From Candidatus Aminicenantota bacterium (GTDB lineage Bacteria; Acidobacteriota; Aminicenantia; Aminicenantales; UBA4085), in the NCBI GenBank assembly GCA_026393865.1, contig JAPKZI010000025.1, positions 1 to 44,295 on the forward strand: 44,295 nucleotides of DNA, read 5' to 3'. Below the pieces are notes generated by a model. It searched no databases. It was not told the DNA's origin and saw only the letters and a program-made list of their open reading frames with translations. Each line of letters starts with the position of its first letter. The stretch's first letter is position 1. Of the stretch, positions 1 to 44,295 are shown piece after piece. Position numbers and translations under genes: made by a program.

Positions 1-6
1 CGCTTC

Positions 7-79
7 AGCCAGCGAGAGGATTTGAACCCCCGACCCGCTGATTACAAATCAGCCGCTCTACCAACTGAGCTACGCTGGC
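7..79 (-). tRNA. tRNA-Thr (anticodon TGT)
   Basis: Read on the minus strand this folds as a complete cloverleaf. The acceptor arm GCCAGCG (73-79) pairs with CGCTGGC (8-14). The D-arm is GCTC/GAGC, and the anticodon stem GCTGA/TCAGC encloses the loop TTTGTAA with anticodon TGT (threonine, ACA codons). The T-arm carries TTCAAAT and has two G-U pairs. The length is 73 nt including the discriminator U (position 7). No CCA is encoded after it, so CCA would be added enzymatically. Confidence 0.95.
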
Positions 80-380
80 GCTCTATCCGCCTTCAAAATA
101 AAAAAAAGACATCCCTCCAGGAAGAGAAGCTTAGAGAAAAGTCTATATATCAGAAGCTTTTTCTCTACGGCCCGAAAATCTTAAAATTGTGTAACAGCTC
201 TTGGAGACAAAAAAATATGAAGAAGCGAGCAATATATTAATAAAAGCTGAAATAGTTGTCAAGAGATTAGTTGAAAAAAAACGTGCCAACCGGCCAGAAC
301 CCCAAGACTATTTTGGAGAATCCCCTCTTTATTGAAAAAAAGCCCCGTTTTTCCTTAAATAGAAATGAATATTCCGGTGC
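80..380. other. Gene-free AT-rich spacer
   Basis: About 300 nt between the tRNA and the LTXXQ gene with no credible coding sequence. It is much more AT-rich than its surroundings. It holds a 9-bp perfect stem (132-140 with 159-167, 18-nt loop) and, on the minus strand, runs of T near 274-281 and 334-341 that could serve as 3' ends of the upstream operon. None has a strong GC stem, so I do not call a terminator. Confidence 0.5.
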
Positions 381-902
381 TTATTTTTTGATCGGCGCGA
401 GCGGCGAGTTGTTGCGCATCATCCGCCCCCGTTCCAGGCTCTGTTCGAGCATCCGGTAGAACTCGATCTGGAAAAGGACATATTTGGCTTTTTGGACCGT
501 GGTCAAGCTGGATTCGAGGTGGGACTCGAGCTCATCGTCCTTCTGCCGGGCGAGCCTCTGAGCGTCTTTGATGCTCTTGATCCTGACGCCGATCTCGGCC
601 TCGTTCGGGGCCGGCTCCGCGACGAGCTGGCGCAGCTTCTGGATGTCGGCGGTCATATCCCGTTGGATCTTTATTTTATCCTTCTCGATCCGGTTGATCG
701 TGGGAAAGAACTTGGCCGCCTGCTCCTCGGTCAGGTCCAAAGCCTGGGTCAGGCGAAGCAGCCTCAACGTGGCTAGGTTCTCTCGCACTCTTTGCCGGTT
801 CTGCCCGCCGCCTTGGCCTTGACCCTGGCCCTGACCGAAGGCCACCCCGCTCAGCAACACAAGGAACGCCAAGGCTAAACTGACATGTTTGGTCTTCATC
901 AT
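381..902 (-). CDS. LTXXQ/Spy-like periplasmic protein of an ECF sigma operon
   Basis: A 173-aa secreted protein with a clear signal peptide (residues 1-24, ending VAFGQ), a short Gln/Gly repeat, and a helical body rich in charged residues. The body includes LTQALDLTEEQAAKFFP, which resembles the LTXXQ motif of the CpxP/Spy/zinc-resistance family (periplasmic chaperone or stress sensor). It is the third gene after the sigma and anti-sigma genes, starting 7 nt after the anti-sigma stop behind a strong AGGAGGGG ribosome site, so it is probably made with them. Two adjacent ATGs (902, 899) are both possible starts. The role in envelope stress is inferred from family and context. Confidence 0.8.
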   Translation of the reverse strand: MMKTKHVSLALAFLVLLSGVAFGQGQGQGQGGGQNRQRVRENLATLRLLRLTQALDLTEEQAAKFFPTINRIEKDKIKIQRDMTADIQKLRQLVAEPAPNEAEIGVRIKSIKDAQRLARQKDDELESHLESSLTTVQKAKYVLFQIEFYRMLEQSLERGRMMRNNSPLAPIKK

Positions 903-909
903 TCCCCTC

Positions 910-1530
910 CTAAATCTTCAAGACTTTACTGATCTCAGCATCCAGGATCTGGACCTCTTCGTCGGACAAGCTGTCCAGGAAGAGCGAATTCCCGTAGAGC
1001 AGATGCTTGACCTCGGCGCCGGCTTCTCCGGCCTCTTCCAGGATCGAAGCACGGATCAAAGAGTTGAATTCCGCTTCGAGGTCCGAATTGTCGCCGATCA
1101 TCTCGTACAGACTGTTGACCTGGTCCCTGAAGGCCAGAGGGGATGTCTCTAAAAAGCCCCGGCCCTGGAAAAGCATGAAATAAAGGCCTAATCCGACGGC
1201 CAGGACCGAGGCGGCTCCGGCCCACGCCCAGCGCGGACCGGGGGAGAACGCCGGCGCCTGCCGCGGCCGGAGCTTGAACTCCTTTTGCTCGGCCGGGCCG
1301 GTCCTGGCGAGGTTCGCTTGAAGCCGGGCGATCGAATCCTGCCAGTACCCGGGAGAGAGGGCCGGCCCGGGCAGGCGCCTGGCTTCACCCTGGATCTTTT
1401 CCAGACGGAGTCTGTAGGCCCGGCAAGAGCCGCACGCCTCCATATGAGCGTCCAATTTCCGCCGCTTCCGGACGGCCAGGTTTCCGTCGATTCCGTCCGA
1501 GATCCATTTTTCAGACTTACGACATCTCAT
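910..1530 (-). CDS. Anti-sigma factor with zinc-finger (zf-HC2) and one membrane segment
   Basis: 206 aa. The N-terminal putative zinc-binding anti-sigma domain shows C3, H29, C33 and C36 (HMEACGSC, the HxxxCxxC pattern). A basic linker is followed by a single membrane helix at about 101-121 and a C-terminal domain of about 85 residues outside the membrane. The family sequesters the cognate ECF sigma factor at the membrane. The gene follows the sigma gene with a 1-nt gap, so the two are translationally coupled. The C-terminal domain is probably the signal sensor, perhaps with the LTXXQ protein as partner (inference). Confidence 0.88.
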   Translation of the reverse strand: MRCRKSEKWISDGIDGNLAVRKRRKLDAHMEACGSCRAYRLRLEKIQGEARRLPGPALSPGYWQDSIARLQANLARTGPAEQKEFKLRPRQAPAFSPGPRWAWAGAASVLAVGLGLYFMLFQGRGFLETSPLAFRDQVNSLYEMIGDNSDLEAEFNSLIRASILEEAGEAGAEVKHLLYGNSLFLDSLSDEEVQILDAEISKVLKI

Positions 1531-1531
1531 T

Positions 1532-2113
1532 TCACACCTCGCTCAAATACGGCTGGAGCCGGGCTTGGAGCATCTTCCGGGCCTTATGCATCCTCCAGGA
1601 CACCGTGCTCTCCGTACAGCCGAGGAGTTTCGCCGCCTCGGCGTGGGACATCCCCTGGAGCACGACCAGGTTGAAGGCGGCCTTGTAGGCCGGAGGAAGT
1701 TTCTCGATCGCCTCCTCGAGCTTCTCCTTGAGCTCTTTTTTAAGCGAATCGCCTTCGGGCGACAGGGCCGCGTACTCCGTCCTGTCGAACACCGCCGCGC
1801 TGTCCTCGAAGTCCTCCCGGCCCTTTTCCCGGCCTTTTTTCTTCAGGTGGTTCAGGGTCAGGTTCACGGCGATCCTATAAGCCCAGGTATAGAAGCTCGA
1901 CTTCAGTTTGAAGCTGTCGAGGGCCTTATAGGCGTACATGAAAGTTTCCTGGGTCAGGTCGTCGGCGTCCTCATGGTTGCGCGTCATCCCGAAGATCGTA
2001 TGATAGATCTTCTCCTGGATGCGCCGAACGAGCTCGACATAGGCCTCCATCTGGCCCGATTTCGCTCGTTCAACGAGTCCGTCGTCCGCCGCGTCCTGCA
2101 TGTTCTCATTCAT
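1532..2113 (-). CDS. ECF-family RNA polymerase sigma factor (RpoE-like)
   Basis: 193 aa with sigma-70 region 2 at about residues 24-95 (DADDLTQETFMYAYKAL is the conserved core-binding/-10 segment) and region 4 at about 128-187 (helix-turn-helix MSHAEAAKLLGCTESTVSWR). Length is normal for ECF factors. First gene of the sigma/anti-sigma/LTXXQ operon. No Shine-Dalgarno precedes the ATG at 2113. An extended -10 lies only 14 nt upstream, so the mRNA is near leaderless. An in-frame ATG at 2101 is a possible alternative start. Confidence 0.93.
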   Translation of the reverse strand: MNENMQDAADDGLVERAKSGQMEAYVELVRRIQEKIYHTIFGMTRNHEDADDLTQETFMYAYKALDSFKLKSSFYTWAYRIAVNLTLNHLKKKGREKGREDFEDSAAVFDRTEYAALSPEGDSLKKELKEKLEEAIEKLPPAYKAAFNLVVLQGMSHAEAAKLLGCTESTVSWRMHKARKMLQARLQPYLSEV

Positions 2114-2127
2114 AGTATTAGACAGGG

Positions 2128-2136
2128 ATTATATCA
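2128..2136 (-). promoter_or_regulatory. Extended -10 element of the sigma operon
   Basis: Minus strand TGATATAAT, a perfect -10 with TGn extension, with predicted start of transcription near 2121. No good -35 is visible, and I could not align a convincing ECF-type -35 at a usable distance. Confidence 0.55.
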
Positions 2137-2312
2137 ATTCCTTGGGGCCGTCCCCCACATTTTTTGACGAAAAGACGGCCGAAATCCTTCCGGTTGGACG
2201 GAAAAGGGGATCCCCCTTCGCCGGCGGCGCCGGAGACGAGGTTCGCCCTCCGCGGCAGGTCCCGCCTCGCGGACGCCGCGAAAAAACGTTCGCCGGTCGG
2301 CCGCTTTTGGGG

Positions 2313-2341
2313 TTGACCGTCCTTCGGAATGTTGATATGAT
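2313..2341 (+). promoter_or_regulatory. Sigma-70-type promoter of the purine operon
   Basis: TTGACC (2313-2318), 17-nt spacer, TATGAT (2336-2341) with TG extension at 2333-2334. Predicted start near 2348 gives a leader of about 35 nt holding an AAAAGGA ribosome site before purB. No purine riboswitch or PurR-like palindrome was recognised. The rest of 2142-2312 contains only short GC-rich palindromes. Confidence 0.75.
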
Positions 2342-2382
2342 TTGGCCTACGCATTGAATAATTAAAAGGATCAGCTCCCCCC

Positions 2383-3684
2383 ATGATCGAACGCTATACC
2401 AATCCCGAAATGGGCGCCGTCTGGACCGAGGACAACAAATACCGCCGCTGGCTCGACGTCGAGATCGCCGTCTGCGAGGCCTGGACGAAGCTGGGCAAGA
2501 TCCCGGCCCCGGCCTTGAGGCGCATCAAGGACAAGGCCGGTTTCGAGGTCAAGCGGATCGAGGAGATCGAGAAGGTCGTCAAGCACGACATCATCGCCTT
2601 TCTCTCCTCCGTCGCGGAAAAAGTGGGCGAGGACAGCCGTTTCATCCATCTCGGCCTGACCTCTTACGACGTGGTGGACACGGCCCTGTCCCTTCTCATT
2701 CGCGAGTCGCTGGAAAAGATCCGCAAGCGGCTGGTTGACCTCAAGAAGGTCATCCGCCGGGAAGCGCTTAAACACAAAAAAACGATCTGCATGGGACGGA
2801 CCCACGGCATCCACGCCGAACCGGTCACCTTCGGATTCAAAGTGCTCGTCTGGTACGCGGAGATCGGGCGCCATATCAACCGGGTCGACCGGGCCATCGA
2901 CGTCATCAGCGTCGGCCGCATCTCCGGCTCGGTCGGGACGTATATCCATTTGGATCCCCGGGTCGAAGTCGCGGCGCTGAAAAAGCTGGGACTGCGGCCC
3001 GCGCCCGTATCGACCCAGGTCCTCCAGCGCGACCGCCACGCCGAAGTCTTGAGCGTGCTGGCCCTCGTCGCCTCGACGCTCGAAAAATTCGCCGTCGAGA
3101 TCCGGCACCTCCAGCGGAGCGAGGTCCTTGAACTCGAAGAGCCGTTCACGAAGGGCCAGAAAGGCTCGTCCTCCATGCCCCACAAGAAGAACCCGGTCCG
3201 CTGCGAGAGGATCTCCGGACTGGCCCGTCTCGTCCGCGGCCATCTCCAGGTCGCCTTCGAGAACATCCCCCTCTGGCACGAGCGGGACATCTCCCACTCC
3301 TCGGCCGAGCGGGTCATCATCCCGGATTCCTTCACCCTGACCGACTTTATGCTGACCGAGTCCATCGATATCATCGGGAACTGGCGGGTTCATCCGGAGG
3401 CCATGAAGCGCAACATCCGGGCCACGCGCGGCCTGATCTTCTCCCAACGGGTCCTCCTGGCCTTGACCCGGAATGGCGTCCTTCGCGACGAAGCCTATCC
3501 CCTCGTCCAGAAGAACAGCCTCAAGGCCTGGGACGAAGCGCTCGATTTCAAGACTTTGGTCCTGGCCGACCCGGATATCCGCAAAACGCTCTCCCCCGCG
3601 GAGATCGAGGCCTGTTTCTCCCTCCAGCCTTATCTCGAAAAGATCGATTACATATTCGAAAGGGTCCTCGGCCATGAAAGTTAG
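2383..3684 (+). CDS. purB: Adenylosuccinate lyase
   Basis: 433 aa, the normal length. It cleaves SAICAR to AICAR and adenylosuccinate to AMP in purine synthesis. The fumarase/aspartase-superfamily signature [11 protein letters not shown] lies at residues 261-271, with the flexible catalytic Ser loop. The N-terminus [15 protein letters not shown] is typical of PurB, and the [11 protein letters not shown] segment is also conserved. First gene of the pur cluster. Its 3' end overlaps purS by 11 nt, indicating coupled translation. Confidence 0.97.
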
Positions 3685-3919
3685 AATCCTCGTCTCCTTC
3701 AAGGACAGCGTCCTCGATCCCCAAGGCCAGACGGTGAAAAACGCCCTGCATACCTTGGGCTACGACGCCATCCGCGACGTCCGGCAAGGCAAGGTCTTCG
3801 AGATCGATCTCGCCGGGGTGTCGAGAGCGGAGGCTGAGAAGATCGTCCCGGAGATCTCGGACAAGGTCCTGGCCAATCCCATCATCGAAAAATTCGCCTG
3901 GCAGATCATCGAGGAATAG
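3674..3919 (+). CDS. purS: Phosphoribosylformylglycinamidine synthase, PurS subunit
   Basis: 81 aa starting at the ATG at 3674 inside the end of purB. The small PurS fold is recognisable ([18 protein letters not shown], then KNALHTLGY and [11 protein letters not shown]). PurS bridges PurQ and PurL in the three-subunit FGAM synthase. The purS-purQ-purL order and the small-type PurL encoded here agree. The gene lies 5 nt before purQ. Confidence 0.95.
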
Positions 3920-3924
3920 CCGCC

Positions 3925-4611
3925 GTGAAGTTCGGAGTCGTCGCCTTTCCCGGATCCAACTGCGATTTTGACACGTTCTACGCCTTTCATGACGTCATGA
4001 AACAGCCGACGGTTTGGCTGTGGCACAAGGACCACAGTCTAAAGGATGTCGATTGCGTCGTCCTGCCCGGCGGATTCTCCTATGGCGATTACCTGCGCTC
4101 GGGCGCCATCGCCCGCTTCTCGCCTCTCATGCAGGAAGTTCGCGAGTTCGCCGCCAAGGGCGGCCTCGTCTTGGGGATCTGCAACGGATTCCAGGTCCTG
4201 CTCGAACTGGGCCTGCTCCCGGGGGCCATGCTCCGCAATCAGCACCTCAAGTTCCTCTGCCGGTTCGTCTCCATCCGGCTGGAAAACGCCCGGACGCGCT
4301 TCACCCATAAAGGGCGGACGGGGCAGGTCCTGCGGATCCCCATCGCCCACTTCGACGGCAACTATTTCGCCCCGCCCGAAATGCTCGAGGAGATCGAGGC
4401 GAACGGCCAGGTCGTCTTCCGCTACGCGGACGCGGAAGGCCGCTTGACCGAGGAGGCCAACGTCAACGGTTCGCTCCACGGCATCGCCGGGCTGACGAAC
4501 AGAATGGGCAACGTGATGGGGATGATGCCCCATCCGGAGCGCGCCTCGGAGACGCTGCTCGGCAGCGCGGACGGCCGGGTGATCTTCGAATCCCTGATTT
4601 CGCGGTTCTGA
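3925..4611 (+). CDS. purQ: Phosphoribosylformylglycinamidine synthase, glutaminase subunit
   Basis: 228 aa, GTG start. Class I glutamine amidotransferase supplying ammonia to PurL. The nucleophile is C86 in GICNGFQ; the C-terminal His-Glu pair is in PHPERASE. The N-terminus [13 protein letters not shown] is diagnostic for PurQ. Lies 5 nt after purS and 11 nt before purL. Confidence 0.97.
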
Positions 4612-4622
4612 ATGGAAGGGCC

Positions 4623-6830
4623 ATGATCGACCAGAACGTCATCGATAACCACAATCTGACGCGCGGCGAGTACGAACTCATCGTCCGGCTCATCGGCCGC
4701 GAGCCGAACCTGACCGAGCTCGGCGTCTTCTCGGCGATGTGGTCTGAGCACTGCAGTTATAAGAGCTCGAAGTTCTATCTCAAACAGCTGCCGACAAAGG
4801 GGACGAACGTCGTCCAGGGACCGGGCGAGAACGCCGGCATCATCGACATCGGCGACGGGCAGGTCATCGTCTTCAAGATCGAATCGCACAACCACCCCTC
4901 GTTCATCGAACCCTTTCAAGGCGCGGCCACGGGCGTCGGCGGGATCCTGCGCGATATCTTCACCATGGGCGCCCGGCCCATCGCCATCCTCGATTCGCTC
5001 CGGTTCGGACCGCTGACGTCGCCGAAGAACCGGGCCATCATGGACGGCGTCATTTCGGGGATCTCGTCCTACGGCAACTCGATCGGCGTTCCAACCGTCG
5101 GAGGCGAGGTCTATTTCGACGACTGTTACGCGCTGAACCCGCTGGTCAACGTCTTCTGCCTGGGCCTGGCCGAAAAGGACAAGGTCTTTTACGCCAAGAC
5201 CGGCGGCGCCGGCAACGCCGTCCTGTACGTCGGCTCGAAGACGGGCCGCGACGGCATCCACGGCGCGACCATGGCCTCGGCGGAGTTCGGCAAGGAGACC
5301 GAGCACAAGCGGCCGAACGTCCAGGTCGGCGACCCGTTCAAAGAAAAGCTTCTGCTCGAGGCCTGCCTCGAGGTGATGGACAAAGACCTGATCGTCGGCA
5401 TCCAGGACATGGGGGCGGCCGGGCTGACCTGCTCGACGGCGGAGATGCCGGCCAAATCGGGCACGGGCCTGGAGATCGATCTCGACAAAGTGCCGCAGCG
5501 CGAGGAGGGCATGACGCCCTACGAGATCCTCCTTTCGGAATCGCAGGAGCGCATGCTCATCGTCGCCCTTCCCGAAAAGGTCAAGGCCGTCCGCGAGGTC
5601 TTCGCCAAGTGGGACCTGGACGCGGTCGAGATCGGCCGGGTCATCGACGGCGGCCGGATGAAGGTCCGCTTTCACGGCGAGCTCGTGGTCGACGTGCCGG
5701 TGTCGGCCGTGGTCGATCTGTGCCCCATTTATCAGCGGCCGGTCGCTCCGGCGGCAGAACCGGCTCCGGCCGTCCATCTGACCCCTCCCCTCCCCAAGGA
5801 CTGCGGCGGCCTGCTTCTCGAGCTTTTGGCGTCGCCTACCATCGCCGATAAGGAATGGGTCTTCCGCCAGTACGACCACATGGTCCAGACGAACACGATG
5901 CTCCTCCCCGGCGCGGACGCCGCCGTCCTGCGGATCAAGGACTCAAAAAAAGCCCTGGCCGTCACTCTGGACGGCAATTCGCTTTACGCCCGGCTCGATC
6001 CGCGCTCGGGCGGCCTGATCGCCGTGGCCGAAGCCTGCCGGAACCTGGCCTGTGTCGGCGCGCGTCCGGTCGGCGTGACGAACTGCCTGAACTTCGGCAA
6101 TCCCGAAAAACCCGAGGTCATGCGGCAGTTCAAGGAGGTCGTCGAGGGCATGTCCGAGGCCTGCCGTGCCTTCGGGATTCCGGTCACGGGCGGGAATGTC
6201 AGCTTCTACAACGACACCGAAGGCGCCTCGATCCATCCGACCCCCGTACTCGGCATCGTCGGGCTCCTGAAGAACATCGACAAGGTCGTGACGCCGGGAT
6301 TCAAGAGCGCCGGCGATACGGTGGTCCTCCTCGGCGAGAACACGGCGGAGCTGACGGGCTCGGAGTATCTCAAGGTCCATTTCAAGGATGAAGGCGGCCG
6401 GCCTCCGGCGATCGATCTGGCCGGGGAAAAAGCGGTCCAGGAGACCTGCCTCGCCGCCGCCGAAGCCGGCCTCCTCCGATCCGCGCACGACCTGTCCGAA
6501 GGCGGGCTGGCCGTCTGCGCCGCCGAGAGCGGATTTTTCGGCGACGACAGGCTCGGCTGCGAGCTCGACCTGGACGACGACATCCGGATGGATGCGCTTC
6601 TCTTCGGAGAGGCTCAATCCCGCATTTTAGCGACCTTGACGCCTTCGAACGTGGAGGGGCTTCTCCACTTGGCCAGGCTGAACGGCATTAAAGCCCGGGT
6701 CGTCGGGAAAGTCGGCGGGGACGTCCTCCGCATCCGCCATAAAGGCAGGGATGTCTTGACGGTCCCCGTCAAGACGGCCTTTGAAACATGGAAAGAGGCG
6801 ATCCCTCGGCATTTCATGTTCCAGCGATAG
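4623..6830 (+). CDS. purL: Phosphoribosylformylglycinamidine synthase, PurL subunit (small type)
   Basis: 735 aa, matching the stand-alone small PurL that works with PurS and PurQ. The start region has [14 protein letters not shown] and [14 protein letters not shown] (ATP/Mg binding). Two AIRS-like halves follow, with [12 protein letters not shown] and, in the second half, FGNPEKPEV and [10 protein letters not shown]. It makes FGAM from FGAR, ATP and ammonia. Intact, no frameshift seen. Confidence 0.97.
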
Positions 6831-6907
6831 ATCCGATCTTCATCGCGGATCGCCCCGCGGCAGAATGCGCGGCGCGCTCATAGGCGCTTGGGCCAAAGGA
6901 GGGAGCC

Positions 6908-7546
6908 ATGGCCGATGAGATCTTCGTCAGTCCCAAAAAGCACGGCCGGATCATGGTCCTGCTTTCGGGCCGCGGCTCGAACTTCATGAAGATCCACGAT
7001 GCCGTCCGGGACGGCGAAGTCGACGCGGAGATCGCCCTCGTCTTCAGCAACAAGGAGGATGCCCCCGGCCTCAGGATAGCCCGGGAGCGCGGGCTCGAGG
7101 CTCTCTTCCTCAACGCCAAGCTCTATCCCGACAAGGAAGAATACGACAGAGAGATCATCCGCGAAGCCCGCAAACGGGGGGTCGACCTCATCTGTCTCGC
7201 CGGGTATATGAAGGTCCTGACCCCGCTCTTCTGCGCCGCCTTCAAGAACCGGATCATGAACATTCATCCCGCCCTCTTGCCGTCGTTCCCCGGGCTTCAC
7301 GTCCAGCAAAAGGCGATCGACTGGGGCGTCCGATTCTCGGGCTGCACCGTCCATTTCGTGGCGGCGGAGGTCGACATGGGCCCGATCATCCTCCAGGCCG
7401 CCGTGCCCGTTCTGCGGGACGACACGGAGGAAACCCTCAGCGCCCGCATTCTCGTCGAAGAGCACAAGATCTACCCCGAGGCGGTGCGGTTGTATTTCGA
7501 GGGCAAGATCGAGGTCCAAGACCGCCGCGTCCTCATCCGGGAATGA
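6908..7546 (+). CDS. purN: Phosphoribosylglycinamide formyltransferase
   Basis: 212 aa. It transfers a formyl group from 10-formyl-tetrahydrofolate to GAR. It has the phosphate-binding GRGSN (21-25) and the catalytic triad N118 and H120 (NIHPALLPSFPG) with D156 (VDMGPII). A 12-residue N-terminal extension precedes the usual start of the family. An AAAGGAGGGA ribosome site lies just before the ATG. Last gene of the purine run, 77 nt after purL and convergent with tyrS (23-nt gap). Confidence 0.95.
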   Translation: MADEIFVSPKKHGRIMVLLSGRGSNFMKIHDAVRDGEVDAEIALVFSNKEDAPGLRIARERGLEALFLNAKLYPDKEEYDREIIREARKRGVDLICLAGYMKVLTPLFCAAFKNRIMNIHPALLPSFPGLHVQQKAIDWGVRFSGCTVHFVAAEVDMGPIILQAAVPVLRDDTEETLSARILVEEHKIYPEAVRLYFEGKIEVQDRRVLIRE

Positions 7547-7569
7547 ACGGCGGGGCCGGGAGGGGCCGA

Positions 7570-8805
7570 TCAGCGGGCGACGATCCGGTGGATCTTTTTC
7601 TTCCCGGCTTTGAGCATTATCCCGTCCGGGCCGACATCCTTGATCGTTATCAGCCGCTCAAGGCTGTCGAGCCGTTCGTCGTTGACGTAGAGCCCGCCCT
7701 GTTTGATCAACCGCTTCGCCTCGCCCCGCGACGGCGTCAGACCGACATCTGTGAACAGTTCGGCCGGGCCGATCCCGGCCTCCAGCCGCGCGCGCGGGAC
7801 CGTCGTCGTGGGAAGGGCCGCGATGTCTTTTTCGCCGTCCCCGCCGAAGGCCGCCGCGGAGGCCGCCTGCGCTTCCCGGGCCGCCTCTTCGCCGTGGGTC
7901 AGCTTCGTCGCCTCGAAAGCTAGGATCCGTTTCGCCGCGTTGATCTCGTCGTTCCTGAGGCCTTCCAAGCGGCGGATCTCATCCAGAGGGAGGAACGTGT
8001 AGAGGCGGAGAAAGCGGCCGATGTCGCGGTCGTCGCAGTTGACCCAGGACTGGTAAAAAGCGTAAGGGCTGAAGAGGGCCGAATGCAGCCACACGGTCCC
8101 CTGGGCCGTCTTGCCCATCTTGGCGCCCGAGGAGGTGATCAGAAGAGGGAAGGTCAGGGCTTGGACCTCGGCCCCCTCGACACGGCGGATGAGATCGACG
8201 CCGGCCAGAATGTTCCCCCATTGGTCGTCCCCGCCCATCTGGAGCGCGCAGCCGTGCGTCCGGAAAAGATGGAGGTAGTCATAGGCCTGGAGAAGCTGGT
8301 AGTTGAATTCGAGGAAGGATAAGCCTTTCTCGAGGCGGAGCTTATAAGCTTCGGCGGCCAGCATCCGGTTGACGCTGAAATGCCGGCCGATATCCCGAAG
8401 GAACGAGACATAATTCAGGGACAGGAGCCAATCCGCGTTGTCGACCGCGAGCGCGTCCTTTCCGTCGAAGCGGAGGTAATGGTCGAGCTGGGCCAGGATG
8501 GCCTTCCCGTAAGCCCGGATCATTCCTTCATCCAGCATCTCGCGCAGCTCGGACTTGCCGCTCGGGTCGCCGATCATGGTCGTCCCGCTGCCGACGACGG
8601 CGATGGCCCGATGGCCCGCCCGCCGGAGGTGCATCATGGCCATGATCGGCACGAGGCTTCCGGCATGGAGGCTCGCGGCCGTGCTGTCGAAGCCGATATA
8701 AAACGTGACCTTCTTTTCGCCGAGCATCTTCCGCACGGCGTCCTCATGAGAGACTTGGGCGATGAAGCCGCGGTCCTTCAGTTCGTCGTAGATGTTACCG
8801 CTCAC
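7570..8805 (-). CDS. tyrS: Tyrosyl-tRNA synthetase
   Basis: 411 aa, class Ic synthetase charging tRNA-Tyr. The HIGH-equivalent is HAGSL (47-51), the KMSKS-equivalent is KMGKT (about residue 228), and a C-terminal S4 RNA-binding domain follows (about 345-405, GEAKRLIKQGGLYVNDE). It starts at GTG (8805) after AAAGGAGAT. A consensus promoter lies upstream. The short leader has one 5-bp hairpin but nothing like a T-box. Confidence 0.96.
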   Translation of the reverse strand: MSGNIYDELKDRGFIAQVSHEDAVRKMLGEKKVTFYIGFDSTAASLHAGSLVPIMAMMHLRRAGHRAIAVVGSGTTMIGDPSGKSELREMLDEGMIRAYGKAILAQLDHYLRFDGKDALAVDNADWLLSLNYVSFLRDIGRHFSVNRMLAAEAYKLRLEKGLSFLEFNYQLLQAYDYLHLFRTHGCALQMGGDDQWGNILAGVDLIRRVEGAEVQALTFPLLITSSGAKMGKTAQGTVWLHSALFSPYAFYQSWVNCDDRDIGRFLRLYTFLPLDEIRRLEGLRNDEINAAKRILAFEATKLTHGEEAAREAQAASAAAFGGDGEKDIAALPTTTVPRARLEAGIGPAELFTDVGLTPSRGEAKRLIKQGGLYVNDERLDSLERLITIKDVGPDGIMLKAGKKKIHRIVAR

Positions 8806-8863
8806 GTCCGCCGATCTCCTTTATCCGCGGGAAAACCCGCCCGAGAACTTCACGGCTTCCTTT

Positions 8864-8892
8864 TTTATAGCACAGCGCCCGGCCGGATACAA
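8864..8892 (-). promoter_or_regulatory. tyrS promoter
   Basis: Minus strand TTGTAT (8887-8892), 17-nt spacer, TATAAA (8864-8869). Predicted start near 8857 gives a leader of about 50 nt with the small hairpin GCGGG-tttt-CCCGC (8827-8840). The sequence back to the rtcB stop (8893-8966) shows no gene. Confidence 0.65.
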
Positions 8893-8966
8893 TCGGAGGG
8901 GGGCCGACCATACGCGCGCTCCGGGTTTGACGACGACGCGGTTGGTTCCGTCCATGTCCGCCTCCG

Positions 8967-10388
8967 TCAGCCCTTCATGACGCCGATGGGAACGACCCGG
9001 GCGACGAGGCGGCCGAGGCCGACCTCATCGGACACCCGGACGACCTCATCGACGTCCTTATACGCAGCGGAAGCTTCCTCGGCGACGCCCTTCCAGTTCG
9101 TGGACCGGAGCTCGATCCCTTTTTTCGCCAGGTCGTCGCGGATCTGCTCTCCGCGGAATCGCCGAACGGCCTCGTGCCGCGACATAATCCGGCCCGCGCC
9201 GTGGGCCGTCGAGCTGAAGCTCAACGCCTCGGCCTCCACCGTCCCCGCCAGGAGATAGGAAGCCGTGCCCATGCTCCCGGGGATGATCACCGGCTGGCCG
9301 ACGGACCTGTAGGCCTCGGGGAGCTCTTTCCTGCCGGGGCCGAAGCTGCGCGTGGCCCCCTTGCGGTGGACGCAGAGCTCCTTCTCCCGGCCGCCGACGG
9401 CGTGCGTCTCGATCTTGGCCACGTTGTGGCAGACGTCATAGATCTGGCCCATTCCCCGTGAGCTCCCGAGGACCTTCTTGAAAACGTCCCTGACCCAGTG
9501 AGCGATCATCTGCCGGTTGGCAAACGCATAGTTGACCGCAGCGCACATCGACCGGTAGTACTCGCGCCCCATCGCCGAGTGGATCGGGGCGTGGATGAGC
9601 TCGCGGTCGGGCAGGCCCGTGACGCCGTACGCGCCCTCCATAGACTGGATATAGTCCGAGGCCACCTGATGGCCCAGGCCGCGGCTTCCGCAGTGGATCA
9701 TGACCAGGATCTGGCCTTCGCCGTCCACGCCGAAAATGTGGGCCGTCTCAGGGTCGAAAATCCGGTCCACCTTCTGGATCTCGAGAAAATGGTTCCCGGA
9801 GCCGAGCGTGCCGAGCTGGGGGATGCCGCGCTCCATCGCCCGGGGCGAAACGCGGCTGCCGTCGGCATCCTTCATCCGGCCTTCCTCCTCGGTCATTCGC
9901 AGGTCGTCGGCCATGCCGTATCCGTTCTCGACGGCCCATTGGGCGCCCTTGACCAGGATCTCCTTGAGAACGCCCACGCTGAGCTTCGTCACCCCGCCCT
10001 TGCCGATCCCGGCCGGGACCTCCTTGAAGATCTCGGCCAGGAGTTCTTTGCGCTTCCCGGCGACGTCCTTCTCCGTGAAGTCCGTCCGGAGGAGGCGGAC
10101 ACCGCAGTTGATGTCGTATCCCACCCCTCCCGGGGAGATGATGCCCTCCTCCAGGTCGAAGGCGGCCACTCCGCCGATCGGAAAGCCGTATCCCTGATGC
10201 GCGTCGGGCATGACGTAGGACATCCGCTGAATGCCCGGGAGGCAGGCTACGTTTTCGGCCTGTTCAAGCGTGGAATCGCCCCGAACCGATTCGAGCAGCT
10301 TGCGCGAGGCGAAGATCCGGGCCGGGACCTTCATCTCGCCGTGCCTCGGGATCTCCCAAGTGTTGTCATCGATCCGCTCCAGTTCCAT
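8967..10388 (-). CDS. rtcB: RNA-splicing ligase RtcB
   Basis: 473 aa. It ligates RNA 2',3'-cyclic phosphate or 3'-phosphate ends to 5'-OH ends using Mn and GTP. Diagnostic blocks are MPDAHQGYGFPIGG, GYDINCGVRLL (metal Cys), LGSGNHFLEIQ, MIHCGSRGLGHQ and the guanylylated His in STAHGAGR. ATG at 10388 is preferred because a GAGGG site sits 6 nt upstream and the family begins near MELERID. A GTG at 10400, overlapping the archease stop, would add four residues. It follows archease directly, its normal activator. Confidence 0.96.
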   Translation of the reverse strand: MELERIDDNTWEIPRHGEMKVPARIFASRKLLESVRGDSTLEQAENVACLPGIQRMSYVMPDAHQGYGFPIGGVAAFDLEEGIISPGGVGYDINCGVRLLRTDFTEKDVAGKRKELLAEIFKEVPAGIGKGGVTKLSVGVLKEILVKGAQWAVENGYGMADDLRMTEEEGRMKDADGSRVSPRAMERGIPQLGTLGSGNHFLEIQKVDRIFDPETAHIFGVDGEGQILVMIHCGSRGLGHQVASDYIQSMEGAYGVTGLPDRELIHAPIHSAMGREYYRSMCAAVNYAFANRQMIAHWVRDVFKKVLGSSRGMGQIYDVCHNVAKIETHAVGGREKELCVHRKGATRSFGPGRKELPEAYRSVGQPVIIPGSMGTASYLLAGTVEAEALSFSSTAHGAGRIMSRHEAVRRFRGEQIRDDLAKKGIELRSTNWKGVAEEASAAYKDVDEVVRVSDEVGLGRLVARVVPIGVMKG

Positions 10389-10396
10389 GATGTCCC

Positions 10397-10822
10397 TCAC
10401 ATATCGACCACGACCTGGATGGTCCAGCCGCCGCAGCCAAGCTCGATCTTCATCTCGTTATACGTGACGGCCTTGACGGCCCCGAAGATTTCGTATCGCC
10501 CGCCCGCCTCGTCCCCCCAGAAGACGGCGCTCAAACGGAAATTTTCTCCGCCGTCTTCGATCTTCAGGTCTTCGACACCGCCGAGAAGGAAATTCTTCGC
10601 GTCAAAGAGATAGATGATCTCCTCCAGGAACTTATAGAGAAGCTGCTCCAGATCACGCCCTTGGACCGCGACCGGATGAGATTGGACGGTCCGGATCGCC
10701 CACCAGTCCCACATGAGCGAGGCCGCGGCCAACGCGGCGTTGGCGAAGGCCTCCTCCCGGGTCGCGCCGAAAGCCCGGAACTTGCCGTCGGCGGTATGCG
10801 GCAATATCCTGTATCTTTCCAT
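10397..10822 (-). CDS. Archease, RtcB activator
   Basis: 141 aa from the ATG at 10822. Archease promotes RtcB guanylylation and turnover. It shows the family start MERYRILPHTADGKFRAFG, the middle block KFLEEIIYLFDAKNF, and the C-terminal VKAVTYNEMKIE with a terminal Asp (VVVDM). The open frame extends 21 codons upstream, but that part crosses the promoter region and has no family similarity. There is no ribosome site; the -10 lies 8 nt before the ATG, so the message looks leaderless. Its stop overlaps the alternative rtcB GTG. Confidence 0.93.
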   Translation of the reverse strand: MERYRILPHTADGKFRAFGATREEAFANAALAAASLMWDWWAIRTVQSHPVAVQGRDLEQLLYKFLEEIIYLFDAKNFLLGGVEDLKIEDGGENFRLSAVFWGDEAGGRYEIFGAVKAVTYNEMKIELGCGGWTIQVVVDM

Positions 10823-10830
10823 TTCTAAAT

Positions 10831-10839
10831 AATATAGCA
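10831..10839 (-). promoter_or_regulatory. Extended -10 of the archease-rtcB operon
   Basis: Minus strand TGCTATATT. The hexamer ends 8 nt before the archease ATG, predicting a leader of 2-3 nt. No good -35. The upstream side overlaps the divergent promoter at 10843-10871. Confidence 0.5.
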
Positions 10840-10842
10840 CAA

Positions 10843-10875
10843 TTGACTTCAAAAGAGGCCTTTGATATAAAGGCC
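10843..10875 (+). promoter_or_regulatory. Promoter with a palindrome over the -10, divergent to archease
   Basis: TTGACT (10843-10848), 17-nt spacer, TATAAA (10866-10871) with TG extension at 10863-10864. A perfect inverted repeat GGCCTTT-gatat-AAAGGCC (10857-10875) covers the spacer end and the -10. That is where a repressor would bind, but it could also be chance. Confidence 0.6.
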
Positions 10876-10894
10876 ATAGGATCAAGGTGTTTTA

Positions 10895-12184
10895 GTGAAG
10901 CGAGGCGGCCTGTCCGTTCTTCTCGTCGCCGTCGGTCTATCTCTCCTCGTCATCCTCCCCCAGATCGGGGGCTTCTCTCATTTCAAGACCACCCAGGACG
11001 CGGGAAGCTACATCCTGATGGCCGAAGGGAATCCGGACAACGTCCTCCTTCATCACGCCCGGCGCATGTTCCATCCCTTGGTCGTCGGGAATCTGCGCTG
11101 GATCGCCGGGACGGATATCGCCTTCCTGATCGTTGGTGTTCTCAGCCTCTTCCTCTTTTTATGGATCGTCCTGACCTATCTCCACCGGGACCGGACGTAT
11201 AGCCTTCCCGTCTGCTTCGGATTCGTCTTCCTCCCCTATCTCTTCGTCCTGTTCCATGACCTCTATCTGCAGACGCTTTTTTTCCTGGCCCTCTCCGCCG
11301 TCTTCTGGCTCCTGATCCTGAAAAAACGGTATCTGGCCGGCGTGCTTCTTCTTTTCCTGATGAGCCTGACGCGGGACGAGACCGTCGTTATCGCCGTGGC
11401 TTTTTTAGCGGTCATTCTTCTGAAAAAACAGAGGGACCTGGAGAAGACGCGGTCGTTGCTTTTTTCGGCGGCCATCCTGATGACGACGGGAGCGGGCGCC
11501 GTCCTGACCTCCCTGCTGACCCGCTCGAACACCAATATCAACCGGCTGTCTCAGTTCCTCTTCACGGCCATCCGCGTGCCGCTCTTTTTGTTCGAAAACC
11601 TGACCGGCCTCCAACATTGGCTGGACACGTACAAAGTCTTGCCCGACTACATCCATCCGCCCCTCGTTGTCTTCGATCTGCCGGCCTGGGTCCAGAAATT
11701 CTCGGCCATCCAACAGGCCGGGATCTACGAATGGAACCTCATTCTTCCGGCCACCCTCATCCTGCTGCTCCTCTCCGCCTTCGGCACGGGCCCGACCATT
11801 CTTTATTTCCTCTGGAAAAAGACGAAGTTCAAGGAGCTCCGCGGTTCCCTGGCGCTCAATGCCATGCTTCTTTTCGGTTGTCTGATCTTCGTCCTCTCCC
11901 CGGCTCTCGGCCCTCCCGTCATCAGGTATTTCGTCAACGCCTGGCCGCTCTTCTTCCTGGTGATGCCCGTTCTGCTCAAGACGCTCTGGACGGTCGACAA
12001 GAGCGAAACGAGGCGGATCCTGGGAATTTATTTTATCTCGAGCTGGTTGTGCGTTTTCACCTTTCTTCGGCTCGGGCTGATGGTTATGCTGGTATCGATC
12101 CTGATCGAGATCCCTCTTCACGTCTATACCTGGCGGCGGCTTAACGCCCTATTCGCCAGGGTCCAGGCGGGGGAAACCGCCTGA
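10895..12184 (+). CDS. Multi-pass membrane protein, possibly a GT-C type glycosyltransferase
   Basis: 429 aa, GTG start with AAGGTG upstream. About ten hydrophobic helices are spread over the length. After the first helix lies a non-cytoplasmic loop with TTQDAGSYILMAEG, then another helix pair. An Asp in the first outer loop is typical of GT-C enzymes using polyprenyl-phosphate sugars. SLTRDETVVI and a cytoplasmic Lys-rich segment (LKKQRDLEKTR) follow. I do not recognise the exact family. A polysaccharide or lipid-sugar role is an inference. It could equally be an uncharacterised integral membrane protein. Confidence 0.6.
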   Translation: MKRGGLSVLLVAVGLSLLVILPQIGGFSHFKTTQDAGSYILMAEGNPDNVLLHHARRMFHPLVVGNLRWIAGTDIAFLIVGVLSLFLFLWIVLTYLHRDRTYSLPVCFGFVFLPYLFVLFHDLYLQTLFFLALSAVFWLLILKKRYLAGVLLLFLMSLTRDETVVIAVAFLAVILLKKQRDLEKTRSLLFSAAILMTTGAGAVLTSLLTRSNTNINRLSQFLFTAIRVPLFLFENLTGLQHWLDTYKVLPDYIHPPLVVFDLPAWVQKFSAIQQAGIYEWNLILPATLILLLLSAFGTGPTILYFLWKKTKFKELRGSLALNAMLLFGCLIFVLSPALGPPVIRYFVNAWPLFFLVMPVLLKTLWTVDKSETRRILGIYFISSWLCVFTFLRLGLMVMLVSILIEIPLHVYTWRRLNALFARVQAGETA

Positions 12185-12202
12185 GGGAAAAAAATCCCGC
12201 TC

Positions 12203-13213
12203 TCAGAACACTCCTGCGATGATCGTATGGCAATACGGGCAGGCTCCGTCGCAAACCCGGTTCTCCTCGACCTGGAATCCCCGTCTCTGAATGAGCGGCC
12301 GGAAGCACTGAGGACAATAGGTGATATCCCCCTCTCCCGAGACGTTGCCGATATAGACGTAGCGAAGGTCCGCTCTCTTTCCGATGGCGAACGCCCGACG
12401 CAGCGTATCGACCGGAGTCGGGCCCGCTTCGGTATACTTGAAATCCGGATGGAACCGGCTGATATGCCAGGGCATATCGGGATCGACGCCGGCCATAAAC
12501 CGGGCGATGTCATCGAGCTCCGCGTCGCCGTCGTTCAGCCCGGGTACGACCAGCGTCGTCACCTCGACCCAGATACCGAGCCGGCGCATCCGGCGGATGG
12601 AATCGAGGACGGGCTCCAACCGCGCCCCACAGACCTTTTTATAAGTCTCCTCGCGGAAGGCCTTAAGATCCACATTGGCCGCGTCGAGAAACGGCCGGAT
12701 GGTTTCGAGGGCCTCGGCCGTCATGAAGCCGTTGGTCACGAAATTGTTGGCTAGGCCCGCTTCATGGGCGAGCTTGGCCGTGTCATAGGCATATTCGAAA
12801 AAAATCGTGGGTTCGGTGTACGTATAGGAGATGCTCCGGCACCCCCGGTCCAGGGCGATCCGGACGATATTCTCAGGCGAAAGTTCTTCGCCGCGATCGG
12901 CCGCCCGGCCTTTCTTGGCCGCCTGGCTGATCTGCCAGTTCTGGCAGAAGGGACAGCGAAAATTGCAGCCGGCCGTGGCGATCGAGAACGACGTCGATCC
13001 GGGCCAAAAATGGAAGAAAGGTTTTTTTTCGATGGGATCGACATGGGCGGCGATGACTTCGCCGTAAACATGGGTCATGAGCCGGCCGCCGCGGTTTTCC
13101 CGGACACCGCAGACGCCGAATTTGCCGGGCGCGATGTCGCAGCGGTGGGAACAGAGGGCGCACACGGTCCGCCCGCCGCCGAAAGCCTTGTAAAGCATCG
13201 CCTCTCTGATCAT
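12203..13213 (-). CDS. AmrS-like radical SAM protein (AmmeMemoRadiSam system; PflA-like)
   Basis: 336 aa. The SAM-binding cluster motif is CNFRCPFC (CxxxCxxC) after SIATAG, with the N-terminal Cys-rich block CALCSHRCDIAPGKFGVC typical of AmrS. YTYTEPTIFFEYAYD and FHPDFKYTEAGPTP are also family hallmarks, and a C-terminal CxxC pair is present. The substrate is unknown; AmrS usually accompanies AmrA and AmrB, not seen here. ATG 13213 fits the family start (MIREAMLY). ATG 13198 has a better ribosome site (AGAGAGG) and is an alternative. Confidence 0.9.
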   Translation of the reverse strand: MIREAMLYKAFGGGRTVCALCSHRCDIAPGKFGVCGVRENRGGRLMTHVYGEVIAAHVDPIEKKPFFHFWPGSTSFSIATAGCNFRCPFCQNWQISQAAKKGRAADRGEELSPENIVRIALDRGCRSISYTYTEPTIFFEYAYDTAKLAHEAGLANNFVTNGFMTAEALETIRPFLDAANVDLKAFREETYKKVCGARLEPVLDSIRRMRRLGIWVEVTTLVVPGLNDGDAELDDIARFMAGVDPDMPWHISRFHPDFKYTEAGPTPVDTLRRAFAIGKRADLRYVYIGNVSGEGDITYCPQCFRPLIQRRGFQVEENRVCDGACPYCHTIIAGVF

Positions 13214-13237
13214 GATCGTACCCGGATCCCCACGGCC

Positions 13238-13266
13238 ATTATAAAAGATGACGGAGGAAGACTCAA
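13238..13266 (-). promoter_or_regulatory. Promoter of the AmrS-like gene
   Basis: Minus strand TTGAGT (13261-13266), 17-nt spacer, TATAAT (13238-13243). Predicted start near 13231. It lies between the nth stop and the AmrS-like start, so this gene can be transcribed separately from nth. Confidence 0.7.
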
Positions 13267-13297
13267 TCGACGGAGGCGCCCGGGACCGCCGCGGCAA

Positions 13298-13933
13298 TCA
13301 CAGACAGGCGGAGGGACAGAGCTTGGCCAGTTTGCACTCCGGGCATTTCGGCTTGCGCGCCCGGCAAACCCGGCGGCCGTGGTTCACCAGCAGGTAATTG
13401 AAATCGAGCCAGTCCTCCTTGGGGACGATCGTCAACAGGTCCCGCTCGATCTTTTCGGGGTCTTCCTGCCGGCTCAGGCCGAGCCGGCCCGAGAGACGCT
13501 TGACGTGGACGTCCACCGCGATCCCTTCCGCCTTGCCGTAGGCCGAGGAAAGAACGATATTGGCCGTTTTGCGGGCGACCCCGGGCAGGGTGATGAGCTC
13601 GGCCATGGTCTCCGGCACCCGCCCGCCGAAATCGCCGACTATCTTGGAAGCGGCGCCGATGATGCTCTTGGCCTTGTTCCGGAAAAAACCCGTCGGGCGG
13701 ACGTCCCTCTCGAGCTCGGCCCGGTCCGCCGCGGCAAAAGCGGCGGCGTCCGGATACTTCTTGAAGAGGGCCGGAGTGAGCTTATTGACCCGCTCGTCGG
13801 TGCACTGGGCGCTGAGGATCGTGGCCACCAGGATTTGGAGGGGAGTTTCGAATGTGAGGGCGGTGCGGCTTTGGGGGTATTCCTTCTCCAGAATGCGGAT
13901 GATCTTGACGACGCGGTCCTTCGCAGGTTTCAT
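13298..13933 (-). CDS. nth: Endonuclease III (DNA glycosylase/AP lyase)
   Basis: 211 aa. It removes oxidised pyrimidines in base excision repair. The helix-hairpin-helix holds the catalytic Lys (LPGVARKTANIVL), and the catalytic Asp is in VDVHVKRLSGRLG. The C-terminal 4Fe-4S cluster has the canonical CxxxxxxCxxCxxxxxC spacing (CRARKPKCPECKLAKLC). A TTAGGAG ribosome site precedes the ATG. The upstream sequence is a repeat element that may supply its promoter: TATGAT on the minus strand at 13965-13970, weak -35. Confidence 0.96.
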   Translation of the reverse strand: MKPAKDRVVKIIRILEKEYPQSRTALTFETPLQILVATILSAQCTDERVNKLTPALFKKYPDAAAFAAADRAELERDVRPTGFFRNKAKSIIGAASKIVGDFGGRVPETMAELITLPGVARKTANIVLSSAYGKAEGIAVDVHVKRLSGRLGLSRQEDPEKIERDLLTIVPKEDWLDFNYLLVNHGRRVCRARKPKCPECKLAKLCPSACL

Positions 13934-13971
13934 GAGCGCTCCTAAGATGGGGACATATCACCCAATCATAC

Positions 13972-14004
13972 GGGAACACCTGCCGAATTCAGAAATTCGG
14001 CAGG
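13972..14004. repeat. Copy A of a dispersed intergenic repeat with an 11-bp hairpin
   Basis: Plus strand 13972-13992 matches one arm of the repeat at 19710-19730 at 18 of 21 positions; both end in CCGAATTCAG. Overlapping it is a perfect hairpin, CCTGCCGAATT (13979-13989), caga, AATTCGGCAGG (13994-14004). A further GGGGACATATC at 13949-13959 may be the outer end of the same element. It sits at the point where a rubrerythrin reading frame is cut off. Confidence 0.7.
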
Positions 14005-14039
14005 GCGTTCTTCAGGAATTCTTCGGTCATCTTTTTCAT
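13989..14039 (-). pseudogene. Rubrerythrin N-terminal stub (16 codons)
   Basis: Minus strand ATG at 14037-14039 behind a good GGGAGG ribosome site encodes MKKMTEEFLKNALPNF then TGA. The first 12 residues look like the start of rubrerythrin (family pattern MxxMTxxFLxxAFAGES, from memory). The similarity stops exactly where the GAATTC-type palindrome begins. The rest of the gene is absent, so this looks like a gene destroyed by insertion or deletion at the repeat. A genuine mini-gene is possible but less likely. Confidence 0.6.
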
Positions 14040-14050
14040 GACTTGCCTCC

Positions 14051-14968
14051 CTATAATTTGACCATCTTTTCGATCGCTCCCCGGGCCCGATCGGCGATCT
14101 CGGGAGGGACCTGAACGCGATGGACCATCTGTTCCAAGGCAAGAGCGACTTTCTTCAAAGTGATCTTTTTCATGTTGGCGCAGAAGGCCAGGTCGTGGGC
14201 GGGATAGAAATCCTTCTCCGGGTTGTCCTTCTTCAGTCGGTAGATGATCCCGGATTCGGTGGCGATGATGATCTCTCCGGCCTCGGTCGTCCGAGCCTCC
14301 TTGACCATCTTGCCCGTGGACAGGACTTTGTCGGCCAGGTCGATGACCTCGGGCCGGCATTCGGGATGGGCCCAGACGACGGCGTCCGGATGGGCCTTCT
14401 TCTTCTCGCGGATGTCGCGGGCGAGGATGTTGTTGTGGACGTAGCAATAGCCGTCCCAGGGGATGATCTTTTTGCTCGACCCGCGGGCGACGTATGCCGC
14501 CAGATTCTTGTCCGGGGCAAAGAGGACCTCGCCCCCCGCGAGGCTCTCGACCACGCGGACCGCGTTGGACGAGGTGCAGCAGATATCGCACTCGGCCTTG
14601 ACCTCGGCCGAGGTGTTGACGTAGCAGACGACCGGCCGGCCGGGATACCGGTTCTTCCAGGCGACGAGCTCCGCGGCCGTGATCATGTCGGCCATGGGAC
14701 ACCCGGCCTGCGGGTCGGGGATGAGGACGGTCTTCCGGGGGGAAAGAATGGAGGCGGTCTCGGCCATGAAATGGACGCCGCAGAAAACGATGACGTCTTC
14801 CGTCGCGGCCGCCGCCTTCTGGCTCAGCTCCAGGGAATCTCCGATGAAATCGGCGATGTCCTGAACCTCGCCGATCTGATAGTTATGGGCCAGGATGACG
14901 GCGTTCCGCGCCGTCTTGAGTTCCCGGATCCTGGCCGAGAGCTCGTCCCTGTTCAGGTCCTCGATCAT
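14051..14968 (-). CDS. nadA: Quinolinate synthase
   Basis: 305 aa, the first committed enzyme with NadB for NAD synthesis. It condenses iminoaspartate with DHAP on a 4Fe-4S cluster. Cluster Cys lie in IVFCGVHFMAETA, CDICCTSSNAV and LAFCANMKKITL. AHNYQIGEVQDIADFIGDS is the usual N-terminal signature. It follows the Fe-S assembly genes by 6 nt, which suits an Fe-S client. nadB and nadC are not in the window. Confidence 0.95.
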   Translation of the reverse strand: MIEDLNRDELSARIRELKTARNAVILAHNYQIGEVQDIADFIGDSLELSQKAAAATEDVIVFCGVHFMAETASILSPRKTVLIPDPQAGCPMADMITAAELVAWKNRYPGRPVVCYVNTSAEVKAECDICCTSSNAVRVVESLAGGEVLFAPDKNLAAYVARGSSKKIIPWDGYCYVHNNILARDIREKKKAHPDAVVWAHPECRPEVIDLADKVLSTGKMVKEARTTEAGEIIIATESGIIYRLKKDNPEKDFYPAHDLAFCANMKKITLKKVALALEQMVHRVQVPPEIADRARGAIEKMVKL

Positions 14969-14974
14969 GGTCCC

Positions 14975-15565
14975 CTATTTCGCGATCTTGGCGCCGCAGG
15001 AGGCGCAGGCGGCGTCGGCCTTATTCGTGTATTTCCCGCACTCCGGGCATTCGACGAAATCGATATCGCAGTGGCGGCAGGAGCAGACCTCTTTCAGGCC
15101 CTCGAGAGGTCCCTCGCAGTAGGGGCAGGAGCAGATCTCCTCGTGTTCGTCGTGGACATGGGCGGGAGCCGCCGCGGCCGCGTCCCGAACGCCGGGCGCG
15201 CTTTTGCGGCGGAAGTCCTTGATGGCCTCGTGGAGGGCGTCCGCGCCGAGATTGGAGCAGTGCATCTTGTTCTTGGGCAGTCCGCCGAGCTCCTCGGCCA
15301 CTTTGTCGTTGGTGATGGCCATGGCCTCGTCCAGCGTTTTGCCCAAAGCCATTTCCGAGACCATGCTCGACACGGCGATGGCCGCGCCGCAGCCGAAGGT
15401 CTGGAACTTGATATCGGACAGGCGGCCGTCCTTGACCTTGATGTAAAACGCCATCATATCGCCGCAGACGGGGTTGCCGACCTGGCCGACCCCGTCGGCA
15501 TCGGGCAGGGTGCCCACGTTGCGCGGATTGGCAAAATGGTCCATGACCTTATCGGAGTAGATCAT
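14975..15565 (-). CDS. NifU/IscU-type Fe-S scaffold with an added Cys-rich (zinc-ribbon-like) C-terminus
   Basis: 196 aa. Residues 1-125 are an IscU/NifU-N scaffold with the three cluster Cys: GNPVCGD, FQTFGCGAAIA and KMHCSNLGADA. After an Ala-rich linker with HVHDEHEE, the C-terminal 60 residues carry CSCPYC, CSCRHC, CPEC and CASC, ending CGAKIAK. This resembles one or two zinc ribbons. IscU is normally about 130 aa, so the tail is an extra domain. Its ATG overlaps the NifS-like stop (ATGA), so the two are coupled. The function of the tail is unknown. Confidence 0.9.
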   Translation of the reverse strand: MIYSDKVMDHFANPRNVGTLPDADGVGQVGNPVCGDMMAFYIKVKDGRLSDIKFQTFGCGAAIAVSSMVSEMALGKTLDEAMAITNDKVAEELGGLPKNKMHCSNLGADALHEAIKDFRRKSAPGVRDAAAAAPAHVHDEHEEICSCPYCEGPLEGLKEVCSCRHCDIDFVECPECGKYTNKADAACASCGAKIAK

Positions 15566-16743
15566 TGGTGGTTCTCCTTAAGATAGGCCGTGTAAAGCGG
15601 AGACATCTTCCGCAGGCGCTCGATGATCGGCGGGAAGGACTCGAGCACAATGTCGATATCCTCAGCCGTGGTGCCCTCGAGAAGGCTGAAAACGACGGAC
15701 CCTTGAGCGGTGGCGTGGTCCAACCCCATGGCCAGGAGGACGTGGGACGCTTTGAGCGCCTTGGACGAACAAGCCGAACCGCTCGAGACCGCGATCCCCT
15801 TCATATCGAGGCTGAGAAGCATCGCCTCGCCCTCGACGAACTGGACGCAGAAGCTCGCGTGGTGCGGCAAGCGGCCGTCCCGCGGCCCGGTCAGCAGAAT
15901 GTGGTCGACCCTTCGGGTCAGACCGTCGATCAGCCGATCGCGGAGGGCCTGGGCCTTCGCCTCTCTCTCTGCCCGCCGGGCCAAGGCGATCTCGGCCGCT
16001 TTGCCCAGGCCGACGATGGCCGCGACATTTTCCGTTCCGCCGCGACGGCCGTCTTCCTGGATCCCCCCGTCGATTTGGGGCAGAAGGCGGGTTCCTTTTT
16101 TCAAATAAAGCGCGGCGCCGCCTTTGGGCCCGTAAAACTGATCGCCGGCGAGGCTCAGGGCGTCCACTCCCAGCCTCTGGATGTCGATGGGGAGGCTGCC
16201 GGCGGCGGCCACGGCGTCCGTGTGGAAGGGGACGCTCTTGGCCCGGCAGAGCTTGGCGATCTCGGCCACGGGCTCGATCGCGCCGACCTCGGAATTGGCC
16301 AGCATGACCGAGACGAGAACCGTTTCCTTTGTCAGCGCCTGCTCCACGGACTCCGGACGGACTGTGCCGGCCCCGTCCACGGGGACGAGCGTCGATCGGA
16401 AGCCGAACTTTTCGAGGCTCTTCGCCGCGTTGAGAACGGACAGGTGTTCGACGGCCGAAAGGACGAGATGGGTTCCCTTGGCCCGGCCGGCCAGGGCCAG
16501 GCCTTTGACCGCCAGATTGTTCGATTCGGACCCGCTCGAGGTAAAGATGACCTCGGCGGCCGTCGCGCCGATCAGCCGGGCCACCTGGCCGCGGGCCCCC
16601 TCGACGGCCTCGAGGACCGTCTGGCCCTCGCCGTGGAGGCTCTGCGGATTCCCGAAGCGCTCCTTTAAGAACGGCAGCATGGCCGCCAACGCGTCGGGGT
16701 GGAGGGGTGTGGCGGCGATGTGGTCGAGATAGATTCTCCGCAT
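15562..16743 (-). CDS. NifS/IscS-like cysteine desulfurase homologue lacking the PLP lysine
   Basis: 393 aa from ATG 16743 (GAAGG 8 nt upstream; a TTG at 16758 is poorer). Full-length class V fold aligned to E. coli IscS from memory. Kept: SSGSACSS persulfide loop with the catalytic Cys, His in AVEHLSVL, Asp in HTDAV, and RRGGTENV. Changed: the SGHK-x-x-GPKG block reads AGDQFYGPKG, so the Schiff-base Lys is Gln and the preceding His is Asp. The PLP-stacking/contact residues corresponding to N155 and Q183 are Ser and Ala. It sits between nfu and nifU. It is probably inactive as a classic PLP desulfurase or does another job. Confidence 0.88.
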   Translation of the reverse strand: MRRIYLDHIAATPLHPDALAAMLPFLKERFGNPQSLHGEGQTVLEAVEGARGQVARLIGATAAEVIFTSSGSESNNLAVKGLALAGRAKGTHLVLSAVEHLSVLNAAKSLEKFGFRSTLVPVDGAGTVRPESVEQALTKETVLVSVMLANSEVGAIEPVAEIAKLCRAKSVPFHTDAVAAAGSLPIDIQRLGVDALSLAGDQFYGPKGGAALYLKKGTRLLPQIDGGIQEDGRRGGTENVAAIVGLGKAAEIALARRAEREAKAQALRDRLIDGLTRRVDHILLTGPRDGRLPHHASFCVQFVEGEAMLLSLDMKGIAVSSGSACSSKALKASHVLLAMGLDHATAQGSVVFSLLEGTTAEDIDIVLESFPPIIERLRKMSPLYTAYLKENHQ

Positions 16744-16762
16744 GGTCGATGCCTTCAACGAC

Positions 16763-16776
16763 GGGGACGTGTCCCC
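16763..16776. repeat. Short palindrome GGGGAC-gt-GTCCCC, possible relic of the dispersed repeat
   Basis: A 6-bp perfect inverted repeat in the 39-nt gap between the nfu-like and NifS-like genes. It resembles the GTGTnCC outer ends of the GAATTC-type repeats elsewhere in the window but is too short to be sure. Confidence 0.3.
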
Positions 16777-16782
16777 TCTCCT

Positions 16783-17004
16783 TTAGAGCGCAACGACTTC
16801 TTTGACTTCCGGGACTTCCTTTTTGAGGATCCGTTCGATGCCCATCTTGAGCGTCAGCTGGGACATCGGGCAGCCGCCGCAGGCGCCGGTGAGCTTGACC
16901 TTGACCACGCCGTCGGCGCCGACGTCGACGAGCTCGACGTTGCCGCCGTCCGCCATCAGGGCCGGCCGGACCTTATTCAAAGCCGCTTCGACCTTCTCTT
17001 TCAT
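16783..17004 (-). CDS. Nfu-type Fe-S scaffold (NifU C-terminal domain)
   Basis: 73 aa, a stand-alone NifU C-terminal domain. It has the CGGCPMS motif (CxxC, cluster ligands) after VKLTGA, and the family helix LTLKMGIERILKKEVPEV. These proteins hold or transfer a 4Fe-4S cluster as a dimer. First gene of the operon nfu-nifS-nifU-nadA, with a GAAGGAG ribosome site 7 nt upstream. Confidence 0.93.
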   Translation of the reverse strand: MKEKVEAALNKVRPALMADGGNVELVDVGADGVVKVKLTGACGGCPMSQLTLKMGIERILKKEVPEVKEVVAL

Positions 17005-17057
17005 CGGTGTCTCCTTCGCGCATCCCGAGCCGCCCTCAGCAGCCTCAGGGAATCCTT

Positions 17058-17087
17058 ATTATAAGCGAAACGCGCCCCCTTTTCCAA
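17058..17087 (-). promoter_or_regulatory. Promoter of the Fe-S assembly/nadA operon
   Basis: Minus strand TTGGAA (17082-17087), 18-nt spacer, TATAAT (17058-17063). Predicted start near 17051, leader about 47 nt. No IscR-type palindrome was recognised. Confidence 0.65.
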
Positions 17088-17148
17088 TATAATCTTTACT
17101 ATTCCTATAAAGTTTTGATTTATTCGTCGGGAAAGCCGCTCTCTCCGA

Positions 17149-19236
17149 TCACGAGCACTTGTTCCAACCGCAGTTCGGGCAGGTCGGGCACTTCTCGTCC
17201 GGAAGGGTGGCCCCGCACATCTTGCAGATCGACTGGAAGAGGTCCTTCGAATGGTTCTTGACCGAGCCGAAATGGCGTTCCAGGACCTTGGCGATCGCGT
17301 CCGGGATTGACGTCACCAGCCCGCCCTCGGTGAAGATCGGCTCCGAACCACCGATGCCCTTGAGCTGGGTGACGACTTCCTTGGGATCCACGCCGCTCCG
17401 CAGGGCCAGCGAGACGAGGCGGCCGATCGCCTCGGCGTCGGCCATCGTGGTGTAGCCGCTCTTGCCGATGCTGGCGAACACTTCGAACGGTTTCTGGTTG
17501 AAGTAGGAGATGGTCACGTAGAGGTTGCCGAAGCCCGTCTTGATCTTGTCGGTGACGGAGGTCAGGGTGTCCGGCCGCTCCTGGGGAATCCGTTTTTCGG
17601 CCGGCGCCGTCTTGGTCAGGACCTGTTCGTCGCGGCAGCCGTCGCGGTAGATCGTAATCCCTTTGGCGCCCAGATCATAAGCCAGAAGGTAGGCCGTCTC
17701 CACGTCCTTCAGCGCGGCCCCGTGGGGCAGATTGACGGTTTTGGAGACCGAATTGTCGACATGCTTCTGGAAGACCGCCTGAGTCCGGATGTGCCCTTCG
17801 GGGGCGATGTCGTGAGCGGTAACGAAATAGTCCGGGGGCTTTTTCCCCGGATTCCGCTCCTTCCATTCCTCGTAGAGGGGATGGAGATCCTTGATCTCGG
17901 AATCGATGATGCGGGAGGTGAATTCGAAGGCGAACACCGGCTCGATGCTCGACGAGCAGCCGGCGATCCGGGAGATCGTTCCCGTCGGAGCGATGGTGAA
18001 GACCGTCGCGTTCCGCATTTTCGTCCCCTTGTAGACCGACCGGGAGATGTTCGGGAAACTGCCGCGAAGGCGGGCCAGCTTCCGGGATTCGTCCGTCGCC
18101 GTCGTCCTCAGGAAGGAGGCCAGCTTTTCGGCGAAGGCCAGGGCGGCCGGCGCGTCGTAGCGGATCTTCATTTTGATCAGGAGGTCCGCCCAGCCCATGA
18201 GCCCTAGGCCGATCCGGCGGTTGCCCGTGGACATAGCCTCGATCTGCGGCAGGGGGTACTTGTTGACGTCGATGACGTCGTCAAGGAAGCGGACGGCCGT
18301 CCCGACGACCTTGGCGAACCGGTCCCAATCGAACGGGTCCTTCCGGTCGGCGAGGAAGAATTGGGAGACGTTGATCGATCCGAGGTTGCAGGACTCATAG
18401 GCATGGAGCGGCTGCTCCCCGCAGGGATTGGTCGCGTCGATGGTCCCCAGCTCCCGGGTCGGGTTGTCCTTGTTGATGCGGTCGATGAAGATAAGGCCCG
18501 GGTCGCCGATGGCCCAAGCCGATTCGATGATCATCCGGAAGACTTTGCGGGCATCCTTCCGATCGACGGCTTTCTTCCGGTAGGGATCGTGAATGACGTA
18601 AGAGGTTCCCTTCTTGACCGCCTCCATGAAGGCGTCCGTGGCGGCGACCGAGATGTTGAAATTTCCCAGGGTCTTGCCGTCCTTCTTCATCAGGATGAAC
18701 TCTTCGATGTCCGGATGGTCGGCCCGGAGGATGCCCATGTTGGCCCCCCGCCGCGTGCCGCCCTGTTTCACCGCCTCGGTCGCAGCGTCGATGACCTTGA
18801 GGAACGAGATCGGGCCGGAGGCGACGCCCTGGGTCTTCCGGACGAAGCTCCCCTTGGGACGCAGCCGGCTGAAATCGAACCCCGTCCCGCCGCCCTCCTT
18901 ATGGACGAGGGCGGCATTCTTGACGGTCCCGAAGATGGACTCCATCGAATCCTCGATCGGGAGGACGAAGCAGGCGCTGAGGCACATGCCGCGGCCGGCG
19001 CCGGTCAGCGTCGGGCTGTTCGGCAGGAAGTCCCGGGCCATCATGACCTCGTAAAACGTCCGGGTCCAAGTCCGCCGGTCCGCGGCGTTCCGCTCGGCGC
19101 CGGCGACGTGATCCGCCACCCGGCGGAAGAGGTCGGACGGGGTCTTGTCCAGAAGATCGCCCTTCTCGTTCTTCATGTAATAGCGGGCTTTTAAAATGCG
19201 CAGCGCGTTCGGGGAAAAGCCTTGCGTGTCGGTCAT
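17149..19236 (-). CDS. nrdJ: Adenosylcobalamin-dependent (class II) ribonucleotide reductase
   Basis: 695 aa. It reduces ribonucleotides to deoxyribonucleotides without oxygen. NPCGEQPLHAYESCNLGSIN carries an active-site Cys region, CFVLPIEDSMESIF and GGTGFDFSRLRPKGS are typical of the family, and ATAPTGT-like FTIAPTGTISRIAG lies in the barrel. The C-terminus has CKMCG and CPTCPNCGWNKC (zinc-ribbon/redox Cys). Of two ATGs (19242, 19236), the second has AAAGGA at proper spacing. It implies a cobalamin supply. No cobalamin riboswitch was recognised upstream. Confidence 0.95.
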   Translation of the reverse strand: MTDTQGFSPNALRILKARYYMKNEKGDLLDKTPSDLFRRVADHVAGAERNAADRRTWTRTFYEVMMARDFLPNSPTLTGAGRGMCLSACFVLPIEDSMESIFGTVKNAALVHKEGGGTGFDFSRLRPKGSFVRKTQGVASGPISFLKVIDAATEAVKQGGTRRGANMGILRADHPDIEEFILMKKDGKTLGNFNISVAATDAFMEAVKKGTSYVIHDPYRKKAVDRKDARKVFRMIIESAWAIGDPGLIFIDRINKDNPTRELGTIDATNPCGEQPLHAYESCNLGSINVSQFFLADRKDPFDWDRFAKVVGTAVRFLDDVIDVNKYPLPQIEAMSTGNRRIGLGLMGWADLLIKMKIRYDAPAALAFAEKLASFLRTTATDESRKLARLRGSFPNISRSVYKGTKMRNATVFTIAPTGTISRIAGCSSSIEPVFAFEFTSRIIDSEIKDLHPLYEEWKERNPGKKPPDYFVTAHDIAPEGHIRTQAVFQKHVDNSVSKTVNLPHGAALKDVETAYLLAYDLGAKGITIYRDGCRDEQVLTKTAPAEKRIPQERPDTLTSVTDKIKTGFGNLYVTISYFNQKPFEVFASIGKSGYTTMADAEAIGRLVSLALRSGVDPKEVVTQLKGIGGSEPIFTEGGLVTSIPDAIAKVLERHFGSVKNHSKDLFQSICKMCGATLPDEKCPTCPNCGWNKCS

Positions 19237-19441
19237 GATCATTCCTTTCGTCCCGTCCTAACTCGACCAAATTTATAGTAATAGTATGATAGAACAAATC
19301 GCCCTTTTTTGGAAGCGATTTTCCGCGAAAAACGAACGGCCCCGAGGACCTTCGCTCGGCGGCGCGGGAGCCCGGATTTTCAGGGGCGCGCCGGCCGGAG
19401 CCCACGACAAGCCGAGGCCGGGAAGCGTACCGTCCGTAAGT

Positions 19442-19630
19442 TCAGATCTTATTCATCGGCCGGCCGCAGCAGAGAAGAACGTGCTCCTCGACGCAGCCGC
19501 AGCTCTGGTCGATGACGACGCGATAGCCGCATACGACGCATTCGAGCTTCGGGGCTTTTTTGGCCCTGGGGGCGGCCTTCTTGACCGGTTTGGTCGCTTT
19601 TTTGGCTTTCGCTTTGATTTTGGCAGGCAT
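19442..19630 (-). CDS. Desulforedoxin-like mini-protein with a Lys/Ala-rich N-terminus
   Basis: 62 aa, ATG start with AAGGAGG upstream. Residues 1-28 are Lys/Ala/Pro-rich, like a histone H1 tail (KAKKATKPVKKAAPRAKKAP). Residues 30-60 show CVVCGYRVVIDQSCGC and LLCCGRPM. CxxCG followed by CCGxxM is the desulforedoxin / desulfoferrodoxin N-terminal iron-binding pattern, here with an extra CGC between. It may bind iron or zinc and, through the tail, nucleic acid (inference). It lies between purA and nrdJ with about 200 nt on each side. The gap to nrdJ (19237-19441) holds GC-rich inverted repeats but no gene. Confidence 0.75.
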   Translation of the reverse strand: MPAKIKAKAKKATKPVKKAAPRAKKAPKLECVVCGYRVVIDQSCGCVEEHVLLCCGRPMNKI

Positions 19631-19709
19631 GGGTCCTCCTTGGTTTTGGATCGATGTCCTCGTTCATTTATGACATGGATCGGGTCGAATTTCAAGGTCT
19701 AACTAAATC

Positions 19710-19785
19710 GGGTACACATACCGAATTCAGAAGAAAGATACATCGCTATGACTCCAATCTTCCGCTGAATTCGGTATGTGTACCC
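19710..19785. repeat. Copy B of the dispersed repeat: 21-bp perfect inverted repeat
   Basis: Arm 19710-19730 (GGGTACACATACCGAATTC plus AG) and arm 19765-19785 are exact reverse complements. An inner AAGAT/ATCTT pair (19735-19739 with 19757-19761) extends the stem past an internal loop. The 76-nt unit lies between purA and the desulforedoxin-like gene and contains no ORF. It looks like a REP/MITE-type unit and is the best-preserved copy here. Confidence 0.85.
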
Positions 19786-19835
19786 ATTCAACCGGTTTTC
19801 GATCTCATCGATGCGGCCGGGGATTCAATTTCAGG

Positions 19836-22191
<2,356 letters not shown>

Positions 22192-22195
<4 letters not shown>

Positions 22196-23394
22196 AAGAG
22201 GGAGAAGTCGAACGTCTCGGCGAAAAGATCGTTCTTCCATTTTTCGATGTTCGCTTTTTGGGTGACCGCTCGGGTGATGCCGTTGACTCCGTTCTTCGTC
22301 CCCATCCAGATCGCGCCGACGGCGGCGCCGTCCTTGAGGACGACCTTTTTATAGATCCCCTCCTCCGGTCGTTCGAAGCGGAGCTCCTCGAACCCGGAGC
22401 CGTCCGGATTGACCTGTCCGATCGACGTCAGATGGATGCCCGCGACTTTCAGGGTATTGGAAAGGACGGTCCCTTCGTACTTGATCTTCCGGCCGAGAAT
22501 ATTGGCCGCGGCGATCCGCGCTTGTTCGAAGGAGGCGGGGATGATCCCGTAAACGAATCCCTTGAACTGAATGCCGTCACCCGCGGCATAGATCCCGGCC
22601 TTACCCGTCTCAAGATATTCGTTGACGAGAACGCCGCGGTCCGTCGGAAGGCCGGAAGCCTGGGCCAGTTTCAGGTTCGGCCTTACTCCCGCGGCGATGA
22701 TGACCGTCCCGGCCGCGATCTCTTCGCCGTTCTTGAACCGGATCCCCCGCGCCTCTTGATCCCCCAGGATCTCTTCCGTGGCGACGCCGAGGCGGACGCG
22801 AATGCCGCTTTTTTCCATTTCCGTCTTGAGAATGGCCCCGCCTCTCGGATCGAGCTGCCGCGGCAGGAGATAGGGAAAAACCTCGACGACCTCGACCTCG
22901 GCGCCCCGCGATCTCAGGGCGCGCCCGACCTCCAAGCCGAGAAGGCCTCCGCCGATGACCGCGGCCCGCGGATGATCTTTCAGGCGGTCGAGGATGTCCA
23001 GGGCATTGTCCAACGTTCGGAGGCTGAACACGCCCTTCCTGTCGGCGCCCCGGATGGGAGGGATGAATGAGCTCGCCCCGTTAGCCAGGAGAAGGGTATC
23101 GTAGGCGATCCGCCGGTCGTCAAGGATCTCGATCTGGCGGGCGTCGGGAAGGATCCGCCGCACGGGAGTCGCCAGCCGGACGTCGATCCGCTGTTGGCCG
23201 TACCATCGTTCGGGGAAGGCGAACAAGCGGTCATGAGGGAGATGGCCGGAGACGAATTCGATCAGGTTGGGACGAGGGTAGTAAAGATATTTCTCCTCGG
23301 CATAGATCTCGATCTCGGCCTGCTTGTCGTCTTCGCGCAAGGCCTTGGCCGCGAGAGTGCCGGCCAGCCCGTTCCCGATGATGATGATCTTCAT
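22192..23394 (-). CDS. FAD-dependent NAD(P)H oxidoreductase, likely rubredoxin reductase
   Basis: 400 aa from ATG 23394. Two Rossmann motifs: IIGNGLAGTLAAKAL near the start for FAD and IGGGLLGLEVGRAL for NAD(P)H. The FAD-binding YAAGDGIQF lies near residue 280. A C-terminal domain follows that resembles NADH:rubredoxin oxidoreductase and the NirB N-terminal part. It comes right after the rubredoxin gene, so electron flow NAD(P)H to this enzyme to rubredoxin to the ferritin-like protein is the natural reading. The open frame continues 72 codons upstream but that stretch overlaps rubredoxin and is not real. Confidence 0.88.
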
Positions 23395-23406
23395 CGCCTT
23401 GGCTCC

Positions 23407-23458
23407 GGGATCGAATCCGCGCTCTTGATGACACCGCCGAAAGCGCCGACTCGATCCC
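23407..23458. repeat. Hairpin between rubredoxin and its reductase
   Basis: GGGATCGA (23407-23414) and TCGATCCC (23451-23458) form an 8-bp perfect stem around a 36-nt GC-rich loop in the 71-nt gap. It could set mRNA processing or the expression ratio of the two genes. No T-run, so not a standard terminator. Confidence 0.4.
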
Positions 23459-23465
23459 CTTCTCT

Positions 23466-23624
23466 TCAGATCTTTTGAAAGAACTCCTTGCCGACGCCGC
23501 ACTGCGGACAGACCCAGTCCTCCGGCAGGTCTTCGAAGGCCGTGCCGGGGGCGATACCGTTCTCCGGATCGCCGACCGCCGGGTCGTAAAGATAGCCGCA
23601 GGCCGTGCATTCATACTTGTCCAT
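23466..23624 (-). CDS. Rubredoxin
   Basis: 52 aa, a complete small electron carrier. It reads [20 protein letters not shown], and the C-terminal half has [15 protein letters not shown]. The two CxxCG knuckles (C6/C9 and C39/C42) bind one iron. Strong AAGGAGGAG site before the ATG. It sits between the ferritin-like gene (27 nt) and the FAD oxidoreductase. Confidence 0.96.
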
Positions 23625-23651
23625 GGTCTCCTCCTTGATCTCTGAAGACTC

Positions 23652-24128
23652 TCAGTTCTCCTGTAAGACCTGTTGTTCGTATATCTGTTCCAGCTTGAGC
23701 TTGTGCGTTTTTTCCTGCTGGGCGAGGAACTGGAACAGGCGTTTGTGTTTGGGGTTGGACGATTGGCCCAGGAGCCGGTCGTAGAGTTCCGCGGCCTTTG
23801 CTTCTTTCTTGGCCGCGAAGATCAGGATGTCCTGCATGCGGCTGTCCGCGTTGACCGGTTCATCGACCAGATAATCGCTGATCTTGAGATCGGGGACGGC
23901 GCTCCCGAGCTGAGGGAGGTCGTCCGAGCCGGCCAGCTCCCGGAGGATCTTGCGGTGGTTGACCTCGTCGGCCTGAAGGTCGAGAAGGAGCCCCTTGAGT
24001 CCGGCGTCGGTCGTCGTCCGGGCCAATTCACCGTAGGCGCGGGCGGCCTCCTCTTCCCGTTGGATGGCGAATTTGAGGATCTCCTCTATCGTCGTCATCA
24101 ACTCGGGGTTTTTCGCTTTTTCAGCCAC
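23652..24128 (-). CDS. Ferritin-like di-iron protein (rubrerythrin family, no rubredoxin domain)
   Basis: 158 aa, GTG start with AAGGAGG 7 nt upstream. Two helical pairs each carry the metal-ligand pattern: EEEAARAYGELA then ADEVNHRKIL, and KKEAKAAELYDRL then QQEKTHKLKL. It lacks the C-terminal rubredoxin domain of classic rubrerythrin, but a separate rubredoxin gene follows. Probable role: reduction of hydrogen peroxide (oxygen defence in an anaerobe). Confidence 0.88.
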   Translation of the reverse strand: MAEKAKNPELMTTIEEILKFAIQREEEAARAYGELARTTTDAGLKGLLLDLQADEVNHRKILRELAGSDDLPQLGSAVPDLKISDYLVDEPVNADSRMQDILIFAAKKEAKAAELYDRLLGQSSNPKHKRLFQFLAQQEKTHKLKLEQIYEQQVLQEN

Positions 24129-24200
24129 GACACATCCTCCTTCAAACGATTCCGTATTGAAAAAACCCGACGGGTCCGCTCTTCGGCGGGCGAAACATTT

Positions 24201-24228
24201 ATTATAATGAAAGCCGACGGGATGTCAA
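24201..24228 (-). promoter_or_regulatory. Consensus promoter of the ferritin-rubredoxin-purA operon
   Basis: Minus strand TTGACA (24223-24228), 16-nt spacer, TATAAT (24201-24206): both hexamers are perfect. The -35 overlaps the mutM stop. The leader of about 65 nt contains ACCC-gtc-GGGT followed by six T (about 24158-24171), a weak attenuator-like hairpin. No PerR-like box was confirmed. Confidence 0.85.
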
Positions 24229-25082
24229 TTTGATGGGGACGTTCCTTTAGAGGGGCGCCGGCCCCGCGGCCGCTGACATCGCGGGCAGAAGAAACTGCTC
24301 CGCCCGCCGATGACGAGACGCCGGACCTTCGCCCCGCAGCGCGGGCAGGGCCGCCCCTTCCGGCCATAGACGCGATGTTCGTTCTGGAAGAGGCCGTCCA
24401 TGCCGTCGGTGTCCTTGTAGTCGCGGATCGACGAGCCGCCGGCGGCGATGGCTTTTTTCAAGACGTTCTGGACGGCCGCCCAGAGCCGTGCGGTCTCCTT
24501 GACTTTGAGGGATGAAGGTACGGTCAGCGGGTGAAGGCGGGCTTCGAACAGGATCTCATCGGCGTAGATATTGCCGATCCCGGCAAGAAACCTCTGGTCG
24601 AGAAGAAGGCTTTTCAACCTTCCTTTTCTACCGGCGAGGAGCGATGGAAAATCACGGCCGTCGAGTTCGAGCGGCTCCGGCCCGAGCGGACGGAGCTCGG
24701 CGCCTGCGAGCGGAAAGGCCGTTTCGAGGCAGCGGAGGAAACCGAATTTGCGGACGTCCCGGAAGAGCAGGTCCCGGTCCAGGTTTTTAAAGGCGATCCG
24801 CAGACGGGTATGGGCATCCCGAGGCGTTCCTTTTCTCGCCCAGTGGAACCCGCCGGTCATCTTCAGATGGAAGAGGAGATGGAGACCTTCTCCGCAGGCG
24901 ATAAGGAGCATCTTGCCCCGGCGCAGGACCCCCGTGATCTTTTTCCCCCTGTATTTCTCGAGCTGCGCCGCGTCTCCCCTCAGAAGCCCCGGAAAATAGA
25001 GCTCGATGCCCGCGATCTCCAGGCCGACGGCCTTCCGGCGCAGGCTCGCCGCGATCGTCTCGACTTCGGGCAGTTCGGGCAT
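24225..25082 (-). CDS. mutM: Formamidopyrimidine-DNA glycosylase (Fpg)
   Basis: 285 aa. It excises 8-oxoguanine and other oxidised purines. The N-terminus MPELPEVETIAASLRRK has the catalytic Pro2 and Glu3. A Lys in LRRGKMLL, the FLAGIGNIYADEILFEA block, and a C-terminal zinc finger (CPRCG, then FCPRCQ) are present, followed by a basic tail. TAGAAT lies 6 nt before the ATG and no ribosome site is seen, so it is likely leaderless. With nth it gives oxidative base repair in the window. Confidence 0.96.
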   Translation of the reverse strand: MPELPEVETIAASLRRKAVGLEIAGIELYFPGLLRGDAAQLEKYRGKKITGVLRRGKMLLIACGEGLHLLFHLKMTGGFHWARKGTPRDAHTRLRIAFKNLDRDLLFRDVRKFGFLRCLETAFPLAGAELRPLGPEPLELDGRDFPSLLAGRKGRLKSLLLDQRFLAGIGNIYADEILFEARLHPLTVPSSLKVKETARLWAAVQNVLKKAIAAGGSSIRDYKDTDGMDGLFQNEHRVYGRKGRPCPRCGAKVRRLVIGGRSSFFCPRCQRPRGRRPSKGTSPSN

Positions 25083-25088
25083 GAATCC

Positions 25089-25116
25089 ATTCTAACCTAG
25101 GGATCGGGCCGCGCAA
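25089..25116 (-). promoter_or_regulatory. mutM promoter (leaderless)
   Basis: Minus strand TTGCGC (25111-25116), 16-nt spacer, TAGAAT (25089-25094). Only 6 nt separate the -10 from the ATG at 25082. Confidence 0.5.
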
Positions 25117-25150
25117 AGTCCCAAAGAAAGCATCCGTCGCCTTTTTTCTC

Positions 25151-25179
25151 TTGATTTGGGAGCTCATTTATTCTAATAT
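25151..25179 (+). promoter_or_regulatory. Promoter of the small membrane protein pair (leaderless)
   Basis: TTGATT (25151-25156), 17-nt spacer, TAATAT (25174-25179), then 11 nt to the ATG at 25191. No ribosome site. Confidence 0.6.
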
Positions 25180-25190
25180 CTCTGCCTATC

Positions 25191-25559
25191 ATGAAAATGA
25201 AAGGTCCCTTGGCTTTTCTCCTGGGCTGGCTCGTCCCGGGACTGGGGCACGTCGCCCAGAGGAAATACGGGCGCGGAGCGGTCTTCTTCGTCTGCATCAC
25301 GGCGATGACGGCCCTGGGCCTCACCATGGGCGGGAAGATCTATCCGTTCCAGACCGAAAATCCCCTGACGATCCTCGCCTTCTTCGCCGACATCGGAAAC
25401 GGCGTCGTCTATCTCCTGTCGCGGTTCCTGCCCCTCGGCCTGGGCGAGCTGAAGCGCGTCACCTTTGAATTCGGCACGGCCTACATCGCGGGCGCGGGCC
25501 TGCTCAACTTCCTCATCGCCATGGACGCCCTCGACGTCTCGCTGGGGAAGAAGACATGA
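25191..25559 (+). CDS. Small membrane protein of unknown function (PGLGH type)
   Basis: 122 aa with an N-terminal hydrophobic hairpin FLLGWLVPGLGHVAQRKYGRG, then two or three more membrane segments. Proteins starting LxGWLxPGxGHxxxxKxxRG are common in Acidobacteriota-like genomes (DUF6677-like, from memory); function unknown. The stop overlaps the next start (ATGA). ATG 25191 fits the promoter position; ATG 25197 is an alternative. Confidence 0.75.
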   Translation: MKMKGPLAFLLGWLVPGLGHVAQRKYGRGAVFFVCITAMTALGLTMGGKIYPFQTENPLTILAFFADIGNGVVYLLSRFLPLGLGELKRVTFEFGTAYIAGAGLLNFLIAMDALDVSLGKKT

Positions 25560-25735
25560 TCTTCAAGAGCCACCTGTTCTCCATGATCCTCTACGCCTTC
25601 TTCGTGACCGTGGTCCTGGCCCTGCTCCGCCGCGACAACAAGCGATCCCGGCTCAGATACGGCCTCTTTCTCTTTCTCATCATGATCGGCGGCGCCCTGC
25701 TCTTCGGCTGGCTGATGTACCTCTTCACCCTGTAA
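25556..25735 (+). CDS. 59-residue two-helix membrane protein
   Basis: MIFKSHLFSMILYAFFVTVV opens a first membrane helix (about 8-24). A basic stretch RRDNKRSRLRYG follows, then a second helix (about 38-57, ending WLMYLFTL). Translationally coupled to the PGLGH protein by a 4-nt overlap, so the two probably act together. Family not recognised. Confidence 0.75.
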   Translation: MIFKSHLFSMILYAFFVTVVLALLRRDNKRSRLRYGLFLFLIMIGGALLFGWLMYLFTL

Positions 25736-25741
25736 GACAAT

Positions 25742-25817
25742 CGCGGACACGGCCCCCGTTCGCTCCTTCCGGCCTCGCCCGTCGATCGGCACCCTCCGAA
25801 TTCGATATGTGTCCGCG
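25742..25817. repeat. Copy C of the dispersed repeat, upstream of ftsE
   Basis: 25796-25816 matches one arm of the 19710-19785 repeat at 17 of 21 positions (core GAATTCG-TATGTGT). The outer ends CGCGGACAC (25742-25750) and GTGTCCGCG (25809-25817) are perfect inverted repeats, so the unit spans 76 nt, the same length as copy B. The left arm is otherwise decayed. It forms the sequence just upstream of the ftsE -10. Confidence 0.7.
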
Positions 25818-25825
25818 GTTTATTT

Positions 25826-25834
25826 TGCTATAAT
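25826..25834 (+). promoter_or_regulatory. Extended -10 of ftsE (leaderless)
   Basis: TGCTATAAT with 9 nt to the ATG at 25844. No -35 and no ribosome site; the region upstream is the repeat at 25742-25817. Confidence 0.55.
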
Positions 25835-25843
25835 TTCTCCCGG

Positions 25844-26509
25844 ATGATCGAACTCTACCACGTCTGGAAGCAGTATCAGAAACCCCACTGGGCGCTCTCG
25901 GATGTAACGCTCTCGGTGAGAAAAGGGGAATTCTGCTTCGTCACGGGGCCGAGCGGTTCGGGCAAGACGACACTCCTCAAAACGATCTTCCGGGAGGTCC
26001 TTCCGACCGAAGGCCAGATCATCATCGGCGGGAAGAACATTCTGCGCATCCCCGATTCCAAGATCTACACGGTTCGCCGTCCCATGGGGATCGTCTTCCA
26101 GGACTTCCGCCTGCTCTTTCACAAGCGCGTTTTCGACAACGTCTCGATCGCCCTTCGCGTCCTTGGAACCCCTCCCCGCGACATGAAGCGGAAGACGTTC
26201 ATCGCCCTGCGCATGGTCAACCTCCATCCGAAGATCTGGGACTATCCCTCCCAGCTGTCTTACGGCGAACAGCAGAGGGTGGCCATCGCCCGGGCCATCG
26301 TCAACAATCCACGCATCCTGCTGGCCGATGAGCCCACCGGCAACCTCGATCCCGATCTGGCCCATGAGATCTTCAGCCTGTTCCGCGAGATCAACAAGCA
26401 GGGGACGACGGTCATCATCTGCACGCACGACAAGGAGCTCATCCGCCGCTTCGGCGGCCGCGTTCTCCATCTTCAGGAAGGCAAACTCCACGGAAAGGAT
26501 ATCGGCTGA
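25844..26509 (+). CDS. ftsE: Cell-division ABC transporter ATP-binding protein FtsE
   Basis: 221 aa. Walker A GPSGSGKTTL, signature LSYGEQQRVAIARA, Walker B ILLADEPTGNLD, and the MIELYHVWKQY start typical of FtsE. With FtsX it links septal cell-wall hydrolase activation to ATP hydrolysis at the divisome. The ftsX frame begins within its stop codon. Confidence 0.95.
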   Translation: MIELYHVWKQYQKPHWALSDVTLSVRKGEFCFVTGPSGSGKTTLLKTIFREVLPTEGQIIIGGKNILRIPDSKIYTVRRPMGIVFQDFRLLFHKRVFDNVSIALRVLGTPPRDMKRKTFIALRMVNLHPKIWDYPSQLSYGEQQRVAIARAIVNNPRILLADEPTGNLDPDLAHEIFSLFREINKQGTTVIICTHDKELIRRFGGRVLHLQEGKLHGKDIG

Positions 26510-27405
26510 TTCTCCAAAAAGCGAAATATTTCTTCAATGAGTCGCTGCACAACCTCTGGCAGTTCAAGACGCGGCACTTTTTTTCCCTGACCATCATCAG
26601 TCTGTCCTTTGTCGTTCTCGGCGTGTTCCTGACGATGTCGAACAACCTCCGCTTTCGGGCCCGGGAACTGTCGAAGGACCTCACGGTCATGTTCTATCTC
26701 CAGAAGACCGTCCCGGCCGGGGAGCGCGACCTGATCCTGGACCAGATCCGGCGATCTCCCCTCGTCGGCACGGTCCACACGATCAGTCCGGAGGAAGCCT
26801 CGGCGAAATTCGCGGAGGACTTCCCGGACCTCAAGGCCATCCTTCTCAACCTGAACGCCAATCCGTTTCCGGCCTCGATCGAAGTCTCGCTCAAGGACCC
26901 CGGCCTTCCGACGGCGTCCGTCCTCCAATTCATCGCCGAGGTGAAAAAGAACTCCGCCGTCGAGGACGTCCAATTCAACCGGGAGTGGGCCGATAAGATC
27001 CGCTCCCTGGGACGCCTGGCCGAGGCCGTCGGCCTGTTCCTGGGGGGGATTCTGGTCCTCGCCTCGTTCTTTATCATCTCCAACGTCATCAAGCTCAACG
27101 TCCTGGCCCGGAAGAACGAGATCGAGATCCTCCGCCTTGTCGGGGCCACGAACACCTTCATCCGGATTCCGTTCCTTTTCGAAGGCGTTCTGATGGGCGT
27201 CGCCGGAAGCGCGATCTCCCTTCTCGTCGTCCTGATCCTGATCAAGCTCTTCCCCCTCTACCTCGGCAGCTCGCTCGGCGCGCTCCAGGAAATCGTCGGC
27301 TTCCGTTATCTGACCCTGGCCCAGGCCCTCGGGCTTGTCCTGGGCGGAGGAAGCGTCGGATTGCTGGGCGGCTTGACCTCGCTCGCCCGCTTCCTCCGTA
27401 TTTGA
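26506..27405 (+). CDS. ftsX: Cell-division protein FtsX, apparent CTG start
   Basis: 299 aa if it starts at CTG 26506, which overlaps the ftsE stop (CTGA) and has AAAGGA 8 nt upstream. The reading LILQKAKYFFNESLHNLWQF gives the expected FtsX cytoplasmic N-terminus and leads into the first membrane helix (about 29-46). No ATG, GTG or TTG is in frame before GTG 26623, which falls at the end of that helix and would remove most of it. Large periplasmic loop, then three C-terminal helices (VGLFLGGILVLASFFIISNV, VLMGVAGSAISLLVVLIL, and the last near the end). ATT 26509 is another possible start. Confidence 0.88.
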   Translation: MILQKAKYFFNESLHNLWQFKTRHFFSLTIISLSFVVLGVFLTMSNNLRFRARELSKDLTVMFYLQKTVPAGERDLILDQIRRSPLVGTVHTISPEEASAKFAEDFPDLKAILLNLNANPFPASIEVSLKDPGLPTASVLQFIAEVKKNSAVEDVQFNREWADKIRSLGRLAEAVGLFLGGILVLASFFIISNVIKLNVLARKNEIEILRLVGATNTFIRIPFLFEGVLMGVAGSAISLLVVLILIKLFPLYLGSSLGALQEIVGFRYLTLAQALGLVLGGGSVGLLGGLTSLARFLRI

Positions 27406-27430
27406 CTTAAGTTCTTGATTATCCTAGAAT
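27402..27430 (+). promoter_or_regulatory. Promoter of the RodZ-like gene (leaderless)
   Basis: TTGACT (27402-27407), 17-nt spacer, TAGAAT (27425-27430), then exactly 7 nt to ATG 27438. The -35 contains the ftsX stop. Transcription should start at or next to the A of the ATG. Confidence 0.7.
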
Positions 27431-27437
27431 TTTATCG

Positions 27438-28223
27438 ATGGCGACCTTGGGACAGGAGCTGAAAAGAGAGCGCGAGCTCCGGGCTATATCGCTCAACGAT
27501 ATCGCCGGCCAAACAAAAATCGGCCTGCGCTATCTTCAAGCCCTCGAAGACGACCAGCTGGACCTGCTGCCCGGAGCGTTCTTCATCAAAAGCGTCCTCC
27601 GCTCCTATTCCAAGTGCATCGGCGTCGACGAGAACCGTTTCGTCAACAAGTATCACGAGGAAGTCCTCCTCCAACAGGAAGACCTCAAGGAGACCGAACG
27701 CCGGCGCAGCCACGCTGATCTCCCCGAGCCGAAGCCGCGGAGAGAGGGAGCGAAGAGAGGTCGATGGCGCCTGGCGGCCGTCCCTTTGATCCTTGTCGCC
27801 GCCGCCGCCGTCGCCGCTTACTTCTTTGTCCTCAAGCCGCAGAAGGACAACCGGCCCGTCATTCAGCGACCGACGGTCGCCCCGCCGCAGGACCAGCTCC
27901 TTCCCCCTCCCGCGCAGACGCCGCTCGTCGAATCCGATGATCCGGCCAAGGCCGAGGATCTGCGTCTCGAACTGACCTTCAACGCCGAGACGTGGATCCA
28001 GATCGCGGCCGACGGACAGGTCCAACTGGAAGCCACCAAAAAAGCGGGCGAGAAGGCGACCTGCACGGCCAAGAAGCAATTCCTCATCCAGACCGGGAAC
28101 GCCGGCGGATTTACGTACACGATCAATGGCCGCGAGGGCAAGTCTCTCGGCACGTCGGGAGCCGTCCGGACGGACATCTGGATCCACCGGGACAATCTCA
28201 AGGACTTTCTGGCGGCGCGTTGA
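27438..28223 (+). CDS. RodZ-like membrane protein (HTH + DUF4115-type domain)
   Basis: 261 aa. The N-terminal helix-turn-helix of the RodZ type (residues 1-72: LGQELKRERELRAISLNDIA, then YLQALEDDQLDLLPG) is followed by a basic linker, one membrane helix (about 111-132), a Pro-rich stretch, and a C-terminal beta domain (WIQIAADGQVQLEA, KSLGTSGAV) like DUF4115. RodZ ties the MreB cytoskeleton to the cell wall. It follows ftsEX and precedes the sensor kinase by 11 nt. Confidence 0.85.
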   Translation: MATLGQELKRERELRAISLNDIAGQTKIGLRYLQALEDDQLDLLPGAFFIKSVLRSYSKCIGVDENRFVNKYHEEVLLQQEDLKETERRRSHADLPEPKPRREGAKRGRWRLAAVPLILVAAAAVAAYFFVLKPQKDNRPVIQRPTVAPPQDQLLPPPAQTPLVESDDPAKAEDLRLELTFNAETWIQIAADGQVQLEATKKAGEKATCTAKKQFLIQTGNAGGFTYTINGREGKSLGTSGAVRTDIWIHRDNLKDFLAAR

Positions 28224-28234
28224 ATCGAGATCCC

Positions 28235-30397
28235 ATGGACGATCCGAAGAAAAAGGGCTCCCGCGTCATCGGCGGGATCATCATCGTCCTTATCGTCCTC
28301 TTCCTCGTCATCGATTTCATCCTGCGCCGCTCCACCGAGTTCTCCCCGACCAATGTCACCGACATCCTTCTCGTCTTGCTCCAGATCATCGTCCTCCTCC
28401 TGGCCTTGATCCTCCTCTTCGTCCTCGGCCGGAACCTGATCAAGCTCAGCCTCGAACGCAAGCACAAGGTGGCCGGATCGCATTTCAAGGCCAAGCTCGT
28501 CATCTTCTTCACCGCCCTGTCCTTCATCCCCACGCTTCTCCTCTTCGTCTTCACCAGCCGGCTGATCAGCCGCAACATCGAGCAGTACTTCAAGCCCGAC
28601 CTGACCCGGATCCTCGACGATGCCAAGATCATCGCCGACGGCTTCTATGTCACGACGTCGGACCTCACTCTTCATTATGCGACCCAGCTGAGCAGGGAGA
28701 TCAAGCGCCTGAACCTCGTCGCTCCCGAGAACCGGGCCCGGCTCGAGGACCTCATCCGGAGCAAGCTGACCGAGTACCGCCTCGACGAGATCGGCATCTT
28801 CCTCGAGGAGGAGGATCTCTTCGCCTATTACAATCCCAACCTGCCCTTCCAGGACTATCAGGAGCTTAAAGCCGACACGATCAAGCGGGCTCACCTCGGC
28901 GAACCCGTCAACGACATCCGCTCGATGGGCGCGGGCGAGTTCGTGCGGCGGGGCGTCTCGGTCAACATCCCGGCCATAGGCAATGTCCTGGTGACGACGG
29001 GCAAGTTCCTGCCCCAGAACTACGCCCAGAAGATCAACACCCTCTCGGCTTTCGTCCAGCGCTACCGGCAGCGCGGACAGAAGGACATGTTCAAGACGCT
29101 CTACCTGATGACGCTTATCTTCGTCACCCTGCTCATCGTCTTCGCCGCGACCTGGATCGGATTCCACATCGCCAAGAGCATCACCGTCCCGATCGAGAAG
29201 CTGGTCAAAGCGACCAAGGAGGTCTCCAAAGGCAACCTGGCCGTCCGCGTCGAAGACCCGGCCTCGGACGAGATCGGCATCCTCATCGAGTCCTTCAACC
29301 AGATGATCTCCGATGTCGACGAGGGCCAGCGGGGGATCGCCCAGAAAACGGCCGAGCAGGAGGCCCGCAAACAGTACATAGAGACGATCCTGAACACCAT
29401 CAACACCGGCGTCATCGCCCTGGACGCCCAGGGCTCCATCACCACGATCAATCCGTCGGCCCACGACATGCTGGCGCTGCCGGACAAGGCCGTGGCCGGC
29501 CGGCATTACAAGGACGTCCTGAGCCTTGACCGCTACAAGGACTTCGTCAAGGGCATCGACGCGGCCATGAAGAACAGATACAAGCTCACCGACAAGGAGA
29601 TCCGGCTCTCCCTCAACGGCCAGCAGACGACCATCGCCCTGACCTTGACCCCGCTCCGGCAGCCGGGGGAGGAGTTCTCCGGCCTGATCGTCGTCCTCGA
29701 CGACCTGAGCCAGCTCATCAAGGCCCAGAAAATCGCCGCCTGGAAAGAAGTCGCCCAGCGCGTCGCCCACGAGATCAAGAACCCCCTGACGCCGATCCAG
29801 CTCAACGCGGAACGGATCCTCAAAAACCTCAAGAAGACAGAGGGGGGCGGCGGCGATGTCGTCGAGCAGGGGGCCCGGGTCATCATCCAGGAGGCCCAGA
29901 CGATCAAGGCCCTCGTCGACGAGTTTTCGGACTTCGCTCGGCTGCCGAAGATCAACCTCCAGCCGGCGGGAATCCACGACATCATCGGCCAGGTCGTGAC
30001 GATGTTCCGCGGCATTTTCGCCGACGTCGAATTCCAGGTCCTCCCCTCTCCGGATGTGCCGGCCTTCCTTCCGCTGGACACCGAACAGATAAAACGGGTC
30101 TTCATCAATTTAATCGACAACGCTGTTGACGCCATGAACAAAAAGGGTAAAATCGTCATTCAAACATCGTACGACCGCGAGGCCCATCAAGTGAAGATCG
30201 ACGTGACGGACACGGGACCCGGGATCCAGATCGAGGACAAAGACAAGCTCTTTTTGCCCCATTTCTCGACGAAGAAGAAGGGCACGGGCTTGGGGCTGGC
30301 CATCGTCAATCAGATCGTCAAAGAGCATAACGGGTCCGTCCGCGTTCAGAACAACCGGCCGAGCGGCGCCAAATTCACCTTGCAGCTGCCCGCATGA
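28235..30397 (+). CDS. NtrY-like sensor histidine kinase
   Basis: 720 aa from ATG 28235. Three N-terminal membrane helices lie at about residues 11-30, 42-65 and 85-105, then an extracytoplasmic sensor region, a further helix (about 290-312), HAMP (SITVPIEKLVKATKEVSKGN), and PAS (about 380-490). The kinase core follows with the phospho-His in VAHEIKNPLTPIQLNAERI, N-box INLIDNAVDAM, G1 DTGPGI and G2 GTGLGLAI. This domain order is that of NtrY. The stop overlaps the regulator start (ATGA), so they form one pair. The signal is unknown. Confidence 0.92.
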   Translation: MDDPKKKGSRVIGGIIIVLIVLFLVIDFILRRSTEFSPTNVTDILLVLLQIIVLLLALILLFVLGRNLIKLSLERKHKVAGSHFKAKLVIFFTALSFIPTLLLFVFTSRLISRNIEQYFKPDLTRILDDAKIIADGFYVTTSDLTLHYATQLSREIKRLNLVAPENRARLEDLIRSKLTEYRLDEIGIFLEEEDLFAYYNPNLPFQDYQELKADTIKRAHLGEPVNDIRSMGAGEFVRRGVSVNIPAIGNVLVTTGKFLPQNYAQKINTLSAFVQRYRQRGQKDMFKTLYLMTLIFVTLLIVFAATWIGFHIAKSITVPIEKLVKATKEVSKGNLAVRVEDPASDEIGILIESFNQMISDVDEGQRGIAQKTAEQEARKQYIETILNTINTGVIALDAQGSITTINPSAHDMLALPDKAVAGRHYKDVLSLDRYKDFVKGIDAAMKNRYKLTDKEIRLSLNGQQTTIALTLTPLRQPGEEFSGLIVVLDDLSQLIKAQKIAAWKEVAQRVAHEIKNPLTPIQLNAERILKNLKKTEGGGGDVVEQGARVIIQEAQTIKALVDEFSDFARLPKINLQPAGIHDIIGQVVTMFRGIFADVEFQVLPSPDVPAFLPLDTEQIKRVFINLIDNAVDAMNKKGKIVIQTSYDREAHQVKIDVTDTGPGIQIEDKDKLFLPHFSTKKKGTGLGLAIVNQIVKEHNGSVRVQNNRPSGAKFTLQLPA

Positions 30398-31755
30398 GCC
30401 AAGACCGCATCCTGGTCATCGACGACGAATCCAGCATCCGCTCCTCGCTCCAGGGCATTCTCGAGGACGAGGCCTACGCCGTCCAGACCGTCGGGACGGG
30501 CGAAGAGGGTCTGGCCCTGCTCAAGGCCCAGGCGTTCGGCCTGGTCCTGCTCGATATCTGGCTCCCCGAGATGAACGGCATCGACGTCCTCCGCCAGATC
30601 CGGCTCCTCGAAGAGCCCCCCAAGGTCATCGTCATCTCGGGTCACGGCACCGTGGAAACGGCGGTCAAAGCGACGAAGCTCGGCGCGTTCGATTTCCTCG
30701 AAAAGCCGCTCTCGCTCGACAAGGTCGTCCTGACCGTCAAGAATGCGCTGCGGCAGCGCCGGCTCGAGGAGGAGAACGTCCAGCTCCGCGAACGGATCAA
30801 GTCCCGATACCATCTCGTCGGGAAGAGCGCCCCGATCCGGAAGCTGCGCGAGGAGATCCGAAAGGCCGCCCCGACCAACGGCCGGGTGCTGATCTCGGGC
30901 GAGAACGGGACCGGCAAGGAGCTCACCGCCCGCCTCATCCATCAGCACAGCCGGCGGAAGGACAAACGGTTCATCGAGATCAACTGCGCGGCGATCCCCG
31001 ACGACCTCATCGAAAGCGAGCTGTTCGGCGCGGTCAAGGGGCATTCCGCCCATGCCCCAAAGGACAAGCGGGGGAAGCTCCTTCTCGCCGACGGGGGAAC
31101 GATGTTCCTTGACGAGATCGGGGAGATGAGCGTCAAGACGCAGGCCAAGCTGGTCAAGGCGGTCGTCGAGCAGCGGTTCGAGCCGCTGGGATCGAACGAG
31201 ACCGTCCCGTTCGACACGCGCCTCATCACGGCCACGAGCCGGAACCCGAAGGACCTGATCGCCAAGGGCAAGTTCCGGGAGGACCTTTTCTTCAAGCTCA
31301 ACATCATCCCCATGCATATCCCGCCCCTGCGCGAACGGCCGGAGGACATCCCCCTGCTCATCCACTACTATCTGAATATCTATTCGCTCGAATACGGCAA
31401 GAAACCGAAGCGGATGCATCCGGAAGCGCGGAAGGCCTTCGTCAACTACGCCTGGCCGGGCAACGTCAGCGAGCTCATGAACGTCATCGAACGGTTCGTG
31501 ATCATGGTCGAGGACGAAGAGATCGGCGTCGGCCACCTCAACCTGCTCGTCGAGACGCGGGAACAGGAACATCTCCTGGGCCGCCCGCCCGTCCCGTCCC
31601 TCCAACAGGCCGCCCGGCAATTCGAACGGAAATACATCCAGGGGACGCTGATCAAGAACGGCTGGGACCTGGCCCGGACGGGCGCGGAGCTCGAGATCCC
31701 GATCGACGCTCTCAAGGACAAGATCAAGGTCCATCGCATCACGTTCCTCGACTGA
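30394..31755 (+). CDS. NtrX-like response regulator with AAA+ domain lacking GAFTGA
   Basis: 453 aa. Receiver domain 1-120 with the phospho-acceptor Asp in LLDIWLPEMNG. An AAA+ domain follows (Walker A SGENGTGKEL, Walker B GTMFLDEIGEM, arginine finger region REDLFFKLNI), then a C-terminal Fis-like helix-turn-helix. The loop that contacts sigma-54, normally GAFTGA after ELFGxxKG, reads KGHSAHAPKDKRGK. Without that loop it may not open sigma-54 promoters and may act through DNA binding alone. Coupled to the NtrY-like kinase. Confidence 0.9.
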   Translation: MSQDRILVIDDESSIRSSLQGILEDEAYAVQTVGTGEEGLALLKAQAFGLVLLDIWLPEMNGIDVLRQIRLLEEPPKVIVISGHGTVETAVKATKLGAFDFLEKPLSLDKVVLTVKNALRQRRLEEENVQLRERIKSRYHLVGKSAPIRKLREEIRKAAPTNGRVLISGENGTGKELTARLIHQHSRRKDKRFIEINCAAIPDDLIESELFGAVKGHSAHAPKDKRGKLLLADGGTMFLDEIGEMSVKTQAKLVKAVVEQRFEPLGSNETVPFDTRLITATSRNPKDLIAKGKFREDLFFKLNIIPMHIPPLRERPEDIPLLIHYYLNIYSLEYGKKPKRMHPEARKAFVNYAWPGNVSELMNVIERFVIMVEDEEIGVGHLNLLVETREQEHLLGRPPVPSLQQAARQFERKYIQGTLIKNGWDLARTGAELEIPIDALKDKIKVHRITFLD

Positions 31756-31765
31756 GAGCGGCGCC

Positions 31766-32500
31766 ATGCCCATCGACCAAGCCGAGGCCATCGTCCTGAG
31801 GACGGTTCCTATCGGCGACCAGGACAAAATCGCCCTGTTCCTCACCCGGGACAAAGGTCTGATCCGGGGCGTGGCCAAGGGCGCGCGCAAGTTCGGGAAC
31901 CGCTTCGGGAGCGCGCTCGAGCCCATGTCCCACGTGACCGCGTTCTATTACGAGAAAGAGCGCCGCGAACTGGTCACGGTCAGCTCCTGCGACCTCATCG
32001 AATCCTTTTTCGAGGTTCAGGGGGACGTGAAGACGTCGCTGACCCTGACCTATTTCGCCGAGCTCATCGAAGAATTTCTGCCGGCGCGGGCCGGGGAGGA
32101 CATCGTCTTTCGGCTGCTGCTGTCCATCCTCCAAGCGCTCAAAGGGAAAGGCGCCCTGGCCGTCCTGGCCCGGTATTTCGAGGCCTGGTTTCTCCAGGTC
32201 AACGGTTACCTGCCCGACGTCCGCCGCTGCAAGACGTGCCGGAAGGCGCTCGAAGGATCCGGATGGCTGGCGCCGAAGAAGGACGGCGTCTATTGCGACG
32301 CCTGCGCTCCGGCCCGGAAGGACGAGGTCCGGCCCGATCTCGGCCGCTTCATGGAGTGGGTCAGGAAAAATCCTCCGGCCAAGGCCGGGGAGTGCCCCTT
32401 TTCGGCCGCGGATCTCAAATCGATCCGGAAAAGCCTGCAGGCCATGATCGTTTATCACCTGGAGCGCGAGCCGAAGAGCCTGCGGTACATCAAGGATTGA
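31766..32500 (+). CDS. recO: DNA repair protein RecO
   Basis: 244 aa. N-terminal OB fold (AEAIVLRTVPIGDQDKIALF, then KGLIRGVAKGARKFGNRFG) and a C-terminal helical domain with a Cys4 zinc site (CKTC and CDAC). RecO anneals DNA and loads RecA with RecR/RecF. Starts 10 nt after the NtrX-like gene, at the end of the plus-strand run. Confidence 0.93.
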   Translation: MPIDQAEAIVLRTVPIGDQDKIALFLTRDKGLIRGVAKGARKFGNRFGSALEPMSHVTAFYYEKERRELVTVSSCDLIESFFEVQGDVKTSLTLTYFAELIEEFLPARAGEDIVFRLLLSILQALKGKGALAVLARYFEAWFLQVNGYLPDVRRCKTCRKALEGSGWLAPKKDGVYCDACAPARKDEVRPDLGRFMEWVRKNPPAKAGECPFSAADLKSIRKSLQAMIVYHLEREPKSLRYIKD

Positions 32501-32624
32501 ACTTTGGTTCCATTTTGTGTGGGCTTGATGAGGAGGGGGAGAAGATCCGGAATCGGCCTCGCTCCCGACTCGGGTTCTTAACGCCGTTTCCTCACCGTCC
32601 TTCTCAGCGGCGAAGTCTCTGGTC

Positions 32625-32747
32625 GACGCGATGACAGGGTTGGCCCCCGGCCCCCTGGGGAACCAGTCCCGTCGGTTCCCCCCTCGGTCAAACCGAGGGG
32701 ACCCCCCACCGCTATGGGGGCCGTGGGGCCAACCCTGTCATCGCGTC
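32625..32747. repeat. 31-bp stem with two internal hairpins
   Basis: Outer stem GACGCGATGACAGGGTTGG with CCCC (32625-32647) pairs perfectly with 32725-32747. It continues as CGGCCCCC (32648-32655) with GGGGGCCG (32716-32723) past one bulged T. The 60-nt interior folds into GGGGAACC/GGTTCCCC (32657-32664 with 32674-32681) and CCCCTCGGT/ACCGAGGGG (32680-32688 with 32692-32700), giving a branched, cloverleaf-like shape; the two inner stems share 2 nt. Confidence 0.85.
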
Positions 32748-32819
32748 CTTGAATTCTTTCTATTATCCACGAGCGAAGATGCGCGCGAATGCTCTAATTA
32801 CGGGTGGCGCCGATCGGGC

Positions 32820-32881
32820 GCCCCAGCGTTCGAAGCGGATGGGACCCCCCGAAGGTGGGTGAGGAGCGAGAACGCTGGGGC
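32820..32881. repeat. 12-bp perfect inverted repeat
   Basis: GCCCCAGCGTTC (32820-32831) and GAACGCTGGGGC (32870-32881) with a 38-nt loop that can form a smaller ACCCC/GGTGGGT-type stem. Part of the larger element at 32508-32981. Confidence 0.75.
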
Positions 32882-33059
32882 TGATCGGTGACAGGACCCG
32901 CGACCAGTAGAGCGTTCGTCCCCATCGAGGGAGCGAGGCCGTTCCCGGATCTTCTCTTATCTCTACCCACACCGAATGGAAGAGAGCTTGAATCATAAAC
33001 CGGAGTCAATCACGGACTCGCCCCTTGAATGGAAATATTTTGGCCGGCGTTTCCTGGCC

Positions 33060-33938
33060 TTACTTGAAAATATAAAGGATCCCGACGGCGGTCGCGATCC
33101 ACAGAAGGACCGAAACGGCGAGAGGCTTGTCTTTCAGGATCAATTCCTCCGGGCTTCCCCCCTCCCCTTTCTTGTGGACGAGATACAAATAGCGGAAGAT
33201 CCCATAGAGAACGAACGGCGTGGTATAGATCAGGTCCGAGGTCCCAAACTTCTTGACCGTGTCCTCCGAGACCGTATAAAGACAGTAAGCGATGACCGTG
33301 GACGCCGTGACGACGGAGATCATCTGGTCCAGCAGATAAGCGCTGTACTCCTTGAGGATCGGGCGGTGGGCCGAGGCGTTCTCCTCGAGCAGGACGAGCT
33401 CGTGGCGCCGCTTGCTCATGGCGATGAACAGGGCCAGGAGCGTCGTGCAGATGAGAAGCCAGGATGAGAGCGGGACGTGGATGACAAGGCCGCCCGCCAT
33501 GACGCGAAGGACGAAGCCCGAGGCGACGATGAAGACGTCCAGGATGACGACGTGTTTGAGCTTGATCGAATACGCGATCTGCAGGACGAAATAGACCGCC
33601 CCGACGATGAAGAACCCGGGGTTCAAGACAAAGGCGCAGGCCAGGCTGACCGCGGCGAGAACAACGGCCATCCCCGCCGCCGGTCCCCGGCGGATCAGGC
33701 CGGCCGCGATCGGCCGCCGGGATTTCTTGGGATGGATCCGGTCCTCCTCATAGTCAAGGACGTCGTTGACAAGATAGATGGAGCCCGAGAGCAGACAAAA
33801 GATGCCGAACGCGGCGAGCGTACGCAGGACGAGCGGCCCGTCCAAGATCTTCCGGGCGAAGACGAGCGCCGCGAAGACGAACAGGTTCTTTGTCCACTGG
33901 GACGGCCGCAAGGAACGGATAAGGTCGCCGATGTTCAA
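33060..33938 (-). CDS. UbiA-family prenyltransferase, like decaprenyl-phosphate phosphoribosyltransferase
   Basis: 292 aa, starting at TTG 33938 (no ATG or GTG fits; AGGAAGGG upstream). About eight membrane helices. The first Asp-rich motif is NDVLDYEEDRIHP followed by KSRRPIAAG. The start SLRPSQWTKNLFVFAALVFA and the second motif region YSIKLKHVVILDVFIVASGF are like the enzymes that put phosphoribose on polyprenyl phosphate for arabinan-type sugars (DprE pathway). Other UbiA substrates cannot be excluded. The epimerase partners are not here. Confidence 0.8.
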   Translation of the reverse strand: MNIGDLIRSLRPSQWTKNLFVFAALVFARKILDGPLVLRTLAAFGIFCLLSGSIYLVNDVLDYEEDRIHPKKSRRPIAAGLIRRGPAAGMAVVLAAVSLACAFVLNPGFFIVGAVYFVLQIAYSIKLKHVVILDVFIVASGFVLRVMAGGLVIHVPLSSWLLICTTLLALFIAMSKRRHELVLLEENASAHRPILKEYSAYLLDQMISVVTASTVIAYCLYTVSEDTVKKFGTSDLIYTTPFVLYGIFRYLYLVHKKGEGGSPEELILKDKPLAVSVLLWIATAVGILYIFK

Positions 33939-33959
33939 ATCTCGATCCCTTCCTTTTGT

Positions 33960-33989
33960 ATTCTATTAAAAATGATCCCGTTCTGCCAA
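33960..33989 (-). promoter_or_regulatory. Promoter of the prenyltransferase gene
   Basis: Minus strand TTGGCA (33984-33989), 18-nt spacer, TAGAAT (33960-33965). Predicted start near 33953, leader about 15 nt with AGGAAGGG before the TTG. Confidence 0.6.
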
Positions 33990-34013
33990 GCGATTCTTAG
34001 CGAAGAGGAAGAT

Positions 34014-34388
34014 CTAATACTGGATGTCCGGCGTCTGCGGTTGGAACGCCGAGCTGGTGTTCAAGAAGACGAGCAGGATGCGGACGGCCATGAAGATGAT
34101 CCCGCCGGCCAGGACGAGGGAATAGACGGTCAGGAACGTGACGTACAGGACCGATTTTTTCCGGGAGAGGTCCTGGCTGAAAAGAAGGTCCGTCACCGTC
34201 TTGCCGAAGAGGATGATCATGATGACGACCCCCGCGGAGGCCCGATAAAAATATTCCAGGGAGCTGCGCAGCTCGACCTTCTCGAGCGTGATCAGGGGCA
34301 TGAGCAGCCAGGCCGTGAACAGCCAGACGGAAATGAAGATGACGATCCTCATCCGGGTGATATATTGGGGGCTCCTGACTTTTCCCAT
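34014..34388 (-). CDS. Small three-helix membrane protein of unknown function
   Basis: 124 aa. A short basic start (MGKVRSPQYITRMR) is followed by hydrophobic segments at about 15-33, 50-67 and 80-110, and a polar C-terminus. No family recognised. ATG 34388 is chosen because the predicted transcription start is only 2-3 nt upstream; ATG 34409 lies within the promoter. Divergent from the MFS gene with a 90-nt gap. Expressed apart from the prenyltransferase, which has its own promoter. Confidence 0.65.
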   Translation of the reverse strand: MGKVRSPQYITRMRIVIFISVWLFTAWLLMPLITLEKVELRSSLEYFYRASAGVVIMIILFGKTVTDLLFSQDLSRKKSVLYVTFLTVYSLVLAGGIIFMAVRILLVFLNTSSAFQPQTPDIQY

Positions 34389-34397
34389 CTCGATCCC

Positions 34398-34426
34398 AGC
34401 ATAATCCATCGAATGGAACGCGTCAA
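34398..34426 (-). promoter_or_regulatory. Promoter of the 34014-34388 gene (leaderless)
   Basis: Minus strand TTGACG (34421-34426), 17-nt spacer, TATGCT (34398-34403), then 9 nt to ATG 34388. Confidence 0.65.
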
Positions 34427-34478
34427 TCGATAATTTCGCCGCGCGCGGAAAAAGGGTACAATAGTCGCCGGTCCAGCC

Positions 34479-35858
34479 ATGGAAGAACACCAACAAAAGG
34501 CCGCGGACGTCGCCGGCGGTCTCGCCTTCGTCTTCGTCCTGCTCGTCCTCGTCTTCGACTTCGCCGACCAGGGCCTGCTCGGCCCGCTGGTCAATCCGCT
34601 CCTCCAGGATTTCTTCCGGAAAACGACGAACATCGTGCCGCTCGGCTGGATCACCTTCGTTTTCACCCTTCTCTCGGCCGTCTCGACGGTCATCGCCGGT
34701 ATCACCGCCGACCGCCGCTCCCGCGTCCGGATCTGCGTCGCCGGCGGCCTGATCTACGGAGCGTTCTCGACCCTGGCCGTCCTCACCCCGCACGGCCAGG
34801 CCGGGTATATCTTCTTCTTCATCACCCGGGCGCTCAACGGCATCGGCGTCGGCCTGGTCGTGCCGGCCGTTTTCTCGATCGTCGGGGACTTGGTCGATCC
34901 TCGCCGCCGGGCGACGGCCTTCGGCTTCCTCTCCGTGGCCATGCTCATCGGGCGGATGGGCGGGTTCGTTCTGGCCGGTTCGGTCGGCGGCGGGTGGCGG
35001 TCGGCCTACGGTCTCGTCGGCCTTATCAATCTGGTTCTCGCCTTGGCCCTGCTTCTCGTCCGCGAACCCCCGCGAGGCGCCCGGGAGGACGAGCTCCGCG
35101 ACCTCATCCTCGAAGGCGCCGAATACCGCTTCCGCATTTCGTGGAAGGACGTCAAGCTTATCCGCTCCGCCCGGAGCAACGTCTGGCTGATCGCTAATTT
35201 CATCGACGTTTTCCCCGGCTCGATCGTGCTCTTCCTCATCTTCAAATACATGAAGGACATCCATAACATGGACGCCGCGGCCGTGAACGCGGCCATCCTG
35301 GTCGTCGTCCTGGCCGGGGCTCTGGGCGCGTTGGCCTTCGGCCGGCTCGGCGACTGGGGTTACCGGAAGGACCGCCGGGCCAAGGTCCTCGTCGCGCTCG
35401 TCTGCAACGCGTTCCCGATCATCTTCATGATCCTCTTCCTCGGCTCCAAGGTCCGGATCCCCGCCGGGGCCACGGTCTCCCAGGCGCTCGCCGTCCCCGG
35501 AACGTGGCCGCTCATTCTGACCATCGCCGCGGCCATGTTCATCAACCAGGGCGTCAATCCCAATTGGTACGGCTCGCTCGCCGACATCAACCTGCCCGAG
35601 CACCGGGCGACGGTGATCTCGCTCGCTTCGGTGATGGACCTGATAGGCAACGCCCTCGGCCCGCTCATCGCTTCTTACATCGCCACGCTCTGGGGCCTGA
35701 GGGCGGCCATGGGGGCGGTCCTTGTCTTTTGGGCGGCGAACGTCTTATTCTGGATTCCGGTTCTGGTCCACATCCGCGGGGACCTTAACCGCGTCCACGG
35801 CGTCCTATCCGAACGGGCCGCCGAAATGAGAAGGAGCCTGTCTCAACGTGCCGGCTGA
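34479..35858 (+). CDS. Major facilitator superfamily transporter
   Basis: 459 aa with about twelve membrane helices. The loop 2-3 motif appears as GITADRRSRVRIC. A cytoplasmic middle loop (about 195-225, REPPRGAREDELRD) separates the halves, and the equivalent loop in the second half is GRLGDWGYRKDRR. Overall layout resembles Spinster-like MFS permeases; the substrate cannot be told. TACAAT at 34457-34462 is a possible -10. It overlaps the following lipid-kinase-like gene by 11 nt. Confidence 0.88.
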   Translation: MEEHQQKAADVAGGLAFVFVLLVLVFDFADQGLLGPLVNPLLQDFFRKTTNIVPLGWITFVFTLLSAVSTVIAGITADRRSRVRICVAGGLIYGAFSTLAVLTPHGQAGYIFFFITRALNGIGVGLVVPAVFSIVGDLVDPRRRATAFGFLSVAMLIGRMGGFVLAGSVGGGWRSAYGLVGLINLVLALALLLVREPPRGAREDELRDLILEGAEYRFRISWKDVKLIRSARSNVWLIANFIDVFPGSIVLFLIFKYMKDIHNMDAAAVNAAILVVVLAGALGALAFGRLGDWGYRKDRRAKVLVALVCNAFPIIFMILFLGSKVRIPAGATVSQALAVPGTWPLILTIAAAMFINQGVNPNWYGSLADINLPEHRATVISLASVMDLIGNALGPLIASYIATLWGLRAAMGAVLVFWAANVLFWIPVLVHIRGDLNRVHGVLSERAAEMRRSLSQRAG

Positions 35859-36783
35859 GCGAATCTCGATCCTGTACAATCCGTCCGCGGGCATGGGCCG
35901 GGCTCTTCGCCGGAAGCTCAAGCTCGAACAGATCCTGCGCCACCTGGAAGTCCGCTACGATCTGATCATGAGCCGGAGCGAAACGCACCTCCGGGAACTG
36001 ACCCGGGAGCACGCGAAGAAATACGGCACGCTCGTCGGGGCCGGCGGCGATTCGACCTTCCACATCATGATCAACGAGATTATGGCCGCCGGCGCGGAGG
36101 TCAACTTCGGTCTGATCGGCGTCGGCTCCTCGAACGACATCACCTTGGAGTTCGGCGTTGATTCCCTGGAAAAAGCCTGCCGGACCTTGAAAGGGGGCCG
36201 GTCGCGAAAGATCGACCTCGGCTGCATCCGGGAAGGCGGGACGCCTCTCCAATATTTCCTGGGGCAGGCCAACATCGGCCTGGGAGCTTTCGTCAATATC
36301 CGCGTCGCCGAAACGGCCCTCCGCAAGCCCTGGCTGGCCAAAAGGCAGACCCTGGCCGGCATCCTGGGGATTAGGATGGCTTACCGGTCAAAGAGCATTC
36401 CTCTGCCGCTCAAGGTCGATGCGGAGGCCCGCCGTACGGAAGGCGACTTCGTCGCCGCGATCTTCAGCAACGTCCGGTTCTGGGCGATGGGAAAGATCAT
36501 CGCTCCCGGAGCGGTCCCCGACGACGGTCAACTGGACGCGTGTCTGATCCGGGATTGCTCCTTCCTCCGCCTGGCCCGCATTTCCCGGCTGGCCAACGCC
36601 GGCCGTCACGCCGAGGCCGACGAGGTCGAGATCCGCCGGGCGCCGGCCTTCGAGGTCGCTTCGGACAAGCCGTTCGAGATCCAGTCGGACGGCGAGATCA
36701 TTAGGACCCCCGACGGTCGACCCCTCTTCCATAAAGTCACGTTCAGCATCGTCCCCCAAGCGCTGAACCTGATCTGCCCGTGA
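35848..36783 (+). CDS. Diacylglycerol/sphingosine kinase-like protein (DagK catalytic domain)
   Basis: 311 aa, GTG start inside the MFS gene. N-terminal ISILYNPSAGMGRA and the nucleotide loop VGAGGDSTFHIMINEI (family GGDGT, here GGDST), then GLIGVGSSNDITLEFG (family GTxNDxA). The C-terminal beta domain has GKIIAPGAVPDDGQLDACLI. It phosphorylates a lipid such as diacylglycerol. Coupling to the transporter suggests a shared lipid-linked function, which is only inference. Confidence 0.9.
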   Translation: MPAERISILYNPSAGMGRALRRKLKLEQILRHLEVRYDLIMSRSETHLRELTREHAKKYGTLVGAGGDSTFHIMINEIMAAGAEVNFGLIGVGSSNDITLEFGVDSLEKACRTLKGGRSRKIDLGCIREGGTPLQYFLGQANIGLGAFVNIRVAETALRKPWLAKRQTLAGILGIRMAYRSKSIPLPLKVDAEARRTEGDFVAAIFSNVRFWAMGKIIAPGAVPDDGQLDACLIRDCSFLRLARISRLANAGRHAEADEVEIRRAPAFEVASDKPFEIQSDGEIIRTPDGRPLFHKVTFSIVPQALNLICP

Positions 36784-36811
36784 ACCGTCTCGGCGGACGG
36801 CAAATCTTATT

Positions 36812-37321
36812 TCACCACCTGTCGCGGCGGACGATCTCGGCCGTCGATTTCCGCGAAAGCGGCCGCGGCGTCTCGTCCGGAAAGCCGATCGGGGTCATGG
36901 CGATGGGCTCGATGCCGTCGGGCAGGCCGAGCACGCGTCTCACGACGGCGGGGTCGAAAGCCCCGACCCAGCATGTCCCCAAACCCTCGGCGGCCGCGGC
37001 CAGGACCAGATGCTCGAAGGCGATCGCAACGTCGACGTCAACGTAGTTCCGCTTATCCCGCCGGACCCAGGCTTTGGCCGGCTCGCCGCAGGCGCAAATG
37101 ATGAGGGGTGCGGTGTAGAACCACTCCCGGCCGTAGGCCTCTTTCAGAGCGAGCTTGACGCTCTCATCCTTGATCACGATGAAATGCCAGGGCTGGAAGT
37201 TGGCCGCCGAAGGCGCAATCCTGACCGCCTCCAGGATCCGGTCGATCTTGTCCTGTTCCACGGGCGCCTTTTTGTATTTCCTGATGCTCCGGCGTTTCTT
37301 CAAAACCTCATAGAATTCCAT
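36812..37321 (-). CDS. Nitroreductase-family flavoprotein
   Basis: 169 aa. FMN-binding start KKRRSIRKYKKAPV, APSAANFQPWHFIVI, and AAAEGLGTCWVGAFD are family blocks. It probably reduces nitro or quinone compounds, or a flavin, with NAD(P)H; the exact substrate is unknown. AAGGAG precedes the ATG. A TATAAT -10 is at 37344-37349 (minus), with no clear -35. Confidence 0.92.
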   Translation of the reverse strand: MEFYEVLKKRRSIRKYKKAPVEQDKIDRILEAVRIAPSAANFQPWHFIVIKDESVKLALKEAYGREWFYTAPLIICACGEPAKAWVRRDKRNYVDVDVAIAFEHLVLAAAAEGLGTCWVGAFDPAVVRRVLGLPDGIEPIAMTPIGFPDETPRPLSRKSTAEIVRRDRW

Positions 37322-37359
37322 CGTCTGGTTCTCCTTTCGCCCTATTATAAATGATAAGT

Positions 37360-37391
37360 AAACAAAAAGAGGAACTCCTCCCGGTGCTTCC
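37360..37391 (-). terminator. Candidate terminator of the TPR-protease gene
   Basis: On the minus strand, after the stop at 37417, GGAAGCACC and GGAGTTCC pair with one mismatch and a bulge around a short loop (37371-37391). TCTTTTTGTTT (37360-37370) follows. Modest stem strength. Confidence 0.4.
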
Positions 37392-37416
37392 TATTCGTAC
37401 GGAAAGTGTTGAATCC

Positions 37417-38868
37417 TCATTTGGCGAATGTCATCGTCATCCTCGCGAAATCAATCGTCCAGGCATACTTCTTCAAAAACTGGTGGCTGATGATCCCATC
37501 GTTGATGAATCCGAGACGCCAGTAGCTTTCTGGAGGATTGGCCCCGTATTCACCTTTCAAGTTCTCCTGAACCAGCGGGCCTAATCCCAGGCGGGCGATC
37601 TTGAACAACCCCGTGGCGAATCCCCCGCCGCCTCCCCCGATGCCGTCCTCAACCTTCGTCTCGGGAATGGGGACGCCGGCGTATTTCAGCGTCTGGGCCG
37701 GCGCCGCGAAGGCCGCTTCGCTAGCCAGCCCGGAATCCACGAAAAAGGTCAATCCATCCTTCCCATCGAGGCTCCCCCGGGCCATTATAAAATGGGTCAT
37801 AGCCAGGACGAACGGCGCCTCGACAACCGCCTTTCCCTGCGTCGCCTGCCGGAAGTCCCTGCGGCCTTCCTCATCCGCCCGCCTCAAGACCAACTGCTCC
37901 CCCGGATAATCCATCGTCGCCAGGAATTGCTTCAGGACGCCCGTCCCCACGATCCCGCCGATCGTGTATTTCCCGTCGGCGAAGCCCTTGGAGAACCTCT
38001 GCGTGGGCAAGATCGAGATGGGGACCGCTTTGAGGGTCACCTGGCCGATCTTCAGCGAATCCACCCGGCCAAACCCGACCTCCGCCTGCTTCCCTCCGGC
38101 GAAGGTCCCCGTTATTGAGGCGAGGGGCTTGATCCCCATGGCCGCGGCCACCTCCGTATCGAGCATGAACAGATCGGCGCCCGTGTCGATGAGCGCGTAG
38201 ATCTGGCGACCCTGGATCTCGACAGAGACGATCGGCAGCGGATCGGTGACGAGGAACGGCGCTATCGACAACCCGAAATCCCCGGGCCAGACAACCTGAT
38301 AGGGCCGTTCCTGGCCGAAGGACCGCATCAGGTCCCAGTGGGGCAGCTTGATCTTGCCTTCCAGCCCCTTGAAGAGGTCCGCCGCCTTCGCGTACTGGTT
38401 CGTCTGATAAAAGGTCATGGCCAGTTTCGAATCCGCGCGCGCCTGGCCTTGGAGATCCCCTGGATTCAGGGCAATGATCTTCCGATAAGCGCTCTCGGCT
38501 TTATCATAATGTCCAAGAAGATAATCCAGGTCCGCCGCCAGAAAGAGGGTCTCGTTCATCGGCTTCGCGGCATCGAGAAGAGGCAGGACCGAGGTCTTCG
38601 CCTTCTCGAATTCGCCAGATTGGTAGAGCAGCCGGGCCAGCTTGAATCGCGCCTCGGCATTGTTCGGATCTTTGAACAACGCCTCTTGGGTCGCCGCGAT
38701 CTCCTTCAAGATCTGGCCGCGGTCCTTCTCCCCTTCCGAAGCGGGCGGAGCCGGAGCAGGCTTGTTTTGGGGGGGCGAAGCCTGAACCTGACCAAAGCTC
38801 GGGATCATGAGAAAAAAAAGGCAACCGCAGAACGACATAAACCGGTTTGCATGAAGCCTGACGACCAT
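37417..38868 (-). CDS. Secreted TPR protein with retropepsin-like aspartyl protease domain
   Basis: 483 aa. Signal peptide to about residue 30 (FSQ-type end PSFGQVQA), a Pro-rich linker, and two to three TPR repeats (about 55-165; PNNAEARFKLARLLYQSGEF is a clear one). Two aspartyl-protease-like halves follow: IYALIDTGADLFMLD (catalytic DTGA) and a second, more diverged FFVDSGLAS, with GIVGTGVLKQF between. GGAGGT lies before the ATG and TATAAT is at 38898-38903 (minus). Clan AA proteases of this kind are known in bacteria; the target is unknown. Confidence 0.82.
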   Translation of the reverse strand: MVVRLHANRFMSFCGCLFFLMIPSFGQVQASPPQNKPAPAPPASEGEKDRGQILKEIAATQEALFKDPNNAEARFKLARLLYQSGEFEKAKTSVLPLLDAAKPMNETLFLAADLDYLLGHYDKAESAYRKIIALNPGDLQGQARADSKLAMTFYQTNQYAKAADLFKGLEGKIKLPHWDLMRSFGQERPYQVVWPGDFGLSIAPFLVTDPLPIVSVEIQGRQIYALIDTGADLFMLDTEVAAAMGIKPLASITGTFAGGKQAEVGFGRVDSLKIGQVTLKAVPISILPTQRFSKGFADGKYTIGGIVGTGVLKQFLATMDYPGEQLVLRRADEEGRRDFRQATQGKAVVEAPFVLAMTHFIMARGSLDGKDGLTFFVDSGLASEAAFAAPAQTLKYAGVPIPETKVEDGIGGGGGGFATGLFKIARLGLGPLVQENLKGEYGANPPESYWRLGFINDGIISHQFLKKYAWTIDFARMTMTFAK

Positions 38869-38949
38869 GGTTTTGACCTCCCTCAGGTATAGTAACCATT
38901 ATAGGCTTTTTTTCGTTTCGAAGCGCTGCGCTCGAACGAGCAAAAAATC

Positions 38950-38979
38950 TTGACAAATGACGGCCTCTAAAAATAAAGT
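38950..38979 (+). promoter_or_regulatory. Promoter of the M14 peptidase transcript
   Basis: Perfect TTGACA (38950-38955), 18-nt spacer, TAAAGT (38974-38979). Predicted start near 38986, giving a leader of about 155 nt that holds the hairpin series at 39001-39095. Confidence 0.55.
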
Positions 38980-39000
38980 CTGGAGACGACGGTCAAGGGA

Positions 39001-39095
39001 CGAGCCTTCGGCTCGCCACTCGCCCGTGGCTTCTATCCACGGGCGAGTACGGCGGAAGCTGACCCCCGGGCTATGCCCGGGGCCCCGGCCGCCGT
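39001..39095 (+). repeat. Three consecutive strong hairpins in the M14 peptidase leader
   Basis: Hairpin 1: CGAGCC-ttc-GGCTCG (39001-39015). Hairpin 2: ACTCGCCCGTGG (39018-39029) with CCACGGGCGAGT (39037-39048), 12 bp perfect. Hairpin 3: CCCCGGGC-tat-GCCCGGGG (39064-39082), enclosed by ACGGCGG (39049-39055) and CCGCCGT (39089-39095). Together they give an almost continuously paired 95-nt region. No known riboswitch class is recognised. Confidence 0.7.
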
Positions 39096-39141
39096 GGAGA
39101 AAGTGGACAAGCCCCAATCCCCCTTGTCAGGAGAACAGACC

Positions 39142-40830
39142 TTGAAAAAATTCACCTTCCTCGGATTCGCCATTCTTCTTTGCGGCCTTCTTGCCGCGTC
39201 GGCCCAGCCCCTGAAGATCTTCTGGGGCGATTCCGTTCCCAAGGGCTGGAACGGGAGCTGGCCGGCCAAGTTTCTGACCGTCCCCGAGAGGACGAAATTC
39301 GAACGGACCGCCTCGTCCAGCGAGGTCCTCGAGTTCATCGATGTTCTTAAGTGGAACAGCGACAAGGTCGCCGTCATCAACATGTTCACGACCTCCCTGC
39401 GCAGGGTCGGCACGGCCGTCGTCCTGGCCAGCCCGCGCCTCACCTCGCCCGACGAAGCCGTTAAGACGGGCAAAACCGTCGTTTACCTCCAAGGCAACAT
39501 CCATGCCTACGAACCAGAGGCCAAAGAGGCCCTCCAGATGCTCATGCGCGACATCCTTTTCGGCAAGCGGAAAGCCCTGCTCGACAGCCTGATCCTGATC
39601 GTCTGCCCGAATTTCAACGTCGACGGAAACGACACCCTGGCCCTGAGCGACGGCACCCCCCACCTCCTCGGCAACGCCAACAACGCCCAGAACCTCAACC
39701 TCAACCGCGACGCCGTCAAGCTCGAGACGGTCGAGGTCAACGGCCTTTACCGGACGATCTTCAACCGCTGGGACCCCATCCTGGTCTACGACGGTCATCT
39801 GATGGGGCGCGTCCAGCACGGTTACGCTATCGGCTATGCCACGTGCACCGTACCCGCCGCCCATCCGGGCCCGCGCGGCTACGTCTTCGACAAGTTGTTC
39901 CCGGCCGTGCGGGAAGCGACCCGGAAAAATTTCGGCCTGGAGGTCTTCACTCACGGAGATATCGACAATAAATGGCCGACGACGACGTGGAGCCACGAGG
40001 CGGCTATGTGGACGACAGAGGCGAAGTTCGTGGCCAACGCCTACGGCCTGCGGAACCGGATGGCCATCCTGGCCGAGACGCCGGGTCACGAATCCTTCGA
40101 GCGCCGGATCTACGCCCAGTATGCCTTGATTACCGAGGTCCTGGAATATGCCGCCAAGCACGGCCGGGAAATGCAGGAGATCTGCCGGGCCGCGGACAAG
40201 GAAGTTATCGAGGCGGTGAAGGCAAAAGCCGAGAGCGGGGAGCTCAAGAATTGGGTGGCGGGCAAATATGAATCCTGGGGCAGGATCGACATCCTGGCCT
40301 ATCAGAAGCGGAACATGTCCGAACTCATTCCGGGGACGAGTGTCCGGGCCAAGATCGCGCCTCATATGCTCGAGCCGCCCGCGATCGTCCGCGGCGTCGA
40401 GAACATGACGAAGCCGGTCGGCACAGTCGAAGCGACCGTCCCGAGAGGGTATTTGATCCCGGCGGAGCTGGATTATGTGGCCGAAAAGCTGAGGACGCAC
40501 AACATCAGGGTCGACGTGCTGACGAAACCTGTGAAAGCGACAGGCGAAGAGTTCGTGATCGATAAGGTCGGTCAAGCCCGGGGCGGCGGCGCCAACATGA
40601 TCAAGCTCGAAGGCGGCTTCGCCAAGTCGCCGCTCAAGGAATTCCCGGCCGGCACGTTCAGGGTCGATTTGGCTCAGCCCATGGCCAACATGGCTTTTTA
40701 TTGCCTGGAGCCTCAAGCCGCGGATGGTTTTGTCGGCTGGGGCGTGCTGGAGCCGTACTTTAAATCGATCGGAGCGGACAAACGGAGCGTGGTGTACCCG
40801 ATCTTTAAGTATTTTAAAATAATGGAATAA
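39142..40830 (+). CDS. Secreted M14-family zinc carboxypeptidase-like protein
   Basis: 562 aa from TTG 39142, chosen because AGGAG lies 8 nt upstream and a signal peptide starts there (MKKFTFLGFAILLCGLLAAS, cut after SAQ). Zinc ligands H121 and E124 (GNIHAYEPEA), the substrate-binding NLNRD (186-190), and H219 in VYDGHLMG. ETPGHESFE around residue 340 may hold the catalytic Glu. A C-terminal domain of about 200 aa (IPAELDYVAEKLRTHNIRVD) occurs in large M14 family members. The open frame extends upstream through the hairpins but has no coding character there. Confidence 0.87.
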   Translation: MKKFTFLGFAILLCGLLAASAQPLKIFWGDSVPKGWNGSWPAKFLTVPERTKFERTASSSEVLEFIDVLKWNSDKVAVINMFTTSLRRVGTAVVLASPRLTSPDEAVKTGKTVVYLQGNIHAYEPEAKEALQMLMRDILFGKRKALLDSLILIVCPNFNVDGNDTLALSDGTPHLLGNANNAQNLNLNRDAVKLETVEVNGLYRTIFNRWDPILVYDGHLMGRVQHGYAIGYATCTVPAAHPGPRGYVFDKLFPAVREATRKNFGLEVFTHGDIDNKWPTTTWSHEAAMWTTEAKFVANAYGLRNRMAILAETPGHESFERRIYAQYALITEVLEYAAKHGREMQEICRAADKEVIEAVKAKAESGELKNWVAGKYESWGRIDILAYQKRNMSELIPGTSVRAKIAPHMLEPPAIVRGVENMTKPVGTVEATVPRGYLIPAELDYVAEKLRTHNIRVDVLTKPVKATGEEFVIDKVGQARGGGANMIKLEGGFAKSPLKEFPAGTFRVDLAQPMANMAFYCLEPQAADGFVGWGVLEPYFKSIGADKRSVVYPIFKYFKIME

Positions 40831-40861
40831 TAGCCACCTCCGATTGATTCACATAATAATG

Positions 40862-40897
40862 TTGACAATAAAATATTATTAATGATAGATATTGTTC
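40862..40897 (+). promoter_or_regulatory. Promoter of the redox operon, with flanking inverted repeat
   Basis: Perfect TTGACA (40862-40867), 18-nt spacer, TAGATA (40886-40891). ACAATA (40865-40870) and TATTGT (40890-40895) form an inverted repeat touching both hexamers, a possible operator. The leader has CTCTC-gactcaa-GAGAG (40901-40917). The 129-nt gap is very AT-rich. Confidence 0.55.
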
Positions 40898-40959
40898 ACC
40901 CTCTCGACTCAAGAGAGCCGGACGGAGAAAAGGGATAGAAGAAGTTTGGGACAGCGACC

Positions 40960-41490
40960 ATGACCAAAGCGACCTGTCATCACAAATGGAAGATGACGAA
41001 TCTCCGCGGTGGATATCTGGTGATCGAAGGCTGTTTCCACTGCCGACAGAGGATCTCCCAGTTCTCTCAAGAACCGGTCCCGCCGATCGACGCCTATCGG
41101 GAAGAGGCGCATTTTTGGAGCCATCTGGCGGATTATCAAGCCTCAAAGTTCGATCTCACGTGCGAAAAATGCTCGAAAGAGGTCCGGTTGCGCGATGTCA
41201 TGGCGATGATGCTATGCATGAGATGCGACCCGGAGTGCGGCGTTTACAAAGCCGGCTCCCGGAAGGAGGATCGGAAGTCCTGGGTCTACGTGGCCCTCTG
41301 CGCGAACACGTCTCATGCCTCCGGGACCTGCGTCAGCGAGGCGGGGATCCGGGCCTTGAACGAATATTTCAATCAGGATCTCCGCGATCCCGGCAAAAAG
41401 ATCGTCGTTGTGCCATGCGACCTGCGCCGATCGGTCGATTCGTGCCAGGGAGTCGTCCTGGCTGATGTCGGCTTGACGGAACTTTATTAA
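40960..41490 (+). CDS. Cysteine-rich protein of unknown function, first gene of the redox operon
   Basis: 176 aa with 12 cysteines. Pairs at C25/C28 (CFHC), C68/C71 (CEKC), C86/C89/C93 (CMRCDPEC), plus C6 with H7/H8, C114, C124, C153 and C162. The first half looks like two zinc ribbons; the second half has an ordinary alpha/beta look (KIVVVPCDLRRS). No family recognised. It lies 14 nt before the DRTGG-like gene and upstream of a NuoG-like gene, so a metal-cluster or electron-transfer assembly role is possible (inference). Confidence 0.7.
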   Translation: MTKATCHHKWKMTNLRGGYLVIEGCFHCRQRISQFSQEPVPPIDAYREEAHFWSHLADYQASKFDLTCEKCSKEVRLRDVMAMMLCMRCDPECGVYKAGSRKEDRKSWVYVALCANTSHASGTCVSEAGIRALNEYFNQDLRDPGKKIVVVPCDLRRSVDSCQGVVLADVGLTELY

Positions 41491-41504
41491 GAGGAAGGTC
41501 AAAG

Positions 41505-41831
41505 ATGAAAGTGTCCGAAATGGCCGCCAAGACCGGCCTCAAAACCTTCAACGCGTGCGGAGACAAGGAGATTGGGGGGGTCTATATCTCCGACATGGTC
41601 AGCGACATCATCGGGATCGGAGAGGGGAACCTGCTGGTCACCTTGCAGACTCACAAGAACGTGATCGCGGCCGCCAACCTGGTCGACGTAGCGGCCATCG
41701 TTTTCTCCCGGGGGAAGACGCCCGCCGAGGACGTGGTCGCCCTGGCGACCAAGGCGGGGATCGGCTTGCTGGGATTTGACGGAGACACCTGGACGTTGGC
41801 CAAGAAGCTTTACGAACTCGGCATCCGATAA
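41505..41831 (+). CDS. DRTGG-like domain protein
   Basis: 108 aa. It resembles stand-alone DRTGG-type proteins (IGGVYISDMVSDIIGIGEGN, then LVTLQTHKNVIAAANLVDVAAIVFSRG, then LLGFDGDTWTLAKKLYELG). In anaerobes such proteins are often encoded beside NADH-dependent hydrogenase or NuoE/F/G-like subunits (from memory). AGGAAGG precedes the ATG. The function is unknown; ligand sensing is suggested for related domains. Confidence 0.75.
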   Translation: MKVSEMAAKTGLKTFNACGDKEIGGVYISDMVSDIIGIGEGNLLVTLQTHKNVIAAANLVDVAAIVFSRGKTPAEDVVALATKAGIGLLGFDGDTWTLAKKLYELGIR

Positions 41832-41926
41832 CGCTTGGCTATCATTCTTTCGTTTCCCATAAATATTTATTTTTCCGCATTTATGGCGCATCGGCACTCA
41901 TGATCAAGAATCATTAAGGGTGATCC

Positions 41927-44295
41927 ATGTCGCGAAAAGAACCTCGAACCCTGACGATGGAGATGAACCGCCGCAAAGTCTACTTTCCGGAAGGGGTGAC
42001 GGTCCATCGGGCCGCCGAACTGAACGGCGTCTATATCCCATCCCTCTGTTCCCACAAGGATCTGTCCCCCTTCGGCGGCTGCCGGCTGTGCATGGTGGAG
42101 ATCGAAGGGATGAGGGGCTATCCGTTATCCTGCAACACGACCGCCCAAGAGGGGATGAAGGTCCTGACCGAGACGCCGACGCTCCTGGAGCTGCGGAAGG
42201 AATTCTTGAAACTCATCCTCAGCGAGCACCCCTCGAGCTGCCTGATTTGCGACGAGAAATCCAACTGTCAAGAATATCAGGGCACGATCCGGAAGACCGG
42301 GATGAAGACCGGCTGCCGTTTCTGTCCGAACGACGGCCAATGCGAACTGCAGGATCTCGTCGACAAGCTCGGCGTGACGGATATCGATTATCCCATTCTC
42401 TATCACGGCTATGAGCCCGAACACGACGATCCCTTTTACGACAGGGATTACAACCTCTGCATTCTCTGCGGACGCTGTGTGCGTATGTGTCAGGAGGTCC
42501 GGGGGACGAGCGTCCTCGCCTTCACCTTTCGAGGACCTCGGGCCAAGGTCGGTCCCGCCTTCGGCCGCAACCACCGCGAAGCGGGCTGCGAATTCTGCGG
42601 GGCGTGCGTGGATGTCTGCCCGACCGGGGCTCTAGCGGACAAGGCCTCCAAATGGGACGGCCGTCCGGACGGTTATCTTGTCTCAACGTGTCCCTTCTGC
42701 GCGATCGGATGCCAGATCGAGCTGAACCATAAAAACCGCCGGCTTTCCAAAGCCAAGGCCAATCTGGATCCGGAGGTCAATGACGGGCAGCTCTGCGTGA
42801 AGGGCCGCTTCTGCCTGCCGGAAGTGGTCCACCACTTCGATCGGGCGAAACGGCCGATGCTCCAGAAAGGCGATTATTTCCGGGAAGTGGCTTGGCCGGA
42901 GGCCTTGGAAAAGGTCGCTGCGGAGATCAAAGGCGTCCGCCCCGACGAATTCGTCATGCTGGTTTCGCCGGACCTCACCAACGAGAGCCTTTTCGCCGCG
43001 CAGAAGTTCGTCCGGGACGGCCTGGGGGGCCAGGCCATCGATTCGACGGCGCGCATGGAGCTGGCGGGAGGATTGGGCCTATGGTCGAGGTTGTTCTCCC
43101 TGCCCATCTCGATCAAGGCCATCGCCAAATCGGACGTCATCCTGGCTGTCGGCCTCGACAGCCGGTTCGATTTCTCGGTGGTTGGGACGAAAGTTCGGCA
43201 GGCACTTGACACGGGTTCCAAATTGGTCGTGATCGATCCGCGCGCGGGCAACTTGGCCCGATACACGGACGATTGGCTGCGGCCCCGGCCGGGTATGGAG
43301 GGGGCCCTTCTCAAGTTCTTTGCCGATCGCCTGGCCGGCAGGACGGCCGACGCCGCCTCGGTCGCGCGAGAAACATCGGTCGATCCGGCGGACATGGACA
43401 GGGCTCTTGAGATCCTCTCTTCCGGCAAGGAACTGACGGTCATCCTCGGCCCTCAGGTCTTTCACTATGGGCGGAACGAGGCCCTCGTGGACGGCCTGAC
43501 GACGCTGGCGGAGCGGAAGGCCGCCAACTTCATCCCTCTCTATTTCGGCGCCAACTCGCGCGGAGCGCTGGAGATGGGGGTCTTTCTGGAGGTCGGTCCC
43601 GGCCTGACGGCCGGCCGGGGGACGGAGACCGTTTTGGCGGATATCATCAGCGGCTCCAAGCGGCCCAAAGTGCTGTATCTTGTCGGCGATGTCCCCTTTC
43701 TGGAAAGACCGGACTGCGAATTCCTGATCGTTCAGGATATCTATATGCCGTCTTTCAAGGTCGACGCGTTCTTGCCCGCTTCCGCCTTCGCCGAAGCCGG
43801 GGGAACGTTGATCAACATCGAAGGCCGCGTCCAGGAGATCGTCCACGTCGAAGACCTGCCCGAAGGGGCGGTGACGGGTTTCATGCGGCCCGATTGGCTG
43901 ATCTTCTCCGATCTCGACAAAGCCCTGGGCGGTGCGACCTTGAATTATCACACGGCCAGAGACGTCCAAAAGGACATTCAAAAAGCGGTGCCGGATTTTG
44001 CGGCGGGGCACCGGAAACCGCGGCGGATGCATCCCGCGGACCATCTGGGGCTCCTTCCTTCGCCGCAGGAAAAGGCCCCGATGGGGGATTTCGTGCTGGT
44101 GGCCGAACCGGGCGGATACCGCCATCGGGGGATCGACATCTCGTCCAAGGTCGGCGGATTGACCGAATTAGCCCTCGAAGAGGGATTCAGGATGGATCCG
44201 GCGGATATCGTCTCGCTCGGGTTGAAGGATGGCGATCCGATCACGCTCTTGTTCGAACATGGCCGGGTGAGCGCCACCGGAATGGTCAAATCCGA
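41927..44295 (+). CDS. NuoG-like Fe-S / molybdopterin-fold oxidoreductase subunit (partial, 3' end outside)
   Basis: At least 789 aa, still open at the window edge. In order: 2Fe-2S domain (C41, C52, C55, C69); His-Cys 4Fe-4S (H101, C105, C108, C114); an additional CxxCxxxxxC (C130, C133, C139); two ferredoxin 4Fe-4S motifs (C178-C188 and C221-C231); and the FdhF/NuoG-type 4Fe-4S site (C255, C258, C262, C290). A molybdopterin-oxidoreductase fold follows. Where formate dehydrogenases have the metal-binding Cys/Sec (family pattern CARLC/UH), it reads STARMELAGG, so no Mo/W ligand is seen. Probable subunit of an NADH-linked complex or hydrogenase. Confidence 0.88.
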   Translation, partial: MSRKEPRTLTMEMNRRKVYFPEGVTVHRAAELNGVYIPSLCSHKDLSPFGGCRLCMVEIEGMRGYPLSCNTTAQEGMKVLTETPTLLELRKEFLKLILSEHPSSCLICDEKSNCQEYQGTIRKTGMKTGCRFCPNDGQCELQDLVDKLGVTDIDYPILYHGYEPEHDDPFYDRDYNLCILCGRCVRMCQEVRGTSVLAFTFRGPRAKVGPAFGRNHREAGCEFCGACVDVCPTGALADKASKWDGRPDGYLVSTCPFCAIGCQIELNHKNRRLSKAKANLDPEVNDGQLCVKGRFCLPEVVHHFDRAKRPMLQKGDYFREVAWPEALEKVAAEIKGVRPDEFVMLVSPDLTNESLFAAQKFVRDGLGGQAIDSTARMELAGGLGLWSRLFSLPISIKAIAKSDVILAVGLDSRFDFSVVGTKVRQALDTGSKLVVIDPRAGNLARYTDDWLRPRPGMEGALLKFFADRLAGRTADAASVARETSVDPADMDRALEILSSGKELTVILGPQVFHYGRNEALVDGLTTLAERKAANFIPLYFGANSRGALEMGVFLEVGPGLTAGRGTETVLADIISGSKRPKVLYLVGDVPFLERPDCEFLIVQDIYMPSFKVDAFLPASAFAEAGGTLINIEGRVQEIVHVEDLPEGAVTGFMRPDWLIFSDLDKALGGATLNYHTARDVQKDIQKAVPDFAAGHRKPRRMHPADHLGLLPSPQEKAPMGDFVLVAEPGGYRHRGIDISSKVGGLTELALEEGFRMDPADIVSLGLKDGDPITLLFEHGRVSATGMVKS

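Follow-up and report, generated by a model that had tools for sequence, protein, structure and literature searches.

A NifS/IscS-like protein without the PLP lysine, conserved beside the NifU scaffold in Aminicenantales, as a candidate non-desulfurating scaffold partner

Results

The stretch of DNA analyzed here (the window, 44,295 nucleotides) carries a gene for a NifS/IscS-like protein in which the lysine expected to bind pyridoxal phosphate (PLP) is missing. The gene lies between an nfu-type gene and a nifU gene, which is followed by nadA, all on the minus strand (Table 1). This neighborhood, with nifU called modified, had been described correctly in the original prediction, which did not give the strand; the NifU protein has a cysteine-rich tail. 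The arrangement nfu, lysine-less nifS, nifU and nadA is an operon conserved throughout the order Aminicenantales. On the same strand nadA is followed by an endonuclease III-like gene and one for a radical SAM protein; the products of the two are likely Fe-S clients. The window also holds a pair of overlapping RtcB RNA ligase and archease genes.

Table 1. Positions of the genes and sequence elements in the window
Feature	Position	Strand	Remarks
RtcB RNA ligase and archease genes	8967-10885	(-)	four-base overlap
Endonuclease III-like and radical SAM genes	12203-13933	(-)
nadA, quinolinate synthase, Fe-S client enzyme	14051..14968	(-)	PF02445; conserved downstream neighbor in the order
IscU/NifU scaffold, 196 aa	14975..15565	(-)	NifU_N; 15562-15565 (four bases) shared with the end of the NifS-like gene
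C-terminal tail of NifU	14978-15127	(-)	four CxxC knuckles
Lysine-less NifS/IscS-like gene	15562..16743	(-)	ATG 16743, stop 15562; 393 aa + stop
Active-site loop codons, residues 320-331	15751..15786	(-)	retained; includes Cys325 and the clade-typical basic Lys328 and Lys331
Codon of residue 331	15751-15753	(-)	E. coli Glu334 position
AGDQFYGPKG codons, residues 199-208	16120..16149	(-)	site where the PLP lysine is expected
nfu-type Fe-S carrier (NifU C-terminal-like domain), 73 aa	16783..17004	(-)	PF01106; conserved upstream neighbor in the order

The window protein has an aminotransferase class V domain (PF00266, 222.5 bits) and contains the motifs AGDQFYGPKG, NSEVG, DAVA, EHLS and SSGSACSS. 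Against the NCBIfam NifS/IscS equivalog it scores 466.4 bits with a cut-off of 530.75 bits; since the canonical copy of the same genome also stays below the cut-off (497.5 bits), the NCBIfam cut-offs are not useful as a discriminator. Aligned to E. coli IscS (K-12), whose numbering is used below unless stated otherwise, the protein shows the exchanges T76S, D79N, N155S, Q183A, S203A, H205D, K206Q and R354V, and H104, D180, S326 and C328 are unchanged (Cys325, His100 and Asp176 of the window protein are Cys328, His104 and Asp180 of E. coli IscS). The exchanges at 155, 183, 205 and 206 and the retention of the SSGSACSS loop, His104 and Asp180 had all been recognized correctly before; T76S, D79N, S203A and R354V had been missed. 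Lys206 is the Schiff-base lysine, Gln183 a ligand of PLP and Arg354 the substrate-binding residue; His104 and Asp180 serve PLP catalysis and Asp79 tunes Asp180. Thus of the residues that make a desulfurase Lys206 (Gln), Gln183 (Ala) and Arg354 (Val) are absent, and the cysteine loop SSGSAC(S/T)S, His104 and Asp180 are present. Mutants of E. coli IscS show what such changes can do: K206A and Q183E are inactive as desulfurases and R354K is active, and for K206A, which retains some PLP, a very slow turnover has been speculated (PMC9978102).

Proteins that match the window protein at 51% identity or more were found in 50 of the 59 genomes of the order, and the lysine is gone in every one of these matches whose lysine site was read. 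Among the nine genomes without a close relative several have an Asp-type lysine-less protein (L052-L054) or lysine-bearing ones only (e.g., L048-L051 and L056). The same loss recurs in a 92%-identical ortholog and in many more distant ones, which rules out a single odd genome or a sequencing error, already judged unlikely in the original prediction. Furthermore dN/dS against an ortholog of the same genus is 0.047/0.444, that is about 0.1, and strong purifying selection therefore acts on the lysine-less gene. A decaying duplicate without function would account for the lost catalytic residues, but this explanation, to which we give practically no weight, is rejected by dN/dS and by the conservation of the operon across the order, and it is also at odds with the new invariant residues of the group described below.

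Other arrangements also occur in the order. In G040 the lysine-bearing protein (L056) adjoins NifU and no lysine-less copy was found; this genome belongs to the same genus as carriers of the lysine-less gene and possibly represents a natural swap of the lysine-less for a lysine-bearing protein. In G035 an Asp-type lysine-less protein (L052) occurs with a NifU of 253 aa, and a few kb away on the same contig a lysine-bearing protein is encoded beside nadA.

A scan of named genomes detected lysine-less relatives in Chloroflexota (Dehalococcoidia), Smithella, Nitrospirota, Planctomycetota, Omnitrophota, Margulisbacteria/Saganbacteria, Deltaproteobacteria and Aquificota, and relatives of the Asp type (SSND) in Bathyarchaeota and Hadesarchaea. 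At position 206 the 70 non-Asp members have Gln (55), Arg (5), Leu (4), Pro (2), Ala (2), Met (1) or Ser (1). As to the question raised by the original prediction, whether the Asp-Gln pair is conserved in the lineage, the loss of the lysine is conserved and the residue in its place varies; among the close relatives in the order Gln is the commonest, and Ala, Arg, Pro and Met also occur. Arg354 is replaced by Val, Leu, Ile or Met in all 70 non-Asp members and kept in all but one of 60 lysine-bearing sequences. The exception, L099, has Lys206 but Leu at position 354 and is placed with weak support inside the lysine-less group; judged by its sequence, we propose that it may be a transition or a reversion. 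Gln183 and His205 are mostly lost in the lysine-less clade and Asp79 is Asn in all members; His104 and Asp180 are invariant in the aligned lysine-less members, and Cys328 is invariant in all 79 lysine-less proteins compared. The group also has features of its own, namely an invariant Ser102, an invariant Asn75 and, six residues after the active cysteine, a basic residue at 331 (all three in the numbering of the window protein). At 331 all 70 non-Asp lysine-less proteins have Lys or Arg, as compared to a mostly acidic residue in the lysine-bearing ones.

In an unrooted quick tree two changes between lysine and no lysine suffice, and the Asp-type proteins form a separate clade with a support of 100. 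A single clade of all lysine-less proteins, the Archaeoglobus fulgidus protein included, was not rejected (p-AU 0.68); the log-likelihood of this tree is even higher by 19 than that of the free quick tree, which put two lysine-bearing rows among the lysine-less ones.

These data bear on whether the protein could still be an active enzyme with altered chemistry, the second possibility offered by the original prediction, one that binds PLP either in the absence of a Schiff-base lysine or through a different one and still turns over cysteine or some other substrate. The invariant Asp180 and His104 would fit such an enzyme, as would the residual PLP of the E. coli K206A mutant (PMC9978102) and the PLP drawn for the A. 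fulgidus structure 4EB5 in a figure legend (PMC9769115). However, the alignment contains no lysine that is invariant in the lysine-less clade. Lysine 331 as a replacement for the Schiff-base lysine was rejected on this ground and because Arg is found there in 7% of the proteins. With the substrate-binding arginine lost throughout, Gln183 and His205 lost in most members, Asp79 changed in all, and A. fulgidus IscS reported inactive (PMC7585200), we regard altered PLP chemistry as improbable. The protein could nonetheless still hold PLP or another ligand, given that Asp180 and His104 are kept.

The NifU protein encoded next to the lysine-less gene has kept the cluster residues Cys34, Asp36, Cys59, His102 and Cys103. 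Its C-terminal tail is not recognized by Pfam and contains eight cysteines, which are invariant in 18 orthologs from Aminicenantales; probably the tail is a double zinc ribbon. We considered the cysteine-rich tail as a mark of lysine-less systems and rejected this, since it is mainly a trait of the Aminicenantales and many lysine-less systems elsewhere have a short U protein. The window's genome (86% complete) contains a single NifU_N gene, the one abutting the lysine-less gene, and no SufB/D was found in it. The same holds for the whole family (G000-G011): NifU_N is only found beside the lysine-less gene, once per genome with the exception of G006, which has two lysine-less/NifU pairs, and SufB/D was not found in any of these genomes, most genomes of the survey being drafts. 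In other genomes of the order there is a weak SufB/D-like gene (10 genomes) or a second, SufU-like NifU_N gene (several genomes). The close clustering with genes for Fe-S carriers and clients in one operon would also suit a purely structural or regulatory partner that stabilizes NifU or gates the transfer to Nfu or NadA and has no role as a cysteine ligand. Such a role would not need the cysteine which all 79 lysine-less proteins have in common, and we consider it very improbable.

AlphaFold2 models of both proteins were used for the overall fold only, their confidence being moderate (pLDDT 78-80). The best PDB match of the window protein (pLDDT 79.7) is 4eb5, with a Foldseek TM-score of 0.88-0.91, and for the window NifU (pLDDT 78.2) the top match is chain C of the same entry, the IscU of A. 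fulgidus, with 74% identity over the aligned part. A. fulgidus IscS (IscS2; 4eb5, 4eb7, 4hvk and the D199K mutant 4r5f) is like the window protein in that it has no lysine, has lost Arg354 and has kept the cysteine loop. It partners an IscU, and the window gene adjoins an IscU-type gene with intact cluster ligands. The A. fulgidus protein is described as inactive as a desulfurase through a Lys-to-Asp change and as contributing one of its cysteines to the coordination of the [2Fe-2S] cluster on IscU (PMC7585200); this ligand is named Cys321 (PMC9769115). The two proteins differ at the lysine site (Asp in SSND versus Gln in AGDQ) and share about 45% identity; moreover, A. fulgidus IscS is archaeal and belongs to the separate Asp-type clade, and the window NifU has the zinc-ribbon-like tail in addition.

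Three further systems can be compared. IscS1 of Methanosarcina acetivorans (MA0808) reportedly misses the catalytic lysine and is paired with a long, 24-kDa IscU (PMC7585200); it resembles the window protein in both respects, is archaeal, and is likened here by its published description only. The minimal ISC system MIS (MisS-MisU) likewise has an S gene next to a U gene and lacks chaperones; its S protein, however, is a cysteine desulfurase (PMC12192291), and the window S protein, judged by its residues, would not be one for want of the catalytic lysine. The PDB entry 9wfy, an Aquificaceae 'cysteine desulfurase', is a natural lysine-less protein (TAHLMYGPKG, Arg354 replaced by Val) which groups with the lysine-less proteins; over 389 residues it does not differ from the product of a gene of the Aquificaceae genome G086. 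It has Leu where the window protein has Gln, and its host group is mostly without canonical desulfurase. The entries 9wep, 9wer, 9wew, 9wf8, 9wfb and 9wfe carry canonical residues stepwise at sites of 9wfy including 76, 155, 183, 203, 206 and 354, and by their sequences they would appear to be deliberate restorations. We found no literature on the 9w-series structures or on lysine-less desulfurases in Aminicenantes, most subscription literature lying outside our search.

According to the original prediction the protein might receive its sulfur from another desulfurase, and a second, canonical cysteine desulfurase is indeed encoded in the window's genome, on contig C226. Lysine-bearing IscS proteins (SSHK or SAHK) occur in 20 further Aminicenantales genomes checked. 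The C226 protein has the fold, the cysteine loop, His104 and Asp180 in common with the window protein (44% identity) but unlike it keeps Lys206, Gln183 and Arg354. Judged by eye its gene is surrounded by serA-like and homocysteine-methyltransferase-like genes and has no adjoining scaffold gene; in Aminicenantales the canonical IscS is usually encoded apart from any NifU gene. Since these genomes do contain a canonical IscS, sulfur derived from a desulfurase may be used in this order. The canonical IscS could load Cys325, which then hands the sulfur to NifU, so that the lysine-less protein would be a sulfurtransferase adaptor, and the invariance of the persulfide cysteine is in line with such a relay. 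We know, however, of no precedent for a transfer from one IscS to another, and the distribution of both proteins in other phyla speaks against it as well.

In Aquificaceae the lysine-less protein is present in 24 of 26 genomes and a lysine-bearing NifS-type protein in 3 of 26. Counting matches at E <= 1e-25, several of them on contigs of more than 1 Mb, 21 of the 26 genomes have the lysine-less protein and no lysine-bearing IscS/SufS-type match; other class-V matches were similar to small-molecule aminotransferases in the cases examined. Likewise only the lysine-less protein and no lysine-bearing IscS-type protein was found in the single-contig genome of a member of the Dehalococcoidia (G059), and no lysine-bearing IscS-type protein was found in a member of the Hadesarchaea (G077); both genomes have a SufB/D-like gene. 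Near the lysine-less gene of three Aquificaceae (L226, L230 and L233) there is a Mrp/ApbC-like gene, recognized by eye from the N-terminus, which codes for a putative Fe-S carrier. As no lysine-bearing IscS/SufS-type enzyme was found in most of the sampled Aquificaceae, there is no need for the whole clade to rely on another desulfurase. The relay is therefore an unlikely explanation, albeit the strongest of the alternatives, and supply by another desulfurase is one option only. The Aquificaceae pattern favors a desulfurase-free source of sulfur in that family.

Discussion

Textbook Fe-S biogenesis begins with a PLP enzyme which draws sulfur from cysteine. The protein of the window is probably something else, namely a non-desulfurating IscS which, as partner of the scaffold, donates a cysteine and leaves the sulfur to come in as sulfide or from another protein. 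This agrees with the core of the original prediction, a protein that is no ordinary PLP desulfurase and has kept its persulfide cysteine for a scaffold role, which is well supported by the residue losses, the E. coli IscS mutants and the A. fulgidus precedent. We base our view on the lost residues, their conservation, the selection on the gene, the operon linkage, the status of NifU as the sole scaffold in the family and the resemblance that the two proteins bear to IscS and IscU of A. fulgidus.

From these observations we infer the following course of events. The lysine-less protein would have given up cysteine cleavage yet retained the fold of IscS with its mobile cysteine loop, and as a dimer it would bind the adjacent NifU/IscU. 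Cys325 could then reach the assembly site on NifU and act as an extra ligand for the nascent [2Fe-2S] cluster, or as a transient carrier of sulfur, in the way of the A. fulgidus IscS-IscU complex. Sulfur might enter as free sulfide in the anaerobic cell or be delivered by another protein, for example the separate canonical IscS. Direct use of sulfide appears at least as likely as supply by another desulfurase; in anaerobic E. coli without IscS, H2S feeds cluster assembly on IscU (PMC13015791).

The lysine-less IscS as a kind is already known from A. fulgidus. As far as the sources searched show, the broad bacterial Gln-type branch, its partnership with the only scaffold of a bacterial family and the desulfurase-poor pattern of the Aquificaceae are new. 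Tentatively, and with somewhat more doubt than confidence, we suggest a widespread bacterial and archaeal mode of Fe-S assembly in which sulfide supplies the sulfur and IscS has permanently become a co-scaffold. Whole groups, such as the family of the window and most Aquificaceae, might then have their main or sole scaffold served by a protein unable to release sulfur from cysteine, and some of these organisms might do without any cysteine desulfurase.

If the scaffold partner in these large, mostly anaerobic groups cannot desulfurate, their sulfur must have another source, probably sulfide. The cysteine loop of IscS would then have a role of its own in cluster building, and the annotation 'cysteine desulfurase' would be wrong in many genomes. 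The lysine-less clade would thus be a natural separation of the two roles of IscS, and sister genomes with lysine-less and lysine-bearing proteins offer contrasts for testing it.
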